Shown here: in pieces, positions 1-64,000 of the stretch
How positions within the stretch are numbered: position 1 is the stretch's first letter
Layout of the letters: each line of letters starts with the position of its first letter
NCBI GenBank assembly: GCA_947474225.1
Contig: CANJHS010000004.1
Location: 1 to 64,000 of the forward strand
Direction: 5' to 3'
Length of the DNA: 64,000 nucleotides
Source: Roseiflexaceae bacterium
GTDB lineage: Bacteria; Chloroflexota; Chloroflexia; Chloroflexales; Roseiflexaceae
Notes under the pieces: generated by a model
What the model was told of the DNA's origin: nothing
The model's database searches: none
The model's input: only the letters and a program-made list of their open reading frames with translations
Translations under genes and position numbers: made by a program

Positions 1-1
1 A

Positions 2-148
2 TGGCTGCAAAAGAATCTCTACTCCACTGGCCGCCGCTATGATGCACCAACGACACTCAAACGAGTCACGGGTCAGGATTTGAGTGTCGAACCATACTTC
101 CGCTACCTCAAATCCAAATACAGTGAACTGTACGGGATTAACGTTTGA
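2..148 (+). CDS. C-terminal end of an M32-family (Taq-type) metallocarboxypeptidase, partial
   Basis: Only the last 48 residues are inside the window; the gene begins upstream. The tail reads WLQKNLYSTGRRYDAPTTLK, then RVTGQDL, and ends in FRYLKSKYSELYGINV. This matches my memory of the C-terminus of M32 carboxypeptidases, where a conserved arginine- and glycine-rich helix precedes an FxxYLxxKYxxLYG ending. Family members are zinc enzymes that remove C-terminal residues from peptides in the cytoplasm. The catalytic HExxH motif lies outside the window and cannot be checked. The following gene starts about 80 bases downstream. Confidence 0.7.
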   Translation, partial: WLQKNLYSTGRRYDAPTTLKRVTGQDLSVEPYFRYLKSKYSELYGINV

Positions 149-225
149 TGAGGACGGCGGCAGAATGGAACATTCTTTGATCTGCCGTCGTCCTGTAGGT
201 GTTTCTATTAGTGAAAGAAGAGTGT

Positions 226-1026
226 ATGTCACGCACAACTATTGCCTTTGTCATCATTGGTACATTTATCGCCGGTATTCTCGGTTCGATGCTGCCTTCG
301 TTTTGGATGTCTCGCGGAATGACCATGATGTCGGGAACATTCGCTATCCCCAATACCGGTGCAAATTCTCGGAGCATGATGCCAGATGTCAGCGCTATGA
401 TGGGCGGCTTTGGCGGTTCGACTCGACACCTCGATGTCAATGCGAGCGGCGCGGTATCTGCCGTTCCTGATCAAGCAACGATTCAATTAGGTGTGACGAC
501 ACAAGCCACGACCGCAGCTGCTGCGTTAACGCAAAATTCGACCGATACTGCAGCAGTCATTGCCAGTGTGATTAAACTGGGCGTCGCAGAAAAAGACATC
601 CAGACCAGTAACTTCAGCGTCTACCCAACGTATGACACTTCGGGTACACGGATTAGCGGGTATCAGGTAAGCAATTCCGTTACCGTCACCGTTCGTGATT
701 TGGTCAAAGCTGGACCACTCCTCGATCAGGTCGTTCAAGCTGGGGCCAATAACATCACCGGATTGAACTTCAGCATCTCTGATACCAGTGCGCTCGTCAA
801 CCAAGCACGCATCCTCGCATTTGAGGCTGCCAAAACAAAAGCCGAAGCAATGGCGAAAGCCGCCGGAGTCGAATTGGGTGACATTATCTCGGTGACCGAG
901 TCATCGCAGAATGCCCAGCCTATGACGAATGGCAGAGTGGCCATGGATGCAATGGCTGCTGCGCCAATCCAGACCGGTACCCAAGATGTCACGGTAGATG
1001 TCACCATCATCTACTCGCTAAAGTAA
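226..1026 (+). CDS. SIMPL-domain (DUF541) membrane-anchored protein with a Met-rich linker
   Basis: The 266-residue protein starts with a single hydrophobic segment (about residues 5-25), so it is probably anchored and exported. A linker follows (about 25-65) containing nine methionines, including SRGMTMMSG, SMMPD and AMMGG. The rest is a SIMPL domain (about 70-265), recognisable by the opening VSAVPDQATIQLGV, the NFSVYPTYD stretch, the GYQVSNSVTVTVRD strand and the final DVTVDVTIIYSL strand. SIMPL/Oxy-stress proteins such as E. coli YggE are envelope proteins of poorly defined role linked to oxidative stress. The ATG is chosen because AAGAAGAG lies just upstream; a GTG nine codons earlier has no such site. 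A strong terminator follows. Confidence 0.85.
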   Translation: MSRTTIAFVIIGTFIAGILGSMLPSFWMSRGMTMMSGTFAIPNTGANSRSMMPDVSAMMGGFGGSTRHLDVNASGAVSAVPDQATIQLGVTTQATTAAAALTQNSTDTAAVIASVIKLGVAEKDIQTSNFSVYPTYDTSGTRISGYQVSNSVTVTVRDLVKAGPLLDQVVQAGANNITGLNFSISDTSALVNQARILAFEAAKTKAEAMAKAAGVELGDIISVTESSQNAQPMTNGRVAMDAMAAAPIQTGTQDVTVDVTIIYSLK

Positions 1027-1041
1027 GAGCCTTCTCCGCGA

Positions 1042-1069
1042 CCGACCCGTTACGACGGGTCGGTTTTTT
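1042..1069 (+). terminator. Intrinsic terminator after the SIMPL gene
   Basis: A perfect 9-bp stem (CCGACCCGT pairing with ACGGGTCGG, four-base loop) is followed by six T residues, the classic Rho-independent layout. It ends the SIMPL transcript and sits just before the galT promoter. Confidence 0.9.
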
Positions 1070-1082
1070 GTTGGAGCTGGTT

Positions 1083-1091
1083 TGGTAGAAT
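1083..1091 (+). promoter_or_regulatory. Extended -10 promoter (TGGTAGAAT) for galT
   Basis: TGG followed by TAGAAT forms an extended -10 element; no convincing -35 box is seen. Transcription would begin near base 1098, so the ATG codons at 1090 and 1093 would lie upstream of the mRNA. This supports the GTG at 1120 as the galT start. Confidence 0.55.
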
Positions 1092-1119
1092 GATGCAAAG
1101 AAAAGAAAGAGGTAGACCA

Positions 1120-2166
1120 GTGTTTGTACCCGAGGATCATTCTCACCGCCGTTACAACGCACTCCTCGACGAGTGGGTGCTCGTCTCGCCGCATCGCACC
1201 AAAAGGCCGTGGCAGGGGCAAATCGAAGCACCTGTCATCCCCGCTCGTAATCCCTTCGATGCAACATGCTATCTGTGCCCCGGCAATACGCGCATGGGTG
1301 GCGAATCGAATCCCGCGTATTCCGCGACATTTGTGTTCGATAACGATTTTGCTGCACTCCAAAAAGATGCGCCCGAGGGAGGCAGCAACGACGGATTCTT
1401 TCGGAGTGTCAGTGAAAAGGGTGTGTGCCGGGTCATTTGCTTTAGTCCGCAGCACGATTTAACGCTTGGAGAAATGTCCCAACACGAAATCGCTGGCGTT
1501 GTCGCTGTGTGGCAACAACAATTCACCGAGCTGGCCACGCATCTCGACATCGGTTATGTGCAGATATTTGAAAATCGTGGTGCGATGATGGGTTCGAGTA
1601 ATCCACACCCACACGGGCAAATCTGGGCGACCCAACATACTCCTACGATCGTGGCCAAAGAAGACGCAACCCAACTCGCCTATTACGATACACATCGTCA
1701 GACGATGTTGGCCGCGTATGTGGCCCAAGAATTACAGGCAGGAGAGCGCATTGTCTGTGAGAACAGTTCCTTTGTGGCACTTGTGCCATTTTGGGCGGTT
1801 TGGCCGTTCGAGACTATCATCGTGCCACGCCGACCAATGGCCACCATTGATCAAATGAGTACCGGCGAAGCAACAGACCTTGCAGATATGCTCAAGCGCA
1901 CCGTGACACGCTATGATAATCTCTTTCAAACCCTTTTCCCCTATTCCTTAGGGATCCATCAGGCGCCTACCAAAATACTCAACAACGGTCACTGGCACTG
2001 GCACATTCACATTGTGCCGCCACTGCTCCGCTCCGCGACGGTGCGTAAATTTATGGTGGGCTTTGAGTTGCTCGCTGAACCGCAGCGTGACATAACCCCA
2101 GAGCAGGCCGCGCGACGTCTGCGAGAATGCTCTGAAGTTCACTATCGTACGGAGGTCTCCCAATGA
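1120..2166 (+). CDS. galT: Galactose-1-phosphate uridylyltransferase
   Basis: GalT swaps UMP between UDP-glucose and galactose-1-phosphate in the Leloir pathway (cytoplasm). The 348-residue protein has the HIT-superfamily active-site motif HPHGQ (His163 and His165, the latter matching E. coli His166, the uridylylated residue), the N-terminal CYLCPGN metal-site cysteines, the RRYNALLDEWVLVSPHR opening, and a second HIT-like half with the HWHWHIHIVPP motif. Length is normal. I chose the GTG start because AAGAGG lies 7 bases upstream and the putative -10 box overlaps the earlier in-frame ATG codons. No galK or galE is adjacent. It overlaps the acetyltransferase gene by four bases (ATGA), so the two are probably translationally coupled. 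Confidence 0.93.
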   Translation: MFVPEDHSHRRYNALLDEWVLVSPHRTKRPWQGQIEAPVIPARNPFDATCYLCPGNTRMGGESNPAYSATFVFDNDFAALQKDAPEGGSNDGFFRSVSEKGVCRVICFSPQHDLTLGEMSQHEIAGVVAVWQQQFTELATHLDIGYVQIFENRGAMMGSSNPHPHGQIWATQHTPTIVAKEDATQLAYYDTHRQTMLAAYVAQELQAGERIVCENSSFVALVPFWAVWPFETIIVPRRPMATIDQMSTGEATDLADMLKRTVTRYDNLFQTLFPYSLGIHQAPTKILNNGHWHWHIHIVPPLLRSATVRKFMVGFELLAEPQRDITPEQAARRLRECSEVHYRTEVSQ

Positions 2167-2684
2167 TTGTGCTCGAATGGCTTACTCCAGATGCAGTCGA
2201 CAACACACTCCCTGAACTCGCTTCTCTGCTCATCGACGCCGTCGAATCCGGTGCCAGCATCGGCTACACGCTGCCATACAACCCTGCCGATATCGAGAGT
2301 TACTGGCAGGGCGTTGCCACTGCTGTGCGGGCAGGGCATAAATGGCTGGTCATTGCACGGCTTGGCGATGGCACACTCGTCGGTACTGCGCAAATCGAAC
2401 CTGCAGGAAAAGCAAACGGGCGTCACCGCGCAGAAGTACAAAAAGTCATCGTGACCAGCCGCCTCCGCAAACACGGCATTGGCACGAAACTCATGCATGC
2501 GGTGGAAGATTTTGCCCGTACACAAGGTCGCACCTTGTTGCTCCTAGACACACGTGCAAATGATGCAGGTGAGCGACTCTATACCGCGTGCGGCTGGACC
2601 AAGTTTGGCGTTGTGCCGGAGTATGCATATAGCCCTGATGGTTCAATCGAGGGAACTGCGTTTTATTACAAGCATCTGACATAA
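2163..2684 (+). CDS. GNAT-family N-acetyltransferase
   Basis: This 173-residue protein has a GNAT fold (acetyl-CoA to amine transfer). The core motif A is VQKVIVTSRLRKHGIGTKLM-like (about residues 92-112), with the Q/RxxGxG/A acetyl-CoA pyrophosphate loop present as RKHGIG. Motif B contains the LLLDTRANDAGERLYTACGW stretch typical of single-domain GNATs. The substrate cannot be told from sequence. The start codon overlaps the galT stop (ATGA), so it is probably co-translated with galT, though a sugar-related role is only inferred from position. Confidence 0.85.
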   Translation: MIVLEWLTPDAVDNTLPELASLLIDAVESGASIGYTLPYNPADIESYWQGVATAVRAGHKWLVIARLGDGTLVGTAQIEPAGKANGRHRAEVQKVIVTSRLRKHGIGTKLMHAVEDFARTQGRTLLLLDTRANDAGERLYTACGWTKFGVVPEYAYSPDGSIEGTAFYYKHLT

Positions 2685-2806
2685 TGCTTGTTGTCGTGCC
2701 TTTTCTTCTCAATACGTCACATGATATGCATGTGCGTTGCTCGGCTATATTTTTGGCAGTCAAATAATGACGCGTCTTTACGGAAAACAACGGTGCGTTT
2801 GGGCAC

Positions 2807-2839
2807 AAAAAAGCAGCTGTGCCAAGCACAGCTGCTTTT
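2807..2839. terminator. Bidirectional terminator between the acetyltransferase and larE
   Basis: A perfect 10-bp stem (GCAGCTGTGC with GCACAGCTGC, three-base loop) is flanked by six A residues on the left and four T residues on the right. It can therefore end transcription from both convergent sides and is strongest for the minus-strand lar operon. Confidence 0.85.
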
Positions 2840-2848
2840 GCGTATGAA

Positions 2849-3682
2849 CTAAATAAGCAAAATTTCTTGGGATTTGGGAGGAGTGGCTTCGTTCATGCTA
2901 CCGGATCGGAATCCTGCCATGTCTAGGGTTACATACTTGTAGCCGAGCTCCTTGAGTTTGGACGTTAGCACAGTACGTTGATCCATTGCGAGGGCAAACT
3001 GATCAGGGGTTACTTCGATTCGTGCCAACGTGTCATGGTGTCGGACACGAAATTGGACGAAGCCCAAACTTCTGACGAACCGTTCAGCGTCATCGAGGGT
3101 ACGTAATTTGTCTGCAGTCACACGCTCCCCATATTGAATTCGTGATGACAAGCAGGCATACGAAGGTTTGTTCCAGTTGGATAAGCCGAAATTCTTGGCC
3201 AAGACGCGAATTTCTGCTTTGCCCAAACCTGCTTCGATGAGTGGACTCCGTACAGCGAATTCGGTAGCAGCCTGGTGGCCCGGGCGATGCGTGCCGACGT
3301 CGTCAGCCATTGCGCCATAGACGATATGGCTAATGCCGTGTTCGCGTGCGACGGGTTCGAGTTCGCTGAACAGTGTTTTTTTGCAGAAATAGCACCGATT
3401 CGTGTCGTTCACTGCATACCCTTCGAGTGCTAATTCATTTGTTTTGACCACAATATGACGTGCGCCGATGAATTGAGCCAATTCGATTGCTAATCCCAGT
3501 TCCTCACGCGGGTATGTTTCGGAGTCTGCGGTGCCAGCGATGCAGTGCGTACCCAACACGTCATGGGCGGCTTTCAGCAGGAGGGTACTGTCGACGCCTC
3601 CCGAAAAAGCAACGACTACCGAACCCATTGAACGCAGGATATCTTGTAAGTGCGCGTATTTTTGATCGAGTGTCAGTGTCAT
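2849..3682 (-). CDS. larE: LarE-type ATP-dependent sulfur transferase (pyridinium-bisthiocarboxylate synthesis)
   Basis: LarE activates the carboxylates of the pyridinium precursor with ATP and adds sulfur during synthesis of the nickel-pincer cofactor of lactate racemase-type enzymes. The 277-residue protein has the PP-loop SGGVDST (residues 27-33), a CYFCKK pair, and the YACLSSR motif holding the cysteine equivalent to the sulfur-donating residue of Lactobacillus LarE. From memory, a CxxC pair plus this cysteine marks the iron-sulfur-dependent LarE type, not the sacrificial-cysteine type. The start is the ATG that overlaps the larB stop (ATGA); longer upstream reading is low-complexity Arg/Gly and is rejected. 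Last gene of the DMT-larB-larE unit. Confidence 0.9.
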   Translation of the reverse strand: MTLTLDQKYAHLQDILRSMGSVVVAFSGGVDSTLLLKAAHDVLGTHCIAGTADSETYPREELGLAIELAQFIGARHIVVKTNELALEGYAVNDTNRCYFCKKTLFSELEPVAREHGISHIVYGAMADDVGTHRPGHQAATEFAVRSPLIEAGLGKAEIRVLAKNFGLSNWNKPSYACLSSRIQYGERVTADKLRTLDDAERFVRSLGFVQFRVRHHDTLARIEVTPDQFALAMDQRTVLTSKLKELGYKYVTLDMAGFRSGSMNEATPPKSQEILLI

Positions 3683-4398
3683 GTACGAGTCCCCCGTGTA
3701 CGAGCGTGTGCAGCCTTTGTCGCGATGCGAGCAGCCATGGCCCCTGCACCTACGCCGTTTTCGATATTCACCACCGCTATCCCTGGAGCGCAACTTTGTA
3801 ACATCGTACCCAACGCTGCTTCACCAGCGGCACCGTGACCATACCCCACAGCAGTGGGTAACCCGATGACTGGGACATCCACCAACCCCGTAACTACTGC
3901 AGGGAGTGCTCCATCCATTCCTGCAGCCACGATAATGACGTCAACCGGGATGTCGATGAGTCGCGCAAGTGGCTCAAATAGTCTGTGGATCCCGGCGACA
4001 CCAACATCGGTGACGCGCTCTACGGTGCATCCGAGTTCGTTACAAATAGCAGCTGCTTCATCAGCGGCTGGTAAATCACTTGTCCCTGCCGCAATAATAC
4101 CAACGATTCCACCATGTTGCTTGGGAGGAGTATCGTGACGCGCAATCGTCAATATCCGGTCAATCGTCGAGCGGGTTATCGCGTGCTCAGCATAGACCGC
4201 GAGACAGCGTTCGACCGTTTCTTGTGTCGGTCTGCTTATCAGAACGCGTCCGTGCGCTGCCAGGATGTGGTCGGCGATCGCAATGACTTGATGTGTCGTC
4301 TTGCTTGCTGCATAGACAATCTCAGGCATGCCAGTGCGTGCACTGCGTAATAAATCAATGTGGGCAAACGAACGGAGATGGTCTGCAGGTAATGTCAT
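3679..4398 (-). CDS. larB: LarB, nickel-pincer cofactor biosynthesis carboxylase/hydrolase
   Basis: LarB carboxylates nicotinate adenine dinucleotide and hydrolyses it to pyridinium-3,5-biscarboxylate mononucleotide, the substrate of LarE. The 239-residue protein contains the AIR-carboxylase-like (PurE-related) core: GIVGIIAAGTSDLP, ERVTDVGVAGIHRL, the VIIVAAGMDGALPAVV strand, GLPTAVGYGHG and NIENGVGAG. All are characteristic of LarB/NCAIR-mutase-like proteins. It overlaps the DMT transporter stop upstream and larE downstream by four bases each. No larC (nickel insertion) or larA is within the window. Confidence 0.9.
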   Translation of the reverse strand: MTLPADHLRSFAHIDLLRSARTGMPEIVYAASKTTHQVIAIADHILAAHGRVLISRPTQETVERCLAVYAEHAITRSTIDRILTIARHDTPPKQHGGIVGIIAAGTSDLPAADEAAAICNELGCTVERVTDVGVAGIHRLFEPLARLIDIPVDVIIVAAGMDGALPAVVTGLVDVPVIGLPTAVGYGHGAAGEAALGTMLQSCAPGIAVVNIENGVGAGAMAARIATKAAHARTRGTRT

Positions 4399-5300
4399 TG
4401 CGTGCGTTCCCCTATTGCAGTGACGGCGATTCCCACCAATAAGCCAAAAAGACCGATAATTTGAAGCACTGCAACCTGTTCGTGGAACAGTGCAAATGCC
4501 AAAATCGCAGACCCAACAGGCTCACCCAAGAGCGCAATAGTAACCAGCAGTGCAGAGAGATGGCGCATTGCATAGTTGATGGATGTATGACCGAGTAATT
4601 GTGGCCCAAATGCCAACCCAGCAAGGACCAGCCAAGTTGTCGAAGTATTGGGAAGTGTTCGGTACCCAAACGCAATTGCCGCTGCGAGCAGGACCAGCGC
4701 TGCCGCACCATACGTCATCCAGATATAGTGGAGCAATGGAACTTCGTTGCGTAGTCCGCGCCCTAACAGAAAGTACGCGGACCCGCTGATGGCACCGATA
4801 ATCGCAAGCCCATTCCCGAGCACTGGATGTATCCCTACCGATGCAGAATGGTCACTAATGGCTATTCCTATTGATCCCGCGATGGTAAGTGCCATACCCA
4901 CAATACGATACCGATTGAGGACTTCTTTGAACATCACGCGTGCCACGATGCCTACCCAAAGCGGTGTGGTGGCGACGAGTGCTGCAGAAGAAGCAACACT
5001 TGTGTATTGTAATGAGGTAATCCAAGTCGCGAAGTGCAATGCAAGACATGTACCGGACAACAGTGCCAGCCACGCATGCCGTTTCGTCATCCCACGTGGC
5101 CACTGTGCAGCCCGCACGCCTACGATAATACTTAATACACTCGCAGAAATGCCCAGCCGGATTGCGGCAATGGACAATGACGGGACGTTTGCCAGCTGTG
5201 CATAACGAATCAGGATTGATGCGGTAGCGATGATGACGATCCCTGCGGTCAAAACCAGGCCGGCTGTATATGTTGTTGTTCGTGGCATGGATGCTTTCAT
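4395..5300 (-). CDS. EamA/DMT-superfamily inner-membrane transporter
   Basis: The 301-residue protein has about ten hydrophobic segments arranged as two EamA repeats (roughly residues 12-145 and 160-295), the layout of drug/metabolite transporters such as RhaT or YdcZ-like permeases. Recognisable pieces are the SILIRYAQ start of helix 1-2, the ALHFATWITSLQYTSVASSA helix and the LLGEPVGSAILAFALF helix near the C-terminus. The substrate is unknown. Its stop overlaps the larB start, so a role linked to the lar pathway (precursor or lactate movement) is possible but inferred. A -10-like box ends six bases before the ATG and no Shine-Dalgarno site is visible, suggesting a leaderless mRNA. Confidence 0.85.
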   Translation of the reverse strand: MKASMPRTTTYTAGLVLTAGIVIIATASILIRYAQLANVPSLSIAAIRLGISASVLSIIVGVRAAQWPRGMTKRHAWLALLSGTCLALHFATWITSLQYTSVASSAALVATTPLWVGIVARVMFKEVLNRYRIVGMALTIAGSIGIAISDHSASVGIHPVLGNGLAIIGAISGSAYFLLGRGLRNEVPLLHYIWMTYGAAALVLLAAAIAFGYRTLPNTSTTWLVLAGLAFGPQLLGHTSINYAMRHLSALLVTIALLGEPVGSAILAFALFHEQVAVLQIIGLFGLLVGIAVTAIGERTQ

Positions 5301-5306
5301 TGATAC

Positions 5307-5315
5307 ATTCTACCA
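5307..5315 (-). promoter_or_regulatory. Extended -10 promoter (TGGTAGAAT) of the DMT-larB-larE unit
   Basis: On the minus strand TGG-TAGAAT is followed by six bases and then the ATG. With the usual spacing the first transcribed base would be the A of the start codon, that is, a leaderless transcript. No clear -35 hexamer is present. Confidence 0.5.
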
Positions 5316-5356
5316 TCTCTGTATGAATGGATAGAGCGCGTCAAAAAAGGAAATAT

Positions 5357-5365
5357 TGCTATAAT
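5357..5365 (+). promoter_or_regulatory. Extended -10 promoter (TGCTATAAT) of the GT4 gene
   Basis: TGC-TATAAT has a perfect -10 hexamer with an extended TGn element but no recognisable -35 hexamer at normal spacing. It would give a leader of about 17 bases containing the AAAAGGA ribosome-binding site of the next gene. Confidence 0.6.
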
Positions 5366-5388
5366 ACAAATATGCAAAAGGAACCTAC

Positions 5389-6594
5389 ATGCGCGTATTG
5401 ATGATTTCGTGGGAGTTCCCACCGCACATCGTCGGTGGATTAGGGCGTCATGTCGCAGACATAATTCCTGAACTCGCCAGCGAGTCGTATCAGATCCAAT
5501 TACTGACACTCCGTGGCAACTCCCCGCTCAATGTGGAACATGCTTCTGCACACGCAATGGTGCACCGGGTATACGCCCCTCAATCTGCTCCAGACATCGT
5601 CGGTCAAGTTCACGATGCATATGAGCCTGTGTTGAATGCTGCTCATGCGCTGTGGCGTGAGGTAGGTGGGTTTGACCTTATCCACGTCCACGACTGGCTT
5701 TTAGCTGATGTAGCAATTGCCCTCAAGCACCACTATCGACGACCGCTCATTGCGACGATTCATGCGCATGAACGTGGCCGCAGACGTGGCGACATTGGTG
5801 CTCCTGAATCACGGTATATCGATTCCATCGAGTGGAAACTCTCGTATGAGGCATGGCGCGTAATCGTCTGCTCGGGATACATGCAACAGCGCCTCGCTCA
5901 AGATTTTTCGGTGCCACTCGACAAGCTTGATGTTATTCCCAATGGTATTGTGGTGCCGAATTTTGCATTTACGTCGCCTGCTCAGCGGAATATTTTTCGG
6001 TCACGCTACCAACCTGATGATGGGCCGCTCGTGTTTGCGGTCGGTCGACTGGTACACGAAAAGGGGTGGCATGTGCTCATTGCCGCAATAGAACGACTGC
6101 GAGCAACGTTCCCGTCTATCAGACTTGTGTTGGCTGGTGTCGGTGGATATCGTGATGAGCTGCTCCGTGTTGCCCAGAGCTGCGGGGTAGTTGAACAAAT
6201 TGCGTTGATTGGGTTCATTTCTGATGAAGAACGCAACGGGCTGTATAGTATTGCGGACTGTGCGGTTTTTCCTTCTCTCTACGAACCATTTGGCATTGTT
6301 GCCCTTGAGGCAATGGCCCTCCATTGTCCTGTTGTGGTGAGTGATACTGGTGGGCTACGCGAGGTCGTACAGCCAAATATAACTGGTTTCCTCGTCGCAC
6401 CGGACGATGTTGCCGCACTCGCTGCGGCGATTCAGCGTACGATTATAGACCGCGCTGCAACCAATCTACGTGTCGAAGCAGCCTTTGCTGACGCGAGCAC
6501 TACCTATAATTGGCAGTTGGTAGCAGAAGCTACCACGGTCATCTATGATCGAGTCGTTGCGGAATGGCGCAACGGGACATGGGGCCACGCATAG
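5389..6594 (+). CDS. GT4 glycosyltransferase, glycogen-synthase-like
   Basis: The 401-residue protein is a GT-B retaining glycosyltransferase. The N-terminal half opens MRVLMISWEFPPHIVGGLGR, the start typical of glycogen/starch-synthase-like and GlgA-like GT4 enzymes, followed by LIHVHDW and the HAHERGRRRGD stretch. The C-terminal nucleotide-sugar domain has the VGRLVHEKGW strand and the E-x7-E signature in EPFGIVALE. It could act in glycogen or maltose-phosphate synthesis or on another glucan; the acceptor is not determined. AAAAGGA precedes the ATG. The gene stands alone, ended by a long hairpin shared with ppdK. Confidence 0.88.
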   Translation: MRVLMISWEFPPHIVGGLGRHVADIIPELASESYQIQLLTLRGNSPLNVEHASAHAMVHRVYAPQSAPDIVGQVHDAYEPVLNAAHALWREVGGFDLIHVHDWLLADVAIALKHHYRRPLIATIHAHERGRRRGDIGAPESRYIDSIEWKLSYEAWRVIVCSGYMQQRLAQDFSVPLDKLDVIPNGIVVPNFAFTSPAQRNIFRSRYQPDDGPLVFAVGRLVHEKGWHVLIAAIERLRATFPSIRLVLAGVGGYRDELLRVAQSCGVVEQIALIGFISDEERNGLYSIADCAVFPSLYEPFGIVALEAMALHCPVVVSDTGGLREVVQPNITGFLVAPDDVAALAAAIQRTIIDRAATNLRVEAAFADASTTYNWQLVAEATTVIYDRVVAEWRNGTWGHA

Positions 6595-6691
6595 GTGCAT
6601 CCATAGAAAACTCGCACTCTTGAACTCGCGCATTTTGGACATGAATTTCGTAAACTGAAAATTACGTTGAGTAATCCCCATAGTCCACGAT

Positions 6692-6724
6692 AAACGCCTC
6701 ACCAGCACTGCTGGTGAGGCGTTT
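6692..6724. terminator. Long hairpin between the GT4 gene and ppdK (convergent)
   Basis: A 15-bp perfect stem (AAACGCCTCACCAGC and its complement, three-base loop) sits between two convergent stop codons. T-rich runs beyond the stem are short, so it is a likely but not ideal bidirectional terminator. Confidence 0.75.
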
Positions 6725-6742
6725 CGGACCGAGTTGTGTCGT

Positions 6743-9406
6743 TTACTTCTTGGCTTCGAGGACAGCCTGGGCTGCGGCCAAGCGAGCAATGACCACGCGA
6801 TACGGGCTACACGAGACGTAGTTCAACCCTGCGTTGTGACAGAACTTGACGCTGGCTGGTTCGCCGCCGTGTTCGCCACAGATACCGGTCTTCATCCCTG
6901 GGCGAGTCGCACGACCGCGCTCGACGCCCATACGGACGAGTTGGCCGACGCCTTCTTGGTCGAGAACCTGGAATGGGTCCTCTGGCAAGAGCTTCTGTTC
7001 GACATACTTCGGCAAGAACTTACCGGCATCGTCACGGCTCATACCGAAGGTTGTTTGCGTCAGGTCGTTGGTACCGAAAGAGAAGAACTCGGCTTCGGCA
7101 GCAATTTTGTCGGCAGTCAACGCAGCGCGTGGCAACTCGATCATGGTACCGACCATGTACTCGAAGTCGATTCCGCTTTCCTTCTTGACTTCTTCAGCGA
7201 CACGGACGACCAACGCCTTTTGGATGCGCAGCTCGCTGACATCACCGACCAACGGAATCATCACTTCGGGGAGAACGGTGATACCACGCTTCTTGACGGC
7301 AACAACCGCCCGGAAGATGGCCCGTGCCTGCATTTCGGTGATTTCGGGATATTCAATACCCAAACGGCACCCGCGGAAGCCGAGCATTGGGTTTGATTCG
7401 TGCATATTTTCGATTTTGCCCTTGAGGACGGCATACGAGATACCCATCTTCTTGGCCAAAGCGTCGATTTCTGCATCGCCATGTGGCAAGAACTCATGCA
7501 ACGGTGGGTCAAGGGTACGAATGGTAACGGGGAATCCGTCCATCTCGGTGAACAAGCCTTCGAAGTCGGCCTGCTGGAGTGGTTCGACTTTGGCCAAGGC
7601 TGCTTTGCGTTCTGCGACGGTCGAGGCCACAATCATCTGTCGAATGGCATCGATGCGATCGCCTTCGAAGAACATGTGCTCGGTGCGGCACAATCCGATA
7701 CCCTGTGCCCCAAACATGCGGGCGACACGTGCGTCGGTTGGGGTGTCTGCATTTGCGCGGACGCCCATCGTACGTACTTCATCCGACCAGCTGAGGAACT
7801 TGAAGAAGTAGCCGTACAACAACGACTGCTCTGGCTTCAATGTGCCACGGATAACCTGGATGACTTCGGATTCACTGGTCTTGATTTGACCGTTGTAGAC
7901 GGTACCGCTGTGACCGTCAACGGTGATGAAATCACCTTCTTTGACCACAACATCACCGGATGTGAAGATGCCTTTTTGGTAGTCGATTTCGATATCGCCA
8001 CAACCACAAACGCAGCATTTACCCATCTGACGGGCTACCACTGCGGCGTGGCTGGTCAAACCACCACGAGCAGTCAGAATTGCCGCAGAAGCGACCATGC
8101 CATGGAAATCTTCGGGTGCTGTTTCAGTGCGTACCAGGATGACTACTTCACCCTTTTCTGCCCATTCGGCTGCACGGTCAGGATCGAAGCAGACCTTGCC
8201 GCTGGCTGCGCCAGGACCTGCTGCCAAACCAGTTGCCAACTTAGGCGTCACCGCAGCGGTTTTGCCATCGACAATGGGGAACAAGAATTGATTGAGCATT
8301 TCGGGTTTGACACGGCCGAGGGCGGTCTTCTTATCGATGACGCCTTCTTCGACTAAATCAACGGCGATGCGCACAGCGGCCATGCCGGTGCGTTTGCCAT
8401 TGCGTGTCTGCAACATCCACAATTTGCCGCGCTCGATAGTGAACTCGACATCCTGGACGTCTTTGTAGTGTGCTTCGAGCTTATGCGCAATGGTGAGGAA
8501 TTCTTTGTGTGACTGAGGCAATTCTTTTGCCATCTGGTCGATGGGTTTAGGAGTGCGGATACCTGCGACGACGTCTTCGCCTTGGGCATTGATGAGGTAT
8601 TCACCAAACATGTCGTTTTCGCCAGTAGCAGGGTTGCGGGTGAAGGCAACGCCGGTAGCACTGTCGTCGCCCATGTTACCAAAGACCATGGCTTGGACGT
8701 TCACACCGGTTCCAATATTATCGGGAATCTTTTCGATGCGGCGATAGTCGATGGCACGTCGACCCATCCATGAGTTGAACACGGCCATGATTGCCATTTC
8801 CAACTGTTTGTTTGGATCTTCGGGGAAATCGTTGCCCGTGTCTTCTTTGATGAGTTTCTTGAACTGATTTGCGATGTCGGTCAGTTCTTGCGCGCTCAGG
8901 TCGGTATCGGCACGATTCTTGCCCTTGGCATGATTCATCACATGCTCGAGCTTTTCGCCATCGACGCCCAACACAATCTTGCCAAAGAGCTGCACAAAGC
9001 GACGGTATGCGTCTGCCGCAAAGCGGGGATTGCCCGTCTGCTTTGACAAACCTTCGAGGGTTTGTGCATTCAAGCCAAGATTCAAAACCGTATCCATCAT
9101 GCCTGGCATGGATTCGCGTGCACCTGAGCGTACCGACACGAGCAATGGATTGTTTGCATCGCCGAATTTCTTGCCGGATTTTGCTTCGACGTCCTTCAAT
9201 GCTTCACGTGCCTGATCCCACAAGCCTTCGGGCATTTTTTTGCCGAGGTCGTAGTACGCATTGCAGGCTTCGGTTGTAATGGTGAATCCTGGAGGAACGG
9301 GGACGCCGGTGCGGGTCATTTCGCCCATTCCTGCGCCTTTGCCACCAAGGAGTTCACGCATGGTGGAATTACCCTCGGTAAAAAGGTATACCCATTTCTT
9401 TGACAT
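6743..9406 (-). CDS. ppdK: Pyruvate, phosphate dikinase
   Basis: PPDK interconverts ATP, phosphate and pyruvate with AMP, PPi and phosphoenolpyruvate, acting in gluconeogenesis or glycolysis in the cytoplasm. The 887-residue length is usual. Visible parts are the N-terminal nucleotide domain (GGKGAGMGEM, VPVPPGFTITT), the phosphohistidine domain with TARGGLTSHAAVVAR (catalytic His within TSHAA, about residue 460), and the C-terminal PEP barrel with LCRTEHMFF, MLGFRGCRLG, FSFGTNDLTQTTFG and the catalytic-cysteine motif GICGEHGG. AGAGGAGC precedes the ATG. It is monocistronic. The regulatory protein gene (PPDK phosphotransferase) is not adjacent. Confidence 0.97.
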   Translation of the reverse strand: MSKKWVYLFTEGNSTMRELLGGKGAGMGEMTRTGVPVPPGFTITTEACNAYYDLGKKMPEGLWDQAREALKDVEAKSGKKFGDANNPLLVSVRSGARESMPGMMDTVLNLGLNAQTLEGLSKQTGNPRFAADAYRRFVQLFGKIVLGVDGEKLEHVMNHAKGKNRADTDLSAQELTDIANQFKKLIKEDTGNDFPEDPNKQLEMAIMAVFNSWMGRRAIDYRRIEKIPDNIGTGVNVQAMVFGNMGDDSATGVAFTRNPATGENDMFGEYLINAQGEDVVAGIRTPKPIDQMAKELPQSHKEFLTIAHKLEAHYKDVQDVEFTIERGKLWMLQTRNGKRTGMAAVRIAVDLVEEGVIDKKTALGRVKPEMLNQFLFPIVDGKTAAVTPKLATGLAAGPGAASGKVCFDPDRAAEWAEKGEVVILVRTETAPEDFHGMVASAAILTARGGLTSHAAVVARQMGKCCVCGCGDIEIDYQKGIFTSGDVVVKEGDFITVDGHSGTVYNGQIKTSESEVIQVIRGTLKPEQSLLYGYFFKFLSWSDEVRTMGVRANADTPTDARVARMFGAQGIGLCRTEHMFFEGDRIDAIRQMIVASTVAERKAALAKVEPLQQADFEGLFTEMDGFPVTIRTLDPPLHEFLPHGDAEIDALAKKMGISYAVLKGKIENMHESNPMLGFRGCRLGIEYPEITEMQARAIFRAVVAVKKRGITVLPEVMIPLVGDVSELRIQKALVVRVAEEVKKESGIDFEYMVGTMIELPRAALTADKIAAEAEFFSFGTNDLTQTTFGMSRDDAGKFLPKYVEQKLLPEDPFQVLDQEGVGQLVRMGVERGRATRPGMKTGICGEHGGEPASVKFCHNAGLNYVSCSPYRVVIARLAAAQAVLEAKK

Positions 9407-9526
9407 GGAAAATGCTCCTCTACTGTGCAGACTACGTATTTGGATGTGCGTTCACGCAACGGAGCGGCATATGCGTCATTGCACGCTGACATCTCCACCG
9501 GAATTTTGCACGGAAATACCGCGCCT

Positions 9527-9555
9527 AGTGTACGCCATGTTGCCGATTCGTGCAA
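9527..9555 (-). promoter_or_regulatory. Possible promoter of ppdK
   Basis: TTGCAC and TACACT are separated by 17 bases on the minus strand, about 110 bases upstream of the ppdK ATG. The same -35 hexamer (TTGCAC) occurs at 17-base spacing in front of rpsT. Only moderate matches to consensus. Confidence 0.35.
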
Positions 9556-9584
9556 GCTGGGCGACGAGACGCGGACAATTCACA

Positions 9585-10985
9585 CTATCGATTGGTACGG
9601 AGTAACCCTGCACTCCCGAGTTCTACCATCACTTCAGCGGCGGCCCGTTCTCCCGATTCAATTGCGCCTTCGAGGGTATTGGTCCAATGCGTGGCAGTTT
9701 CGCTCCCGGCCCAGTGCATCCTGCCTACGGGCGTGGCGACATTGTGGATATACGATGCCGCTCCAGGTGCAAGAAATCCATTTGCACCACGATTCCATCG
9801 TTCAGCATTCCAATCGCGTTCTATCATCCCGCGGTAGGCGAGGGCTTCTGGTCCAAACCAGTGTTGCAGTTGCTTGACAACCGCTGCGAGACGTTCGCTC
9901 CGCGGTTGCATCCCCCAGTGGTGGGCAGCTTCTCCACTAATAATGCATGCCAGTGCGCCTTCAGATGCATTGACCGGGGATACATCATGACATAACGAAA
10001 ATGGACCTGCGTCGTCGAGGACGGTCCCAGACTTACCATTTTCGCGCCAGAACGGATAGTCGTAAAACAGAATCATGGTGATGGCACGACCCATGATGAT
10101 ACGTTGTTGGAGGGCATCGCGAGCAGGAGGGAGATGTGGTTCAAAATAAATCTGCTGCGTCACCACCGGTGGCGTAGTAATAATTGCATAGCGCGCACGA
10201 AATGATGTCCCACGGGAATACGCGGTGACGCTATGTTCATCTTGGCGCATCGCGAGAATGGGTGTGTCGAGCAATATTTGTTGGCGAAACTGTTGTGTAA
10301 TTCGCTCTGCTATTCGTGCACTTCCGCCGATAACGCGTTCCTGCAATACAGCTGGACGCGTGCGGAATAGTTGCCCTGCGCCACGATGAGCAGATACTTG
10401 ATCGATGATGTAATAGAGTGAAATTTCGGTCGGTTCGGCGTGGAAGTGAACACGTGTTAACACGTTGAATAATGCAATCGTTGTTCGTGAACGACAGCTA
10501 TCGTGAAGCCACGCGGCAAACGAGCGTGTATCGATACGGCGCGCCCGTTCGAGGGATTCGTCCGTGGCTGCATCGAGTTTGCGTGCGGTGGCATCTAATA
10601 AGCGAATGAGACGGCGGTAGTCGAGCGCTACATGCGGGGCGAAGAACGGTGCACGTTTGGTATACCGCGTTGCGCGGTTGCGCAATCCGATTGTACTTTC
10701 ACCCTCGTGGTATTGATTCGTCAGTGGCAAACCGAGTTCATGCACTAGCGTGCGTAAGGCAGTGGACTGCGGGGCTACCCATTGTGCACCAAAATCATAC
10801 GATTCGCCATTGAACGTGCCGCCACCCATACGACCGCCAGCACGCTCACGCGCCTCAACGGTAATCACATTGACGCCCTCAGCGATAAGTCTGCGTGTTG
10901 CAATTAAACCGGCCAAACCCGCACCGATAATCACCACATCGGCATTAAAGCCGAGCAAATTTTGATCAAACTGCAGAGTGCTCAT
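9585..10985 (-). CDS. FAD-dependent amine oxidase (flavin monoamine oxidase family)
   Basis: The 466-residue enzyme has an N-terminal Rossmann FAD motif (VVIIGAGLAGLIATRRL, residues about 16-32), the adjoining EARERAGGRMGG motif of amine oxidases, YDFGAQWVAP, and the C-terminal FAD-contact motif MHWAGSETATHWTNTLEGAI (GxExxxxxxGxxEGAxxSGxRAA type). These mark the MAO/polyamine-oxidase/phytoene-desaturase superfamily; the closest layout is monoamine oxidase. Substrate unknown. No signal peptide, so cytoplasmic. It is the last gene of a three-gene unit, its ATG overlapping the preceding histidine phosphatase stop by four bases. Confidence 0.88.
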   Translation of the reverse strand: MSTLQFDQNLLGFNADVVIIGAGLAGLIATRRLIAEGVNVITVEARERAGGRMGGGTFNGESYDFGAQWVAPQSTALRTLVHELGLPLTNQYHEGESTIGLRNRATRYTKRAPFFAPHVALDYRRLIRLLDATARKLDAATDESLERARRIDTRSFAAWLHDSCRSRTTIALFNVLTRVHFHAEPTEISLYYIIDQVSAHRGAGQLFRTRPAVLQERVIGGSARIAERITQQFRQQILLDTPILAMRQDEHSVTAYSRGTSFRARYAIITTPPVVTQQIYFEPHLPPARDALQQRIIMGRAITMILFYDYPFWRENGKSGTVLDDAGPFSLCHDVSPVNASEGALACIISGEAAHHWGMQPRSERLAAVVKQLQHWFGPEALAYRGMIERDWNAERWNRGANGFLAPGAASYIHNVATPVGRMHWAGSETATHWTNTLEGAIESGERAAAEVMVELGSAGLLRTNR

Positions 10986-11605
10986 TGCTTCTGTTCCATA
11001 TGTGCAAGATGTGTGTGATCATTGAGGCCGATTAGATGTGTCTGTGTGTCTGTAATTCGGACGGTTGTCAACGAACAATTGTCTACCCAGAGCTTGCGAT
11101 GATGTTTGATATCGAGTTCGAGTACTGCACATATCAGTGCATTGATTGTCCCACCGTGACAGACGATGCAAAGCGTATCTGTAGGTTGATGGTTTGACAT
11201 GATCGCACGAAGGCTTGTGTATGCACGATGTTGTAGCATTGCGAATGATTCGCCGTTGGTGTATGCAGTGTACGCGGGGTCTGCAGTATAGTCTGCATAG
11301 TGCTGGGGGAATCGAAGCTGGACCTCAGGTATCGTCAAGTGCTCCCAATCCCCAACATGTTGCTCTCGCAAGGCTGGTTCATAGTTCACAGGGACAGACT
11401 GATATTCTGCGATTGCGGCAGCGGTTTGGACAGCCCGGATAAGGTCGCTTGCATATATTGCACTAAATGCTGTGGTGCGCAAGCGATGTGCAACCGCGGC
11501 TGCCTGCGTGTGGCCACGTTGATTCAACGCTACTTGTGCATGACCATACATCCGGCCGTCGCGATTGTAGTCCGTTTCACCATGGCGTACGAGAACTATA
11601 TTCAC
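10982..11605 (-). CDS. Histidine phosphatase family protein (PhoE/GpmB-like), copy 2
   Basis: This 207-residue protein opens with the catalytic LVRHGETDYNRDGRMYGH motif (RHG phosphohistidine loop), has the second arginine/glutamate region (LREQHVGDWEHLT) and the second catalytic histidine in IVCHGGTINALI. Family members hydrolyse phosphate esters such as 3-phosphoglycerate, alpha-ribazole phosphate or various sugar phosphates; specificity cannot be inferred. It is a close paralogue of the gene just upstream, sharing the EHLTIPE and NHQ/HxKxWVDNC-type stretches, so the pair arose by tandem duplication. Four-base overlaps join it to both neighbours. Confidence 0.88.
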   Translation of the reverse strand: MNIVLVRHGETDYNRDGRMYGHAQVALNQRGHTQAAAVAHRLRTTAFSAIYASDLIRAVQTAAAIAEYQSVPVNYEPALREQHVGDWEHLTIPEVQLRFPQHYADYTADPAYTAYTNGESFAMLQHRAYTSLRAIMSNHQPTDTLCIVCHGGTINALICAVLELDIKHHRKLWVDNCSLTTVRITDTQTHLIGLNDHTHLAHMEQKQ

Positions 11606-12264
11606 GCCACTGTCCCCCGTGATGTGCCTGTCACCTGAGGGATGACTGCTGCAAATGCGTCTTCTGCGTGTGCGTTGTCATTCAACGACACGAGCCGGAT
11701 ATGCCCATCGTTGTTGAGTAACGTCGTAATCGCACAATTATCTATCCACATTTTGTTATAGTGATTGACATCTAACCCCAGCACCCAACACGCAATGGCC
11801 CGAATCGTGCCACCATGGGTACAGACGACGATGGTGTCGTCGGCATGATGCGTCGCAATTATGGCTTGCATTGCGCTTACTGCACGCGCTTGGAGCTGTG
11901 TGTATGCTTCGCCACCGACATGGATCGTTGTACCGGGATTTTGCTTGAATGCAGCGTAGTTCCCAGGGAACGCTTCGCGGATTTCGGGAATCGTCAGATG
12001 TTCCCACAACCCAACATCAATTTCACGCAGCCGTGGTTCTAGGGTGATGGGGAGTTGTGTTACTTCGACGAGCGGTTGGATAGTCTGGAGACAGCGCGTC
12101 AAGTCACTGCTGTAGATTGCGGTGATGGAACGCTGTGCCAAACGACGGCCGACACGAGCTGCCTGCCGATGACCGAGCGTATTGAGTTCGATTTGGACAT
12201 GGCCCTGGTAGCGGCCGATGGCATTGTAGGCAGTTTCGCCGTGTCGGACCAAAATCAGCAGCAT
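11602..12264 (-). CDS. Histidine phosphatase family protein (PhoE/GpmB-like), copy 1
   Basis: The 220-residue first gene of the unit has LVRHGETAYNAIGRYQGHVQ with the RHG catalytic loop, YSSDLTRCLQT, LREIDVGLWEHLTIPE, and the second histidine in VVCTHGGTIRAIA. The C-terminal tail (about 15 residues) is longer than in the downstream paralogue. A TACAAT -10-like box lies about 27 bases upstream of the ATG; no strong Shine-Dalgarno site is seen. Possible roles include phosphoglycerate mutase-like or nucleotide-loop phosphatase activity; the coupling to a second copy and an amine oxidase gives no established pathway. Confidence 0.88.
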   Translation of the reverse strand: MLLILVRHGETAYNAIGRYQGHVQIELNTLGHRQAARVGRRLAQRSITAIYSSDLTRCLQTIQPLVEVTQLPITLEPRLREIDVGLWEHLTIPEIREAFPGNYAAFKQNPGTTIHVGGEAYTQLQARAVSAMQAIIATHHADDTIVVCTHGGTIRAIACWVLGLDVNHYNKMWIDNCAITTLLNNDGHIRLVSLNDNAHAEDAFAAVIPQVTGTSRGTVA

Positions 12265-12313
12265 GGGTGACTCACTCGATTAATTTTCTTCATTGTAGCG
12301 CATTCAGTCGCAC

Positions 12314-12348
12314 AAAAAAACAGGGACATCGCGTGAGCGATGTCCCTG
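12314..12348 (-). terminator. Intrinsic terminator of the substrate-binding lipoprotein gene
   Basis: On the minus strand a perfect 12-bp stem (CAGGGACATCGC, four-base loop) is followed directly by seven T residues, 16 bases after the stop codon. Confidence 0.9.
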
Positions 12349-12363
12349 CCGACAACCAAGCGA

Positions 12364-14208
12364 TTACTTGCGGTATTCGCCGACGTTGTTCTTGATGTAC
12401 ATGGAGCCTGGTACGGTGCTATATGCCGACATACCTGGCCACTGGATACCGGAGAATCCAGCCTTGTTTGCCTCGAGCTGGCTGCCGCCGACGTATGGCT
12501 TCAGCAAACCGGAGTTGACACGGTGCCAGAGGAAGATACCACCGACGTCGCTGACCAAGAGCTTTTCAGCTTCCTGGAACTGAGCGATACGACCGGTCTG
12601 ATCGTTCGAAGCCGAAGCTTCGTCGACCAACTTGTCGTAAGCGGCGTTGTTCCAGTTGTGGCGACCGCCCGAATGGAACACGCCCAGCATGTTCGAAGCA
12701 TCGAAGAAGTCGATACCGTACGAAACCATACCGAACTGAACCTGGGTTGGCTTGGCGTTCAAAGCTTCCATGAAGACTTTTTGTTCTTTGTTGGAAACTT
12801 CGACTTCGATTCCGAGGTTCGTCTTGATGGAGTCAGCGATAGCCTGGGCAGCTGCCTGCCGTGACTGGTTCTCGTTGCGCAACCACAAGGTGATCTTCGG
12901 GAAGCCCTTACCTTCTGGGTAGCCAGCTTCGGCGATCAGCTTCTTAGCAGCTTCAACGTCGTAGTTCTGGATGCCCGAAAGACCCTTCGAGTTTTCCGAG
13001 TGGAAGCCCGGCATCAAGAAGGAGTAGGCTGGGATAGCCTGGGTCGTGCCGACGGCGCCCGAGATCAAACCATCACGGTCGATCAAGTGCGAGAAGGCCT
13101 GACGGACCTTGACGTCGTTAAACGGCTTGGTCTGGTTGTCGAAGAACAGGTAGTCGGTGCGGAAGTCGTTTGCATTCACGCGAACCTGTGACTTCAAGTC
13201 TGGGTCTGCTTGAATGATGTCGACTGCTGCCTGGTCCAAGAACTCGCCGCCGACGGAGTCGACTTCACCGGCACGGTAGCCTGCGAAGAAGGTCTCTGGC
13301 TTAGCAGCGATGCTCTGGATTTCGCGGATGAATGGCTTGTTGGTGCCGGTGTACTTGTCGTTGGCAACCCAAACCAGCTTTTCGCCCTTGGTCCATTCCT
13401 TCAACATGAATGGTCCACAGGAGACGGAGGTCTTTGGATCGTTGTTGTAGTTAGGACCATACTTCTCAAATGCAGCCTTCTGCAGCGGGGTGCTGTAGAG
13501 TGCCTTGGCTGGGAAGAACGGAGCTGGCGTTTCGGTGGTGAAGACAAGGGTGTGCTCGTCTTTTGCAACGACGCCCAACTGATCGTCAGCAACTTCGCCT
13601 GCGTTGACCTTGGACCAGTTCTTGATTTCGCCTGGTGCTTGGAAGAACCATGCGAAGTCCCAGGCATGCTCTTTGTTAGCAGCATACTGGAAGGTCGTGA
13701 CGTAGTCGGCAGCGGTCACCGGCGTACCGTCGTTCCAAACCAAGTTTGGATCCAGGTTGAAGGTCCACTCTGTGCCGTCAGCATTTGATGCCCATGAAAG
13801 AGCTGCTGCTGGCTGTGGAATGAAGTTGTTGTCCAAGCGAATCAATGGTTCGCTGTGGATGTTGGTGACTGCGCCACCCTCTTCGTAGACGCTTACCAAG
13901 AAGTCAACAGTGGAGAACGACAGCGTGCTGTCGAAGTACACCTTGTACACCTGGTCTGCGACTGGGGCTGCGTCGTCTGGCAATACGTTGCCGTTTGGCA
14001 ATTTTTCGCCAGCACCGCTTGGTACTGCGGTTGGCTCTGCGGGAACTGCAGTTGCATCAATAACTGATGCTGCAGTTGGGATCGCAGTGGCTTCTTCGGG
14101 CGGTGCGGCAGTTGGCTCTGCTGCTGGAGCTGCGCCACCACAAGCTGTTACCAGCATTGCAATGACGAGTGCCAGTGCCCAACGTGCGCCTTTGTGCGTA
14201 CGGGTCAT
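12364..14208 (-). CDS. Peptide/nickel-type ABC transporter substrate-binding lipoprotein
   Basis: The 614-residue protein begins MTRTHKGARWALALVIAMLVTAC, a lipoprotein signal with lipobox LVTAC. An Ala/Pro/Thr/Glu-rich linker follows (about residues 24-75). The remainder is an SBP family 5 fold (DppA/OppA/NikA class): LSWASNADGTEWTFNLDPN, VWNDGTPVTAADYVTTF, CGPFMLKEWTKGEKLVW, VRQAFSHLIDRDGLI and the closing GFSGIQWPGM region. It captures extracellular peptides or other ligands for the permeases encoded upstream. The ATG is chosen for AAGGAG seven bases upstream and because it starts the signal peptide; an in-frame ATG 18 codons earlier has neither. Confidence 0.93.
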   Translation of the reverse strand: MTRTHKGARWALALVIAMLVTACGGAAPAAEPTAAPPEEATAIPTAASVIDATAVPAEPTAVPSGAGEKLPNGNVLPDDAAPVADQVYKVYFDSTLSFSTVDFLVSVYEEGGAVTNIHSEPLIRLDNNFIPQPAAALSWASNADGTEWTFNLDPNLVWNDGTPVTAADYVTTFQYAANKEHAWDFAWFFQAPGEIKNWSKVNAGEVADDQLGVVAKDEHTLVFTTETPAPFFPAKALYSTPLQKAAFEKYGPNYNNDPKTSVSCGPFMLKEWTKGEKLVWVANDKYTGTNKPFIREIQSIAAKPETFFAGYRAGEVDSVGGEFLDQAAVDIIQADPDLKSQVRVNANDFRTDYLFFDNQTKPFNDVKVRQAFSHLIDRDGLISGAVGTTQAIPAYSFLMPGFHSENSKGLSGIQNYDVEAAKKLIAEAGYPEGKGFPKITLWLRNENQSRQAAAQAIADSIKTNLGIEVEVSNKEQKVFMEALNAKPTQVQFGMVSYGIDFFDASNMLGVFHSGGRHNWNNAAYDKLVDEASASNDQTGRIAQFQEAEKLLVSDVGGIFLWHRVNSGLLKPYVGGSQLEANKAGFSGIQWPGMSAYSTVPGSMYIKNNVGEYRK

Positions 14209-14272
14209 CTGTGAACTCCTTAACGATAAAAAACAATAGACATCGTGTTGCCACTCTGTCATATATCAATCC

Positions 14273-14293
14273 GAATGTGGACCGCCCACATTC
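14273..14293. repeat. Inverted repeat in the leader of the substrate-binding protein gene
   Basis: GAATGTGG and CCACATTC form a perfect 8-bp inverted repeat around a five-base centre, about 65 bases upstream of the start codon. It could be an operator or an mRNA hairpin that sets the level of the binding protein above the permeases. The rest of this roughly 295-base AT-rich gap shows no gene; a TTGACA hexamer lies near the permease side on the minus strand, but no partner -10 box at normal spacing is convincing. Confidence 0.5.
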
Positions 14294-14503
14294 AGAGATT
14301 GACCAAACCAATAAGTTGACCGTATTTTAACATAACACGCAGGGATTGATACTATTCTATCATGTCAACTTCATAACGAATATATAGTTTGGTTTCGGAA
14401 TACAAAGAAATACTCTTGTACCCTACGCATCCTAATCATGTATTTCCATCCTAAATCTACGACACCGATTAGTATTTCATGTAACATATTGTCTACATTG
14501 AAC

Positions 14504-14535
14504 AAAAACGCACCCTGTGTTTGTCACAGGGTGCG
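14504..14535 (-). terminator. Intrinsic terminator after the permease pair
   Basis: On the minus strand an 11-bp perfect stem (CGCACCCTGTG with its complement, five-base loop) is followed by five T residues, 14 bases past the permease stop. It separates the permease transcript from the binding-protein gene, or attenuates read-through into it. Confidence 0.88.
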
Positions 14536-14548
14536 TTCAAATGCAATT

Positions 14549-15421
14549 TTACTTCCGTAGGCGTGGATCAAGGGCATCACGTAAACCGTCGCCGACAAAC
14601 GAGAAGCTTAACATCGTGAGGGCAATCATCATGGTTGGGAACAAGCCCAAGTGCCAATAGACCTCAATGTTGCCGAAGGATTGTCCTGCCATTTTGCCCC
14701 AGCTGGGAATTGGATCGTTAATGCCGATTCCCAAAAAGCTCAGTCCGGCTTCTGCAAACATTGTGGCCGGAATGCCCAAGGTGAACGAGATAATTAACGG
14801 TGATAACGCATTTGGCAAGAGGTGCTTGAGTGCAATATTGACATTGGTTACACCGATTGCACGAGCGGATTCGATGTATTCTTTTTCGCGGAGCGAGAGA
14901 ATTTGTGCGCGTGTCAGACGACACATTTCGATCCAGCTAATAATACCGAGTGCAATGATAATATTTATCAAGCCGCCGCCCCAGAGGGCCAATAAGAAGA
15001 GTGCAAACAGAAGCTGTGGAATCGCAGTAAAGACTTCGATTGTACCCATTACCAAAGTGTCAACCCAACCGCCCAAAAAGCCCGCAGCAGCCCCGAGTGA
15101 AACACCGATCAGGACGGCGATTATCTGGACACTTAATCCAATCGTGAGCGAAACGCGAGCTCCATAGATAATACGGCTTAATTGGTTACGGCCAATGGTG
15201 TCTGTTCCCATTGGGTATTGCCAACTAGGGAACTTACGTGACTGCGTCAAATTAGTCTTGTCATACGGCGACGGCGAAATCACATCTGCGAAAATCGCCA
15301 TAAACAAAAACATAAACACAACAAAGAGGGCTGCGACTGCGAGTTTATTGCGACTGAAGCGAATTGCCGCATCGCGCCACAAATTGGCAGGTTTCCGTTC
15401 CATCATTGGTATTGAGGTCAT
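14549..15421 (-). CDS. Peptide/nickel ABC transporter permease, DppC/OppC type
   Basis: The 290-residue inner-membrane permease has a long N-terminal part before the first helix (OppC_N type), with LAVAALFVVFMFLFMAIFADVI, then SWQYPMGTDTIGRNQLSRIIYGARVSL, a signature of DppC/OppC proteins. The cytoplasmic EAA loop that docks the ATPase is in EYIESARAIGVTNVNIALKH. About six membrane segments follow. It pairs with the DppB-type gene 27 bases upstream. No DppD/DppF ATPase gene lies in the window, so ATPases must be supplied from elsewhere. Confidence 0.93.
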   Translation of the reverse strand: MTSIPMMERKPANLWRDAAIRFSRNKLAVAALFVVFMFLFMAIFADVISPSPYDKTNLTQSRKFPSWQYPMGTDTIGRNQLSRIIYGARVSLTIGLSVQIIAVLIGVSLGAAAGFLGGWVDTLVMGTIEVFTAIPQLLFALFLLALWGGGLINIIIALGIISWIEMCRLTRAQILSLREKEYIESARAIGVTNVNIALKHLLPNALSPLIISFTLGIPATMFAEAGLSFLGIGINDPIPSWGKMAGQSFGNIEVYWHLGLFPTMMIALTMLSFSFVGDGLRDALDPRLRK

Positions 15422-15448
15422 AATTATTGTTCCTTTTGTGTAGTCCGA

Positions 15449-16381
15449 TTAATCCAGCTTGATGCGTGGGTCAATAATCGTGGCCAGAAGGTCGGTCAAC
15501 AGGTACAAAATGCCCCACAACGAGGCAATGATAAGCATCAATGCCAAAATCATTGGGTAATCGCGTTGGATGATACTGGTTACAAAGAACTTGCCGATAC
15601 CATTTACACGGAACATGGTCTCGACGAAAATCGTACCAGTGATCATGTTTGGTATCATCGGTCCGAGCGCAGTGATGATTGGAATGAGTGCGTTCTTCAT
15701 AGTGTGACGCCAAATCACCATCGTCTCGGAGAGACCTTTTGCACGTGCAGTACGTATATAGTCTGCCGTTAAGACTTCGGTTAAGCTGCCACGAGTAAAT
15801 CGAGCTGCAATACCCATAGGTCCAAGCCCGAGTGCGATAACAGGCATGATCCATGCCTTTGGGTCGCTCCACCGATCTGCATCAAGCGAGATTGGTAACC
15901 ACTTGAGCTTTACCACAAGGATGAGAATCATCCAGATTGAGATAATGAAGTTCGGAACGGTCATGCCGAGTGTCGAGATGAAGGTTACGACGGTATCTAC
16001 CCAGGTATTTTGGCGGATGCCTGCCAAAATACCCATAAAAATACCCAATGTGATGGCAAAGACAACGGTAGTTCCGCCAAGTTGAATGCTCTTGGGCCAC
16101 ACGGAAGAAATCACTTGGATAACAGTGCGGTCTTTGAATTGATATGAAATACCGAAGTCGCCATGCAGGGCGTTGCCGATATACGTAAGGTACTGCTCAT
16201 GGAGTGGTTTGTCGAGGCCGAATTTGGCCATCATGTTGGCGCGTTGTTGTTCTGTCAGATTGCGGTTCGTCTCATCCCATGGACCACCAGGGACGTTGTG
16301 CATGAGTAAAAACGCAAAAATCGTCACAACAAAGAAGACGATAATGAGTCTCAACAGTCGCGAGAGGATGTAGATTACCAT
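15449..16381 (-). CDS. Peptide/nickel ABC transporter permease, DppB/OppB type
   Basis: The 310-residue protein starts MVIYILSRLLRLIIVFFVVT, the usual DppB helix 1, followed by the conserved periplasmic segment FGLDKPLHEQYLTYIGNALHGDFGISY. The EAA ATPase-docking loop is ADYIRTARAKGLSETMVIWRH, and the end is LLTDLLATIIDPRIKL, typical for this family. AAAGGG precedes the ATG by about 11 bases. It is the first gene of the minus-strand permease pair; transcription presumably starts in the 627-base gap upstream. Confidence 0.93.
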   Translation of the reverse strand: MVIYILSRLLRLIIVFFVVTIFAFLLMHNVPGGPWDETNRNLTEQQRANMMAKFGLDKPLHEQYLTYIGNALHGDFGISYQFKDRTVIQVISSVWPKSIQLGGTTVVFAITLGIFMGILAGIRQNTWVDTVVTFISTLGMTVPNFIISIWMILILVVKLKWLPISLDADRWSDPKAWIMPVIALGLGPMGIAARFTRGSLTEVLTADYIRTARAKGLSETMVIWRHTMKNALIPIITALGPMIPNMITGTIFVETMFRVNGIGKFFVTSIIQRDYPMILALMLIIASLWGILYLLTDLLATIIDPRIKLD

Positions 16382-16454
16382 GCAGGTGCAATCCCTTTCA
16401 TAACAGTGCCGGATTCTGTGTGCGTACGCTCAATAGGTGTTGGACGTTCGCTGT

Positions 16455-16472
16455 TTGTACCACGTTGTACAA
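16455..16472. repeat. Inverted repeat TTGTAC-N6-GTACAA, possible operator
   Basis: A perfect 6+6 inverted repeat lies about 75 bases upstream of the dppB-type start. Its size and symmetry fit a dimeric regulator site. No regulator gene is adjacent, so this is only a candidate. Confidence 0.4.
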
Positions 16473-16969
16473 GCATCATATGTGGCGTAATAAAGAGAAG
16501 CAGGTTGATCCTGTCCTCACTCCCAATCGCAGTGCTCGACTGCACTTCACCACCATATGACCGTTACAAAAAAGTGTCTGACATACATTACCACATAGCA
16601 GCATGCTTTGCATATATGTAGATATGTGATTTATGCATTGTGTGTCGTGAATATCTACTGGTATGAAACTATTTGCGCTTTTGTGTCAACACTTTCGGTT
16701 GCATAAAGATTCGCCGAGGATGTTTGGGCTCCGCTTCCGCCCTAGATTCAACGAACACAGTAGGATGCGCAAAAATTCTATGTTCCGGGTTTTCAATGTG
16801 ACAACTCCCACCTTTCGAATGCGTAATAAGCACATGAAAGGTTTGTTAACCACGCACCACTAACCCGTCAAAAGTTGGATAAAACTAGGACGATGCACAT
16901 TTGATACGTTTGTGCTGGCACGCACGTGCGTGATTCAAAACGGTTGACTCTCACTTCTAATTGGACTAC

Positions 16970-16978
16970 TGGTACAAT
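16970..16978 (+). promoter_or_regulatory. Extended -10 promoter (TGGTACAAT) of the RCC1-repeat gene
   Basis: TGG-TACAAT lies 30 bases upstream of the start codon. A TTGACT hexamer upstream is 23 bases away, too far for a normal -35 box, so the extended -10 element is probably the main contact. Confidence 0.5.
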
Positions 16979-17008
16979 AGAGTCACTTTGTAGTGGTAAA
17001 AGAGCTCT

Positions 17009-20000
17009 ATGCAACGCTTTATTCTACGCTTTTGGTATGCGGTAATAGCAGTATTTATCGTTTTGTTGGTTGTTGCGCCCACAACGGCGTTGGTCGGTTT
17101 TATCGTCAAGAAGGTCGCAGATCGACAGGCAGTTATTCCCGATGTGATCCAGACAAATCGTGATCAGTTTATTGATATAGACCCGATGCCCAACGAAGAC
17201 GTCGTCTCACCTTCGAATCAGACAACAATGACGCTGAGTAGCGGTGCCGCATTTAGCTGTACCGTCGTCTACTCTGGTCAGGTGATGTGTTGGGGAGCGA
17301 ATGAATCCGGACAACTCGGTTTTGGCAGTGACGGTACTGCACTGCCCGTTGGGCGCACTGCGAATCTCGTTGCGTCACTCGAAAACGTCCAGATGGTCGC
17401 GCTTGGGTTGCGCCACAGTTGTGCTCTTGTGGCAAGTACTGGCGCTGTTTGGTGTTGGGGATCGAACACACACCGAGAAATCGGCCAATATGCAGAAGGA
17501 CCGCAGACTTCTACTTCTTTCGCCCAAGCAGTCGCAGGGCTTGATCATGTGACCACCATCGCTGCGGGGGACTCGCATACATGCGCGCGCAAAAAGGATG
17601 GGACAATTTGGTGCTGGGGAGCCAACGATCATGGTCAACTTGGTACTGGTGGAATAAGTCTCAGTGGTGGGCTCCAGAACGTCGAACTCCCTGAACCGAG
17701 TGTTGCGTTGTTCGTCGGTGCAAACACGAGCTGTGCACGAGCGCAGACCAATGCACTGTATTGTTGGGGTCGAGGTGTATTCGGCAACAGAACTGAATCT
17801 CCTGTTCCGATACCCATGGAAGTGTCTGATTTGCCAGTTGATGCCCAATTTGTCATCAGTACGACGCAAATATGTGGTTTTAGCGCAGCAACTCCAGTCC
17901 GTTGTTGGAGGACTGGTGATCAAAAAAGCTACGAAATCCCCAACTCCCAAGGAACAGCGCTGTTGCGCGCCCTCCGAGACGGGAGCATCTGCGGAATCGG
18001 CAAAAATGGGGTTTTGTGTTGGGATGATGCGATGCATATCCAAAACATCGAGGAACGCGGGGTAAGTGATATTTCCGGTGGATTAGCGTTCCAATGTATA
18101 GCACTGAGAGCTGGCCGCTTGCGCTGCCGCGGTGAAAACACGCATGGGCAGCTAGCAAGCTCCGTTCAATCGACGCAGAACGAATTTATCACCGTACCAC
18201 TCGGTAACAGCAGTTCGTTGTTGAGTGCAGGGGCTGGTCATATCTGTGGGATGTGGCAACTCGGTGCACTCCGCTGTTGGGGTCGAGCATACGAAGGCCA
18301 AATCGGTGTTGCAGATCTTATGGGAACGCGAAGTCATCCTGAACCTGTCACGCCAGATATCAACGGCGTACTTGCCATCGCTACCGGCAATAATCATACC
18401 TGTGCATTGCGTCACGATGAAAGTGTCCGTTGTTGGGGTGCAAATAATGCGGGACAACTCGGCAGCGGTGACACCCTGGATCGTGCAGTGCCGCAGGTCG
18501 TGGTGGGGGTGCAGGGCGGTGTTGCGTTAAGTGCCGGCAGTGACCATACGTGCCTTTTAGAACGTAGTGGCTCCGTGTGGTGTTGGGGGGATAACAGCGA
18601 GCATCAAGCCGGGAGTGGGTCGTTGCTTGTACCATTCCCTCAGCATATCGAAAATTTACAGTCTGTTGTTGCAATTGCCTCTGGCGGATCGACGAATTGT
18701 GCACTCCAAACCGATGCTCTCGTGGTTTGTTGGGGGGCGCAAATTGGTCGAAATCCATCATTCGAACCAATTGCAGAACTCACCGACATAATAGCAGTGG
18801 GAGTGGGTAATCGATTCGTCTGTGCACTGCGCATAGACGGATCAGTGTGGTGTTGGGGAGTCGAAGAAGGCGTTGGTGCTACTCCTGTACCACATCGCGT
18901 AGACGGCTTACCTCCTATCCGTGCCATACGTGCAGGTGGACAGCATATTTGTGCAATCGATACGGTACGGCATCTCTGGTGTTGGGGTGCGAATCAATTC
19001 GGTCAGGTTGCGCCACAAGACACGCGGTTGTTCATCAACGAACCAATAATGCGCGCAGACAATGTCGCTGCTGTGGCGACAGGCTTTGCGACCAGTTGTG
19101 CTCGCAACGTCGATGGAACCACACTCTGTTGGGGTGATAACCGGTACGGTCAGCTCGCTGACTCTGATCCATTGGTGAGTGAATCACCAGTGAAAGGATA
19201 TGACGACGGGTTTTCGCTGGTTGCCGGAGGAAATTTCAGTTGTGCTGTTTTGAAGTATGTTTCGGTTCGATGTTGGGGGAGTAACGAGTACGGACAGTTA
19301 GGAGACGGAACCACAACGGCATCCGCTGTGCCGCAAAGCGTTCGTAGTAACGAAGAGGTTGTCAGTATTGCTGCCGGTTCAGCGCATGCGTGTAGCATCG
19401 TGATTGACGGCACGGTGCGTTGCTGGGGCCACAATAATTTCGGGCAACTCGGCAACGAGACAACAGAAGATAGCTCGACCCCTGTGGTCGCTGCCGTCCA
19501 ATCTGTGGTACAGCTGTCGCTCGGACAGTCTCACAGCTGTGCGCTTTTGCAAGACGGCGGCGGGGCATGTTGGGGGCGCAATGACGATGGCCAGCTCGGG
19601 AGTGGCAATACGGCGAACTCTGGGATGCCGCTTCGAGTTGCATCACTCAGTACCGCGATTGCTCTTGCAAGCGGAGGTAATCACACCTGTGCGCTGTTGC
19701 AGAATGCAAAAGTGCTCTGTTGGGGTCGGGATGAGCAAGGACAGCTCGGAATTGGGACGGCTGGACCCGGCATCTCGGTACCCGCTGAAATACGAGGTTT
19801 AATGGGCGTCACAGCCCTGACCGCAGGTACCGATCACTCCTGTGCACTTACCACAGAAGGTATGGTTTGGTGTTGGGGATGGAATCGTTTTGGACAGACG
19901 GGTTCTCCCGCGGTAGGTGAGAAGGCATTCACCCTCGTGCCGGTCAAGGTCCCTGACTTGGCCAATGTCATTGCCGTCCAGGCGGGCGGGAATCACACCT

Positions 20001-21493
20001 GTGCGCTCCAACGCAACGGGCTGGTGCGCTGTTGGGGGGATAACTATAATGGTCAATTAGGCATCGAAAGCACAAATACGAACACCTTCGATAGCCATGG
20101 TCAGGACATTATTGGTCTCGAGAGCGTTATCCAAATCGCGACAGGCGGTGCGCACACGTGTGTGCTGCAACAACGTGGTAACGTGCGTTGTTGGGGGTGG
20201 AATCGAGATGGTCAGCTTGGTAATGGGAGCCGTACGCAACTCACAGATGTCTACGCACCAATCCCAATCGTCGGACAATCGCATGTTAGTTCACTCGCGC
20301 TTGGGGAAGGTCATCTCTGCGATGTCGACACCGTCGGGACGGTGTGGTGTTGGGGCGACAATGATGTAGGGCAATTGGGCATTGGCATTATGGGGAATGT
20401 TGGTGATCTAGGGTTGCCCAACGAAGTGGACGCCGCCGTCAACACCGTCTCGGTTGAACTCGGTGCTGGGCATAGTTGCGCACTACTGGTTACTGCTGAA
20501 CTCAACTGCTGGGGAAGGAACAACTTCGGCCAACTTGGTAATTCGTATGCTGGTGATATTGCAGATAGTGTGGTGCCAAACTTTGTCGTTGGTCTGACAA
20601 ACGTTTCTGCGTATAGTGCAGGTGGTGATACCAGTTGTGCTGTGTCAGCAGGTATCGTTTCGTGTTGGGGCGACAACCAATACGGACAGCTCGGGACAGC
20701 AACGGTCGGCGTCGGCGATTATCGCACAACGGCGACGGTCGTATCGGGGATCGATGCGGTGATTGATGTAACGGTTGGTACGCATCACGTCTGCGCGCTG
20801 CGGCAAGACCGTAGTGTGTGGTGCTGGGGACGAAACAACGCGCACCAAGTCAATGAATCATCCGCTGACATTGTCGTTGCTCCAACTCGCAGCGCACTCC
20901 AGAATCCCATCGCTGCAATTGGTTCGAGCGCAGATCATACCTGCGCTGTTGATACCGTTGGCGGCGTTTGGTGCTGGGGAAATAATCAATCCGGACAACT
21001 GAGTGTGGTTGGTGAGTCCATAAAGACCATACAACACGTCGAGGGTATTCCTGCAGCACGTTCTGTCGTCACGGGGAGTCAACATTCGTGCGCGCTCGAT
21101 GCGACGAATACCGTATGGTGCTGGGGCAACAACGAACACGGTCAACTTGGGAGTCCACGTACCGAACCGCCCACACTTGTACCACCGACGCTCGTAACAG
21201 GTCTGAAAAAAGTCCAGAGCATCGCAGCGGCGGGTGCGAGAACCTGTGCGGTCATCGAAAATGGTGAGGCTTGGTGTTGGGGTGAGAATGCTTCTGGCCA
21301 ACTCGGTGTTTCACCAAACCCAGATAGACATGCTCCTGCGCTCGTTCAACAACTCTGGTCAATGCGCGTCAGCACATTTATACCGCTCATTCCAACCGCG
21401 CTCCCACTCTTGCCCACAACACATCCCACCGAAACGAGTATTCCAACCAAAACGACAATTCCGACTCGGACATTAATTCGTACTCACCCGTAA
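17009..21493 (+). CDS. Giant membrane-anchored RCC1-repeat beta-propeller protein (28 repeats)
   Basis: The 1494-residue protein has one N-terminal membrane segment (about residues 8-34, FWYAVIAVFIVLLVVAPTTA), a short linker, then 28 repeats of about 49 residues up to about residue 1445. Each repeat carries the RCC1 core in a form like HTCALxxDGxVxCWGxNxxGQLG. The count of 28 equals four seven-bladed propellers. Almost every blade has two cysteines 8-10 residues apart (CAL...CWG), which fits disulfides in an exported protein. Repeats 4-7 and 10-13 are more degenerate (for example CRG or CWD for CWG). The tail is Pro/Thr-rich (IPTALPLLPTTHPTE). Export is inferred from anchor and cysteines. Function unknown; RCC1 folds usually bind other proteins or polymers. 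AAGAG precedes the ATG. Confidence 0.93.
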   Translation: MQRFILRFWYAVIAVFIVLLVVAPTTALVGFIVKKVADRQAVIPDVIQTNRDQFIDIDPMPNEDVVSPSNQTTMTLSSGAAFSCTVVYSGQVMCWGANESGQLGFGSDGTALPVGRTANLVASLENVQMVALGLRHSCALVASTGAVWCWGSNTHREIGQYAEGPQTSTSFAQAVAGLDHVTTIAAGDSHTCARKKDGTIWCWGANDHGQLGTGGISLSGGLQNVELPEPSVALFVGANTSCARAQTNALYCWGRGVFGNRTESPVPIPMEVSDLPVDAQFVISTTQICGFSAATPVRCWRTGDQKSYEIPNSQGTALLRALRDGSICGIGKNGVLCWDDAMHIQNIEERGVSDISGGLAFQCIALRAGRLRCRGENTHGQLASSVQSTQNEFITVPLGNSSSLLSAGAGHICGMWQLGALRCWGRAYEGQIGVADLMGTRSHPEPVTPDINGVLAIATGNNHTCALRHDESVRCWGANNAGQLGSGDTLDRAVPQVVVGVQGGVALSAGSDHTCLLERSGSVWCWGDNSEHQAGSGSLLVPFPQHIENLQSVVAIASGGSTNCALQTDALVVCWGAQIGRNPSFEPIAELTDIIAVGVGNRFVCALRIDGSVWCWGVEEGVGATPVPHRVDGLPPIRAIRAGGQHICAIDTVRHLWCWGANQFGQVAPQDTRLFINEPIMRADNVAAVATGFATSCARNVDGTTLCWGDNRYGQLADSDPLVSESPVKGYDDGFSLVAGGNFSCAVLKYVSVRCWGSNEYGQLGDGTTTASAVPQSVRSNEEVVSIAAGSAHACSIVIDGTVRCWGHNNFGQLGNETTEDSSTPVVAAVQSVVQLSLGQSHSCALLQDGGGACWGRNDDGQLGSGNTANSGMPLRVASLSTAIALASGGNHTCALLQNAKVLCWGRDEQGQLGIGTAGPGISVPAEIRGLMGVTALTAGTDHSCALTTEGMVWCWGWNRFGQTGSPAVGEKAFTLVPVKVPDLANVIAVQAGGNHTCALQRNGLVRCWGDNYNGQLGIESTNTNTFDSHGQDIIGLESVIQIATGGAHTCVLQQRGNVRCWGWNRDGQLGNGSRTQLTDVYAPIPIVGQSHVSSLALGEGHLCDVDTVGTVWCWGDNDVGQLGIGIMGNVGDLGLPNEVDAAVNTVSVELGAGHSCALLVTAELNCWGRNNFGQLGNSYAGDIADSVVPNFVVGLTNVSAYSAGGDTSCAVSAGIVSCWGDNQYGQLGTATVGVGDYRTTATVVSGIDAVIDVTVGTHHVCALRQDRSVWCWGRNNAHQVNESSADIVVAPTRSALQNPIAAIGSSADHTCAVDTVGGVWCWGNNQSGQLSVVGESIKTIQHVEGIPAARSVVTGSQHSCALDATNTVWCWGNNEHGQLGSPRTEPPTLVPPTLVTGLKKVQSIAAAGARTCAVIENGEAWCWGENASGQLGVSPNPDRHAPALVQQLWSMRVSTFIPLIPTALPLLPTTHPTETSIPTKTTIPTRTLIRTHP

Positions 21494-21710
21494 TGACTGA
21501 CGTTCCCACGCATGTCACGTACAGTGTGCGTTCGCGCATTTGCAGTGATACGCACGTCAAGCCTTGGGGAAGATTAGGTATAGTTGGCTGTTTCGATACG
21601 AACGTGAATTCTGGAAAATTGACACCACCGAATCAATGCGGAGCTCGATGCAACTATCCCGGTGCTATACGCAAGTCTCGATCCATTTATTCTGAGATAG
21701 AGGATATGGT

Positions 21711-22934
21711 ATGCGATTGTTATTTGTATCGACGGCACATTCGTATCGGAACAACGATTTTATCGCTGCTGCAAAAACACAATCCTATGATTATCTACTG
21801 CTTTGTGAAGGGAGCATTGGTCACCTGGATGAGCAGCATATAGTTGCCGATTTTGCACATGTAGAATTGCTACTCGCACGTATAGCCCAGCTCCACGATC
21901 AACAGCTATTTGGTGCAGTTATGGCATTAGACGATAGTGGAGCACATATTGCTGCTGCAATCGCAGAAGCGTTACATATCCCGCATAATCGATTCGAAGC
22001 AATCGAGGCTGCACGTAATAAAGGACGTATGCGAACCGTGCTGTACGATGCAGGCGTCCCTGTCCCGTGGTTTCATCGGTTTGTTGGCGCAACCCCCGTT
22101 GCAGATATCGTTGCGCAGATAGAATTCCCCTGTGTGATAAAACCATTATTGCTGAATGGTTCACGAGGCGTGATTCGCACCAATACTCCAGAGGAGTTTC
22201 TCGTGGCTCGTACCGAGCTCCTGGCGATATTAGATAATATCGAAGGATCTGATGGAGAGCATGCGTTTTTGGTCGAAGCCTATATTCCTGGTATTGAAGT
22301 TGCCCTTGAGGCGATTCTCGATAATGGTCAACTTTATCCACTTGCCCTGTTTGACAAACCCGACCCCCTCACGGGCCCACTTTTCGAAGAGACTATTTAC
22401 GTCACACCTTCGCGTCATTCTGCCGCTATACAGTCAGCAATTATTGCGACCGCACGTGATGCTGCTGCAGCGATTGGACTCGTGAATGGTCCCGTGCACG
22501 CAGAACTTCGGTTTAATGATGCTGGTGTATGGGTGGTCGAAGTCGCAGGCAGGTCTATTGGCGGACTGTGTTCGCGCACACTGCGTTTCGGCGTGCGAGA
22601 TTCCCTCGAAGAGCTTATTTTGCAGCAAGCAATGGGTGTTTTTCGTGAACCATCACTCCAAACCAACGCCAGTGGAGTGATGATGATTCCCATCCCGCAT
22701 GCGGGGATCTTGCAGCGTGTCGAAGGGATTGCCGATGCCTGTCTTGTACCTGGAATAGAATCAGTCGAAATTACCAGCCCCTTGCATCAGGCAATACAGA
22801 CGCTCCCTGCGGGCGAGAGTTATCTCGGCTTTATTTTCGCCCGGGGAGATACCCCGGCAGAAGTTGAAGATGCGCTGCGCTCCGCACACAGTAAGCTTTC
22901 GATAACCATTATGCCGCATTTTTTGTTGACATAA
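21711..22934 (+). CDS. ATP-grasp carboxylate-amine ligase-like enzyme
   Basis: The 407-residue protein has an N-terminal preATP-grasp region (MRLLFVSTAHSYRNNDFIAA), an ATP-grasp core (about 110-300) with NKGRMRTVLYDAGVPVPWF, the ATP-binding lysine and glycine loop in FPCVIKPLLLNGSRGV, VEAYIPGIEVALEAI, and the metal-binding HAELRFNDAGVWVVEVAGR motif. A C-terminal domain (about 310-405) resembles that of L-amino-acid-ligase-type ATP-grasp proteins. It would couple a carboxylate to an amine using ATP. Substrates unknown. AGAGGA lies six bases before the ATG. It ends against the stop of the convergent YggX-like gene with no gap. The 217 bases upstream show no other gene. Confidence 0.88.
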   Translation: MRLLFVSTAHSYRNNDFIAAAKTQSYDYLLLCEGSIGHLDEQHIVADFAHVELLLARIAQLHDQQLFGAVMALDDSGAHIAAAIAEALHIPHNRFEAIEAARNKGRMRTVLYDAGVPVPWFHRFVGATPVADIVAQIEFPCVIKPLLLNGSRGVIRTNTPEEFLVARTELLAILDNIEGSDGEHAFLVEAYIPGIEVALEAILDNGQLYPLALFDKPDPLTGPLFEETIYVTPSRHSAAIQSAIIATARDAAAAIGLVNGPVHAELRFNDAGVWVVEVAGRSIGGLCSRTLRFGVRDSLEELILQQAMGVFREPSLQTNASGVMMIPIPHAGILQRVEGIADACLVPGIESVEITSPLHQAIQTLPAGESYLGFIFARGDTPAEVEDALRSAHSKLSITIMPHFLLT

Positions 22935-23474
22935 CTATTTTCTTGGTCCGCCTTTGCTGGGGGCTGCTGCCTGTGGGGTCCACCCTTCTGGAGTAGCAGC
23001 GCCTTCGCCGAAAAAGAAATCATCCATTGCTTTGAGCAAAACACCCTGGGATTGTGGATCGACGAGACTCATGCTGTAGTGATTTATCAGAATGCGTTCT
23101 TGCTCTGGCCACAGAGCCCAACCACGTGCCGAAACAGTTTCGTAAATTTTCGTCCCTAATTCGCCAGGGAAAGGCGGTTTCGCCAACCCGGGAAGTATCC
23201 GTTTATATTTCACGCAAGAGACCATCCGTGGTCCTTCTGGAGGTCCGAAGAAAAACATTTGAATGGCTGCCATACGGCGACGCTCGTACTGCGCCATTGT
23301 TGGGTCAATATCGAACTGCGCAATGAAAATCCGCTCGCTACGGACCCAGGCATTCCAGCCGAGCGCTGATATAGTGGTCAAAATCCGCTCGCCGAGATCT
23401 CCGGGGACTGGCGCGTCAGACAATGCCGGGAGCATGCGATCGAAATAGGTACAATGGATGAGTGGTGTTGACAT
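22935..23474 (-). CDS. Tandem two-domain YggX (Fe(II)-trafficking/oxidative protection) protein
   Basis: The 179-residue protein is two YggX-like domains in one chain. Domain 1 (about residues 5-77) has IHCTYFDRMLP, VPGDLGERILTTISALGWNAW and a closing IQMFFFG. Domain 2 (about 85-168) has VSCVKYKRILPGL, FPGELGTKIYETVSARGWALW, QERILINHY and DDFFFGEG...PEGWTPQ. Canonical YggX is a single domain of about 90 residues with an N-terminal FCT(Y/F)L, PGELGKRIY, WxxWxxxQTMLINE and FLFEG, so both halves match over their length. Each half keeps the key N-terminal cysteine (Cys8 and Cys87). YggX protects iron-sulfur enzymes in gamma-proteobacteria; a duplicated version here is unusual. AAGGAG six bases before the ATG fixes the start. 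Confidence 0.82.
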   Translation of the reverse strand: MSTPLIHCTYFDRMLPALSDAPVPGDLGERILTTISALGWNAWVRSERIFIAQFDIDPTMAQYERRRMAAIQMFFFGPPEGPRMVSCVKYKRILPGLAKPPFPGELGTKIYETVSARGWALWPEQERILINHYSMSLVDPQSQGVLLKAMDDFFFGEGAATPEGWTPQAAAPSKGGPRK

Positions 23475-23515
23475 CTGTAACTCCTTCTTCTAGGGATAAT
23501 ACCATGGAGTGTGTG

Positions 23516-24313
23516 ATGCTCCTTCTCGTTACAATGGAATGTCTGTTGAGTGCGACGTTTCTTCGTTCATTATGCATGGCGGGGACGATTCCAGATGCAA
23601 TATTTGTAGCAGACCGAGATGCACACGGCTATCAGCGAGTACAGACACGTGTCAATCTTATACGCAACGATGATCGTGTCGACCAAATTGCACATCGCTA
23701 TGGAATCACATTGTTTCGAGTCAATGACTGGAATCTTGTTCCTGATGCATTCCTCACACAGTTTGCAATGATTTTGGTTGCGTGCTACCCAAAGAAGCTC
23801 CCCGCAGCCCGATTTCTCCGCATTGGAGTGCCTGCATGGAACGTACATCCATCTGCGCTCCCAGCATTACGGGGTCCAGACCCACTTTTTTATGTCGCAC
23901 GAGGTGATGCAGAACCCGCAGTCACCATACATGAGCTCGATGTCACATACGACACTGGTCCAATCATTGCCACACTACCCGTTGACCTATCAGAAGAGTG
24001 CACCGAACGGCAAACGATCATCACGCATGCAACCGTTGCTGCGGATCTCTACCGATACACGACGAATCATCTGCATACACCTTTTCCACAAGGTGACAGT
24101 GAAAATCAGCGCTGGGCGGCAATTCCTACTGCAGAAGATTTCACATTACGGCCAGAATGGACAATGAGGCGCACGGCTCGATTTGTGATGATGACCGATA
24201 TGCGGAATCAGCCGTACAGGGTGCCCGAAGCAGACCTGTGGGTACGTCGCATCGAAGCGCACGGTCAGATTCCCATTCGTTGCGTTGATGGTGTGCTGAT
24301 GGCGTCGCTATGA
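23516..24313 (+). CDS. Formyltransferase-fold enzyme (methionyl-tRNA formyltransferase-like)
   Basis: This protein of about 265 residues has the formyltransferase core: PAWNVHPSALPALRGPDPLFY carries the catalytic Asn and His (NxHPS), and TIHELDVTYDTGPIIA carries the catalytic Asp (DTG). The C-terminal RWAAIPTAEDFTLRPEWTMRR stretch parallels the linker of Fmt-like enzymes. The N-terminal strand (MLLLVTMECLLSATFLRSL) is divergent from the usual MGTPxFA start. It may formylate a sugar amine, an amino acid or a tRNA; it is unlikely to be the housekeeping Fmt given its divergence. The ATG is chosen for GGAG six bases upstream; other in-frame ATGs exist at 23504 and 23534. Confidence 0.78.
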   Translation: MLLLVTMECLLSATFLRSLCMAGTIPDAIFVADRDAHGYQRVQTRVNLIRNDDRVDQIAHRYGITLFRVNDWNLVPDAFLTQFAMILVACYPKKLPAARFLRIGVPAWNVHPSALPALRGPDPLFYVARGDAEPAVTIHELDVTYDTGPIIATLPVDLSEECTERQTIITHATVAADLYRYTTNHLHTPFPQGDSENQRWAAIPTAEDFTLRPEWTMRRTARFVMMTDMRNQPYRVPEADLWVRRIEAHGQIPIRCVDGVLMASL

Positions 24314-24366
24314 GCGCTTTGACAAGATGCACGTATAATTGACCAACCACATTTTTGAGGTACAGT

Positions 24367-25464
24367 ATGCATATCACCGATGTCCCAACACCCGCGCTCC
24401 TTGTTGACAAAGCGATTGTCGAAGCCAATATCTCTCGTTGGCAAGCGCATGCTACTGCCAATGGCGTTGCACTCCGGCCTCATATCAAAACGCATAAATC
24501 GCTAGAAATCGCACGCATGCAACGAGCGGCTGGCGCAATAGGAATCACTGCAGCCAAACTTTCAGAGGCTGAGGTATTTGTCGACGCTGGGTTCGCCGAT
24601 GTCTTTGTCGCCTACCCAATTGTCGGCACATCGAAGGCGAAACATGCAGCTCAGCTCGCTCTGCGATGCCGTCTCATTGTCGGGGTAGAAAACGAGGCAA
24701 CTATCGCCGATTTGTCTGCTGCTGCAGTGTCGGTCGGCGCACATATTTGGGTTCGGATCGAAGTAGAGACGGGTTTACAACGATGTGGGGCACTCCCTGA
24801 AAGAGTTGAAGCTCTCGCACGCAACGTCATTACGGCCCCGGGGCTGCGATTAGATGGAATTTTTACCTATCGTGGTGCCTGGTTTGCGGGTGCAGATGGG
24901 CGTTTACCAGCAGAACTCGGACGACAAGAAGGAATGCTCATTGTTGCGCTTGCGGAGCAATTGCGCGCCAGCGGAATCCACATTGACTCCATCAGCGTGG
25001 GCTCTACTCCTACTGGTTGGGCTGCCGCGCAAGTAGCCGGCGTCACAGAAATCAGGCCGGGTACCTACGTCTACGGTGACCTCATGCAACTCAAAGCTGG
25101 ATCTGCGACTGCGTCAGATGTTGCTTTGCGCATCCAATGTACGGTCATTAGTCGTCCATCAGCGACCACTGCCACCGTAGATGGCGGCTCGAAAACGTTT
25201 GCTGGCGACATCAATTTTGAGCGCGCGGCACTCCCGGGATATGCTGCCGTGATTGGAACCACCGGAGTACTCGTCCGTATGTCCGAGGAACACGGTGTCA
25301 TTCAATTTGCTGAGCCGACGCAGCTCGCCATTGGAGCGAGGATCGATCTCCGACCGATCCATGTATGCACGACGGTCAATCTCTCAGATGTTCTGTATTT
25401 TAGTGATTCAACCACCAACGAATGTACACCGTTTTCGATTGTCGCCCGTGGAAAGAGGTCTTAG
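24367..25464 (+). CDS. PLP-dependent D-threonine aldolase / D-serine dehydratase-like enzyme
   Basis: The 365-residue protein has the alanine-racemase-type N-terminal barrel: MHITDVPTPALLVDKAIVEA, with the PLP lysine in LRPHIKTHKS, and GITAAKLSEAEVFVDAGF. The C-terminal DSD1-type domain contains RPIHVCTTVNLSDVLYF, where the His and Cys of HxC match the metal ligands of eukaryotic-type D-serine dehydratase and D-threonine aldolase. Likely reaction: metal- and PLP-dependent cleavage or deamination of a D-3-hydroxy amino acid. A TATAAT hexamer lies at about 24334 and GAGG precedes the ATG by six bases. The next gene starts on the base after its stop, so they are cotranscribed. Confidence 0.88.
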   Translation: MHITDVPTPALLVDKAIVEANISRWQAHATANGVALRPHIKTHKSLEIARMQRAAGAIGITAAKLSEAEVFVDAGFADVFVAYPIVGTSKAKHAAQLALRCRLIVGVENEATIADLSAAAVSVGAHIWVRIEVETGLQRCGALPERVEALARNVITAPGLRLDGIFTYRGAWFAGADGRLPAELGRQEGMLIVALAEQLRASGIHIDSISVGSTPTGWAAAQVAGVTEIRPGTYVYGDLMQLKAGSATASDVALRIQCTVISRPSATTATVDGGSKTFAGDINFERAALPGYAAVIGTTGVLVRMSEEHGVIQFAEPTQLAIGARIDLRPIHVCTTVNLSDVLYFSDSTTNECTPFSIVARGKRS

Positions 25465-26106
25465 ATGGAACTCCCAGTAATCGACCTGCAGCAACTTCCG
25501 CATCTCTGGCTTTCGCAGACTGGCGATCCGACACGTGCTGATTGGAGCACAATTCAGCCGTATAGCACCCTCCGTCATACCATCACCGGCAAAGCGCAGA
25601 AGCAAGCGACGATTGTACGACTGTGTGCGACACCAACGTCCTTGTGGCTCTGTTTCGACGCTGCAGATACGGACGCATGGGCCACACTGACGCAACACGA
25701 TGACCCGATTTATACCGAAGAAGTTGTCGAGCTCTTTATTGCAGCGGGGGAACAGACCCCGACGAAATATTTCGAATTGGAAGTAAATCCACTCAACGTT
25801 CGGTTTGATGGCATTATCGAAAATCCAGACGAGGTCCGTTCCACGATGACCCTCGACACAAGTTGGAATCCGCAGTGGCAGAGTTGGACACGCACAGACC
25901 CAGCGGGTTGGCGCTGTGTCATGTCAATCCCCTGGCGCAGTTTAGGTGCTGACACGGGTATTGGTTCTTGGCGATTAAATATGTACCGCATCGATCGACC
26001 ACGCGATGGTTCCACAAGTGAAGAATCGGCGTGGAGTGCGACCCTGCGCGAACCAGCGGATTTTCACATTCCATCTCGCTTCGGTCGTCTGCGCGTGACG
26101 CTATAA
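25465..26106 (+). CDS. CBM9-like (family 9 carbohydrate-binding-like) domain protein
   Basis: The 213-residue protein consists of one CBM9-like/DOMON-like beta-sandwich. Supporting pieces are TSLWLCFDAADTDAW, the EEVVELFIAAG strand, KYFELEVNPLNVRFDGII and RCVMSIPWRSLG, followed by SWRLNMYRID and ESAWSATL; this order is standard for such domains. No signal peptide is visible, so it may be cytoplasmic, unlike the domain's usual setting in exported xylanases. It starts directly after the stop of the D-threonine-aldolase-like gene and 7 bases before the unknown gene, suggesting a three-gene unit. Confidence 0.75.
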   Translation: MELPVIDLQQLPHLWLSQTGDPTRADWSTIQPYSTLRHTITGKAQKQATIVRLCATPTSLWLCFDAADTDAWATLTQHDDPIYTEEVVELFIAAGEQTPTKYFELEVNPLNVRFDGIIENPDEVRSTMTLDTSWNPQWQSWTRTDPAGWRCVMSIPWRSLGADTGIGSWRLNMYRIDRPRDGSTSEESAWSATLREPADFHIPSRFGRLRVTL

Positions 26107-26113
26107 GTACGTT

Positions 26114-27094
26114 ATGTCGGACCAGCGTTTACCATCTGACATACCCGCAATCGCACGTGCATGTGCATGCATGGGAGTTGCCATTACACCAACGCAAATC
26201 GCTTCGACGATGGGCATTCCGTTCATTCTGTTAGGGAGTGAAGAGTGGCTCGATCGTGCAACGCTGCAACTGTATCCGCGGATGCGAACTACCATACCAG
26301 AGAGACTCATTGGATTTCGGCAGCAATGTTATGACCGGATTGCTGCCCATGGTGTGCACATAACGACGCGCTGGTGTGCAGATGTCACCGCAGTCGAGGT
26401 GATTCTTGATCAACTTGATCAAACCACGTCCGTTTGGGTTTGTTTTACTGCGATAGAGGGGCACTACCCTGTGTTCGTGAGACGCAGTGAAAATTGGACT
26501 TCCGTAGATGACGAAACAAGCGATTGGCGCGGGAGTGTCAGTACCATGCATGCCCCGAATGGATTCTTGTGGGTAGGACTTTCATTGTGCGCACCTACCC
26601 CAGTACTATCCGTCGCTGAACAGGCTGCATGGGCCGCGTCACTAATAGCTTCTGACGAGGTATTTCGATTCCCGACTCCTACGCATCCAGTCAGGCTCTG
26701 GCAGGCATGGCACCTCGGCGCTGCGAGCCTGGAGGTGATTGCTCTTGCTGCAGAAGAAGCTGCACCACTCTCAATTGTCTCCGACACCGTTGCGTTCGTT
26801 TTTGCGCAGTATGCAGAGCGTGCCCGATTAGCGCAACAGGTTGTCGCTGCGTGGTCTGCGGATGCACGATTACCAGAACACTCCCGTTCAGCGCTCCATT
26901 CTCTAGAGGCAGCGTACCACGATGTCATTTTTCTGTTTGAAATTGTAACAACACAATATCCCGTCGCAGGGCAGATTCGTGCACTTTCACGCGCCGAGGG
27001 CGCACTGATAGCAGAGGTCTGTCGCGATACGCGCCTCGTCTATCGAGAGATCAGTGCCTTGTTCAGTGTGTTGGGGGGAAATGACATAAAGTGA
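26114..27094 (+). CDS. Protein of unknown function, last gene of the aldolase-CBM9 unit
   Basis: I do not recognise this 326-residue protein. It has no signal peptide or membrane segment. The N-terminal half (about 1-165) is mixed and contains five cysteines and several Trp residues, with a PVFVRRSENWTSVDD strand and a GFLWVGLSL strand reminiscent of papain-fold or BtrH-like domains, but no clear catalytic motif. The C-terminal half (about 180-320) is Ala-rich and helical, with SLEVIALAAEEAA, YAERARLAQQVVAAWSADA and RALSRAEGALIAEV. It lies 7 bases after the CBM9-like gene and ends two bases before the convergent tRNA. Confidence 0.6.
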   Translation: MSDQRLPSDIPAIARACACMGVAITPTQIASTMGIPFILLGSEEWLDRATLQLYPRMRTTIPERLIGFRQQCYDRIAAHGVHITTRWCADVTAVEVILDQLDQTTSVWVCFTAIEGHYPVFVRRSENWTSVDDETSDWRGSVSTMHAPNGFLWVGLSLCAPTPVLSVAEQAAWAASLIASDEVFRFPTPTHPVRLWQAWHLGAASLEVIALAAEEAAPLSIVSDTVAFVFAQYAERARLAQQVVAAWSADARLPEHSRSALHSLEAAYHDVIFLFEIVTTQYPVAGQIRALSRAEGALIAEVCRDTRLVYREISALFSVLGGNDIK

Positions 27095-27095
27095 G

Positions 27096-27170
27096 TGGTG
27101 GGCCGGCCTGGATTCGAACCAGGAACCAAGTCGTTATGAGCGACGTGCTCTGCCATTGAGCTACCGGCCC
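27096..27170 (-). tRNA. tRNA with CAU anticodon (elongator Met or lysidine-modified Ile2)
   Basis: The minus strand folds as a full tRNA: acceptor GGGCCGG with CCGGCCC, D arm GCUC/GAGC, anticodon loop CUCAUAA, T arm CCUGG-UUCGAAU-CCAGG, discriminator A and an encoded CCA end. The CAU anticodon excludes most identities. The anticodon stem lacks the GGG/CCC pairs of an initiator tRNA. The CUUGGU after the anticodon arm resembles E. coli tRNA-Ile2 (CAU) more than tRNA-Met, but this does not settle identity. Confidence 0.9.
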
Positions 27171-27211
27171 CTCTCTATATATCGTAGCATGGCAACCAGG
27201 GAGATGCAAAT

Positions 27212-28681
27212 TTAGCACCCGTTTTTGAGCACTCTACACCGGTCGAAAAACGTGCCCCCCAACTCCCATAACCGCTGCGGAAGAGAAAATTGCCACTGCC
27301 ACAACGCTGGCCATTGTAACCCACGCCGTACATTTGTCAGCCCGTTGAATATGGTTCCGTTTACGATCAACCCCATGTTCCACAGGATGAAAAAAGCAAC
27401 GAGACTCAGGGCAGTCAAGCGCGCACGCCTCCTTTTTAGCTTGGAAAGGAGGTACGCACCACCAACGATAAAAAACGGCGTACATTCAATATATCTGCGG
27501 AATCCAAATGCGCCACTGAGATGCCACGTTGTACCGAATGCACCGTTGAGCCAAATTTGCACAACAAATGCGACGATCATGGGTACTCCATATGCTGGGA
27601 AGTCAATCGCAAAGAACACTAATCCCATAATGCCAAACACCAGAATAGGACTCCACACAAGTGCTCCACGACTCCACGCAGGAATATTCACGGGCTCTGC
27701 CGGAACGTTGCACATGGGCTCAGGTGTCGGATCGAAATCAATGAGCGTATCGATCGCATGTGGGCTGCACCAATTGAGTTTGCTCGACACTTCGCTTGCG
27801 GGTTTTGGTTCACCATTTATTGCGGTATACGCAATGAACTGCGGCGATACGACGAGAGCAAGAGTGCCCACAAAGAACGCATAGTTGCGGAGGTGTACCC
27901 GTATGTTAGAAAAAAACGACATACGAGTTTGGATGAGCTCTAGAGCGACACTCGTCAGCGGCAGGACGGCCATCAAGATGAGCTGTTCACGTACCATAAA
28001 CAAGCCGCCCAATGATGCGCCAATTGCGACCCATGGTTGCCAGCGGGTTGGATGTTCGGTGTGCCATATCCAAGCACGGACAAACAGCGCAGACACAAAA
28101 AACGCATTTGCATGGGCAAACGGCATTTGCACAGTCATATAAAAGACTAAGGGTGTCGCGAGCCAAAATGCAATCGTCGCAACGGTGCTTTGCCAAGACG
28201 ACACCCAGCGTGCTGCGATCCGGCGAACGATGAGCAGACCCATATATGCGTAGACTGCTGATGCATAACACACCGCGCGTTGATACGGCCAGCTGTATCC
28301 ATCAGCGGGTATCTGTTGGCCAAATCCCAACGCGTGCACCCCGCGTAGCAGCACATCTGCGGTGATGAACCACGGGGACCAGAGCAATGCAGAACCGACT
28401 GGTGCGATATTGCCATAGAGTTGCGTTTTAGGACGTATCCGATTGGGGAGGAGTAAGCTTTCGGCAATGCCTGATTTGGAGTTCAGTATAGCAAACGTAC
28501 GATACTCGTTTGCAAAATCGACATCGTGGTCGAACCACAGTGAACGAACCCATGAAAAGTATTGGACTTCGTCCGTGGCATACACCCGTGGGAAAGAGAC
28601 GCCAAGGGATACGATGAACAGAACGCCGAGCAAAAGCTGCCCGGCGTCCTTTTCAACAATCTTACGAAGCGTTGCGTACAT
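27212..28681 (-). CDS. Polytopic membrane protein, GT-C glycosyltransferase-like
   Basis: The 489-residue protein has about ten membrane segments. After helix 1 comes RVYATDEVQYFSWVRSL, an acidic first loop (Asp-Glu) of the type used by GT-C transferases (ArnT, PMT, PglB relatives), then a long extracytoplasmic loop and YSWPYQRAVCYASAVYAYMG. A second long loop (about 290-345) contains two Cys (NWCSPH, PMCNVP). The family probably moves a sugar from a polyprenyl-phosphate donor onto a target on the outer face of the membrane; this is inferred. The start is the ATG following the upstream stop by six bases; a GTG two codons earlier is also possible. It follows the secreted 805-residue protein gene and is likely cotranscribed. 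Confidence 0.75.
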   Translation of the reverse strand: MYATLRKIVEKDAGQLLLGVLFIVSLGVSFPRVYATDEVQYFSWVRSLWFDHDVDFANEYRTFAILNSKSGIAESLLLPNRIRPKTQLYGNIAPVGSALLWSPWFITADVLLRGVHALGFGQQIPADGYSWPYQRAVCYASAVYAYMGLLIVRRIAARWVSSWQSTVATIAFWLATPLVFYMTVQMPFAHANAFFVSALFVRAWIWHTEHPTRWQPWVAIGASLGGLFMVREQLILMAVLPLTSVALELIQTRMSFFSNIRVHLRNYAFFVGTLALVVSPQFIAYTAINGEPKPASEVSSKLNWCSPHAIDTLIDFDPTPEPMCNVPAEPVNIPAWSRGALVWSPILVFGIMGLVFFAIDFPAYGVPMIVAFVVQIWLNGAFGTTWHLSGAFGFRRYIECTPFFIVGGAYLLSKLKRRRARLTALSLVAFFILWNMGLIVNGTIFNGLTNVRRGLQWPALWQWQFSLPQRLWELGGTFFDRCRVLKNGC

Positions 28682-28689
28682 AGACACAC

Positions 28690-31107
28690 TTACCGCTGGA
28701 CGCGAATAAGCGGCACAAACAGGGTGTTTTCCACAGAGGTAACCGTTGTATCAAAGTAAATCGAAGTAGCAGTAGGATTACCGGCCCCATCCAGGAATTT
28801 TATATACGTTCTGTAGAACTCGCTACCGGTTGTTATGGGAGTGGTGTTCAGTCCGTTGTGCAAATTCCATGCAAACGAATTGTATGGCGACGGTGTTTTC
28901 ACTGCAGCCCAATTGAGTGTGGTGTTTGTATCAGCGAGACAGCCAGTACTGGCAGCGGTACACACTGCATTTGCAACCCAAACCCCCCAATATTGGTGCG
29001 CGCCAGCGTCACCCGGATAGAGATTGTCGGTGATTGTACCACCTGACAATGTTACTGTACTGTCATACGAACTCGCACCTGGAGTAAATGCGATGCCTGG
29101 GTTTGTAACAATCACCGGTGGGGTGTTGTCAAAGGTGAGACTTTCAATTAAACGGGTTTCTACGTTGCCTGCTCCATCTGTTAAAGCAACCGTCACACCC
29201 ACTTTATTCGCTCTAATACTACTTTTGGTCAGGATAACGGATTGGTTCGACCCTATCATTGACGGACTAAATGACGTCGTACTTTCGTTTATTTTGTAGC
29301 TATCGAGACCCGATGGATCGGATACGCCGGTGACGGTGAAGCGTCCTACTGTGTCGCGAACATACGCGCTGTCTGCATACGACGAACCGCCCATTGCGAG
29401 TCGATCATTATACTTTTGGATGTTGTATGGTGATGTGAGTGTTGCGGTAGCACCTACTAATGCTTCAGTATCTGTACTAATCTTGACACTCTCCCAGTCA
29501 GAAACTGTGTTTTTCGAAGCATCGAACATCTTGACATGCACATAACTTTTGGCATTTGCGGCAAGTCCTGAGACAGAGATTGTAGGGTTATCGATATCGA
29601 ATTTTTGGTAATCACTTGCTGTGAGCGCTGCCGTTGGCGGTGTAGCTGATGAAGACACTTTAGCAATATAGTATGCGGCAGTACAATCGGAGCTCACGTA
29701 GATAATACCTGACGCCTTGGTTTTGTTTATCGTGGCAGCGCCGTCTTCTAAAACCACAGTTGGGGTGCAGGTGTTGAGTGTGATGTTGAAGTTACCTGTG
29801 TTGGTCGTCCAAACAATATCTGCCCCATTTGGTTTCCAGAGAACCACAAACACACTGAGACGTGATCCAGAGCCATATGGACTAAAGAGGAGCGCAGGCT
29901 TACTTAATTCGACATTTGTAAAATTGTAGCCACTATTTATCCATTTGCTGTTCTCATAATTGGCAAGAATCAACCCTTGTAGGAATCTGTTTGTCCCGGC
30001 AAAATAGGCTTTGCCATCGGCATCTGCGACAATGCCAGTTCCATTGGCATCTTTACCATTGAATGCAGTGATTCGTTCTGGGTATAGTGTATCGTTGATA
30101 CCTATCCATTTTTTTTGCGTTGTATCGTATTTCATTCCATATATAAATTTGGCTCCCGTTTCCTTTTCACCAGCAGTGTAGGTCGTGTACAAATTGCTAT
30201 CGGCTCCGAGACGTGCTGATGGGTAATAACAGCCGTAGGGATACATCAGCAGTTTGTCATAGTCGCAAGGAAGAATATCCCAAGTGTTCGGTGATTTCGA
30301 TACAGCACCCTTTAAAGTCTTGTTTACTGGATCAAGAAAAACATGAGCAGCAGTAAATTTGCTACCCAGTTCAAATGAACCAGACATATAGAAGCTACCA
30401 TCTGGGAGTCCTTCGACGGAATCATTCGACGAATACTGCTGACCAAATGCTGGCATGCTCGAAAAATCGGCCCAACTTGCACTGGTGCTTACACCCGACT
30501 GCACACTTGCAATGGGAAGGACTGCATATTTGGAGTACAGTTTTTGTCCTGCCACATATTTAGATGCAGTCATCAAGATATACTTGTCTGTAACAGCCAT
30601 ACCTCCGTGTGTGACATAATCATTACCGCCCGCAGGAAGGCCCGAAATAGTTGTTGCCTTGAGGCCTAAAAGTGGATTATTCACAGGTGCGGTTGCAGGA
30701 ATGAAAACCGTCCTGAATCCACCCTTGGCAATTTTGCCGACATAGACATTGCCCAAGCTATCAGTTCGCGCAATTGCTGGTGTGATTTGGACACTAATTG
30801 CAGAATATGACTGACTATCACGATACGTTGCGAGAATTTTGCAGTTTGGCGAGTTAGGATCAACCACATGAATGATAATCTGGGCTCTACTCTGCATATT
30901 GGCTTCAGATGAACCACCTGCATCGGCGAGAGCTACATATATTAGGCCATTCCCGCTCAATGTAGCAGAGACTGTGTAGCTGAACCCAGTGTGTAAGTTA
31001 CATGTACTCGCCCACTTTAACGAAGCTTGCGCTGGAGTCTGTGGGGTCAGTACTAAGGTTAGTCCCAGTAAGACTACTGCGAGAAAACGTTTGAAACTCT
31101 TGTACAT
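28690..31107 (-). CDS. Large secreted protein with C-terminal Ig-like region
   Basis: The 805-residue protein has a cleavable signal peptide (MYKSFKRFLAVVLLGLTLVL, cleavage near AQA-S at about residue 29). The first 430 residues are rich in short strands with recurring units such as SGNGLIYVALADAGG, DSLGNVYVGKIAKGG and GLPDGSFYMSG, suggesting a beta-propeller-like or repeated-strand domain. The rest contains bacterial Ig/fibronectin-like modules (VTGVSDPSGLDSYKIN, DGAGNVETRLIESLTFDNTP, TPPVIVTNPG). No catalytic motif is recognised. Together with its GT-C-like neighbour it may be a surface glycoprotein and its transferase; this is a guess. AAGGG precedes the ATG; a consensus promoter lies upstream. 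Confidence 0.8.
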   Translation of the reverse strand: MYKSFKRFLAVVLLGLTLVLTPQTPAQASLKWASTCNLHTGFSYTVSATLSGNGLIYVALADAGGSSEANMQSRAQIIIHVVDPNSPNCKILATYRDSQSYSAISVQITPAIARTDSLGNVYVGKIAKGGFRTVFIPATAPVNNPLLGLKATTISGLPAGGNDYVTHGGMAVTDKYILMTASKYVAGQKLYSKYAVLPIASVQSGVSTSASWADFSSMPAFGQQYSSNDSVEGLPDGSFYMSGSFELGSKFTAAHVFLDPVNKTLKGAVSKSPNTWDILPCDYDKLLMYPYGCYYPSARLGADSNLYTTYTAGEKETGAKFIYGMKYDTTQKKWIGINDTLYPERITAFNGKDANGTGIVADADGKAYFAGTNRFLQGLILANYENSKWINSGYNFTNVELSKPALLFSPYGSGSRLSVFVVLWKPNGADIVWTTNTGNFNITLNTCTPTVVLEDGAATINKTKASGIIYVSSDCTAAYYIAKVSSSATPPTAALTASDYQKFDIDNPTISVSGLAANAKSYVHVKMFDASKNTVSDWESVKISTDTEALVGATATLTSPYNIQKYNDRLAMGGSSYADSAYVRDTVGRFTVTGVSDPSGLDSYKINESTTSFSPSMIGSNQSVILTKSSIRANKVGVTVALTDGAGNVETRLIESLTFDNTPPVIVTNPGIAFTPGASSYDSTVTLSGGTITDNLYPGDAGAHQYWGVWVANAVCTAASTGCLADTNTTLNWAAVKTPSPYNSFAWNLHNGLNTTPITTGSEFYRTYIKFLDGAGNPTATSIYFDTTVTSVENTLFVPLIRVQR

Positions 31108-31138
31108 TTGTCAACCCTTATTATCGTTTGGTAGATGT

Positions 31139-31167
31139 ATTATAGTCCCACAATTTGCACCAATCAA
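31139..31167 (-). promoter_or_regulatory. Sigma-70-type promoter of the secreted-protein/GT-C unit
   Basis: On the minus strand TTGATT and a perfect TATAAT are 17 bases apart, 32 bases upstream of the start codon. This promoter separates the secreted-protein gene from the glycosyltransferase operon upstream. Confidence 0.65.
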
Positions 31168-31228
31168 TATGTTCAGATGAGCAAAGCCTGATACTCACCA
31201 ACAAAATTGCTTAGGTATAAGAGGTTGG

Positions 31229-32017
31229 CTAACATGGTTTTTGAACAGCGATAAGAATCATTGAACGAGACTTCCATAAAATTATCGTCACTAAAGCAAT
31301 AGCCGCTTTGATAATCCAGCGGTGCGGTGCAGAAATGATGCGTGGCCATTCGAGGCCAATCGGCTCATATGCCGCATGATATTGTTCGGCGATAACAGTG
31401 TATCCAGATGTACGTGCCATCCAGCCAAGTTGTTTCATACTGAACAACCGACTGTGAGTGTAATAGCGTGCATCGGTACGTAGTGTCGCCCAGCATTCGA
31501 ATTCATCGGTATGATCAAACGGCTGCCATAGCAATACATCAAACAACGTTCGCATTCTACTTTTGAAGTAGAACTGATTAGGTGTGCTGATAACCAGGTG
31601 GCCGCCAGGAACCAGCATGGTAGAAAACTGTTCGAGTGCGCCTAATGGTGGATTTGCAAGATGTTCTATGACTTCCGAAAAAATAATGATGTCGAACATA
31701 CCAAGCGGATATGGAGGTTCCTCAATGTCAATATTCCATCTACGCACCTCAACACCAAGCCGCTGCCATACTTCAGCTCGGTGCTCGGGAAAAATATCGG
31801 TACCGTACACGTCGTACCCTGCATTCACCAGCATTTCGGTGAATTGACCAGGATTCACCCCGATTTCGAGCACCTTTTTGCCAGGTAATGAAAGCAACAT
31901 TGCCAACATCGCAGCGAATCTGATGCGGTGATATCGATAATAGTCTGGCTTATTTGTTTTGCTGACGTCAGCGTACTGTCTGACGATTTTTGTGGCGCGA
32001 GTTTGGTGGGTAGTCAT
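31229..32017 (-). CDS. Class I SAM-dependent methyltransferase in the glycan cluster (1 of 3)
   Basis: The 262-residue protein has motif I KVLEIGVNPGQFTEML (SAM glycine loop), the motif following strand 2 in YDVYGTDI, motif II-like FDIIIFSEVIEHLANPP and motif III VPGGHLVISTPN, a typical Rossmann SAM methyltransferase (UbiE/Methyltransf_11 class). The C-terminus (TSGYTVIAEQYHAAYE..., about 200-262) ends with a short hydrophobic stretch, IIKAAIALVTIILW, and may be membrane-associated. It probably methylates a sugar or lipid carrier; substrate unknown. The ATG lies four bases after the upstream GT4 stop; a GTG overlapping that stop by eight bases is an alternative. Confidence 0.82.
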   Translation of the reverse strand: MTTHQTRATKIVRQYADVSKTNKPDYYRYHRIRFAAMLAMLLSLPGKKVLEIGVNPGQFTEMLVNAGYDVYGTDIFPEHRAEVWQRLGVEVRRWNIDIEEPPYPLGMFDIIIFSEVIEHLANPPLGALEQFSTMLVPGGHLVISTPNQFYFKSRMRTLFDVLLWQPFDHTDEFECWATLRTDARYYTHSRLFSMKQLGWMARTSGYTVIAEQYHAAYEPIGLEWPRIISAPHRWIIKAAIALVTIILWKSRSMILIAVQKPC

Positions 32018-32021
32018 CTGG

Positions 32022-33245
32022 CTATTCACTTACTGCTGTGCGACATACCGCAATCAGGCGGGTAGCGCGATTCTGATATGTATGGGGTGATACTGCGTTC
32101 AAGCCACGTCCAGCTATGTCTTTACGCAACTCGGGCGAGCGGATCAGTTTTGTGAGTTGCGCAGTGAGCGAATCAAGATTCCCACGCTCAAAGACGCATG
32201 CACCGTCAGAACCGATAATTTCGCGCAGTGACTGCATTTCGGGGCAAAGAACGACACGTCCAGTAGCCATGTATTCAAACAGCTTCAACGGTGAGGCGGT
32301 TTCGTCGGTTACCGTGTCGGGGATAACCAAAATATCACTCGCCGCCATGTACTGTGCAACAACCGTTTGTGACTGCACACCGGTAAAAAACACTGCATCT
32401 TGAAGCCCCAAGGAAGCAACTTGCAACACGAGTACCGCTATCTCTTGCGGACGACCACCGACAAAGTACATGCGTGACTTGGCTCTGCATTCTTGATCGA
32501 GCTGTGCAAAGGCTTGCACGAGAAGTTCTAATCGTCGATATGCAAAGGTAAGCCCTGCGTAGCATATGACATTCAGATCACGGGGAATAGCCAATGCATC
32601 GCGGGCAACCACAGCATCACTCTGGTGGTATATTGTTGCATTATATGCATCAGGTAAAATGTCGACCGTCGCTGCCATACGTAAGCCTTGCTTTTCGAGC
32701 AGTTGACGAAAGGTGCTTGTGAGAGAAACTAATCGTGCAGGCATACTCAGGGTAACAGTGTCGATTCGTTGGACAAGCGCGGCCGCCCAGACCTCTTTGG
32801 GCCGTGAGTGATTGGTCGATTCAAGATGATGAACCTCGTAAACGACTTGTGCACGTAACCAGCGGGGAGCCCACTGCGATAACCAATACGCGCAAATCAC
32901 TTCACGTACATAAATGACAGCTGTGCGCGTGCCGCGGAGCTGTTGGACCCACAACAATACAAATACTATCCACGCGAAAACAGAGCGTTCTGCATAATAC
33001 CAGAGTGTCGATTTGTGTAGTCGTGATAACCTGCCAATACCAATGCGCGGGATGTATGTGACTCCAAGCGCATCAAATGGATTGTGTGCCGATGTCATCC
33101 GTGGGATGATGATTTGTAAGTCTGCATATTGCGACCGTAATTCACACAGGGTGGAATACGTCTGTACAGCGTTCGCTGACCCTAGGGTTAAACTTGTCGG
33201 ATACGCGACATAACATATACGCATGGGTGTTTGTTCTTGTGTCAT
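32022..33245 (-). CDS. GT4-family glycosyltransferase
   Basis: The 407-residue protein is a GT-B transferase: N-terminal MRICYVAYPTSLTLGSANAV, VVYEVHHLES, and a C-terminal domain with ICYAGLTFAYRRLELLVQAF, YFVGGRPQE and the nucleotide-sugar motif SDILVIPDTVTDETASPLKLF, EYMATGRVVLCPE. The usual EX7E glutamates are shifted (ETASPLKLFE), a variant seen in several GT4 subgroups. The start is the ATG overlapping the previous GT4 stop (ATGA); a second ATG seven codons in begins the recognisable strand. Part of the minus-strand glycan operon. Confidence 0.88.
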   Translation of the reverse strand: MTQEQTPMRICYVAYPTSLTLGSANAVQTYSTLCELRSQYADLQIIIPRMTSAHNPFDALGVTYIPRIGIGRLSRLHKSTLWYYAERSVFAWIVFVLLWVQQLRGTRTAVIYVREVICAYWLSQWAPRWLRAQVVYEVHHLESTNHSRPKEVWAAALVQRIDTVTLSMPARLVSLTSTFRQLLEKQGLRMAATVDILPDAYNATIYHQSDAVVARDALAIPRDLNVICYAGLTFAYRRLELLVQAFAQLDQECRAKSRMYFVGGRPQEIAVLVLQVASLGLQDAVFFTGVQSQTVVAQYMAASDILVIPDTVTDETASPLKLFEYMATGRVVLCPEMQSLREIIGSDGACVFERGNLDSLTAQLTKLIRSPELRKDIAGRGLNAVSPHTYQNRATRLIAVCRTAVSE

Positions 33246-34459
33246 ATAGATGTGTAGATATCCAATAGAGTGGCTGCAATGACGTGACTGCGGAATTCCA
33301 AGGCGAACGGCACACAACGTTCAGCCAGTTGAGCATGTTTTTCCATTACTTCGAGTATCCCTGCACAGATTGCACTACTACTGTGCGGTGCAACAACAAC
33401 CCCACAAGCGGCATCTCTGACATAATCACTTGCACCAGTAGTGGCTGTGACAATCGGGGGCGTACCTACTGCTGCTGATTCGATGACAACACGACTAAAT
33501 GACTCTGCTATTGAGGGTACGATGGTTGTGTCACTGCCCGCCAGGTACGCGCGTGCTTCGTGATGTGGTATGCCTCCGACGAAGTGAACACGGTGTGAAA
33601 CACCCAATAACTTGGCTTTGTCGGCCAAATACGCTCCATAGTCACCATACTTCGGCGTTGTACGATTATGCCCTACGACGAGGACATGCACGTTTAACCC
33701 TGCGGCTACCGTAGCAGGAACAGCCTCAATGATATATTCAATTCCCTTAAACGGATGCAGACGATTGAGGCTCAGCACGATGGTAGCATCTGTCGATATC
33801 GCATAGGTTTGACACAGGAATGCCCGAGAAGCAGTTTTTTCGGCTGCCAGGGATGTTTCAGAAGAAACAAAGGAGTGTGCGGTGATGTTATAAGGAACCG
33901 CCGTGAGACGTTTTGCTGGCGCTCCATAGGTCAACGCCAATGCTTCGATTTGACGTGAATCTGCACGTACCGCATCTGCTCGCGCAAGCAAGTAACGAAT
34001 CAATACCCGTACGGTTCGATAGCGCGCATAGCCATAGTCGAATGCAGGTACACGCATAATATCTGCACCTGGGAGAGTCACCGCAAGCCGACTAGTTGTG
34101 GGTTTTGTCAGTTGGACGACGATTCCCAGCGGAAATGCAGTTTCGACATGGATGACATCGTAAGGCTGTTGCGTCCGAAAAAATTGACCAAAGCTCTGTA
34201 TTGCGCCCCAAAAATAAGGATAGCCGGTAAGCCAGTTCCCAATACGGTTTATGGCAGCAACAAAACGTGATTTGCGCGTGGGAAGTGCATAAACAGGTAT
34301 ACCTCCAACGACACGAGCACTGATTTGTCGTGTCGTCGACGTCATGGTGGCGATGTCTACCGTGTGCCCCTGGGCACACCACTCGGCAATCACTTCGGTA
34401 TGGATTTGATTGCCGAGAGCGTTGTCGTCATAGCGTGGGATGCAGTAAAGTATCCGCAT
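33242..34459 (-). CDS. GT4-family glycosyltransferase
   Basis: This GT-B transferase of about 405 residues opens MRILYCIPRYDDNALGNQIH, has the acceptor-domain stretch VIHVETAFPLGIVV, and the donor domain with LSLNRLHPFKGIEYIIEAV, VHVLVVGHN, RVHFVGGIPHHE and the E-x7-E motif in ESFSRVVIESAAVGTPPIV. Retaining GT-B enzymes of this class add hexose, mannose or N-acetylhexosamine to lipid-linked glycans. AGGAG six bases before the ATG fixes the start (a TTG one codon earlier is less likely). It follows the methyltransferase gene within three bases. Confidence 0.9.
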   Translation of the reverse strand: MRILYCIPRYDDNALGNQIHTEVIAEWCAQGHTVDIATMTSTTRQISARVVGGIPVYALPTRKSRFVAAINRIGNWLTGYPYFWGAIQSFGQFFRTQQPYDVIHVETAFPLGIVVQLTKPTTSRLAVTLPGADIMRVPAFDYGYARYRTVRVLIRYLLARADAVRADSRQIEALALTYGAPAKRLTAVPYNITAHSFVSSETSLAAEKTASRAFLCQTYAISTDATIVLSLNRLHPFKGIEYIIEAVPATVAAGLNVHVLVVGHNRTTPKYGDYGAYLADKAKLLGVSHRVHFVGGIPHHEARAYLAGSDTTIVPSIAESFSRVVIESAAVGTPPIVTATTGASDYVRDAACGVVVAPHSSSAICAGILEVMEKHAQLAERCVPFALEFRSHVIAATLLDIYTSI

Positions 34460-34462
34460 CAA

Positions 34463-35299
34463 CTACTCCTGTGGTCCTGTTTTGCCCTTCTTGTAGGCTA
34501 ACATGACATACATAGGATCAGTCGAATCAAACATTTCTTCGAGGGGGTGGATGATCCACGCAAGAAGGATGTCTTTGATAACAAAGATGCGCCAATATTT
34601 TGTCAGTTTCGTCTCGTGGTAACGACCATTGAGGAAACTTCTGCCGAAGGCACTGCGTGCGGTGACAATTGCATGTGCTGGGTCCAGGTAGACCTGCTTG
34701 AGATCTTCATCGGTGTAAAAGCGGAAAAACGAACCGCTCTTGCCAACCTGGTCGAATGTATTTTTGGCGACTTGGGCAAAATTACGGATGCCCTTCATAA
34801 AACTCGTACGCTCGGTGCTTGTGTAGGGAAGCGTCATTACTGCTACCCCATCATCCGAGAGGACACGGGCAATCTCGCGGCCTACCGCATGATCGTCTGG
34901 AATATGTTCGAGGGAAGATACTGCACTGATGCGTCTGACCACGCCATCGCGAAACGGCATTTTGGTGGCATCTGCAACGATGGGAATCAATCGACCATCA
35001 CCCGGTTGGGCAGTTTCGCGGCGCTTTTGTGCTTGCCAGCGTACGCGGTCTGCATCAAGTTCAATGATGATGACATCGAGCCCTGTTTTCGTCAACATAT
35101 GGGGATAGGTAGAAGTTCCAGACCCTATATCAACAATAATATCTCCAGGTTTTGCCTGCAGATGACGCGTGACCCATGGGTACTCGATGATGCGCCACAA
35201 ACTGAAATCGTTGACGGTGCGCCACAAAATGCGCGGACCATTCAGTGAAATTTCAAAAAGTAGCGCCCGTATACTCGACAATGTCACCATAATCCGCAT
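34463..35299 (-). CDS. Class I SAM-dependent methyltransferase in the glycan cluster (2 of 3)
   Basis: The 278-residue protein contains IIVDIGSGTSTYPHMLTKTG (SAM motif I), VIIIELDADRVRW (motif post-I), IVADATKMPFRDG, ISAVSSLEHIPDDHAVGREI and LSDDGVAVMTLPYT (motif III), a Methyltransf_11 pattern. The C-terminal part is basic with an aromatic SGSFFRFYTDEDL region. Likely glycan or lipid methylation. The start is uncertain: GAGAGG lies two bases from the first ATG and eleven from an in-frame ATG three codons later. A perfect extended -10 element overlaps the end of the upstream gene and could give this gene its own promoter. Confidence 0.84.
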   Translation of the reverse strand: MRIMVTLSSIRALLFEISLNGPRILWRTVNDFSLWRIIEYPWVTRHLQAKPGDIIVDIGSGTSTYPHMLTKTGLDVIIIELDADRVRWQAQKRRETAQPGDGRLIPIVADATKMPFRDGVVRRISAVSSLEHIPDDHAVGREIARVLSDDGVAVMTLPYTSTERTSFMKGIRNFAQVAKNTFDQVGKSGSFFRFYTDEDLKQVYLDPAHAIVTARSAFGRSFLNGRYHETKLTKYWRIFVIKDILLAWIIHPLEEMFDSTDPMYVMLAYKKGKTGPQE

Positions 35300-35323
35300 T
35301 TCCTCTCAATCCAATGCTCGAAT

Positions 35324-35332
35324 ATTATAGCA
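35324..35332 (-). promoter_or_regulatory. Possible internal promoter (TGCTATAAT) in the glycan operon
   Basis: TGC-TATAAT on the minus strand overlaps the last codons of a GT4 gene and sits 24 bases before the next start. There is no good -35 box. It may add transcription to the downstream half of the operon, or be coincidence within coding sequence. Confidence 0.4.
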
Positions 35333-36539
35333 CAGCAGCGCGTTGGAACCTGCTGATATGTGACTGATATGCGTCCAAGGTTGTCTGAGCAACCACATCT
35401 GGGTCATATGTAGCATGTACATGCGTCTTGCCGCGGGTGACGAGTTCTGCACGAAGCTGTTCATTTTGGAGCAACACAAGAATTTGGGCAGCGAGGTCTG
35501 CCGGGTCGTTGTAACGCGTCAACAGTCCGGTTTGCATGTCTGTAACAATCTCGTTCCCAGCGGCGCAATCTGTCGTCACGACGGCGCATCCTGCCGCCAT
35601 TGCCTCGATGGGAGGAATACCGAACCCCTCGTACCGGCTTGGGGCAACGAGCAGATGCGCTGATTCGAGCAGCAGTACTTTGGTTGCTTCATCGACTTTG
35701 GTGCGGATATCGATGACATCGCGAACCCCGAGTGCAGACGCACGTGCTTCGAGTGCATCGAGTTGGCTTGTGTTGTGCGTAACGATAACAACGCGAATAT
35801 CCGCAATGGTATTTTTGATAGTCGGGAGTGCATCGACGAGGATGTCCCAGCCTTTCCGGGGGACAAGCTGCCCTATGAATATCAGGGTTGGATGGTTGGC
35901 TCGTTGTATCGGGGGTGGGGTCTGGTATTGGGTCAGAACAATCGAATTTGGGATAATCGAGATCTGTTCAGCTGGAAAACCTAATGTGTGGATTATTGAT
36001 TTTTCATGATTTGAGAGCGCAAAAATGCCGTTGTATCGGAGTAATGGTGCGTGAATGAAAAAATTTCGAAATGTACGACGTGGGTGTTTACCGGCGAGCA
36101 GGGAGTTCCAAAGAGATGATCTATCCATGTAGAGCTTCTCGGGCGTCAGTGGATTGTCAAGAGGTTGTTCTCGATCAACCACGAGATCACCATCGTGCAA
36201 TATTCCATGCGGAGTCAACACCATGGGGATTTTGCCACGCCAATGCAACTGGGCTTGATAAGCCAACAAATGACGCAGATGATGTACGTGAATAATGTCT
36301 GGTTGAGGGAGTGCCCCTGCTAATCGCCAGAGATCATATGATGCAAACCCAAATGTACGACAACGGTATATTGTTAATCTTGGTGAATGCAGTTCGATTT
36401 GCGGCTGCGTACGGTCGTGCCAATATTCAATGGCATGCACGGTGTGCCCTTGTGCAGCCAAGGTCCGTGCCAGCACGAACTCGGGACGGCTTGGGTAGCG
36501 CGAATCAAATCCATATGTCGATATCTGGATTATCTGCAT
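35325..36539 (-). CDS. GT4-family glycosyltransferase
   Basis: The 404-residue GT-B protein begins MQIIQISTYGFDSRYPSRPE, has DIIHVHHLRHLLAYQA and LTPHGILHDGD in the acceptor half, and TLIFIGQLVPRKGWDILVDA, LLVAPSRYEGFGIPPIEAMA (E-x7-E) and GCAVVTTDCAAGNEIV in the donor half. It resembles mannosyl- or hexosyltransferases of exopolysaccharide loci. GAGG lies eight bases before the ATG, and the gene starts one base after the upstream GT4 stop. Confidence 0.9.
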   Translation of the reverse strand: MQIIQISTYGFDSRYPSRPEFVLARTLAAQGHTVHAIEYWHDRTQPQIELHSPRLTIYRCRTFGFASYDLWRLAGALPQPDIIHVHHLRHLLAYQAQLHWRGKIPMVLTPHGILHDGDLVVDREQPLDNPLTPEKLYMDRSSLWNSLLAGKHPRRTFRNFFIHAPLLRYNGIFALSNHEKSIIHTLGFPAEQISIIPNSIVLTQYQTPPPIQRANHPTLIFIGQLVPRKGWDILVDALPTIKNTIADIRVVIVTHNTSQLDALEARASALGVRDVIDIRTKVDEATKVLLLESAHLLVAPSRYEGFGIPPIEAMAAGCAVVTTDCAAGNEIVTDMQTGLLTRYNDPADLAAQILVLLQNEQLRAELVTRGKTHVHATYDPDVVAQTTLDAYQSHISRFQRAAVL

Positions 36540-36540
36540 C

Positions 36541-37641
36541 TTATTTTCCTCGCACGCTACGATAAACCGATTCGATACGATCAGTCACTGCCGACCACGC
36601 AAATTGCTGTGCCCACAGCGGAGCATTGTGTGCTAACTGCAAGCGCAGTGGGGGATCGGACTGTAAAGTGCGCACACACGAAGCAAGATTGTCTGGATCG
36701 CGTGGGGTATACAGCAGCCCAGTTCTTCCTTCGGAGACAACCTCAACAAACCCACCAAATCGAGATGCAATGACAGGAAGCCCGCATGCCTGTGCTTCAA
36801 CAAGCCCAATGCCGAATGTTTCGCTCGCATAGCTGGATGCAACCAACGCATGGTGTGTATGCATGATGTCCGGCAAATCGACACGCGGGACAGCGCCGAG
36901 GAAGGTCACACGTTCGCTGATCCCTAATTGCTGGGTCAATTCCTCAAGACGCGATCGGTCATTGCCATCCCCGGCAATGGTCAGCGTCACGTCGTCGAGC
37001 AATGCAAGTGCACAGAGAATAGTTTCAACACCCTTCCATTCCTGGAGTCGTCCGACAAATAGCAGTTTGAATGGGGAATCAGGGAGGTCGCGCATGGCCA
37101 GGGGGGTATGAAATGTCCGGGTGTCGATTCCATTGAAAACCACCGTAATAGGAATATGATAGCGGGCGTCGACGGTCTGCGCGTTATAGTGACTACAACT
37201 CACCGCAGCGTCCATCCGGGATGCAAGCCAGCGGTCCCCAGCAAAAAAATCTTCGCCGTGACAACCCAACACGACGCGCGCGCCGGTCAATCGTGCCGCA
37301 ATGAGTGCGGGCAGCATGTCGTATGGTTTTTGGATGTGAATGATGTCAAATCTGCCGGCGATGAGTGCGGGAAGTGCACAACACGCATGGCTCAGTCGTT
37401 CCAAAAGCTTGCGTTCCGCATATGCACGTGCGAATCCAGGTATCCAACGAAATGTGGCACGATCGATAAATGGGAATGTGCGTACAACCACTGCAGGAGT
37501 TGCTTCGCGCCGTGAACCAGTACCACCAAAAATTGTTACTTCATGGCCGCGCTCACTCAGTTGTGTCGCAAGATCCCACACAAAGCTTTCGACGCCACCA
37601 TATGCCGTCGTAGTAGTGAGATTGTAGAGTGCGACGCGCAT
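36541..37641 (-). CDS. GT4-family glycosyltransferase
   Basis: This GT-B enzyme of about 366 residues has the start MRVALYNLTTTTAYGGVESF (glycine-rich loop of GT4 acceptor domains), IIHIQKPYDMLPALIAA, LGCHGEDFFAGD and, in the donor half, LLFVGRLQEWKGVETILCAL, LTIAGDGNDRSRLEEL, RVTFLGAVPR and SSYASETFGIGLVEAQACGLP (E-x7-E). The start uses the TGATG overlap with the flippase stop. An AGGTG site just upstream supports coupling. It is one of four GT4 genes in the locus, so the repeat unit may have at least four sugars. Confidence 0.9.
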   Translation of the reverse strand: MRVALYNLTTTTAYGGVESFVWDLATQLSERGHEVTIFGGTGSRREATPAVVVRTFPFIDRATFRWIPGFARAYAERKLLERLSHACCALPALIAGRFDIIHIQKPYDMLPALIAARLTGARVVLGCHGEDFFAGDRWLASRMDAAVSCSHYNAQTVDARYHIPITVVFNGIDTRTFHTPLAMRDLPDSPFKLLFVGRLQEWKGVETILCALALLDDVTLTIAGDGNDRSRLEELTQQLGISERVTFLGAVPRVDLPDIMHTHHALVASSYASETFGIGLVEAQACGLPVIASRFGGFVEVVSEGRTGLLYTPRDPDNLASCVRTLQSDPPLRLQLAHNAPLWAQQFAWSAVTDRIESVYRSVRGK

Positions 37642-39287
37642 CAAAGCACCTGCAAAATATATTTTTTCAGTGGAAGTTTCATTTTGGCCAACTGATCACG
37701 GTCGGATTGTTCTAATCCACCTAATAGTCGGAACACCAACAAAAAGACTGCTGCGTTGCCGAGCACGACGAGCCCATAACTCGGTATGAGTGTCAATCTG
37801 GCAGTCATCGACAATGCGTTGCCGAGCGCCGGCATAAGCATGTGACATCCATAAAGTGTCAGCGCCATCACCCCACTCGCAGCACAGACGCGGAACATAA
37901 ATCTCCATGGCCACAGAAGGCCGATACGCTGCCAGCCCCAAAATGTCGCCCAAATCCCCGCCACGAGGCGTGCGGATCCATAGGCGATTGCCAGGCCTAT
38001 TACCCCATACGTCGGTGCAAGTAGAAATCCCAACGGGATGACCACGAGTGTCAATACACGACCAACCGTCACCAAACGAAGTTCCTCATAGACAATGAGC
38101 ACGTTGTGAGCCATGGTCAATAAACTCTCAACAAACAAACAGGGAACGAGTACATAGACAATGGATACCGCATCAGCATATTGTGGCGTGAGAATTTGTA
38201 ACGCGGCTTTTGCTAATAGCACGAGGGCAACTCCGCCTGGTACCAACAATAGCATCTGGATGCGGACGATGGATCCGTACGCACCCTGGATTGTGCCACC
38301 CTCACCACTGCGTACACGGGTAAACAACGGAACCGTGATGCCTACGAGTGGCGTATAGAGGTACGACAATACCATCCCCACCAAGGATGCGCCCGCCCAC
38401 AAGAGTGCTGCATCCGTAATGCTATTGGTCAGGTAGACCGCGAACGATTTGCTTGCCACAAAATCGGTCATGGTCATAAGATACGACACTCCGGTATAAC
38501 GGAGGAATCCTTCAGGAAGCCAGCGAAAGGCTTTTGCATCAAGTTGCGGAGCCGCCTCAGGTGCACTGCGCCAGATGACGACCACTTGCCATGCAGCCAA
38601 TGCGACCGCTAGTGCAGGTGCTAACGCTGCTGTAACCAAAATGCCAATCACACTCCAACGGAGTGCATCAGCAGTCAGTTGCGCAACGAGAATTGCAACG
38701 ACCGCAAGAAGTTGCGGGAGGAGCCCAGCAAGTAAACTAATGCCGTTCCATGCGCGCTGCTTAAAAAAGCTATTGAGGTAGGCCATGAGCATGTCATACG
38801 CTACACCTGTAATCAGCATCAAAATAATGATCGTGATAAACAGCCAGCCGTGGCTACCGAGAAGCTCTTGGAGCATTGTCTGCGCAACGACATCAATACG
38901 CGTGTCCGCATGGATTTTTGCCGAAAGCGTTCCCAGGTAGGCAGATTGTTGCCAGATGAGACCAGCAGCAATGGTCACCAAGACGATGGATTGTGCCCAA
39001 AAGACATTCAACAACATCCGCAAGACACCTACCGGCCCGTGCGTCTTCATCGTTTCGGGAATGAATTTCGGAAGGGCGCGTGTTGTGCCTAGGTCGATCC
39101 AAGTACCAAATGCAGAGGATGCACCACTAATCAACGCAAGCAATCCATATGCTGCAATCGGGAGAACCGTCAATTTGAGCGCAGTCGCGGCTACTTCAGC
39201 CAGCATTCGGAACGGGACAAAGAGCGCATTCCATAACACTGCTCTCGACACCTGTTGTTGCAGCGATGGGTTTTTCTGATCGCTCAT
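37641..39287 (-). CDS. Wzx/MATE-like polysaccharide flippase
   Basis: The 548-residue protein has about 12-14 membrane segments in the polysaccharide-transport (MOP/Wzx) layout: QVSRAVLWNALFVPFRMLAE, then a GASSAFGTWIDLGTTRALPKF segment, the PLVGITVPLFTRVRSGEGG loop, and VYVLVPCLFVESLLTMAHNV in the C-terminal half. Such proteins flip lipid-linked repeat units across the membrane. Residues near the N-terminus of helix 1-2 match the MurJ/Wzx fold only loosely. The ATG overlaps the methyltransferase stop (ATGA) and is preceded by AGAGGG, which excludes the longer upstream frame. Confidence 0.85.
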   Translation of the reverse strand: MSDQKNPSLQQQVSRAVLWNALFVPFRMLAEVAATALKLTVLPIAAYGLLALISGASSAFGTWIDLGTTRALPKFIPETMKTHGPVGVLRMLLNVFWAQSIVLVTIAAGLIWQQSAYLGTLSAKIHADTRIDVVAQTMLQELLGSHGWLFITIIILMLITGVAYDMLMAYLNSFFKQRAWNGISLLAGLLPQLLAVVAILVAQLTADALRWSVIGILVTAALAPALAVALAAWQVVVIWRSAPEAAPQLDAKAFRWLPEGFLRYTGVSYLMTMTDFVASKSFAVYLTNSITDAALLWAGASLVGMVLSYLYTPLVGITVPLFTRVRSGEGGTIQGAYGSIVRIQMLLLVPGGVALVLLAKAALQILTPQYADAVSIVYVLVPCLFVESLLTMAHNVLIVYEELRLVTVGRVLTLVVIPLGFLLAPTYGVIGLAIAYGSARLVAGIWATFWGWQRIGLLWPWRFMFRVCAASGVMALTLYGCHMLMPALGNALSMTARLTLIPSYGLVVLGNAAVFLLVFRLLGGLEQSDRDQLAKMKLPLKKYILQVL

Positions 39288-40147
39288 GCGCCCTCTTTGC
39301 GCAACGCCAACTCGAACATGCCGGTATACCATGCACGTTGGATGCGATAGGCGAAGCGTTCGAGCCCAACAGCGCGAAGGAATGAACGAATTTTGATACG
39401 CGATGGTTTTTTGCTGACAAAATTGCCCACCAAAAGTGCATCTTCATTCATGTCTCTGGTCGAAAATCCGTGCGCCAACGCGAGCTGACAAAACGCAGGG
39501 AAATCATAGTAGTGCATTTCACTGAGCTGCTGCATGTCTGTGAATTGACTGCTGTCTTTGCTCCTGCCGCGCCAGGTAATACTCCACTCTGCGAGACTCC
39601 GTGGGAGCCAATTCAATCCACGTATGTGGTAATGCGGGTCGACCCATGCGCGGCGATTGATAGCGGTCAAAAACAACAGGCCACCGGGTTTGAGAACACG
39701 GTAAATCTCGTCGAGCATGGCGCTCGGCACCTGCACATGCTCGATTACATCCCAACAGACAACCATGTCGAAGATGCCGTCGGCGTAGGGGAGATGCTCG
39801 CCCGCCCCGTTCAACACCGGTACATCGAGCCCGTAGCGATCTGCACGGAGCCGAATAATCTCACAGTACGGGTGATTGTATTCAGACACATGGACGTGTG
39901 CGCCGCCGAGCGCAGCAGCTACAGCAAACCCTCCCATACCTGCACCTAAGTCGAGCAGCTCTTTGCCGACAAATGAACCCGCATAGTGTGAAATCTGGGC
40001 GATGCGTTCACCCTGGTGGTGCTCTTGATAGAGCCTGCGCTCACGCCAAGTGACATAATCCCTGCGCCACGTCATATGTTGGAGCCAAGGATCAATCGCT
40101 GCTGCTAGTACCTCGATGGGAATCTGCGCTGGAGGTAATTCACTCAT
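39284..40147 (-). CDS. Class I SAM-dependent methyltransferase in the glycan cluster (3 of 3)
   Basis: The 287-residue protein has a 60-residue helical N-terminus (WRRDYVTWRERRLYQEHHQG), SAM motif I in KELLDLGAGMGGFAVAAALG, VHVSEYNHPYCEIIRLRADR, MVVCWDVIEHVQVPSAMLDE and LKPGGLLFLTAINRR. It looks like a UbiE/COQ5-type or glycan-linked methyltransferase; the substrate is not evident. The ATG overlaps the stop of the upstream membrane protein, and the stop overlaps the flippase start, so it is tightly coupled on both sides. Confidence 0.86.
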   Translation of the reverse strand: MSELPPAQIPIEVLAAAIDPWLQHMTWRRDYVTWRERRLYQEHHQGERIAQISHYAGSFVGKELLDLGAGMGGFAVAAALGGAHVHVSEYNHPYCEIIRLRADRYGLDVPVLNGAGEHLPYADGIFDMVVCWDVIEHVQVPSAMLDEIYRVLKPGGLLFLTAINRRAWVDPHYHIRGLNWLPRSLAEWSITWRGRSKDSSQFTDMQQLSEMHYYDFPAFCQLALAHGFSTRDMNEDALLVGNFVSKKPSRIKIRSFLRAVGLERFAYRIQRAWYTGMFELALRKEGA

Positions 40148-42441
40148 GGCAGTACCAGTGGCGCTCGGTCGATGCGGATAATCCATAGTTGCACTGCACT
40201 CCATAGTGTGTAGAGCACCGTGGTACTCACAATTATTCGCCCACTCGGGCCGCGAATCCACAGGCGTTCGGCGATCATAGCCCAGCTCACCATCAATAAA
40301 GGAATAATGTAAAAAAGCTGTTTGTCGACCATCGATATTTTGTATCCAACCAGCATGAAGAGTATTGCAACGACATACCAGGCCGTAGCAAATGTCCACA
40401 ACGTCCGATGCTTCCACATCAGTACAAACGCCGGAATCACCATAAGAATTGGGATGAATAACCCATAATATAAGTATGGATTTTGCACAAAATCGTACCG
40501 TAATGAAGGAAAGAACGCAGCGATATATTCATTGAACGGCGCACGCACTACCCCGATGGTCGCTGTCGATTGGGTGCTAATATTCAGAAAGTACGGAATC
40601 GTACGCTCGATTATGGGCGGAACATATTGCCCGTAGTAAATAACCGTTGCGACGAGCAGGCCTCCATAGGTTGCTGCGAGAATGCGTCCGCTGCTTGGCT
40701 TCTCACCAGAGTTTGGGATGATCCAGAGCAACCCTGCAAGGATTGTCACAAACACGACATGAAATACTGCCGCAACCGTATATGAGAGCATTGCGCCTGT
40801 TGTGATGACCACTACAGCGACAAACACACGTCTGTTACCCAGTGTCCGTCCCGAGACCAAGAGCGCTACAGTGGCAACGAGCATCCACCATAACCCAGTT
40901 GTAGTGGGAACGTTGCCCCATGCATGTAACAGGAATGTAACTGGCGTTACTGCGTAGAGCAGTGCTGCGAGCCAAGCAACCCGTACGCTCAACCCACCTT
41001 GACGGGCAATGATTGCGATCAAAATAACTCGTGATGCATCGAGAAATGTGTTGAAAATCGTTGCAGAAACTTCCAAGCTCCAGGGAAGCGCAAGGTACAG
41101 AAGACTCGCAAAATGAAAAAACGGCGAATACGGGATCATTGGCCGTTGCTCGCCCCATTCGGTAATCGGCATGACCGACTCTGAGAATGCACCGGGCTGA
41201 TAAAACTTCGCAAAGTCCCATGTCATTGCTATTTCGCGCACTTTGTCCATATGCCAACTGATGTCGATGGGACGCATGATCGGGAACAGAATGCCGCCTC
41301 CCTTGAGCCACACGGTCAATAACACCAGACCAACGAGCAGTGTCTGTGTTCGGTGCGGTATCGGGACGTTGGAAGTCAACCAATTGATAAGTTTAAACCA
41401 CAACGGAATCGTGAAGCAACTTATCGCAATGAGGAGCGCTAAATGTGGATACCACATCCCCAAGTAGACACGTTCGAAGAAAAGTGGAAGTGTCAAACCA
41501 ACCGCAATAATTCCGCCGAGTGCGTGATAGGGTAGCTGTAGCAGAATGGCGACTCCCATGATCATCAGGACAATAACAGGAATGCTCAAAAATCGGAAGG
41601 GAGCTCCTGTGAATCCGGCGTTTAGCGAGGTTGGTGTGATTCCTACGGTAGATATGGCGACCCCCAAAGCGCGCGCATCAGATTCGTTCTTTCCCCAAGT
41701 CTCACTACGATAATGAACTGAAAGGTCACCATACTGAGAAGCAGTAGGCGGTAAGAGGTATTGGTAACGACGGAAAGTGCCATCCCCCGTGGGGATACTG
41801 GTGATGTTGAAATCACCGACACGTATATCTGTATGGTATGGCTTATTGTCAGGATGGGTGGGCATCATCATGGTAGACAATACCCACCAGCCACCAGTGA
41901 CCCCGGGGAATGCGACGGTAGAATCCTCTGTGCTCCAACGATAAGCTGTGATTGCCGTTACGGATACTCGTTGGAGCGTGAGTGTCGGCGGGGTCGATTT
42001 GTCATCAGGAATACACAAAATACGAATGACGCTACCAGCGTTTAATGCAGCGTTGTGCGGAACAATGACACCAAAATCATGAGACCCGCCGGTGTCACGT
42101 GCATCCAAAAGACGTGCATTGTCTACATACAATGCAATTAAACGCCGTCTTAATCCTTTTGGCAGTGGATCAATCGTAAATTCAATCGCCAACGGACCAG
42201 CATACGAAACGGGAAGTATTGCTTGGACTTCGTTGGGCGTAACCTGGGTGAATGTCAATTGGCTGCGAGGATACTTGGCGGTATATTCGCGGGCGTGGAA
42301 GTTGTCTAATTTGAGGGCTGCACGTGCTTCTACAAAATCAATGTTTGTATCCGTCCGAAATCGTGTCACAAAGAACACGAGTGCGGAACTCAGCAAAAAA
42401 ATGAACGTGAGTGTTTTCCAGTGGGGTAAGTAGCTGCGCAT
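40144..42441 (-). CDS. Large polytopic membrane protein, GT-C-like, with extracytoplasmic beta domain
   Basis: The 765-residue protein has one N-terminal helix (about 8-25), an extracytoplasmic beta-rich domain (about 40-290, with VIVPHNAALNAGSVIRILCI and YLLPPTASQYGDLSVHY), then about 11-13 membrane helices. The helical half includes RPIDISWHMDKVREIAMTWD, an acidic loop after a helix like that of GT-C transferases or O-antigen-polymerase-type proteins. Catalytic residues cannot be assigned. It may be the polymerase or a GT-C transferase of the locus. The same architecture is repeated in the next gene upstream. AAAGGA precedes the ATG by five bases. Confidence 0.7.
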   Translation of the reverse strand: MRSYLPHWKTLTFIFLLSSALVFFVTRFRTDTNIDFVEARAALKLDNFHAREYTAKYPRSQLTFTQVTPNEVQAILPVSYAGPLAIEFTIDPLPKGLRRRLIALYVDNARLLDARDTGGSHDFGVIVPHNAALNAGSVIRILCIPDDKSTPPTLTLQRVSVTAITAYRWSTEDSTVAFPGVTGGWWVLSTMMMPTHPDNKPYHTDIRVGDFNITSIPTGDGTFRRYQYLLPPTASQYGDLSVHYRSETWGKNESDARALGVAISTVGITPTSLNAGFTGAPFRFLSIPVIVLMIMGVAILLQLPYHALGGIIAVGLTLPLFFERVYLGMWYPHLALLIAISCFTIPLWFKLINWLTSNVPIPHRTQTLLVGLVLLTVWLKGGGILFPIMRPIDISWHMDKVREIAMTWDFAKFYQPGAFSESVMPITEWGEQRPMIPYSPFFHFASLLYLALPWSLEVSATIFNTFLDASRVILIAIIARQGGLSVRVAWLAALLYAVTPVTFLLHAWGNVPTTTGLWWMLVATVALLVSGRTLGNRRVFVAVVVITTGAMLSYTVAAVFHVVFVTILAGLLWIIPNSGEKPSSGRILAATYGGLLVATVIYYGQYVPPIIERTIPYFLNISTQSTATIGVVRAPFNEYIAAFFPSLRYDFVQNPYLYYGLFIPILMVIPAFVLMWKHRTLWTFATAWYVVAILFMLVGYKISMVDKQLFYIIPLLMVSWAMIAERLWIRGPSGRIIVSTTVLYTLWSAVQLWIIRIDRAPLVLP

Positions 42442-42554
42442 TGCAATCCTTTGCCTGACCGAATGGTTTGGAAGTCACCGATATACTGTAATACATTCTA
42501 TAGCCAGCACGCAAACTCGTGTACCGATTTAGCGGAATATCATGCAGATACTAG

Positions 42555-44405
42555 CTAATGCAGATAGCTGTAAATACGTTCCCAATATTGTGTCATTCCG
42601 ATACACAACAGCCCCATGAGAGTACACACAGTCAATACCGAGCCTGCCACCCCTATGCGTCGATAAAGTTGTAGCGCTCTTGTGGTAGCTAAGGTCGCAA
42701 ACGGATACACTGCTATTGCCCAACGAACTGTTTGGTCGCGAAAAATCAATACAGATATTGAAAGCAAAGCAACAATTATCGCAGACAGAACCACCGTCGA
42801 ATGCTGTCGCTTTGATGTGATACAGAGCCCGACGATTGCGAGACCGACCACGATACCTGGGAGTGCGTTGGGTACCTGAACGAGTTTTGATAAGAGGCTG
42901 AGTTGCGTCGGACATCCAGGATATTTGGTTGTTTGTCCGAGTAAATCAAAAAAAGTGCTGTAATACACTCCAACAACACTCGCTATGCTGACAGCACAAA
43001 TTGCAACCAGACGAATCGGGATACGCTTTGTGTCTATCCATTGAAAAAGTCCGATCGTACCCATTGTCAGTCCAAAACTCAGGGCAACACCGGTATGTGT
43101 GAGTAACACAGCAATCGACAGCATCAGTCGTAGTGCGACCGATGCGCGATGGTCAAAGTATGCGGTCACTGCAATCAAGAACAGTGCATGGCCCCAGACG
43201 TTGGTGAGTTCACCTATGTGTACTGATTGTAAGAACGGCATGCTCAATGCAGAGAGCAGTAACACCGCCGTTGCCTTGAAATCGCGTTGGTCGTTTTTTT
43301 GTATAACACGTAGAAAGTACAGTAACGATCCGGTGTGAACGACAAGTGCGCCCGACATAAGAATTGGTATTGCGACAGAACGATCCCATGTCCAGAACGT
43401 TAACGGTGCTGCCAGCAGATAGACGAGAGGAGGATAAGGTACCGTCAGCGCCCCGGCTTCACACGGTAATTCTGCTATTTGAAAAATGTTGCCGCGCATC
43501 ACATCGAAAAGCATGCGCGCATGCATCGCACCATCTGAAGTGTGACGGAACGGACTCAAGACTGCTACCAAAGGAATTGCAATAGCAAGCGTCGTCACCG
43601 ACCACCACTGTACTCGTTCCAGTGTACGTGGCAACACGAGCCACACCAGGAGCATCGCGGAAATAGCAGCGACACTGTACGAAATGACGATATCAGCGCT
43701 GTGCACCATCCACCAGAGCGGGGCACTATACCACCCAACCCCAAAAAAGAGCCCTACAGCGGCAAGCATCCATGAACGACGGAGCAGCAAACATGAAAGT
43801 ATCAGATATGTGCCCAGCAATGCGGCGCTCAAGAGTGCGAGCTGTACGGGTCGCCAGACTCCAGTGAGTGGGATAAGTTCAGTTTTCGTCAGAATGATAC
43901 CGAGGTCGCGACGATCTGCAATCATCGGCAATCGATTGGAAGTGACTGCTATGGAGACTGAGAGGCCGTCACCATATGTGAGTACCTTTGCCAATCGCAC
44001 ACCATGAAGTGACTGCGTGGTCCCGATATTTGGCTCGTTCCAATGCAACACAGCACCATTATGCGTGTCCCATGCAGTTGCATCAAAAGACGATGCACTG
44101 ATGAACCAACCTCGTCCAGCCATCGGCCATGTAATCCGCCAAGATGGGGTTGTCCAGCGATAGGCGACGGAAGTCGTAGCATTAAACTGCTCTGGTTCTG
44201 CTCCCCAGAATCCAGTAAGGAACGGCTCATCCAAACCACGACGCAAAGTCACTGGGTCGCCACCGATGTTGAGTTGTTGGCGCGGTAAAGGACTGAACGC
44301 AGAAACCCAAAGTGCCCACATACAGGTAAGTATGCACACAAAAACCGGCAGGACAACGCCTCGCGATGAAAAGTATTTTGAATGTTTGTAATCTGATGCG
44401 TACAT
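42555..44405 (-). CDS. Large polytopic membrane protein, GT-C-like (paralogous architecture)
   Basis: The 616-residue protein repeats the layout of its neighbour: one helix (about 17-38), an extracytoplasmic beta-rich domain (about 45-185; SYRWTTPSWRITW-like AYRWTTPSWRITWPMAGRG), then about ten helices. The loop after a middle helix has FRHTSDGAMHARMLFDVMRG, comparable in place to the DISWHMDKVREIAMTWD loop of the other protein, and VPYPPLVYLLAAPLTFWTW resembles its MIPYSPFFHFASLLYLALPW. This suggests ancient duplication. The role is presumably in sugar transfer or polymerisation at the outer membrane face, inferred from context. AGGA lies close before the ATG. Confidence 0.7.
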   Translation of the reverse strand: MYASDYKHSKYFSSRGVVLPVFVCILTCMWALWVSAFSPLPRQQLNIGGDPVTLRRGLDEPFLTGFWGAEPEQFNATTSVAYRWTTPSWRITWPMAGRGWFISASSFDATAWDTHNGAVLHWNEPNIGTTQSLHGVRLAKVLTYGDGLSVSIAVTSNRLPMIADRRDLGIILTKTELIPLTGVWRPVQLALLSAALLGTYLILSCLLLRRSWMLAAVGLFFGVGWYSAPLWWMVHSADIVISYSVAAISAMLLVWLVLPRTLERVQWWSVTTLAIAIPLVAVLSPFRHTSDGAMHARMLFDVMRGNIFQIAELPCEAGALTVPYPPLVYLLAAPLTFWTWDRSVAIPILMSGALVVHTGSLLYFLRVIQKNDQRDFKATAVLLLSALSMPFLQSVHIGELTNVWGHALFLIAVTAYFDHRASVALRLMLSIAVLLTHTGVALSFGLTMGTIGLFQWIDTKRIPIRLVAICAVSIASVVGVYYSTFFDLLGQTTKYPGCPTQLSLLSKLVQVPNALPGIVVGLAIVGLCITSKRQHSTVVLSAIIVALLSISVLIFRDQTVRWAIAVYPFATLATTRALQLYRRIGVAGSVLTVCTLMGLLCIGMTQYWERIYSYLH

Positions 44406-44425
44406 GGTTCCTATTAGGACGGTCC

Positions 44426-46153
44426 TTAATGCGCGTGCAATTCACGAACAAAGAGCTCCGCATAGACTCCATTGCGTGCAATAAGCTCGTCATGGGTCCC
44501 ATACTCTATCACTCGTCCAGCGGCTAAAACGAGGATAGCATCGAGATTTTTGACGGCAGATATTTTTTGACTCACCATGACCGTTGTTTTACCGGCGCGG
44601 GCAGCAGTGACACGCAAGACGATGTCATTTGCGGTGTGTGCATCAATGTTGGAAAGCGCATCGTCGAACAGCATGACCGGCGCGTCGGTGATAATGGCTC
44701 TGGCAATGCCTAAACGTTGTTTTTGTCCACCCGAGAGCATTGTGCCCCGTTCACCAACGATGGTATCGAGTCCGTCGGAGAGTTGGGCAATATCACGATC
44801 CAGACATGAAACTTCTAATGCGTGCATAATCTGTGCTTTGGTTGCTACTGATACTCCGAGCGTGATATTTTCTCGCAGGGTCATACTGAACAAAATATGT
44901 TCTTGTGGGACGTACGCGAGTCCGTTGCGTAACGATTCTAGTGAAATATCTTGTGCGTCTATCCCATCAAACAACACACTGCCATGTTCTGGATCGCGCA
45001 TACGCATAATCAATGAGAGAAGGCTGCTTTTGCCGGACCCTGTCGCACCGACGACACCGATGTGTTGTCCTGCAGGGATGTGAAGCGACACATCGCTCAG
45101 GACGTGTGCATTTTCTTGAATCCATGAGGCGTGTCGAATTTCAATGTCCCCTGCTGGAATGTGCGTCACAGCATCATTGCGGTCAATCACCGCTGGGATT
45201 CTACGTAATACTGCGCCGATTCGACCAGCGGCGGCACTCCCTTGTTGGAGGCGTTCAAATGCATTACTCAATGCATTTGCCGCATTACTCAGCAGACCAA
45301 GATAGACGATGAATTGGACATATTGGCCGATGGACAGGTGATTTTTGATAATCAGGTACGCGCCATATGCGACGACAGCAGTTGCAGCCAAACGGACGAC
45401 CATTTGTGGTAACGGTGAGATTGCACTCGAGTAGAGCACAAAGCGTATCGACTCGAGTGCATATTCATCACTGAGTTTCTTGAACGCTTCGCCACTGTGT
45501 GCTTCTTGGGTGTAGGCAGCGATGGTGCGCTGTGCTGAAATGTGCTCCTGCGCAAACGCAGAAATCTTCGCAAGTCGTTGTTGCACCAAGTCAAATGCAT
45601 GCTCTACCAAACTCCCGAGCTTTGCCTGAGCAAGCAGACTCAATACCAGCATAACGACCGTCACCACAGCAAGGGGAACACTGGTCAATGCCATCAGCGC
45701 ACAGCCAATCAGCAGCAAAAATATCGCATGAATGGCCATTTGAAAGCCGGCGCTGTAGAACCGCCAAATATAAATAAAGTCACTCGATGCACGTGACAAT
45801 AGGTCACCGGTACCGAACGAGGCCTGTGTCGTTCGATCAAACGTCAATATATGCCGATAGAGATCTTGGGCCATTGTGTAACTCACACCAGCAGCCATTG
45901 TCCCTGTCAACATTCGTAAGAGGTAACGAAAAATCGCAAGTACTATCGTCAAACCAATAATTATTAACGCATAAAACAACAACGTTTGGCTGGTCATTTG
46001 TGCTTTGAGTGCATCAATTGCATAGCCCAGGACTACCGGATTGTACGCACTCGCTGCGGCCCCCAAAAACGCATACAACGTACCACGAGCCAACAACCAC
46101 CGATACGGGCGTCCATACGGTAGCAGAATGCGCAGACCAGATTGTGATTCCAT
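44426..46153 (-). CDS. ABC exporter half-transporter (TMD-NBD) with degenerate catalytic site
   Basis: The 575-residue protein has six membrane helices (about 1-320) and an ATPase domain (about 340-575). Walker A is GATGSGKSS, the signature is LSGGQKQR and the Q-loop is YVPQEH. In Walker B the usual catalytic Glu is Asp (VMLFDDALSNID) and the switch His is Gln (TVMVSQKIS in place of the usual AHR). From memory this combination marks the degenerate subunit of heterodimeric exporters such as TM287 of TM287/288, whose partner carries the working site. No partner gene is beside it. Substrate could be a lipid, lipid-linked glycan or drug. It sits six bases after the phosphatidylcholine-synthase-like gene. 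Confidence 0.9.
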   Translation of the reverse strand: MESQSGLRILLPYGRPYRWLLARGTLYAFLGAAASAYNPVVLGYAIDALKAQMTSQTLLFYALIIIGLTIVLAIFRYLLRMLTGTMAAGVSYTMAQDLYRHILTFDRTTQASFGTGDLLSRASSDFIYIWRFYSAGFQMAIHAIFLLLIGCALMALTSVPLAVVTVVMLVLSLLAQAKLGSLVEHAFDLVQQRLAKISAFAQEHISAQRTIAAYTQEAHSGEAFKKLSDEYALESIRFVLYSSAISPLPQMVVRLAATAVVAYGAYLIIKNHLSIGQYVQFIVYLGLLSNAANALSNAFERLQQGSAAAGRIGAVLRRIPAVIDRNDAVTHIPAGDIEIRHASWIQENAHVLSDVSLHIPAGQHIGVVGATGSGKSSLLSLIMRMRDPEHGSVLFDGIDAQDISLESLRNGLAYVPQEHILFSMTLRENITLGVSVATKAQIMHALEVSCLDRDIAQLSDGLDTIVGERGTMLSGGQKQRLGIARAIITDAPVMLFDDALSNIDAHTANDIVLRVTAARAGKTTVMVSQKISAVKNLDAILVLAAGRVIEYGTHDELIARNGVYAELFVRELHAH

Positions 46154-46159
46154 ATAGCC

Positions 46160-46912
46160 CTACGTGTGTGCGACCTTCAGTGGCCGGAGGATGCGATATG
46201 TCAAATAAAAACTTAAGCCGACATAATACACAATGTATGAAAGTGTAATCGTCAAAAGCCACGACTGTGGGTTGGGCATTTGCCAGAGTACTATCCCATA
46301 CAGAATTGAACATAGCGTGGTATACAGCAATGTAACGCGGCGTAGCATCATGGTTCGCGATGGATAGATATAGCGAATGGGGATGAATACCAGAATGGAA
46401 CAGATTACCAGAATACTCGTCACGGTAGAAACATCGAGCTTCATCACCACCGCATAAAAGGCGATGATATTCCAGTAACTCGGGAATCCCAGGAAGAAAT
46501 GATCTTCTGCCATCACTTCATATCCATCGGTTTTTGCATCCACGCGACAAAATTGATATGCAGAAGCAAACAACGGGATCATCGCAATGAGCTGTCCTGT
46601 CGTCCCCTCCGGAAGGTACCCATTCTGCCAGAGTAACAAGATAGGTGCGAACACATAAGTCAAATAATCGACGATGTCGTCGAGCCGACGACCATCAAAC
46701 CATGGTACGGTCTCCGATACTTTGAATCTGCGCGCTAACGTACCATCAGTGCTGTCAATGAATACCGCCGCGAAACAGTACCAGAGTGCTAAGACAACGT
46801 TGCCGCGAATGGCTTCCATGATGGTGAGCATCGCCAAAATTGCACCGAATGCAGTATAAATATGCACTGCAATCCCTGCGAGCGTCATCAGACGCGACCC
46901 ACGACGTTCCAT
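46160..46912 (-). CDS. CDP-alcohol phosphatidyltransferase, phosphatidylcholine-synthase-like
   Basis: The 250-residue membrane enzyme has the family catalytic motif in the form DGTLAR, then Gly in FDGRRLDDIVD with the two closing Asp residues (DGxxAR-x-G-x3-D-x3-D). The following VDYLTYVFAPILLLWQNGYL and the AEDHFFLGFPSYWNIIAFY segment resemble bacterial phosphatidylcholine synthase (Pcs), which condenses CDP-diacylglycerol with choline. About eight membrane helices are visible. Other CDP-alcohol transferases (phosphatidylserine or -inositol type) lack these Pcs-like stretches, but substrate choice needs testing. It lies six bases before the ABC half-exporter gene. Confidence 0.82.
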   Translation of the reverse strand: MERRGSRLMTLAGIAVHIYTAFGAILAMLTIMEAIRGNVVLALWYCFAAVFIDSTDGTLARRFKVSETVPWFDGRRLDDIVDYLTYVFAPILLLWQNGYLPEGTTGQLIAMIPLFASAYQFCRVDAKTDGYEVMAEDHFFLGFPSYWNIIAFYAVVMKLDVSTVTSILVICSILVFIPIRYIYPSRTMMLRRVTLLYTTLCSILYGIVLWQMPNPQSWLLTITLSYIVYYVGLSFYLTYRILRPLKVAHT

Positions 46913-46947
46913 TGCTTTGATACCTTAACAACAATTTGATGTTGATA

Positions 46948-48360
46948 CTATACCATCTCTTTCTGTTGCGGACGTATGATTCGGCTTTTACCGCGCAGTA
47001 ACTGCATAATCCAGAGTAAATGAAGCACATACTCTACCCATACGTTTTCGATGTGCATCTGAAATGGTGCTGGAAGTTGCGCTATTGCCAGCGATCCGTC
47101 GATGATCCATGCGTATGCGGGGATTGCACACCATGCCACAATACTTGCCAAATCAGGTGACGGCCACGCGACCAGTGTTGTCAATGCTCCACTTGCCATT
47201 GCATACGGCACGATTGGTGTGAGAATAATATTTGCCAGAAATGTCCACGGTGATGGTGTCCCTAATCTGCAGAGCATAATTGGGAGTGTTGGTATTTGGG
47301 CGGCCATTGTGGCAGAGAGACCTTCCCTTGCCCATGAAAGTTCGGGTTTGCCAAACGGGGTACGATTGAGCGCGTTATCAATGTGTGATCCAAAGCCAAT
47401 CAGACCAATTGTTGCACCCGTACTCAGTTGAAATCCGAGGTCCCACAGCGTGGTCGGATCAAAGACACTCATAAGCCAGACCGCACATGCAATGATGTTC
47501 CACATGTCGCGGGGTCTGTCGAGCCATTTCCCAATGACCATCACGGCACCCATGTAGCCTGCACGCACGACCGCTGCGGAGGCGCCGGTGAAAACAACAT
47601 AGACACTAATGACACATAACGGTATGATCAACGGCCACACGCCGCGCATGCGACACGCACGCACCACCAGTTGACAGAGTGCCGCGACAATTGTGATATT
47701 CCACCCCGAAATGACCAAAATATGTGATGTCCCACTGGTGCGGAATGCACGTGCTATATTTGGACTGACATCTCCTCCAATCCCCAATAGCATCCCAACG
47801 ACCACACTAGCAATTGGTTCACGAAATGCACCATGAATTCGCTGTTGCGTGGCAATCCGTAAATGTTCTATCGATACCAGCCAATTTTTTGTTGACATAA
47901 CGGTTGGATTTGTTGTCAGATCTACCTCACCAATAATGTGACGTTGGATAAGGCCGTCCTCGTAACTCGAGTGGCCTGCTGCGAAAGGTCTGATATTGCC
48001 TGACACACAGAGGTCAATCCCACGCAGAAAAAGTGGTTCGGGTGGTATTTTAAAGACATATCCGTAGCCATCTGTGCCACGCGCTTGTATCCGCTGTTCC
48101 TGCCATGTAGCCTTTACGTCAATTACCGTCACACGAGCGTTGTGCAACTCGCGCTGTGCAGCGTACGGCATCCACTGATACCAGGCCATTCTGCACGTAC
48201 CAAGCACACATGCAATCACGAGCCACTGGTATTGACGATTTGGTATTGTGCGCATCAGGAGCGTTGCGCCGAGACACAGGTATAGGCCAGTCCACGGGAC
48301 TGCATTTTGTAAGAAAACGCCGCCTACCCATGCGAGAACTATCATCCATACAGTTACCAT
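46948..48360 (-). CDS. ComEC/Rec2-family membrane protein lacking the metallo-beta-lactamase domain
   Basis: ComEC forms the inner-membrane DNA channel for transformation. The 470-residue protein has an N-terminal domain with cysteines (residues about 95-130, DLCVSGNIRP) and the multi-helix Competence domain, with TSHILVISGWNITIVAALCQ, the TGASAAVVRAGYMGAVMVIG motif and LWDLGFQLSTGATIGLIGFG, all well conserved in this family. The C-terminal hydrolase domain of full ComEC (about 250 residues with HxHxDH) is missing; the frame ends after the competence domain. GAGG six bases before the ATG fixes the start; an upstream ATG has no site. It precedes the phosphatidylcholine-synthase-like gene by 35 bases. 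Confidence 0.88.
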   Translation of the reverse strand: MVTVWMIVLAWVGGVFLQNAVPWTGLYLCLGATLLMRTIPNRQYQWLVIACVLGTCRMAWYQWMPYAAQRELHNARVTVIDVKATWQEQRIQARGTDGYGYVFKIPPEPLFLRGIDLCVSGNIRPFAAGHSSYEDGLIQRHIIGEVDLTTNPTVMSTKNWLVSIEHLRIATQQRIHGAFREPIASVVVGMLLGIGGDVSPNIARAFRTSGTSHILVISGWNITIVAALCQLVVRACRMRGVWPLIIPLCVISVYVVFTGASAAVVRAGYMGAVMVIGKWLDRPRDMWNIIACAVWLMSVFDPTTLWDLGFQLSTGATIGLIGFGSHIDNALNRTPFGKPELSWAREGLSATMAAQIPTLPIMLCRLGTPSPWTFLANIILTPIVPYAMASGALTTLVAWPSPDLASIVAWCAIPAYAWIIDGSLAIAQLPAPFQMHIENVWVEYVLHLLWIMQLLRGKSRIIRPQQKEMV

Positions 48361-48456
48361 TCTGCACCTCGATAGATATACCGTCGGCAGATGGAGAAAA
48401 GGTACGGTTCGTTCGCGCATGGATGTATTTTGGATAACGAGGGGTTGCGGAGTGAC

Positions 48457-48500
48457 AAAAGCGTTTCAAACAATCGAGTTGGATACGGTGAGACGCTTTT
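48457..48500. repeat. Imperfect 11-bp inverted repeat between comEC and the cupin pair
   Basis: AAAAGCGTTTC and GAGACGCTTTT pair over 10 of 11 positions across a 22-base centre. It could be a weak terminator for the minus-strand cupin unit about 110 bases upstream or an operator of comEC. Its T-tract is short. The rest of this 249-base gap holds nothing I can identify. Confidence 0.3.
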
Positions 48501-48609
48501 CGTCAATGGGCAACTCGAACGTGCGCACTCAGATCTGACCAAAAGGAATTGTGTAGGTTCTATCTGCACGACAGATTCGTACACACATGCACATAGATGA
48601 GAATTTTTA

Positions 48610-48933
48610 TTAGTCGTCCGACTCCGCATATGAGCGAACCAGCCAGAGCACACGGTCAACTGCTCGATTGATAGGATCGTCGTACCGTGTGCCATCATCA
48701 AGCCCAAGTATCGAAGCAGTATGTGCATCTTTGAGCGTTATCTGCGCCACACAGCGAGGTACGGGCATTGGCGCGTCGGTCAATCCCAGTGCACCAAGGG
48801 TGACGTCACTTGTCAATATGGGCCGTCGAAAGACTTCAACCTTGTGCTCGCTCGTGGTGACCCGCCAACGCAGGGCATCGGGGCGATTCCGCAAGACACG
48901 GTCTACTTTCTGGAAGATATGATGGAGCGTCAT
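48610..48933 (-). CDS. Conserved-looking small protein of unknown function
   Basis: I do not recognise this 107-residue protein. It has no signal peptide or membrane segment; the second half contains CVAQITLKDAHTASILGLDDG and PINRAVDRVLWLVRSY, reading as alternating strand and helix. Its ATG shares one base with the cupin stop (TAATG), so the two are translationally coupled and probably act together. An AGGAG-like site inside the cupin end is not obvious; coupling is the main support for the gene. Confidence 0.65.
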   Translation of the reverse strand: MTLHHIFQKVDRVLRNRPDALRWRVTTSEHKVEVFRRPILTSDVTLGALGLTDAPMPVPRCVAQITLKDAHTASILGLDDGTRYDDPINRAVDRVLWLVRSYAESDD

Positions 48934-49250
48934 TATTTTGGCTCCGGCGCCATTACAATCAGTAATATCAGCGGTTCAGCACCGGTATTCGTCACCGCAT
49001 GGAGTGTATCTGCGGGTGCGATGATTACCATACCAGCAGTTGCGTGCGATTCTTCTGTCCCTATCGTAAAGACCGCGGTACCAGCGTGAATATAGTACAT
49101 TTTGTCGTGACCACGATGCAAATGTGGTGGCTGGGATTGCCCAGAAGCCAAACAGTCGACCCCTACCAACATGTGCTCGCTCTGGTAGATTGTCCCTTTG
49201 TACCAGCGCTCTTGGGTGATTTTGATGTGGTCACTGAGGTGTGTCATCAT
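48933..49250 (-). CDS. Small single-domain cupin protein
   Basis: The 105-residue protein is a one-domain cupin: HLHRGHDKMYYIHAGTAVFTIG gives the metal-binding motif 1 (HxH...E/D position occupied by DK), and motif 2 is IIAPADTLHAVTNTG with its His. The shape matches mannose-6-phosphate-isomerase-like or storage cupins (AraC-type sensor domains or dioxygenases). The function cannot be told. AAAGG precedes the first of two tandem ATGs. The gene starts about 12 bases after the tRNA terminator. Confidence 0.8.
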   Translation of the reverse strand: MMTHLSDHIKITQERWYKGTIYQSEHMLVGVDCLASGQSQPPHLHRGHDKMYYIHAGTAVFTIGTEESHATAGMVIIAPADTLHAVTNTGAEPLILLIVMAPEPK

Positions 49251-49271
49251 CAGTCATAGCCTTTCGTGAAT

Positions 49272-49306
49272 AAAAACAAACCACCGTTGCAACGCAACGG
49301 TGGTTT
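49272..49306 (-). terminator. Intrinsic terminator of the tRNA-Ile-tRNA-Ala unit
   Basis: A perfect 13-bp stem (AAACCACCGTTGC with its complement, three-base loop) is followed on the minus strand by a G and five T residues, just past the tRNA-Ala 3' end. Confidence 0.9.
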
Positions 49307-49314
49307 GACGTTCA

Positions 49315-49390
49315 TGGTGGAGCAATAGGGATTCGAACCCTAGACCTCCTGCGTGCAAAGCAGGCGCTCTACCAACTGAGCTATTGCCCC
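49315..49390 (-). tRNA. tRNA-Ala (UGC anticodon)
   Basis: Full cloverleaf on the minus strand: acceptor GGGGCAA with UUGCUCC, D arm AGCUCAGUUGGUAGAGC, anticodon arm CCUGC-UUUGCAC-GCAGG (anticodon UGC), T arm and encoded CCA. The length is 76 bases. It follows tRNA-Ile after a 10-base spacer on the same transcript. Confidence 0.96.
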
Positions 49391-49400
49391 ATGTGTTGCG

Positions 49401-49477
<77 letters not shown>

Positions 49478-49497
49478 GTGTCATCACAACGAATGGG

Positions 49498-49527
49498 AGT
49501 ATAGCACGCCAAAATAGACGATGTCAA
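49498..49527 (-). promoter_or_regulatory. Strong promoter of the tRNA-Ile-tRNA-Ala unit
   Basis: On the minus strand a perfect TTGACA -35 box and TATACT -10 box are 18 bases apart; a TGC precedes the -10 box (extended element). It is 20 bases upstream of tRNA-Ile, as expected for a stable-RNA promoter. Confidence 0.8.
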
Positions 49528-49577
49528 ATCGAGATCGGGAATTGCCCGGTTGCTTCTACACTTCTCTCAGGGACGGT

Positions 49578-49586
49578 TGGTATAAT
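49578..49586 (+). promoter_or_regulatory. Extended -10 promoter (TGGTATAAT) of the M14 peptidase gene, leaderless type
   Basis: A perfect TATAAT with TGG in front ends six bases before the ATG and no Shine-Dalgarno site follows. The predicted transcript starts at the start codon. Confidence 0.55.
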
Positions 49587-49592
49587 ACCAGC

Positions 49593-50927
49593 ATGGAAAC
49601 ACAGCATTCTCAACAAGCACGTCAGAGCTTCATCATAATTGCACTTGCACTTGCGGCTATCCTCATGCCATGGAGTGCTCGTCTTGCGACTGCTTCGACT
49701 GCCAACGATCCCATTATCATCGGCCGCAGTGTCCAAGGACGACCTATTGAAGCCTTCCGCTTTGGGAGCGGTTCTCGCAAATTTGTTGTGGTCGGAGCAA
49801 CGCACGGAGCACCGGAGCGTAATACACAACAACTCAGCCGTATGTTGATAGATTGGTATCATACACACCCAAGTGAAATCCCCGATTCTGTGCGCCTCTA
49901 TATCATCCCGGTACTTAATCCCGACGGTGATGTCCTCGATTCGCGCCAAAACGCCAATGGTGTCGATTTGAATCGAAACATGGATACGTCACGCGATGCC
50001 TGTAGTGATAATGATTGGAATACAACCGTCAATGGCGCCGGCGGGGTCGTGTCGGATACTGGCGGACCGTTTGCCGACTCCGAACCAGAGAGTCGTGTCA
50101 TACGGAGTTTTCTCTTGGATGCTTCTGCGGTAGTATTCCTCCACTCGGATGCCGGTTTGGTGTTTCCTCCTTCGTGTGACGACCCTGTATCAATTGCATT
50201 TGCGCAAGCGTATGCGGCAGGCGCAGGGTATACGTATGCGCGGTATTGGGACAAATATCACATCACCGGCGGCATGCACGACTGGGCCCGTGGGGTCGAC
50301 CTGCCTTCCATCATTCCAGAATTATTAACCGGGGAAGACCCTGAGTTTACCCAGAATCTGGGCGGCTTGCGCGTCGTATTTCATAATGTCAATACGCTCA
50401 TTCCAGCGCTGGGTTTTCGCACGGTAGACGATGTCACTATGCCGTTGCCGATTTGGCGTTTCTGGCGCGCATACGGGGCCGATCTCCTGGGTCCGCCGCT
50501 GAAAAGTGCAACTGTTGCCGATGGTGTCTACATCCAAGATTTCACCACTGCACGGGTGCGCTACGACAGCACGCTGGAATTTCAAGCAGTCAGTCTGCTC
50601 CCCATCCCCGAATCATATGTCAGTGGACCGGCAGTCGATACCATTGATTTCGAATCTGTCCTCACGAATCCGTCCAATCCATACACAATCCACGATGCGT
50701 TTTCACGCTATGTTGTGCGCACAGACGGTGAGGTACTCCTTGGTGCACCGCGCTCTGATGAGGTATTCATGCCCACGAGTACCGAACCGATGTCGACACA
50801 GCTGTTTGAAAAGGGCGTTATTCGCTACGTGAGTCAGAGCAATCGTATCGAACGTCTGCCGGTTGTGTGGGAAGCGGTGGCGCGTACACAGTTGATTGCA
50901 CCCGATCTTTCGTTCCAGCTACGGTGA
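49593..50927 (+). CDS. Exported M14-family zinc carboxypeptidase
   Basis: The 444-residue protein starts with a hydrophobic signal (FIIIALALAAILMPWSARLA, about residues 13-32). The M14 core has VVVGATHGAPERNT (zinc His and Glu, here HxxxE), the substrate-binding PVLNPDGDVLDSRQNANGV and VDLNRNMDTS motifs, the third zinc ligand in VVFLHSDAGLV, and the catalytic Glu in SIIPELLTGED. From memory, Chloroflexota and cyanobacterial members have HGGYE-like spacing, so HxxxE looks like a subfamily trait and not a defect. The C-terminal third (about 300-444) is non-catalytic. Likely a wall or environmental peptide hydrolase. First gene of the exported-enzyme trio. Confidence 0.85.
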   Translation: METQHSQQARQSFIIIALALAAILMPWSARLATASTANDPIIIGRSVQGRPIEAFRFGSGSRKFVVVGATHGAPERNTQQLSRMLIDWYHTHPSEIPDSVRLYIIPVLNPDGDVLDSRQNANGVDLNRNMDTSRDACSDNDWNTTVNGAGGVVSDTGGPFADSEPESRVIRSFLLDASAVVFLHSDAGLVFPPSCDDPVSIAFAQAYAAGAGYTYARYWDKYHITGGMHDWARGVDLPSIIPELLTGEDPEFTQNLGGLRVVFHNVNTLIPALGFRTVDDVTMPLPIWRFWRAYGADLLGPPLKSATVADGVYIQDFTTARVRYDSTLEFQAVSLLPIPESYVSGPAVDTIDFESVLTNPSNPYTIHDAFSRYVVRTDGEVLLGAPRSDEVFMPTSTEPMSTQLFEKGVIRYVSQSNRIERLPVVWEAVARTQLIAPDLSFQLR

Positions 50928-50932
50928 ACACG

Positions 50933-52675
50933 ATGCAACGAAGCCACATATACCTCGGATTGCTCTTTGCCGGTCTCGCCTTTGTATGCTTCATCGCAGT
51001 ACATCGCGAGCGTGCATGCGATGCACCCTGGCAAACAACTGTGCTGAATGATACCGCACTCGATACCGTCAAGACTGGTCTCCCCGCCGGCTGGTCTGCC
51101 GGTGCACCGGGAGTCAGGGTTGGTACATTCTCGGTTGATGGCGGTACCTCCGTACACATGATGGGGATTGGGACGTGGCTGGCTACACCACTTCTGTTAA
51201 CCGGAGCGGGCACGCATGTGTGTGTCAATGCACGTGCGTTGGCAGATAGCTCCTCTGCGACACAACTCCGCACCCGGTGGATGTGGAAGCTCCACAGCGG
51301 CGAGACCGTTACTCAGATCGGTCCTTGGCATCCGGTTCGTGCGTGGGCTGGTGCAGCCGACACGGCACCGTGGAGTGCAATTGTCGATACGACGGTTGCA
51401 CCAGTCGATGCCGAAACTTTCACCGTCCGCTTTGAGCCGTCGTCCGACGACCGCCTCTACATTGACCAGATTACACTGCGCCGCAGTTATATCGGGACTG
51501 CACTGCCGCTTGCTGATCCGGATATCGCATCTCCATTGCGTATCCGGCCGTGGCCGGGTGGCTATAATGCTGCGGTGTCGTTTTCGTATGATTTCGAATC
51601 TGCGATGGGTGGTCTGATTCATTCCCGCTCTGTCGATGACCCCAATGCGTCTCTCGATCCACTCTTGCGTGCGCAGCGCATGCGTGAGGGCTTATGGAAT
51701 TCGCTCAAATTATTTTCTCCATATCATTTTGCGGCGACCTACTATGTCAATGGCTACAATTTCCTCACCGGCAATCCGACACAGCGCCGCTTCATGGGTG
51801 ACCCGATATTTGCCTGGGCAACCAAGGCAAATGGTTGGCAGTCAGACATTTGGGCGAACCAACCATGGTTCAGTCGCGATCCGTATGCCGCAGAGGGCCA
51901 CGCACCAGATTGGTACTTCGGTGATTTGCTCGCACCTCTCCGTGATGGAGGGCACGCAATCCAGAGCCACACCTTTAGTCATTTCTATGGCGGCTACGCG
52001 AGTAGTGCCGAATGGCAGGCTGATCTCAACGCATGGAATGAACTCGCCGCCGACCACCGCATACCTGCTGCGACATCATTGGCATTCCCTTGGAGTAGTA
52101 GCGCTGGAATGACCAATGCAAATTGGGATACCCTCGAACAGGCTGGTATTGCGTCACTAACCCGTACGGCGTGGAATCCACGGCTCCCACAATATCACAT
52201 CGTCGAAGCCAAAGACGCACGCTGTCTGGCACTGCCTGGCCACGAACGCATCATGGTCTGCCCTGATTACTACCTCACCGTCGCGCGCACTCCTGCAGCC
52301 CTCGCATTGCTCGATTCCATCAGAACCCATGATGGCATGATTGATTTTTGGTCGCACACCGAAGAAGTCACCAGCGCAGAGCAGATTGCTGCGTGGCAAT
52401 CAGTCGTAGACGCAACCGCCAGCGCAGGCGATGTATGGGTAGCCCCATTGGCTGAGATTGCTGCACGGCAACAGCACATCAATGCCCTGCAACAGCAATT
52501 GTGGAGCGACCAGCAGGGTACGCATGTGCGTGTTACGAATCCTTCGACAACCGCACTGTCACGTATAGCGCTACGGCTCACGGATGGATGGATATTCACA
52601 CAGACAAAGTCTTCGGACGCTGTGCTCGATCTCGCGGTAGGGCAAACGGTCACCTTTGATATCAGCCAGCCCTGA
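50933..52675 (+). CDS. Membrane-anchored polysaccharide deacetylase-like protein
   Basis: The 580-residue protein has an N-terminal anchor (HIYLGLLFAGLAFVCFIAVH), a beta-rich region (about 30-190) resembling a carbohydrate-binding sandwich, then a NodB-like domain. The motifs are NAAVSFSYDFESAMGG (metal-binding Asp region; TFDD is replaced by SYDFE), HAIQSHTFSHFYGGY (HxxxH zinc pair) and SLAFPWSSSAG. Such enzymes remove N- or O-acetyl groups from polysaccharides. The second Asp of the TFDD motif is not obvious, so activity is unproven. The ATG lies six bases after the M14 stop; a GTG overlapping that stop by four bases is an alternative start. Confidence 0.78.
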   Translation: MQRSHIYLGLLFAGLAFVCFIAVHRERACDAPWQTTVLNDTALDTVKTGLPAGWSAGAPGVRVGTFSVDGGTSVHMMGIGTWLATPLLLTGAGTHVCVNARALADSSSATQLRTRWMWKLHSGETVTQIGPWHPVRAWAGAADTAPWSAIVDTTVAPVDAETFTVRFEPSSDDRLYIDQITLRRSYIGTALPLADPDIASPLRIRPWPGGYNAAVSFSYDFESAMGGLIHSRSVDDPNASLDPLLRAQRMREGLWNSLKLFSPYHFAATYYVNGYNFLTGNPTQRRFMGDPIFAWATKANGWQSDIWANQPWFSRDPYAAEGHAPDWYFGDLLAPLRDGGHAIQSHTFSHFYGGYASSAEWQADLNAWNELAADHRIPAATSLAFPWSSSAGMTNANWDTLEQAGIASLTRTAWNPRLPQYHIVEAKDARCLALPGHERIMVCPDYYLTVARTPAALALLDSIRTHDGMIDFWSHTEEVTSAEQIAAWQSVVDATASAGDVWVAPLAEIAARQQHINALQQQLWSDQQGTHVRVTNPSTTALSRIALRLTDGWIFTQTKSSDAVLDLAVGQTVTFDISQP

Positions 52676-52739
52676 CCATCCCATGTATACTTGATTCATT
52701 CGCCGCACCCTCCGCCTTTCAGCATCGAGAACGCCCACT

Positions 52740-54011
52740 GTGTTGAGTCGTAGTTCCATACAACGTCTGGTCGTCTGGGTGTGCGTAGGCACGTTGATTG
52801 CTTGTAGCACGCCTCAGACTGTTGCACCCGTTGTCCCAACACTTAATCCGAGTGGACTCATTGCGACGTCCGTTGCGTCGAATCAAGTGAGTTCCCAACT
52901 CGAATCGCTGGGTAATTTCCCCCGGATTGACGAGGTCGAATTCGGTGTCGTCGAGCACCTCTTTTATACCGACCGTGAACGGGTCTTGACATTGACCGAG
53001 ATTGCCGGGTTCGATTGGGTCCGTCAGCAAATCCACTGGAAGGATGTCGAAGCATCGCCTGGTGTGTATTACTGGGATGAAGTCGATCGAATCATCGCAG
53101 ATACCTCCGCTCATAACGTGAAATTAATGATTAGCGTGGTCCAGGCACCTGCTTTTTATGAAACCAATCATGGCATACCCATCGATCCTATCCCATTCGG
53201 CAATTTCGTTGAAAACATGGTCCAGCGCTACGGGGGGCTGATCACCGCCGTGGAAATCTGGAATGAACCCAACCTCGCTGTTGAAAACGGCGGTACGATT
53301 GATGACGCGGCAATTGCACATTACGCCGAGATGCTCATTGAGGCATACCGCCGTATCAAAACTGTGCGTTCGTATACCTACGTCATCGCCGCTGCGCCTT
53401 CGTCGACGGGGGTCAACGATGTGAACATTGCCATGGACGACACGGTTTTTTTGAACAAACTGTATACATACAACAACGGCGCCGTTAAAGACTCGTTCGA
53501 TGCCCAAGGAGTACACCCCGGTGCCGCTGCAAATCCGCCTGACACGATGTATCCCGACAAACCAGGCAACCCAATTGGCTGGAATAATCACCCCACACAC
53601 TACTTTCGCCATGTCGAAGACATCCGCAAAACAATGATTGCAAATGGCCTTGCCGACAAACAAATCTGGCTGACCGAGTATGGTTGGGCGACCGTCAATA
53701 ACACTCCAGGCTATGAATATGGCAAAGAAGTTACTATGGAAGAACAAGCGCAATACATCGGTGATGCGACACAGATGGTGTACAAATCATATCGCGACGA
53801 GGTAGGGCGTTCGTGGATTGGTGTGATGTTTCTCTGGAATATGAATTTTTCAGTGTTGTGGGACCAACAGGGCAATCCGCTCCACGAACAGGCATCCTAT
53901 AGCATCCTCAATCCGGATTGGAGCCCACGACCCGCTTTTATTGCCCTCCAAGGTATCCACATGCGCATCAAGAAAGAGCAAGGGAAGTGGACTCCACCAG
54001 CCACACCATGA
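52740..54011 (+). CDS. Lipoprotein glycoside hydrolase of clan GH-A
   Basis: The 423-residue protein has a lipoprotein signal with lipobox VGTLIACS (Cys at about residue 22). The mature part is a TIM-barrel hydrolase: IAGFDWVRQQIHWKDVE, AVEIWNEPNLAVENGG (acid/base Glu in NEP) and IWLTEYGWATVN (nucleophile Glu in TEYG). NEP plus TEYG marks clan GH-A, as in GH5, GH39 and related endo-glycanases; family is undecided. The start is a GTG with only a weak ribosome site. It ends the plus-strand trio and is followed by a long hairpin. Confidence 0.85.
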   Translation: MLSRSSIQRLVVWVCVGTLIACSTPQTVAPVVPTLNPSGLIATSVASNQVSSQLESLGNFPRIDEVEFGVVEHLFYTDRERVLTLTEIAGFDWVRQQIHWKDVEASPGVYYWDEVDRIIADTSAHNVKLMISVVQAPAFYETNHGIPIDPIPFGNFVENMVQRYGGLITAVEIWNEPNLAVENGGTIDDAAIAHYAEMLIEAYRRIKTVRSYTYVIAAAPSSTGVNDVNIAMDDTVFLNKLYTYNNGAVKDSFDAQGVHPGAAANPPDTMYPDKPGNPIGWNNHPTHYFRHVEDIRKTMIANGLADKQIWLTEYGWATVNNTPGYEYGKEVTMEEQAQYIGDATQMVYKSYRDEVGRSWIGVMFLWNMNFSVLWDQQGNPLHEQASYSILNPDWSPRPAFIALQGIHMRIKKEQGKWTPPATP

Positions 54012-54166
54012 CGATTTTTCTCTAGGGAAAGCCGCACCGCTCCGCACTGCGGACTCTCTCCGACATTGTCTGTGCACGAAACGTATAACGTATATCATTC
54101 AGCCTCATGCTGTACATGGGCGAATACGCGCAATCACGACCCACTTTCATAGTGTTCGCTATGCAC

Positions 54167-54204
54167 AACGAAGCCCCCATGCAGAAAAGCATGGGGGCTT
54201 CGTT
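54167..54204. terminator. Long hairpin between the glycoside hydrolase and the TMEM43-like gene
   Basis: A perfect 16-bp stem (AACGAAGCCCCCATGC and its complement, six-base loop) lies between convergent stops. The flanking T/A runs are weak, so termination strength is uncertain. Confidence 0.7.
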
Positions 54205-54218
54205 TCGAGATGCTGCTT

Positions 54219-55403
54219 CTACGTCATTTTGGGTGGTGAGTTGTCGACCTCGTTGGTATCTGATGAAGAGCTTCCGGCTGCAGAAGCACCAACCTTACCG
54301 GGGGCATTATTGCGGCGATGCAAATAGAAGTACACACCTCCTCCGATGAGGAGAAGAGCGGCAATCAGCAGATAGATATTGTGTGCGATTTGGCTGACAA
54401 TGATTATCGCCACGCCAAGTACCAATGCGATAATTGCATTGATAAAGCCGGTAATACCTTCGACCACATTCCCGATAATCCCAATGACACCCAAGACACG
54501 CGCAAGTGGTTGGACAATCAACTGCAAACCCAAGAAAATTCCGAAGATTCCTAATAGTCGTACAATCCAGACTGTTACAACGTATTCTGAGTGCATTGTG
54601 TTCAATGCTTCTTGGTTTGATCCAATGAACATCCGAAAGAACTGCTCATCTTCGACGGTTTTGCTGACAATCGTTGTACCGTTTTGTTGTCCAAATGCTG
54701 TCACGGTCTTGCCGACAGGCAACACGGTGTACGAAATGCGAATGTCGCCGACGACTGGCTGTGTTGCTGCAGTCGCTGAAGAAAAAATGTAGTTCCCCGT
54801 CTGGGTATACCCAGCAGGCAATTCAACCGGTTCTGGAGTGATTTTGTCGCCTTCAGGAAGTTGAATTGTCTGTGGATTTAACTCGAAGTTGTTGATGGTA
54901 GCGTAGTCTGTCGTAAGGGTCGCATTATCCAGCACTTTGGCGGGATTTACGTGACCAGTTGGCTCGTTAAAAGCGTTTGAATCAGATGGAGCATCAGTCC
55001 ATACTTTCGTGTAGGTATAGGTAGTCGTGGTCGTTGAACCACCGCCAATTGCGTCATCTTGCGTGGTCGATTCGCTCTTTTCGTTCCACGCGTACATTTC
55101 GACGACACGATTCAACGAGACATAATTGCCATCTGCGAGATACGGTGCATCACCGAGCTGGACATTTGTTCCCAACGCTCCCGTGACCGAAACGAACGCC
55201 CCATCATTTGTCGCAGAGGGTTGTGTTGAATCGACTTGAACGGCAGTCGCAGCAATTTTTGAGAGATCACGGATGCCCTCTCCGTACCAGAGACCCCATA
55301 TGGCGATGGGAATCAACACGAGACCAAAAATCAGACCACCAAACGAATTAGAAACTCGTTGTCCCCAGCCCTGACGGGTTACTCTCACTACTTTGTTACT
55401 CAT
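54219..55403 (-). CDS. TMEM43/LUMA-family membrane protein
   Basis: The 394-residue protein opens with VTRQGWGQRVSNSFGGLIFG, followed by a helix and WYGEGIRD, as in bacterial TMEM43-family proteins (SWGxRxxxSFxG...NEG pattern). A large extracytoplasmic central region (about 45-265) follows, including ITEPVELPAGY-like PEPVELPAGYTQTGNYIF, and then 3-4 C-terminal helices with LLGIFGIFLGLQLIVQPLARV and glycine-rich IALVLGVAIIIV. The tail is acidic-serine rich. In animals TMEM43 is an inner nuclear membrane protein; bacterial function is not established. GAGG lies before the ATG. Confidence 0.85.
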   Translation of the reverse strand: MSNKVVRVTRQGWGQRVSNSFGGLIFGLVLIPIAIWGLWYGEGIRDLSKIAATAVQVDSTQPSATNDGAFVSVTGALGTNVQLGDAPYLADGNYVSLNRVVEMYAWNEKSESTTQDDAIGGGSTTTTTYTYTKVWTDAPSDSNAFNEPTGHVNPAKVLDNATLTTDYATINNFELNPQTIQLPEGDKITPEPVELPAGYTQTGNYIFSSATAATQPVVGDIRISYTVLPVGKTVTAFGQQNGTTIVSKTVEDEQFFRMFIGSNQEALNTMHSEYVVTVWIVRLLGIFGIFLGLQLIVQPLARVLGVIGIIGNVVEGITGFINAIIALVLGVAIIIVSQIAHNIYLLIAALLLIGGGVYFYLHRRNNAPGKVGASAAGSSSSDTNEVDNSPPKMT

Positions 55404-55487
55404 ATTGTCCTCACTTTCAGTGTGGGTAAATTATACGCTTAGTCCTCTGTTTTAGCACATAGTACGGGCCTATGTGAGGACAGGTTG

Positions 55488-55496
55488 TGTTATATT
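55488..55496 (+). promoter_or_regulatory. Extended -10 promoter (TGTTATATT) of the HDAC-family gene, leaderless type
   Basis: TGT-TATATT ends exactly six bases before the ATG; no Shine-Dalgarno site or normal -35 box is visible. Confidence 0.45.
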
Positions 55497-55502
55497 TACT
55501 CA

Positions 55503-56399
55503 ATGAATCTGTACTACAGTGATACATTTGAGATTCCACTTCCTCTTGGACATCGCTTCCCTATGCCGAAATTTCGTCTTCTTCGCGAACGTTTGCGCGA
55601 GATGAATGAGACAGAGATGCACACATTTATCGAGTCACCGTTGGCCGCATTAGACACTGTAGAGCGCGTGCATGCATCCCTGTATGTGCAACAGGTTATT
55701 GATGGAGCGCTCTCTGCGACAGAACAACGACGCATCGGTATTCCTTGGTCAGCGGCTTTCGTCGAGCGCGCGCGGCGAGTCTGCGGGGCTACCACCGCCG
55801 CTCTCACAGCTGCTATGAATGATGGAGGTGCGATTCACCTTGCAGGAGGAACGCATCATGCCTGTCGCTCACATGGTGAAGGGTATTGTGTCTTTAATGA
55901 TGTTGCTGTTGCAGCAATGGATGGTCGCTCCAGAGGGATCATCCGCCGTGCACTTGTGGTAGACCTCGATGTGCACCAGGGGAACGGCACTGCAGATATC
56001 ATGACCGGTGAGGATTGGTGTTACAGCTTCTCGATGCATGGCGCCAAGAATTATCCATTTCGTAAAATTCCTAGCGACTGTGACATCGAGTTTGCCGATG
56101 GGACGCAGGACGACGAATACCTCAGCACGCTCGACACGGCACTGGATTTTGTCAGTGCTGCTTCGCGTCCGGATGTGGTGTTTTATACTTCGGGTGCAGA
56201 TGCACATGAGAATGACTCAATTGGTCGCTTAGCGCTAACCAAAGCCGGCCTTCAAGAACGCGATAGGATGGTGTTTGCTCGCTGTCGCACACTGGGGGTA
56301 CCGTTTGTCGTGACGATGGCGGGCGGGTATGGTCGAGATATCAACGACACTGTTGATATTCACTATGTTACTGTTATGGAAGCACTAAAGGCGTCATGA
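55503..56399 (+). CDS. Histone-deacetylase-family (AcuC/HdaH-like) deacetylase
   Basis: The 298-residue zinc amidohydrolase has the family markers: FPMPKFRLLRERL, the catalytic His pair in GGTHHACRSHGEGYC, FNDVAVAA, the zinc ligands in VVDLDVHQGNGTADI (Asp and His) and YTSGADAHEND (Asp), and the catalytic-region VTMAGGYGRD. Bacterial relatives deacylate acetylated lysines (AcuC on acetyl-CoA synthetase) or acetylpolyamines. The target here is unknown. The chosen ATG is preceded by the -10 box; a short in-frame ATG 6 codons earlier is upstream of the predicted transcript start. It overlaps the phosphoesterase gene by four bases. Confidence 0.93.
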   Translation: MNLYYSDTFEIPLPLGHRFPMPKFRLLRERLREMNETEMHTFIESPLAALDTVERVHASLYVQQVIDGALSATEQRRIGIPWSAAFVERARRVCGATTAALTAAMNDGGAIHLAGGTHHACRSHGEGYCVFNDVAVAAMDGRSRGIIRRALVVDLDVHQGNGTADIMTGEDWCYSFSMHGAKNYPFRKIPSDCDIEFADGTQDDEYLSTLDTALDFVSAASRPDVVFYTSGADAHENDSIGRLALTKAGLQERDRMVFARCRTLGVPFVVTMAGGYGRDINDTVDIHYVTVMEALKAS

Positions 56400-57028
56400 C
56401 GACGATTCATCCAACCACATTCGTCACGTTAGTGCTGTGCCCTGAGCGTGTCGTCTGGTGGGCACAACAAAAAACGATTTTCGTCGCAGACCTCCACCTC
56501 GGTCGCGCTGCAATGCCGCCCCACGTTGCCAATACCACGGCTATACAGACGCTCGAGCGGTTGACCGCTATTGTTCGTCGGTACGATGCACAACGTATTG
56601 TCTTCTTGGGTGATTTGTTTCATATGAAGCGGCAATATAACGCTGATTTACTCAGTGTGGTTACCGCGTGGCGTGAACAATTCCCAACGTTGGACCTGCT
56701 GTTGGTACGTGGCAACCACGAGCGTGTCTTGGGCGATCCTCCAGTGCAGCTCAACATAACGTGTGTTGATCCGGGATACACCGTAGAAGGCTTGACCTTT
56801 CTCCATGAACCGCGTACCACCGACGGATATACGCTCTGTGCGCACCTTCATCCGTGCATTCTCGTCCCGAGTGTGCGCGTTGCTGCAGAAGCCGTTCCAT
56901 GCTTTGTGATAGGAAATACCTATCTTGTGATACCGGCATTCGAAGATTTGGTACCGGGACGAATTATCCCTCATCGTGCGGACGAGTCATATGCCTATAT
57001 TCAAAACGGCGCGGTTGTGACGCAATGA
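56396..57028 (+). CDS. PdeM-like metallophosphoesterase
   Basis: The 210-residue protein has the calcineurin-like motifs: TIFVADLHLGRAAMP (DxH), IVFLGDLFHMKRQYN (GDxxH), LLVRGNHERV (GNHE), LTFLHEPRT and CAHLHPCILV (GHxHP-like). The HEP and HLHP motifs are typical of PdeM, the phosphoesterase often found beside DNA-ligase/RecQ-like genes; neither gene is nearby here. Coupled by ATGA overlap to the HDAC-family gene, which gives no clear pathway. Confidence 0.9.
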   Translation: MTTIHPTTFVTLVLCPERVVWWAQQKTIFVADLHLGRAAMPPHVANTTAIQTLERLTAIVRRYDAQRIVFLGDLFHMKRQYNADLLSVVTAWREQFPTLDLLLVRGNHERVLGDPPVQLNITCVDPGYTVEGLTFLHEPRTTDGYTLCAHLHPCILVPSVRVAAEAVPCFVIGNTYLVIPAFEDLVPGRIIPHRADESYAYIQNGAVVTQ

Positions 57029-57112
57029 CACGGGAACTGATATTGCAGGTGAGTGTATCTGTCGAATGCCGCGCGACGCCAATCACTGCAACCGTTGCAT
57101 GGCTTCGTACCG

Positions 57113-57141
57113 TTGATAGTCGTAGGCGCGCGTGTTATTAT
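57113..57141 (+). promoter_or_regulatory. Sigma-70-type promoter of apaG
   Basis: TTGATA and TATTAT are 17 bases apart, and TGT in front of the -10 box gives an extended element. Both hexamers match 5 of 6 consensus positions. It lies 30 bases before the apaG ATG. Confidence 0.7.
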
Positions 57142-57171
57142 GCACTACACATACAGATGTAGGATGAGTGC

Positions 57172-57573
57172 ATGCACCAGCGAGCGTTTTTCTACAAAGA
57201 AACGAACGGCTTTCGTGTGACCGTTCATCCAACGTACCTTGTCGCAGAGTCCGATCAACATATAGGACGATACGTCTTCTCATATACGGTTCGTATTGAG
57301 AACTGTAGTCGCATCATTGCCCAATTGCGGAGTCGTGATTGGACAATTTCTGATAGTGTTGGCGAAGAATATCACGTCAGTGGCGAGGGTGTGGTCGGGC
57401 AGCAGCCGATACTCCAACCAAGTGATGTGCATGAATACCGCAGCTTCTGTGTCCTGAAATCCGGGCACGGCAGTATGGGTGGATACTATACCTTTACCGA
57501 TAGCGACAACAACGATTTCGAAGTGTTGATCCCGGTATTCCTTTTGACCATCCCCGACTTGCCCATTCAGTGA
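57172..57573 (+). CDS. apaG: ApaG-family protein
   Basis: The 133-residue protein follows the ApaG pattern: FRVTVHPTYLVAESDQ, GRYVFSYTVRIENCS, AQLRSRDWTISD, GEGVVGQQPILQPSDV, Y/SFCVLKSGHGSMGGYYTF and EVLIPVFLL. ApaG (DUF525) has an Ig-like/FN3-like fold and is linked to Co2+/Mg2+ homeostasis in enterobacteria; F-box relatives use the same domain. AGGA precedes the ATG. Its stop overlaps a GTG in front of the aminotransferase, so the two may be coupled. Confidence 0.93.
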   Translation: MHQRAFFYKETNGFRVTVHPTYLVAESDQHIGRYVFSYTVRIENCSRIIAQLRSRDWTISDSVGEEYHVSGEGVVGQQPILQPSDVHEYRSFCVLKSGHGSMGGYYTFTDSDNNDFEVLIPVFLLTIPDLPIQ

Positions 57574-57590
57574 ATCGAGAGTATCGCATC

Positions 57591-58742
57591 ATGGATTTGT
57601 CTCGTATCCTTCAACTCCAGCGTACCCCCGGAGTTTTTGACCTTGCATGGGGACATCCTGACTTGTCCCTGCTCCCTGTCGCTGACATTAAAGCCGCAAC
57701 GCTGAGTGCTCTCGAGCGCTATGCAGGCGTGATGTTGACCTATGGTATCGATCGTGGTGTCGGTCCTTTACGGGATATGGTAGCTGCGCAGATTGGTCAA
57801 TCAGAAGGGGTCACTCCTCAGCCGAGCGAAATCATGCTGAGCGCCGGTAATTCTCAGGCTCTCTCACAGGTTGCAATGCTCTATGCTGCACCGAATGATG
57901 TAGTTTTTGTGGAAAACCCCACCTATCATCTTGCCTTGCGCATCCTGCGTGACTTGCCCGTACGCATTCATCCCATCAATGGTGACCAAGACGGACTCGA
58001 TGTCGAGGAATTGGGCCAAGCAATAGATTCTTATCGTGCTGCTGGTCAGCAGATTGCTTTTCTCTATACCATCCCAACCTATCAAAATCCCACCGGTGTG
58101 ACGCTCAGCGCAGCACGTCGTGACGCGTTGCGGGAGTTGCAGGCGCGTAGCGGATTGCGCATCGTCGAGGATGATGTATATCGGGAGCTGTGGTTTGACG
58201 AAAAGCCGCTCCCGTCGCTGTGGGCAACATTCCCACGTGGGAGTGTCATCAGACTTGGTTCTTTTTCCAAATCACTAGCCCCTGGATTGCGCATCGGCTT
58301 TATCACCGCCGACACCGCGACCATCGACCGATTATCTGGGTGCGGTTTGCTAGATAGTGGTGGTGGGATGGCGCATTTTCCTGCATTCATCCTCGCAGAA
58401 CTCTATAGCAATGGATCGTACGACCGTATCGTTGCTACATACCGTCAGAACTATGCAGAACGTCGGAATGCGCTCGAAAAAGCGCTGCAGCCTTTGTATG
58501 CACATGGTTATACATGGCAACCTCCACATGGCGGATATTTCTTGTGGATGCGATTGCCACCGACGATTACCGCGAGCAGTGCACTGGCCAGGATTCGGGC
58601 AAAGAGCGTCGATGCATTGCCAGCGACGCTGTTTAGTAGCAAACCGTTAGGATACGAAGCCATACGGATGGCCTACAGCCTCTACACGCCAAATGAACTC
58701 AGCGCTGCCGGCAGCGCAATTGTCGCTGCCCTGACTTCGTAA
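57591..58742 (+). CDS. PLP-dependent class I/II aminotransferase
   Basis: The 383-residue enzyme is of the LysN/2-aminoadipate or MocR-C-terminal type: VFDLAWGHPDLSLLP, YGIDRGVGPLRDMVA, LSAGNSQALSQV, TIPTYQNPTG (Asn-Pro-Thr-Gly), VEDDVYRELWF (PLP-contacting Asp/Tyr) and GSFSKSLAPGLRIGF with the Schiff-base Lys. It probably transfers an amino group from a broad amino acid to 2-oxoglutarate. The start is uncertain: the chosen ATG has GAGAG nine bases upstream; a GTG seven codons earlier overlaps the apaG stop (GTGA) but has no site. Confidence 0.9.
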   Translation: MDLSRILQLQRTPGVFDLAWGHPDLSLLPVADIKAATLSALERYAGVMLTYGIDRGVGPLRDMVAAQIGQSEGVTPQPSEIMLSAGNSQALSQVAMLYAAPNDVVFVENPTYHLALRILRDLPVRIHPINGDQDGLDVEELGQAIDSYRAAGQQIAFLYTIPTYQNPTGVTLSAARRDALRELQARSGLRIVEDDVYRELWFDEKPLPSLWATFPRGSVIRLGSFSKSLAPGLRIGFITADTATIDRLSGCGLLDSGGGMAHFPAFILAELYSNGSYDRIVATYRQNYAERRNALEKALQPLYAHGYTWQPPHGGYFLWMRLPPTITASSALARIRAKSVDALPATLFSSKPLGYEAIRMAYSLYTPNELSAAGSAIVAALTS

Positions 58743-58749
58743 CAATCAA

Positions 58750-58787
58750 AAAGACTTCCTGCGCCAAGGCGTAGGGAGTCTTTTTTT
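58750..58787 (+). terminator. Intrinsic terminator after the aminotransferase
   Basis: A 14-15 bp stem with two G-U pairs (AAGACTTCCTGCGCC against GGCGTAGGGAGTCTT) is followed by seven T residues. It also lies just past the convergent glgC stop and may serve that side. Confidence 0.85.
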
Positions 58788-58793
58788 GCAGAA

Positions 58794-60035
58794 CTACCCG
58801 ATGGAGCTCCCGTCAGGATACTCCCGACTCTGCTGCCATGTCGCACCTGTGACGCGTGGAACGACCAGTACGTTCGCCCCGATGTGCGTTCCCGCAGGGA
58901 CAGTACTGCGCATCCCAATGAGTGTCAAGCCGGTATGCAGCAAATCCGGCACTTTCATGTTGGGCGCGGCAGCTGCTCCGTGCCCGATGGTTGTGTTTGC
59001 GCCAATTGTGGTGCCTTTGTCAATGATTGCCCGTGTAATGGTGCACCCTGGTGCGATTATCACATCAGGCAGAATGATGCTGTCAATAACGGTGCTCCCA
59101 GCAGGCACCACCACACCTGGCCCGATCAGCGAACCACTGACGGTCCCAGCGATTCTGCACCCATCACAAATCATGCTATTGCGGACGACTGCACCTGCAG
59201 TGATTTCTGCGGCGGGCATTTCGGCACTTTTTGTGTGAATAACCCATTCAGGGTCGCTGAGGTCGAGTGCTGGTGTCTCGCTCAGCAATGCCATGCTTGC
59301 TTCGTAATATGCCTGTACGGTGCCGACATCGGCCCAATACCCTTGAAAGTTATGGGTCAGCACAGGGGTCTGCGTAATCAGCGACGGCATCAAGTCACGG
59401 CCGATATTTACATGACTGCCTCCTTGCAGAATATCAATCAGATATTGTTTGCGAAAGAGATAGATGCCCATCGAGGCCAATGTCGAATCACTACGGGTGG
59501 GTTTTTCTTCGAACTTCGTTACCACGCCGTCGCTGTCTGTGGTGACAATACCGAAGCGCTGGACTTCGTGACGTTCCACACCATGGACTGCGATAGTAAC
59601 ATCACGCTGTGCGGCCAAATGTGCCTGAATCATCGGTCGATAGTCCATTTTGTATACATGATCGCCAGCGAGAACCAGGACGTGTTCTTCGAGTTGATCA
59701 GTTATGAAGTCAAGATTAGCGCGCAGTGCATCTCCGTTCCCTTTTTGCCAACTAATCCCAGCTCCGACATAGGGATGGAGAATGTGCACCCCACCGATAC
59801 GTCGATCCAGGTCCCAGGGCTTCCCCACACCGATGTGCTCCTGTAGTGAGCGCGGGCGGTATTGTGTCAGGACGCCGACATTCGTGATGCCAGAGTTGAT
59901 ACAGTTGGACAACGTAAAGTCTATGATGCGGTATTTGCCGGCAAACGGCACCGCAGCCTCGGCGCGCTCTGCGGTCAAAACACTCAACGCGGGGTGCTCA
60001 CCGCCCGCTAATATCAATGCAAGAACGCGACTCAT
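58794..60035 (-). CDS. glgC: GlgC-like glucose-1-phosphate adenylyltransferase with altered nucleotide signature
   Basis: The 413-residue protein has a GlgC layout: nucleotidyltransferase domain (1-about 290) with KYRIIDFTLSNCINSG, GDHVYKMDY, KFEEKP, SMGIYLF and QGYWADVGTVQAYYEA, then a left-handed beta-helix (about 295-410) with hexapeptide repeats. The usual GGxGxRLxPLTxxRAKPAVP signature reads GGEHPALSVLTAERAEAAVP: the catalytic Arg and the conserved Lys are replaced. It may be a GlgD-like regulatory or divergent subunit, though Asp in GDHVYK and Lys in FEEKP remain. ADP-glucose synthesis feeds glycogen. The start overlaps the murJ stop by four bases. Confidence 0.82.
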   Translation of the reverse strand: MSRVLALILAGGEHPALSVLTAERAEAAVPFAGKYRIIDFTLSNCINSGITNVGVLTQYRPRSLQEHIGVGKPWDLDRRIGGVHILHPYVGAGISWQKGNGDALRANLDFITDQLEEHVLVLAGDHVYKMDYRPMIQAHLAAQRDVTIAVHGVERHEVQRFGIVTTDSDGVVTKFEEKPTRSDSTLASMGIYLFRKQYLIDILQGGSHVNIGRDLMPSLITQTPVLTHNFQGYWADVGTVQAYYEASMALLSETPALDLSDPEWVIHTKSAEMPAAEITAGAVVRNSMICDGCRIAGTVSGSLIGPGVVVPAGSTVIDSIILPDVIIAPGCTITRAIIDKGTTIGANTTIGHGAAAAPNMKVPDLLHTGLTLIGMRSTVPAGTHIGANVLVVPRVTGATWQQSREYPDGSSIG

Positions 60036-61624
60036 GGATGCACTCCTTCAGCTACGGCAGGTTCTCCGCGCCGCGCAGCGCGAAGCAGGGCGAATCGATT
60101 TGAACCCCAGGTTACCCCCCAGCCAAAGGCCACGGCGAGCACAGCCAGATGGACTGCACACAGCAGCCAATCCATGGAGGTGCGCAATGGTCCCGATGGG
60201 AGTGCCGGCAGGAATGGTTGCGACGCTGTCAATAATAGCATCATCCCACCGATACTCAACACCCAGAGGCGCAGTGATTCATAGAGTCGAATGTTGGGAT
60301 ACCTCTGCACGAGATACCAGAGTAATAATCCTGCTTCGAGTATGTTGGCAGCGCTGAATACCGTGGCCAAGGTCCACAATCGGTCTGCTGTGGAGCCCGT
60401 TTGGGTAAGTGACCAACCGACCGCAACATTGAAGAGGACTGCTATCGCTCCCACATAGACGGGTAGACGCGTATTTTGGAGCGCATACCAGATCCGGACG
60501 GCAATTTCGGCCACACTAAACCCTGCGAGCCCGATTGCATAGCCCTGCAAGGCGGCGACAGTTAATGTTGCAGACGTACTGTCGAATGAGCCGCGCTCAT
60601 ACAAGAGCTTGACTACCGTGCCTGCGCCTGCATAGAGCACGATTGATGCGGGAATCGTCACCGCAAGCACACTTTGCACCGCGAGACTGGCTGCCCGGGC
60701 AAAAGAAGTATGATCACCGCTCGCCAAATGTTTTGCGAGTAGTGGAAAGATAACGGTCCCGATGCTTAACCCAATCAGCCCGTGTGGCAATAACATGATT
60801 TGCAACGCATATCCTGAGGACGCAACTGCCCCGAGTCCAAAAGCAGACGTTACGCCTACCATGGTGGTGAGATTAATTTGCCAAATAGACTGGCCAAACA
60901 GCCGCGGTAGGATCAATCGGCCCACCGTGCGGACCCCCGTCGTCGCCCAGCCAGACAACCGATAATGCCACCCCAAACGGTACAGTGCTGGTATTTGGAC
61001 GACCAAAAATGCTCCTGCACCGAGGAGTACTCCATAGACGACACCATCAATCCCGTAGAACGGTGCAAGGACTGCTGCCCCCATGATGATGCCGACATTG
61101 TAGAGATTAGACCCGAGTGTAGGGATGCGGAATTGCTCGTGTGCCTCGAGCGTTGCTTTGGCAATTCCCCCGACACCGAGAATAACCGGTTGGATCAGCA
61201 GCAAACGCATCAAATGTGCCGTCAACGCCTGCTGTTCGGGGGTAAATCCGCGCGCTGTCGTCATGTTGACAATAGGCTCTGCAAAAACACAGCCGATGAT
61301 GGCGGCCCCAATCAATACAGGTAAGGTGAGATTAAGCACCGCATTGGCAAGATCCCAAGCTGCTGATTCACTCGCTTCGGCACGTCGTTGCTGGAAAACG
61401 GGAATCAACGCCGTTCCCAGCGCTCCTCCTGCTACCACGAGATAAAGAAGATCAGGTAAGGCAAAAGCGGCACGATACGCGTCTACTTGCGGAGAAGTAC
61501 CAAAGTGAGCCGTAATAAACATATCACGCACGAGCCCCAGCACGCGGCTGGCAAAGTAACCAAACGCCACAACGACCGTATTCAAAAGTGTGCGCGAGCT
61601 ACCTGGTGCCATTCCAGCCTTCAT
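60032..61624 (-). CDS. murJ: Lipid II flippase MurJ (MviN family)
   Basis: MurJ flips lipid II across the inner membrane in peptidoglycan synthesis. The 530-residue protein has about 14 helices: TLLNTVVVAFGYFASRVLGL, VRDMFITAHFG, AYRAAFALPDLLYLVVAGGA, LGTALIPVFQQRR and the helix with MLLPHGLIGLSIGTVIFPLL. These match MurJ/MviN: the R-L-G-x-x-R-D loop and the conserved cytosolic residues near GTALIP. AGGAG eight bases before the ATG selects the start and rejects a longer upstream frame. It is coupled to glgC by ATGA. Confidence 0.9.
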   Translation of the reverse strand: MKAGMAPGSSRTLLNTVVVAFGYFASRVLGLVRDMFITAHFGTSPQVDAYRAAFALPDLLYLVVAGGALGTALIPVFQQRRAEASESAAWDLANAVLNLTLPVLIGAAIIGCVFAEPIVNMTTARGFTPEQQALTAHLMRLLLIQPVILGVGGIAKATLEAHEQFRIPTLGSNLYNVGIIMGAAVLAPFYGIDGVVYGVLLGAGAFLVVQIPALYRLGWHYRLSGWATTGVRTVGRLILPRLFGQSIWQINLTTMVGVTSAFGLGAVASSGYALQIMLLPHGLIGLSIGTVIFPLLAKHLASGDHTSFARAASLAVQSVLAVTIPASIVLYAGAGTVVKLLYERGSFDSTSATLTVAALQGYAIGLAGFSVAEIAVRIWYALQNTRLPVYVGAIAVLFNVAVGWSLTQTGSTADRLWTLATVFSAANILEAGLLLWYLVQRYPNIRLYESLRLWVLSIGGMMLLLTASQPFLPALPSGPLRTSMDWLLCAVHLAVLAVAFGWGVTWGSNRFALLRAARRGEPAVAEGVHP

Positions 61625-61625
61625 G

Positions 61626-61654
61626 TTGCACACTCCTGCGGGTTTTGGTATAAT
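61626..61654 (+). promoter_or_regulatory. Promoter of rpsT with extended -10 element
   Basis: TTGCAC and a perfect TATAAT are 17 bases apart; TGG precedes the -10 box. It overlaps the first bases of murJ on the other strand. The predicted leader is about 50 bases and contains GGGAGAAG before the TTG start. Confidence 0.6.
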
Positions 61655-61710
61655 CAGATTCCAGATGCTCATGTGCAATGATTCATGAATTATACGGGAG
61701 AAGTGATACC

Positions 61711-61971
61711 TTGGCCAACACCAAATCTGCGTTGAAGCGCATCCGTACTTCAGAAAACCGCCACGCTCGTAACTCGTCCTACAATGCACGCCTCAAGACA
61801 ATGGTCAAAAAGGCAGAACAGACGATTACGTCAGGCAAACTCGACCAAAAGGCAATCATTACCGCATTGAGCACACTCGACAAAGCGGCATCAAAGGGTG
61901 TTATTCACCGCAACAATGCAGCCCGCCGCAAGTCACGCTTGATGAAAAAGATGAACGCCGCGAGCAAATAG
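61711..61971 (+). CDS. rpsT: 30S ribosomal protein S20, TTG start
   Basis: S20 binds 16S rRNA early in 30S assembly. The 86-residue protein begins (after the TTG) [20 protein letters not shown], then [31 protein letters not shown] and [11 protein letters not shown], the full-length S20 pattern. The TTG start is fixed by the family N-terminus (M-ANTKSAxKRIR) and a GGGAGAAG site upstream; an ATG 11 codons earlier gives an unlikely extension. S20 in other bacteria is autoregulated through a weak start codon, so TTG use may be functional. Ends at a strong terminator shared with holA. Confidence 0.95.
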
Positions 61972-61983
61972 TGTTCGTGCGAC

Positions 61984-62014
61984 GCCCCACTCGCGTCAGC
62001 GAGTGGGGCTTTTT
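61984..62014 (+). terminator. Intrinsic terminator of rpsT
   Basis: A perfect 11-bp GC-rich stem (GCCCCACTCGC, four-base loop) is followed by five T residues, immediately before the convergent holA stop. Confidence 0.9.
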
Positions 62015-62958
62015 CATGTCTCCATCACCAGCAAATCGAGTCCCGCATTGACGTCTATTCCGCCCGTTTTGCTTTTGTGGTCGAGGCTGAGCACGCGGTC
62101 ATGCAACTGCTCTAGATCGGTCGTGCTGAAGCCACGCGCCTGCTCAATTGCTTTGTCCGTGAGAAAACCGGGTCGTAATCCTACCCGAGAAGAGATTTCG
62201 TTTGGACGCATCCGCTGCCCATCAAGTTCGCGCACTTGCAACAAAATACGAACCTGACGGGCAATCATGTAGATGATGTACTGTGGTGCTTGCCCATCTG
62301 CCAAGAGATTACGCAATTTTGCTAGTGCGACACCTTTGCGACGAGCGGCAAGTGCGTCAACAAAGGCGAACATGTTCTCTTCGGTATCATCCGATACCAT
62401 CAAATCTACTACACCTTCGTCGACCGATCCTCCCGGTCTGACATATGTAGCCAGCTTCGTCATTTCGTTGAGCAACGTCCGACCGTTGTTCCCCACAAGT
62501 GTCAGCAAGCGGTACGCAGCGCGGTTGTCGATGGTGACACGTAGCGAACGGGCCAATTCACCGAGCCAGCGTACGATGTCGGTTTCTTTCAGGTATGCGA
62601 ATTCCTCGACCGTGGCAATTTTGGTGAGATGTGTGTAGAGGGCGTTGCGTTTATCGATGTCATCGTTTTCTACAAATATGACATCACACCAAGCAGGCAG
62701 GCGCTCTAGTACGAGTTTGAATTCGTCCCGTTCTTTGCCTGCTTTGTGATGCTTCAGCAAATCTTCGACGATGACCGTCCGCCGATCATGGAGGAACGGG
62801 AATGCTTCGCTCGCCTGTATGAACGCATCGAGTTTGAATCGCTTGCCGTCCAACTGCGAGATATTAAGTGAACGTGCTGCAGCAGGGATTACCGCGAGAT
62901 ACTCGTGGAGGCGCTCACTGCGGCGATATTCGTCTGGTCCATGGAGCAATACAATCAT
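62014..62958 (-). CDS. holA: DNA polymerase III delta subunit
   Basis: HolA opens the sliding clamp in the clamp-loader complex. The 314-residue protein has the N-terminal domain start MIVLLHGPDEYRRSERL, RTVIVEDLLKHHKAG, ITDRNALYTHL-like DKRNALYTHLTKI, DIVRWLGELARS, NNGRTLLNEMTKLATY and SVDEGVVDLMVSD, then ADGQAPQYIIYMIARQVRIL, GLRPGFLTDKAIEQARGF and DHKSKTGGIDVNAGLDLL, all in the family order. HolA next to rpsT is a common gene pair. GGAGAGG precedes the ATG. The dapA-like gene upstream may be cotranscribed (24-base gap). Confidence 0.92.
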   Translation of the reverse strand: MIVLLHGPDEYRRSERLHEYLAVIPAAARSLNISQLDGKRFKLDAFIQASEAFPFLHDRRTVIVEDLLKHHKAGKERDEFKLVLERLPAWCDVIFVENDDIDKRNALYTHLTKIATVEEFAYLKETDIVRWLGELARSLRVTIDNRAAYRLLTLVGNNGRTLLNEMTKLATYVRPGGSVDEGVVDLMVSDDTEENMFAFVDALAARRKGVALAKLRNLLADGQAPQYIIYMIARQVRILLQVRELDGQRMRPNEISSRVGLRPGFLTDKAIEQARGFSTTDLEQLHDRVLSLDHKSKTGGIDVNAGLDLLVMET

Positions 62959-62982
62959 GGCGTCCTCTCCGCAATCCCAATC

Positions 62983-63843
62983 CTAGGAAGGTACTGCAAA
63001 CGCGCAAAAATCGCGGTACGCAGCCTGCGCGTCAGGGTGAGCAAGTTGTGGTGCCAACGGATTGCCTACGGGTATACCCGATTGACCAAGGATAGCTTTG
63101 ATGGTTGCAACTGCTCCGACCTTACGCACATAACCATCGACGGCTGCGAGATATACTTGGGCGTCTTCCCGTGCTGGGTCATCGGTCAGGATACGTACTG
63201 ACGGAGCGACGATGTTGGCGATTGCCAAGATAGAACCACTCGCACCATCACGGATGGCCTGTGCAAGGAGTGGCGCATTGCCCGTATAAATGGCTAATTG
63301 TGGGTAGCGCGCGGTCAACATTGCAGTGTGGGCTGCATCAACACCACTGTCTTTGATACCAGCAACATATGATGGATGGCTGCTCAATAACCCATCGATG
63401 ATTGACCGGGTTATCGGCACCCCGGTCATTGGAGGGATGTGGTACAGAATAAGTTTGCTGTTCATTGGCAATGCATCACAGAGTGCACGGTACCAGGCGA
63501 GCACACCCTGCTCACCTGCTTGTTTGAAGAAAAATGGCGGCAAAACGAGACATGCATCGACCCCCGCAGCAAATGCCGCTGCGGAAAGTGTGATTGTGTC
63601 ACTCAGCGATTGACATCCTGTCCCTGCAATAACACCACGACCTGCTCGCTGCGCGACGCAATGCTTGATGATCGCCAGTCGTTCGGTGACACTAAAAGAT
63701 GGTCCTTCGCCGGTAGTCCCGCACGGCACAATGCCATCGACACCAGCAGCATGCAGGTGTGTGATTAAGCGTGACATAGCAACGGGATCAAATGTACCGT
63801 GTGCATTCAGTGGGGTTGCGATTGCAGTGTAGACGGTAGGCAT
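62983..63843 (-). CDS. DapA/N-acetylneuraminate-lyase-family aldolase (dihydrodipicolinate synthase-like)
   Basis: The 286-residue TIM-barrel lyase starts MPTVYTAIATPLNAHGTFDP, has the conserved DGIVPCGTTGEGPSFSVTER motif, the catalytic Tyr in LILYHIPPMTGV and the Schiff-base Lys in YVAGIKDSG. These match 4-hydroxy-tetrahydrodipicolinate synthase (lysine/diaminopimelate pathway), but keto-deoxy-sugar aldolases share the same motifs. AAGGAG four bases before the ATG fixes the start over an in-frame ATG 19 codons upstream. Two palindromes lie in the divergent promoter region. Confidence 0.88.
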   Translation of the reverse strand: MPTVYTAIATPLNAHGTFDPVAMSRLITHLHAAGVDGIVPCGTTGEGPSFSVTERLAIIKHCVAQRAGRGVIAGTGCQSLSDTITLSAAAFAAGVDACLVLPPFFFKQAGEQGVLAWYRALCDALPMNSKLILYHIPPMTGVPITRSIIDGLLSSHPSYVAGIKDSGVDAAHTAMLTARYPQLAIYTGNAPLLAQAIRDGASGSILAIANIVAPSVRILTDDPAREDAQVYLAAVDGYVRKVGAVATIKAILGQSGIPVGNPLAPQLAHPDAQAAYRDFCAFAVPS

Positions 63844-63860
63844 TGGCGCTCCTTGCGGGA

Positions 63861-63900
63861 CTGTCAGAATGGACAGTGGTAGAATGTGGTTGTCAGACAA
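63861..63900. repeat. Two palindromes between dapA-like and next gene, candidate operators
   Basis: CTGTC-N6-GACAG and TTGTC-A-GACAA lie 13 bases apart around the extended -10 box of the plus-strand gene. Both share the TGTC/GACA half. Their position would allow one regulator to control both divergent genes. Confidence 0.4.
63877..63885 (+). promoter_or_regulatory. Extended -10 promoter (TGGTAGAAT) of the right-edge gene
   Basis: TGG-TAGAAT lies 29 bases before the ATG, identical to the elements in front of galT and the DMT gene. No strong -35 box. Confidence 0.55.
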
Positions 63901-63914
63901 ACTGTGAGGGGTCT

Positions 63915-64000
63915 ATGTTGCGACGTGGTGTAACCGTAGGTGTCATTGTTGCGGTTGTATGTTGGGTTTGGTTGCGGATGCAACGACCAGCAGAATCCGC
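63915..64000 (+). CDS. Start of an exported or membrane-anchored protein, cut by the window edge
   Basis: Only 28 codons are present: MLRRGVTVGVIVAVVCWVWL then RMQRPAESA. Basic residues followed by a 14-17 residue hydrophobic stretch indicate a signal peptide or single membrane anchor. GAGGGG lies before the ATG. The rest of the protein is outside the window. Confidence 0.65.
   Translation, partial: MLRRGVTVGVIVAVVCWVWLRMQRPAES

Follow-up and report, generated by a model that had tools for sequence, protein, structure and literature searches.

A tandem YggX protein with unequal domains in a Roseiflexaceae genus of the Chloroflexota

The window, i.e. the whole stretch of 64,000 nucleotides from a Roseiflexaceae bacterium that was analyzed, carries on the minus strand at 22935..23474 a yggX gene encoding 179 amino acids in which the Pfam family PF04362 occurs twice. 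A ribosome-binding-like AAGGAG lies upstream of the ATG; promoter and terminator scans returned nothing notable. The diverged N-terminal domain comprises residues 1–81 (23232..23474, minus strand), and the canonical C-terminal domain comprises residues 82–167 (22974..23231, minus strand). Residues 168–179 (22938..22973, minus strand) form a basic, Gly-rich tail that ends in APSKGGPRK and is invariant in the genus. There is one cysteine of interest in each domain. Cys8 (codon at 23451..23453, minus strand) stands at the position of Cys7 of Salmonella YggX, which is essential there. Cys87 (codon at 23214..23216, minus strand) is the C-domain counterpart and likewise aligns with Cys7; both are invariant in the genus.

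The two neighbours of the gene lie on the plus strand. An ATP-grasp ligase gene with a LAL_C2 domain (21711..22934; PF13535, PF18603) converges on yggX, and many Chloroflexia have it at this position. A formyltransferase-like gene (23516..24313; PF00551), for which the start codon was chosen by hand, diverges from yggX and has weak similarity to Fmt. The order formyltransferase–yggX–ATP-grasp (LAL_C2) is common across the Chloroflexia, with tandem and single-domain yggX alike, and is a conserved gene place; in Ktedonobacteria-like genomes, a divergent formyltransferase gene also stands beside yggX. We know of no functional link of either neighbour to iron. The earlier note had drawn attention to the absence of a gap between yggX and the antiparallel ATP-grasp gene, and the two stops (22934 and 22935) do abut. 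This zero gap recurs in just three close relatives (four genomes in all) and is larger in the other subclade; the abutting stops are thus incidental and carry no special meaning. A 1494-residue protein of RCC1-like repeats, encoded at 17009–21493, is seen in the same place throughout the genus, including the single-domain species G410 described below.

Both halves belong to the YggX family, as the earlier note had proposed. When tested separately against PF04362, for which the Pfam gathering score is 27, the N half reached 42.8 bits (E 4.7e-11) and the C half 97.7 bits (E 3.4e-28). The whole protein (151.8) and the C half (109.3) exceed the cut-off of 74 set for the NCBIfam equivalog PRK05408.1; on its own, the N half scores 46.1 and falls below it. 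The two halves are 37% identical over 73 residues, aligned without gaps (E 2e-19). A phmmer search with the 179-residue protein returned only YggX structures, which were matched through the C half. Since no Pfam family other than PF04362 is found with the whole protein or with either half, a better match to an unrelated duplicated family, which had been raised as the way the assignment might fail, is ruled out. A frameshift fusion or an assembly error is ruled out by the identical fusion in nine genomes of the genus, and contamination by the same yggX neighbours in related metagenome-assembled genomes (MAGs). Among the motifs listed in the earlier note, Cys8, Cys87, both WxxW pairs (W40/W43 and W119/W122) and both FFFG motifs are invariant across the eight genus members aligned; PGxLGxRI is less strict than had been described, with some P-to-A or P-to-S changes. 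YggX is usually a single domain of approximately 90 residues. This size is a usual trait of the family and not a defining sequence feature, and the 179-residue protein is a genuine two-domain form of a known family and a modest surprise.

An AlphaFold model of the tandem YggX was built from eight genus members (pLDDT 79.8, pTM 0.48). Both halves are predicted to adopt the YggX fold: residues 79–159 of the C domain match 1t07 with a Z score of 12.2, and residues 2–81 of the N domain match Salmonella YggX (1xs8) with a Z score of 9.4. The four top structural matches of the model are all YggX, and the matches other than YggX in the Foldseek and VIA search of the model were at chance level. The folds of the domains are well predicted; at a pTM of 0.48 the relative arrangement of the two domains is unreliable, and the tail is modelled as disordered with low confidence.

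The tandem is present in nine of the 11 genomes of the source's genus. Of the other two, G410 has a single C-like YggX domain; G409 gave no match because its contig breaks off within yggX, whose 3' end occupies the final bases of L109. The relatives in the genus are mostly named Roseiflexaceae MAGs, in agreement with the Chloroflexota origin that had been suggested from the letters. Several have lake-site isolate names, and the genus is taken to be freshwater Roseiflexaceae, the freshwater lakes being partly a reading of these names. Two records filed under other names (L099 as Thermoflexus hugenholtzii and L104 as Singulisphaera sp.) have the same gene order and proteins close to those of the genus, and the names look wrong. 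Among 158 Chloroflexia genomes, the tandem occurs only in this genus. In the sample of the whole phylum, PF04362 is found in 116 of 400 genomes; YggX itself is common in the Chloroflexota, and the view of the family as mainly gamma- and betaproteobacterial was too narrow. The same survey revealed another tandem YggX in seven Ktedonobacter-like genomes from four genera (G265, G272, G334, G340, G346, G358 and G364). Tandem YggX is therefore rare in the Chloroflexota and not unique to one lineage. None of the 37 matching plasmid records spans 80% of the tandem.

The two domains have diverged to different degrees. The comparison used 35 columns conserved among 45 single-domain relatives. Of these columns, 86–94% are retained by the C domains of the genus and 49–66% by its N domains. 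For the Ktedonobacter-like tandem the values are 97–100% and 77–83%, respectively. The PEGW end is absent from the N domain in both tandem lineages. The Asn-His-Tyr of INHYGL is altered in the N domain of both, differently in each, and the N domain of the genus lacks most of INHY. The solved proteobacterial YggX proteins keep the Asn of NHY and lack the His and Tyr, so a YggX can do without these two residues. The cysteine is kept in both domains of all tandem members of both lineages. In these alignments the C domain is canonical and the N domain diverged in both lineages. Both halves are under purifying selection, with pN lower than pS in both halves for every pair. For pairs with unsaturated sites, omega is around 0.04–0.14 within subclades; in comparisons between subclades, with dS close to saturation, the N half reaches values as high as 0.4. 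Taken together, pN below pS and the higher omega of the N half show that the N domain is maintained yet evolving faster.

We calculated trees of the YggX domains from 86–88 columns, with and without a set of short relatives that contain four cysteines (4-Cys forms). The N domains of the genus form one group with support of 100/100. In the tree without the 4-Cys forms, the N and C domains of the genus lie together on one side of a branch that separates them from all other rows (98/98), which fits duplication in place, as does the gene neighbourhood shared with the single-domain yggX of other Chloroflexia. An in-frame duplication of the resident yggX in the ancestor of the freshwater Roseiflexaceae genus would have given rise to the fused pair of domains. 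Once the 4-Cys forms are added to the tree, the long N branch no longer falls next to C; this placement counts against duplication in place and leaves room for an N domain derived from another YggX. A fusion of a 4-Cys short form to a canonical YggX is not supported, since the N domain lacks the other three cysteines and groups with C in the tree without these forms. A single origin with the Ktedonobacter-like tandem is rejected by the AU test when the C domains are joined (p 0.0026); joining the N domains, whose branches are long, is not rejected (p 0.32). On the strength of the C-domain test and the domain trees, we read the two tandems as products of two separate YggX duplications in the Chloroflexota. 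There are also two genomes of another Chloroflexia family (G454 and G455, family f94) with two separate yggX genes each, on different contigs, i.e. duplication without fusion.

The single domain of G410 is 66% identical to the C domain. When the tree is built from the adjacent D-threonine-aldolase-like gene, together with outgroups from the Roseiflexaceae, G410 groups with one of two tandem subclades (support 92/97). The AU test for this gene rejected the tandem genomes as a clade without G410 (p 0.014). The tree of the short C-domain yggX instead favours G410 as basal. Resting on one gene tree, loss of the N domain in G410 is probable. The position of a species with a C-like domain inside the tandem genus, as given by the neighbour-gene tree, implies that the N domain can be lost while the C domain is kept. 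The formyltransferase and ATP-grasp genes are both absent from the G410 genome, which is 91% complete.

The known YggX proteins (PF04362, Iron_traffic; PRK05408.1; PDB IDs: 1yhd, 1xs8, 1t07 and 2mzy) share with the window protein the family sequence, the position of Cys7 and the fold predicted for each half. The window protein differs in having two domains per chain, a diverged and shortened N domain, and the extra basic Gly-rich tail. In gammaproteobacteria yggX lies beside mutY (PMC11078426), whereas here the neighbours are the formyltransferase and ATP-grasp genes. The single-domain YggX proteins of the Chloroflexota (Roseiflexus-like, Chloroflexus-like and others) are 51–61% identical to the C domain where compared; they occupy the same gene place in most genera and lack the N domain. 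The Ktedonobacter-like tandem has the same two YggX domains with both cysteines, an N domain without PEGW and with altered NHY, and the divergent formyltransferase gene. It differs in the independent origin read from the C domains, a longer linker and a less diverged N domain. A Gly-rich basic tail (for example SKGGGGAPRKK or APSKGGPRK) is seen in most canonical YggX proteins of the Chloroflexota (L003–L032, L043–L065), many of them with KGG..RKK, and is absent from the Roseiflexus-like relatives and the solved proteobacterial proteins.

Enterobacterial YggX binds Fe(II) weakly, with a Kd of about 1e-5 to 1e-6 M (PMC3989283), and is induced by oxidative stress (PMC2989944). Cys-7 is essential according to the title of Gralnick and Downs (2003), as cited in PMC2989944 and PMC11078426. 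By transfer from these proteins, the tandem YggX would have a role in Fe(II) binding and protection. The C domain would be the ancestral, working YggX, small and probably cytosolic, with one reactive N-terminal cysteine; it would bind Fe(II) weakly and, during oxidative stress, protect DNA and Fe–S proteins. The N domain would be a diverged copy that keeps the fold and the cysteine and lacks part of the conserved surface. This partial loss favours an accessory role over an equal second iron site, and we infer that the N domain most likely tunes the C domain, either as a second thiol or as a contact surface for a partner. Overall, the right description is probably that of a YggX-type Fe(II)/oxidative-protection protein that arose by duplication in place, its C domain being the core YggX and its N domain a diverged copy.

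The main rival to the accessory N domain is a shared-thiol site, in which Cys8 and Cys87 hold one Fe(II) between them or act as a redox switch through a disulfide made under oxidative stress; neither would be possible for a single-Cys YggX monomer. Exactly one conserved cysteine per domain in all tandem members of both lineages, retained in an N domain that is otherwise drifting, speaks for such a site. Every single-domain form also keeps its cysteine, however, so retention needs no pairing, and we regard a shared site as a tentative possibility. The earlier note had put forward that the duplicated protein may bind two irons or form an intramolecular dimer; the two domains would then act as a covalent pair, with equivalent Fe(II) sites or as such a dimer, and double the capacity. 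The invariance of both cysteines, the YggX fold predicted for both domains and the two origins of the tandem are all compatible with it. The strong inequality of the domains in both lineages, with the loss of conserved columns and of PEGW from the N domain, speaks against equivalent irons or a pseudo-symmetric dimer, and the arrangement of the domains is not confidently predicted; the equivalent pair is unlikely. It is very doubtful that the N domain is a docking domain for the protein encoded by one of the two flanking genes (formyltransferase or ATP-grasp): this gene pair is widely conserved beside yggX, and G410, the sole species with no N domain, has neither gene, but that is a single case in an incomplete genome, and the single-domain yggX of other genera has the same neighbours, so the genes need no N domain.

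The accessory reading of the N domain can be extended, more speculatively, to both lineages. The doubling would have evolved twice in the Chloroflexota with the same split each time, the conserved C domain being joined by a degenerate, thiol-bearing N domain that makes up a new regulatory or docking module, whose loss in one species accompanies the loss of two flanking genes. We put this forward with low confidence. The tandem protein alone leaves the view of the YggX family unchanged, and what makes it interesting is that the asymmetric duplication recurred and that the N domain was probably lost again in nature. Two independent fusions and a relative with a probable loss provide natural variants in which the roles of the conserved Cys and of NHY and PEGW can be separated.

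The YggX fold has been classed as a treble clef without zinc (PMC4999995). The zinc ligands of the treble clef (CxxC + CxxC) are reduced to one of four cysteines in each domain of the window protein, with Y/F, S and G/A at the other three positions, and it is not expected to hold structural zinc. The 4-Cys forms are 25 short PF04362 proteins from other Chloroflexota families (L066–L090), and all 25 have the four cysteines. Two lie in a CxRC near the N-terminus and two in a CxxCW where the first helix begins, at places that match the treble clef ligands; canonical YggX keeps the first cysteine only. Judged by these motifs, the short forms look like a zinc-binding form of the YggX treble clef, in line with PMC4999995, and they offer a direct test of the direction of descent, with a zinc finger as either the ancestor or the offshoot of YggX. 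A proteobacteria-like YggX (L033) was also found on a contig of a Roseiflexaceae MAG (G406), which reflects either gene transfer or contamination.
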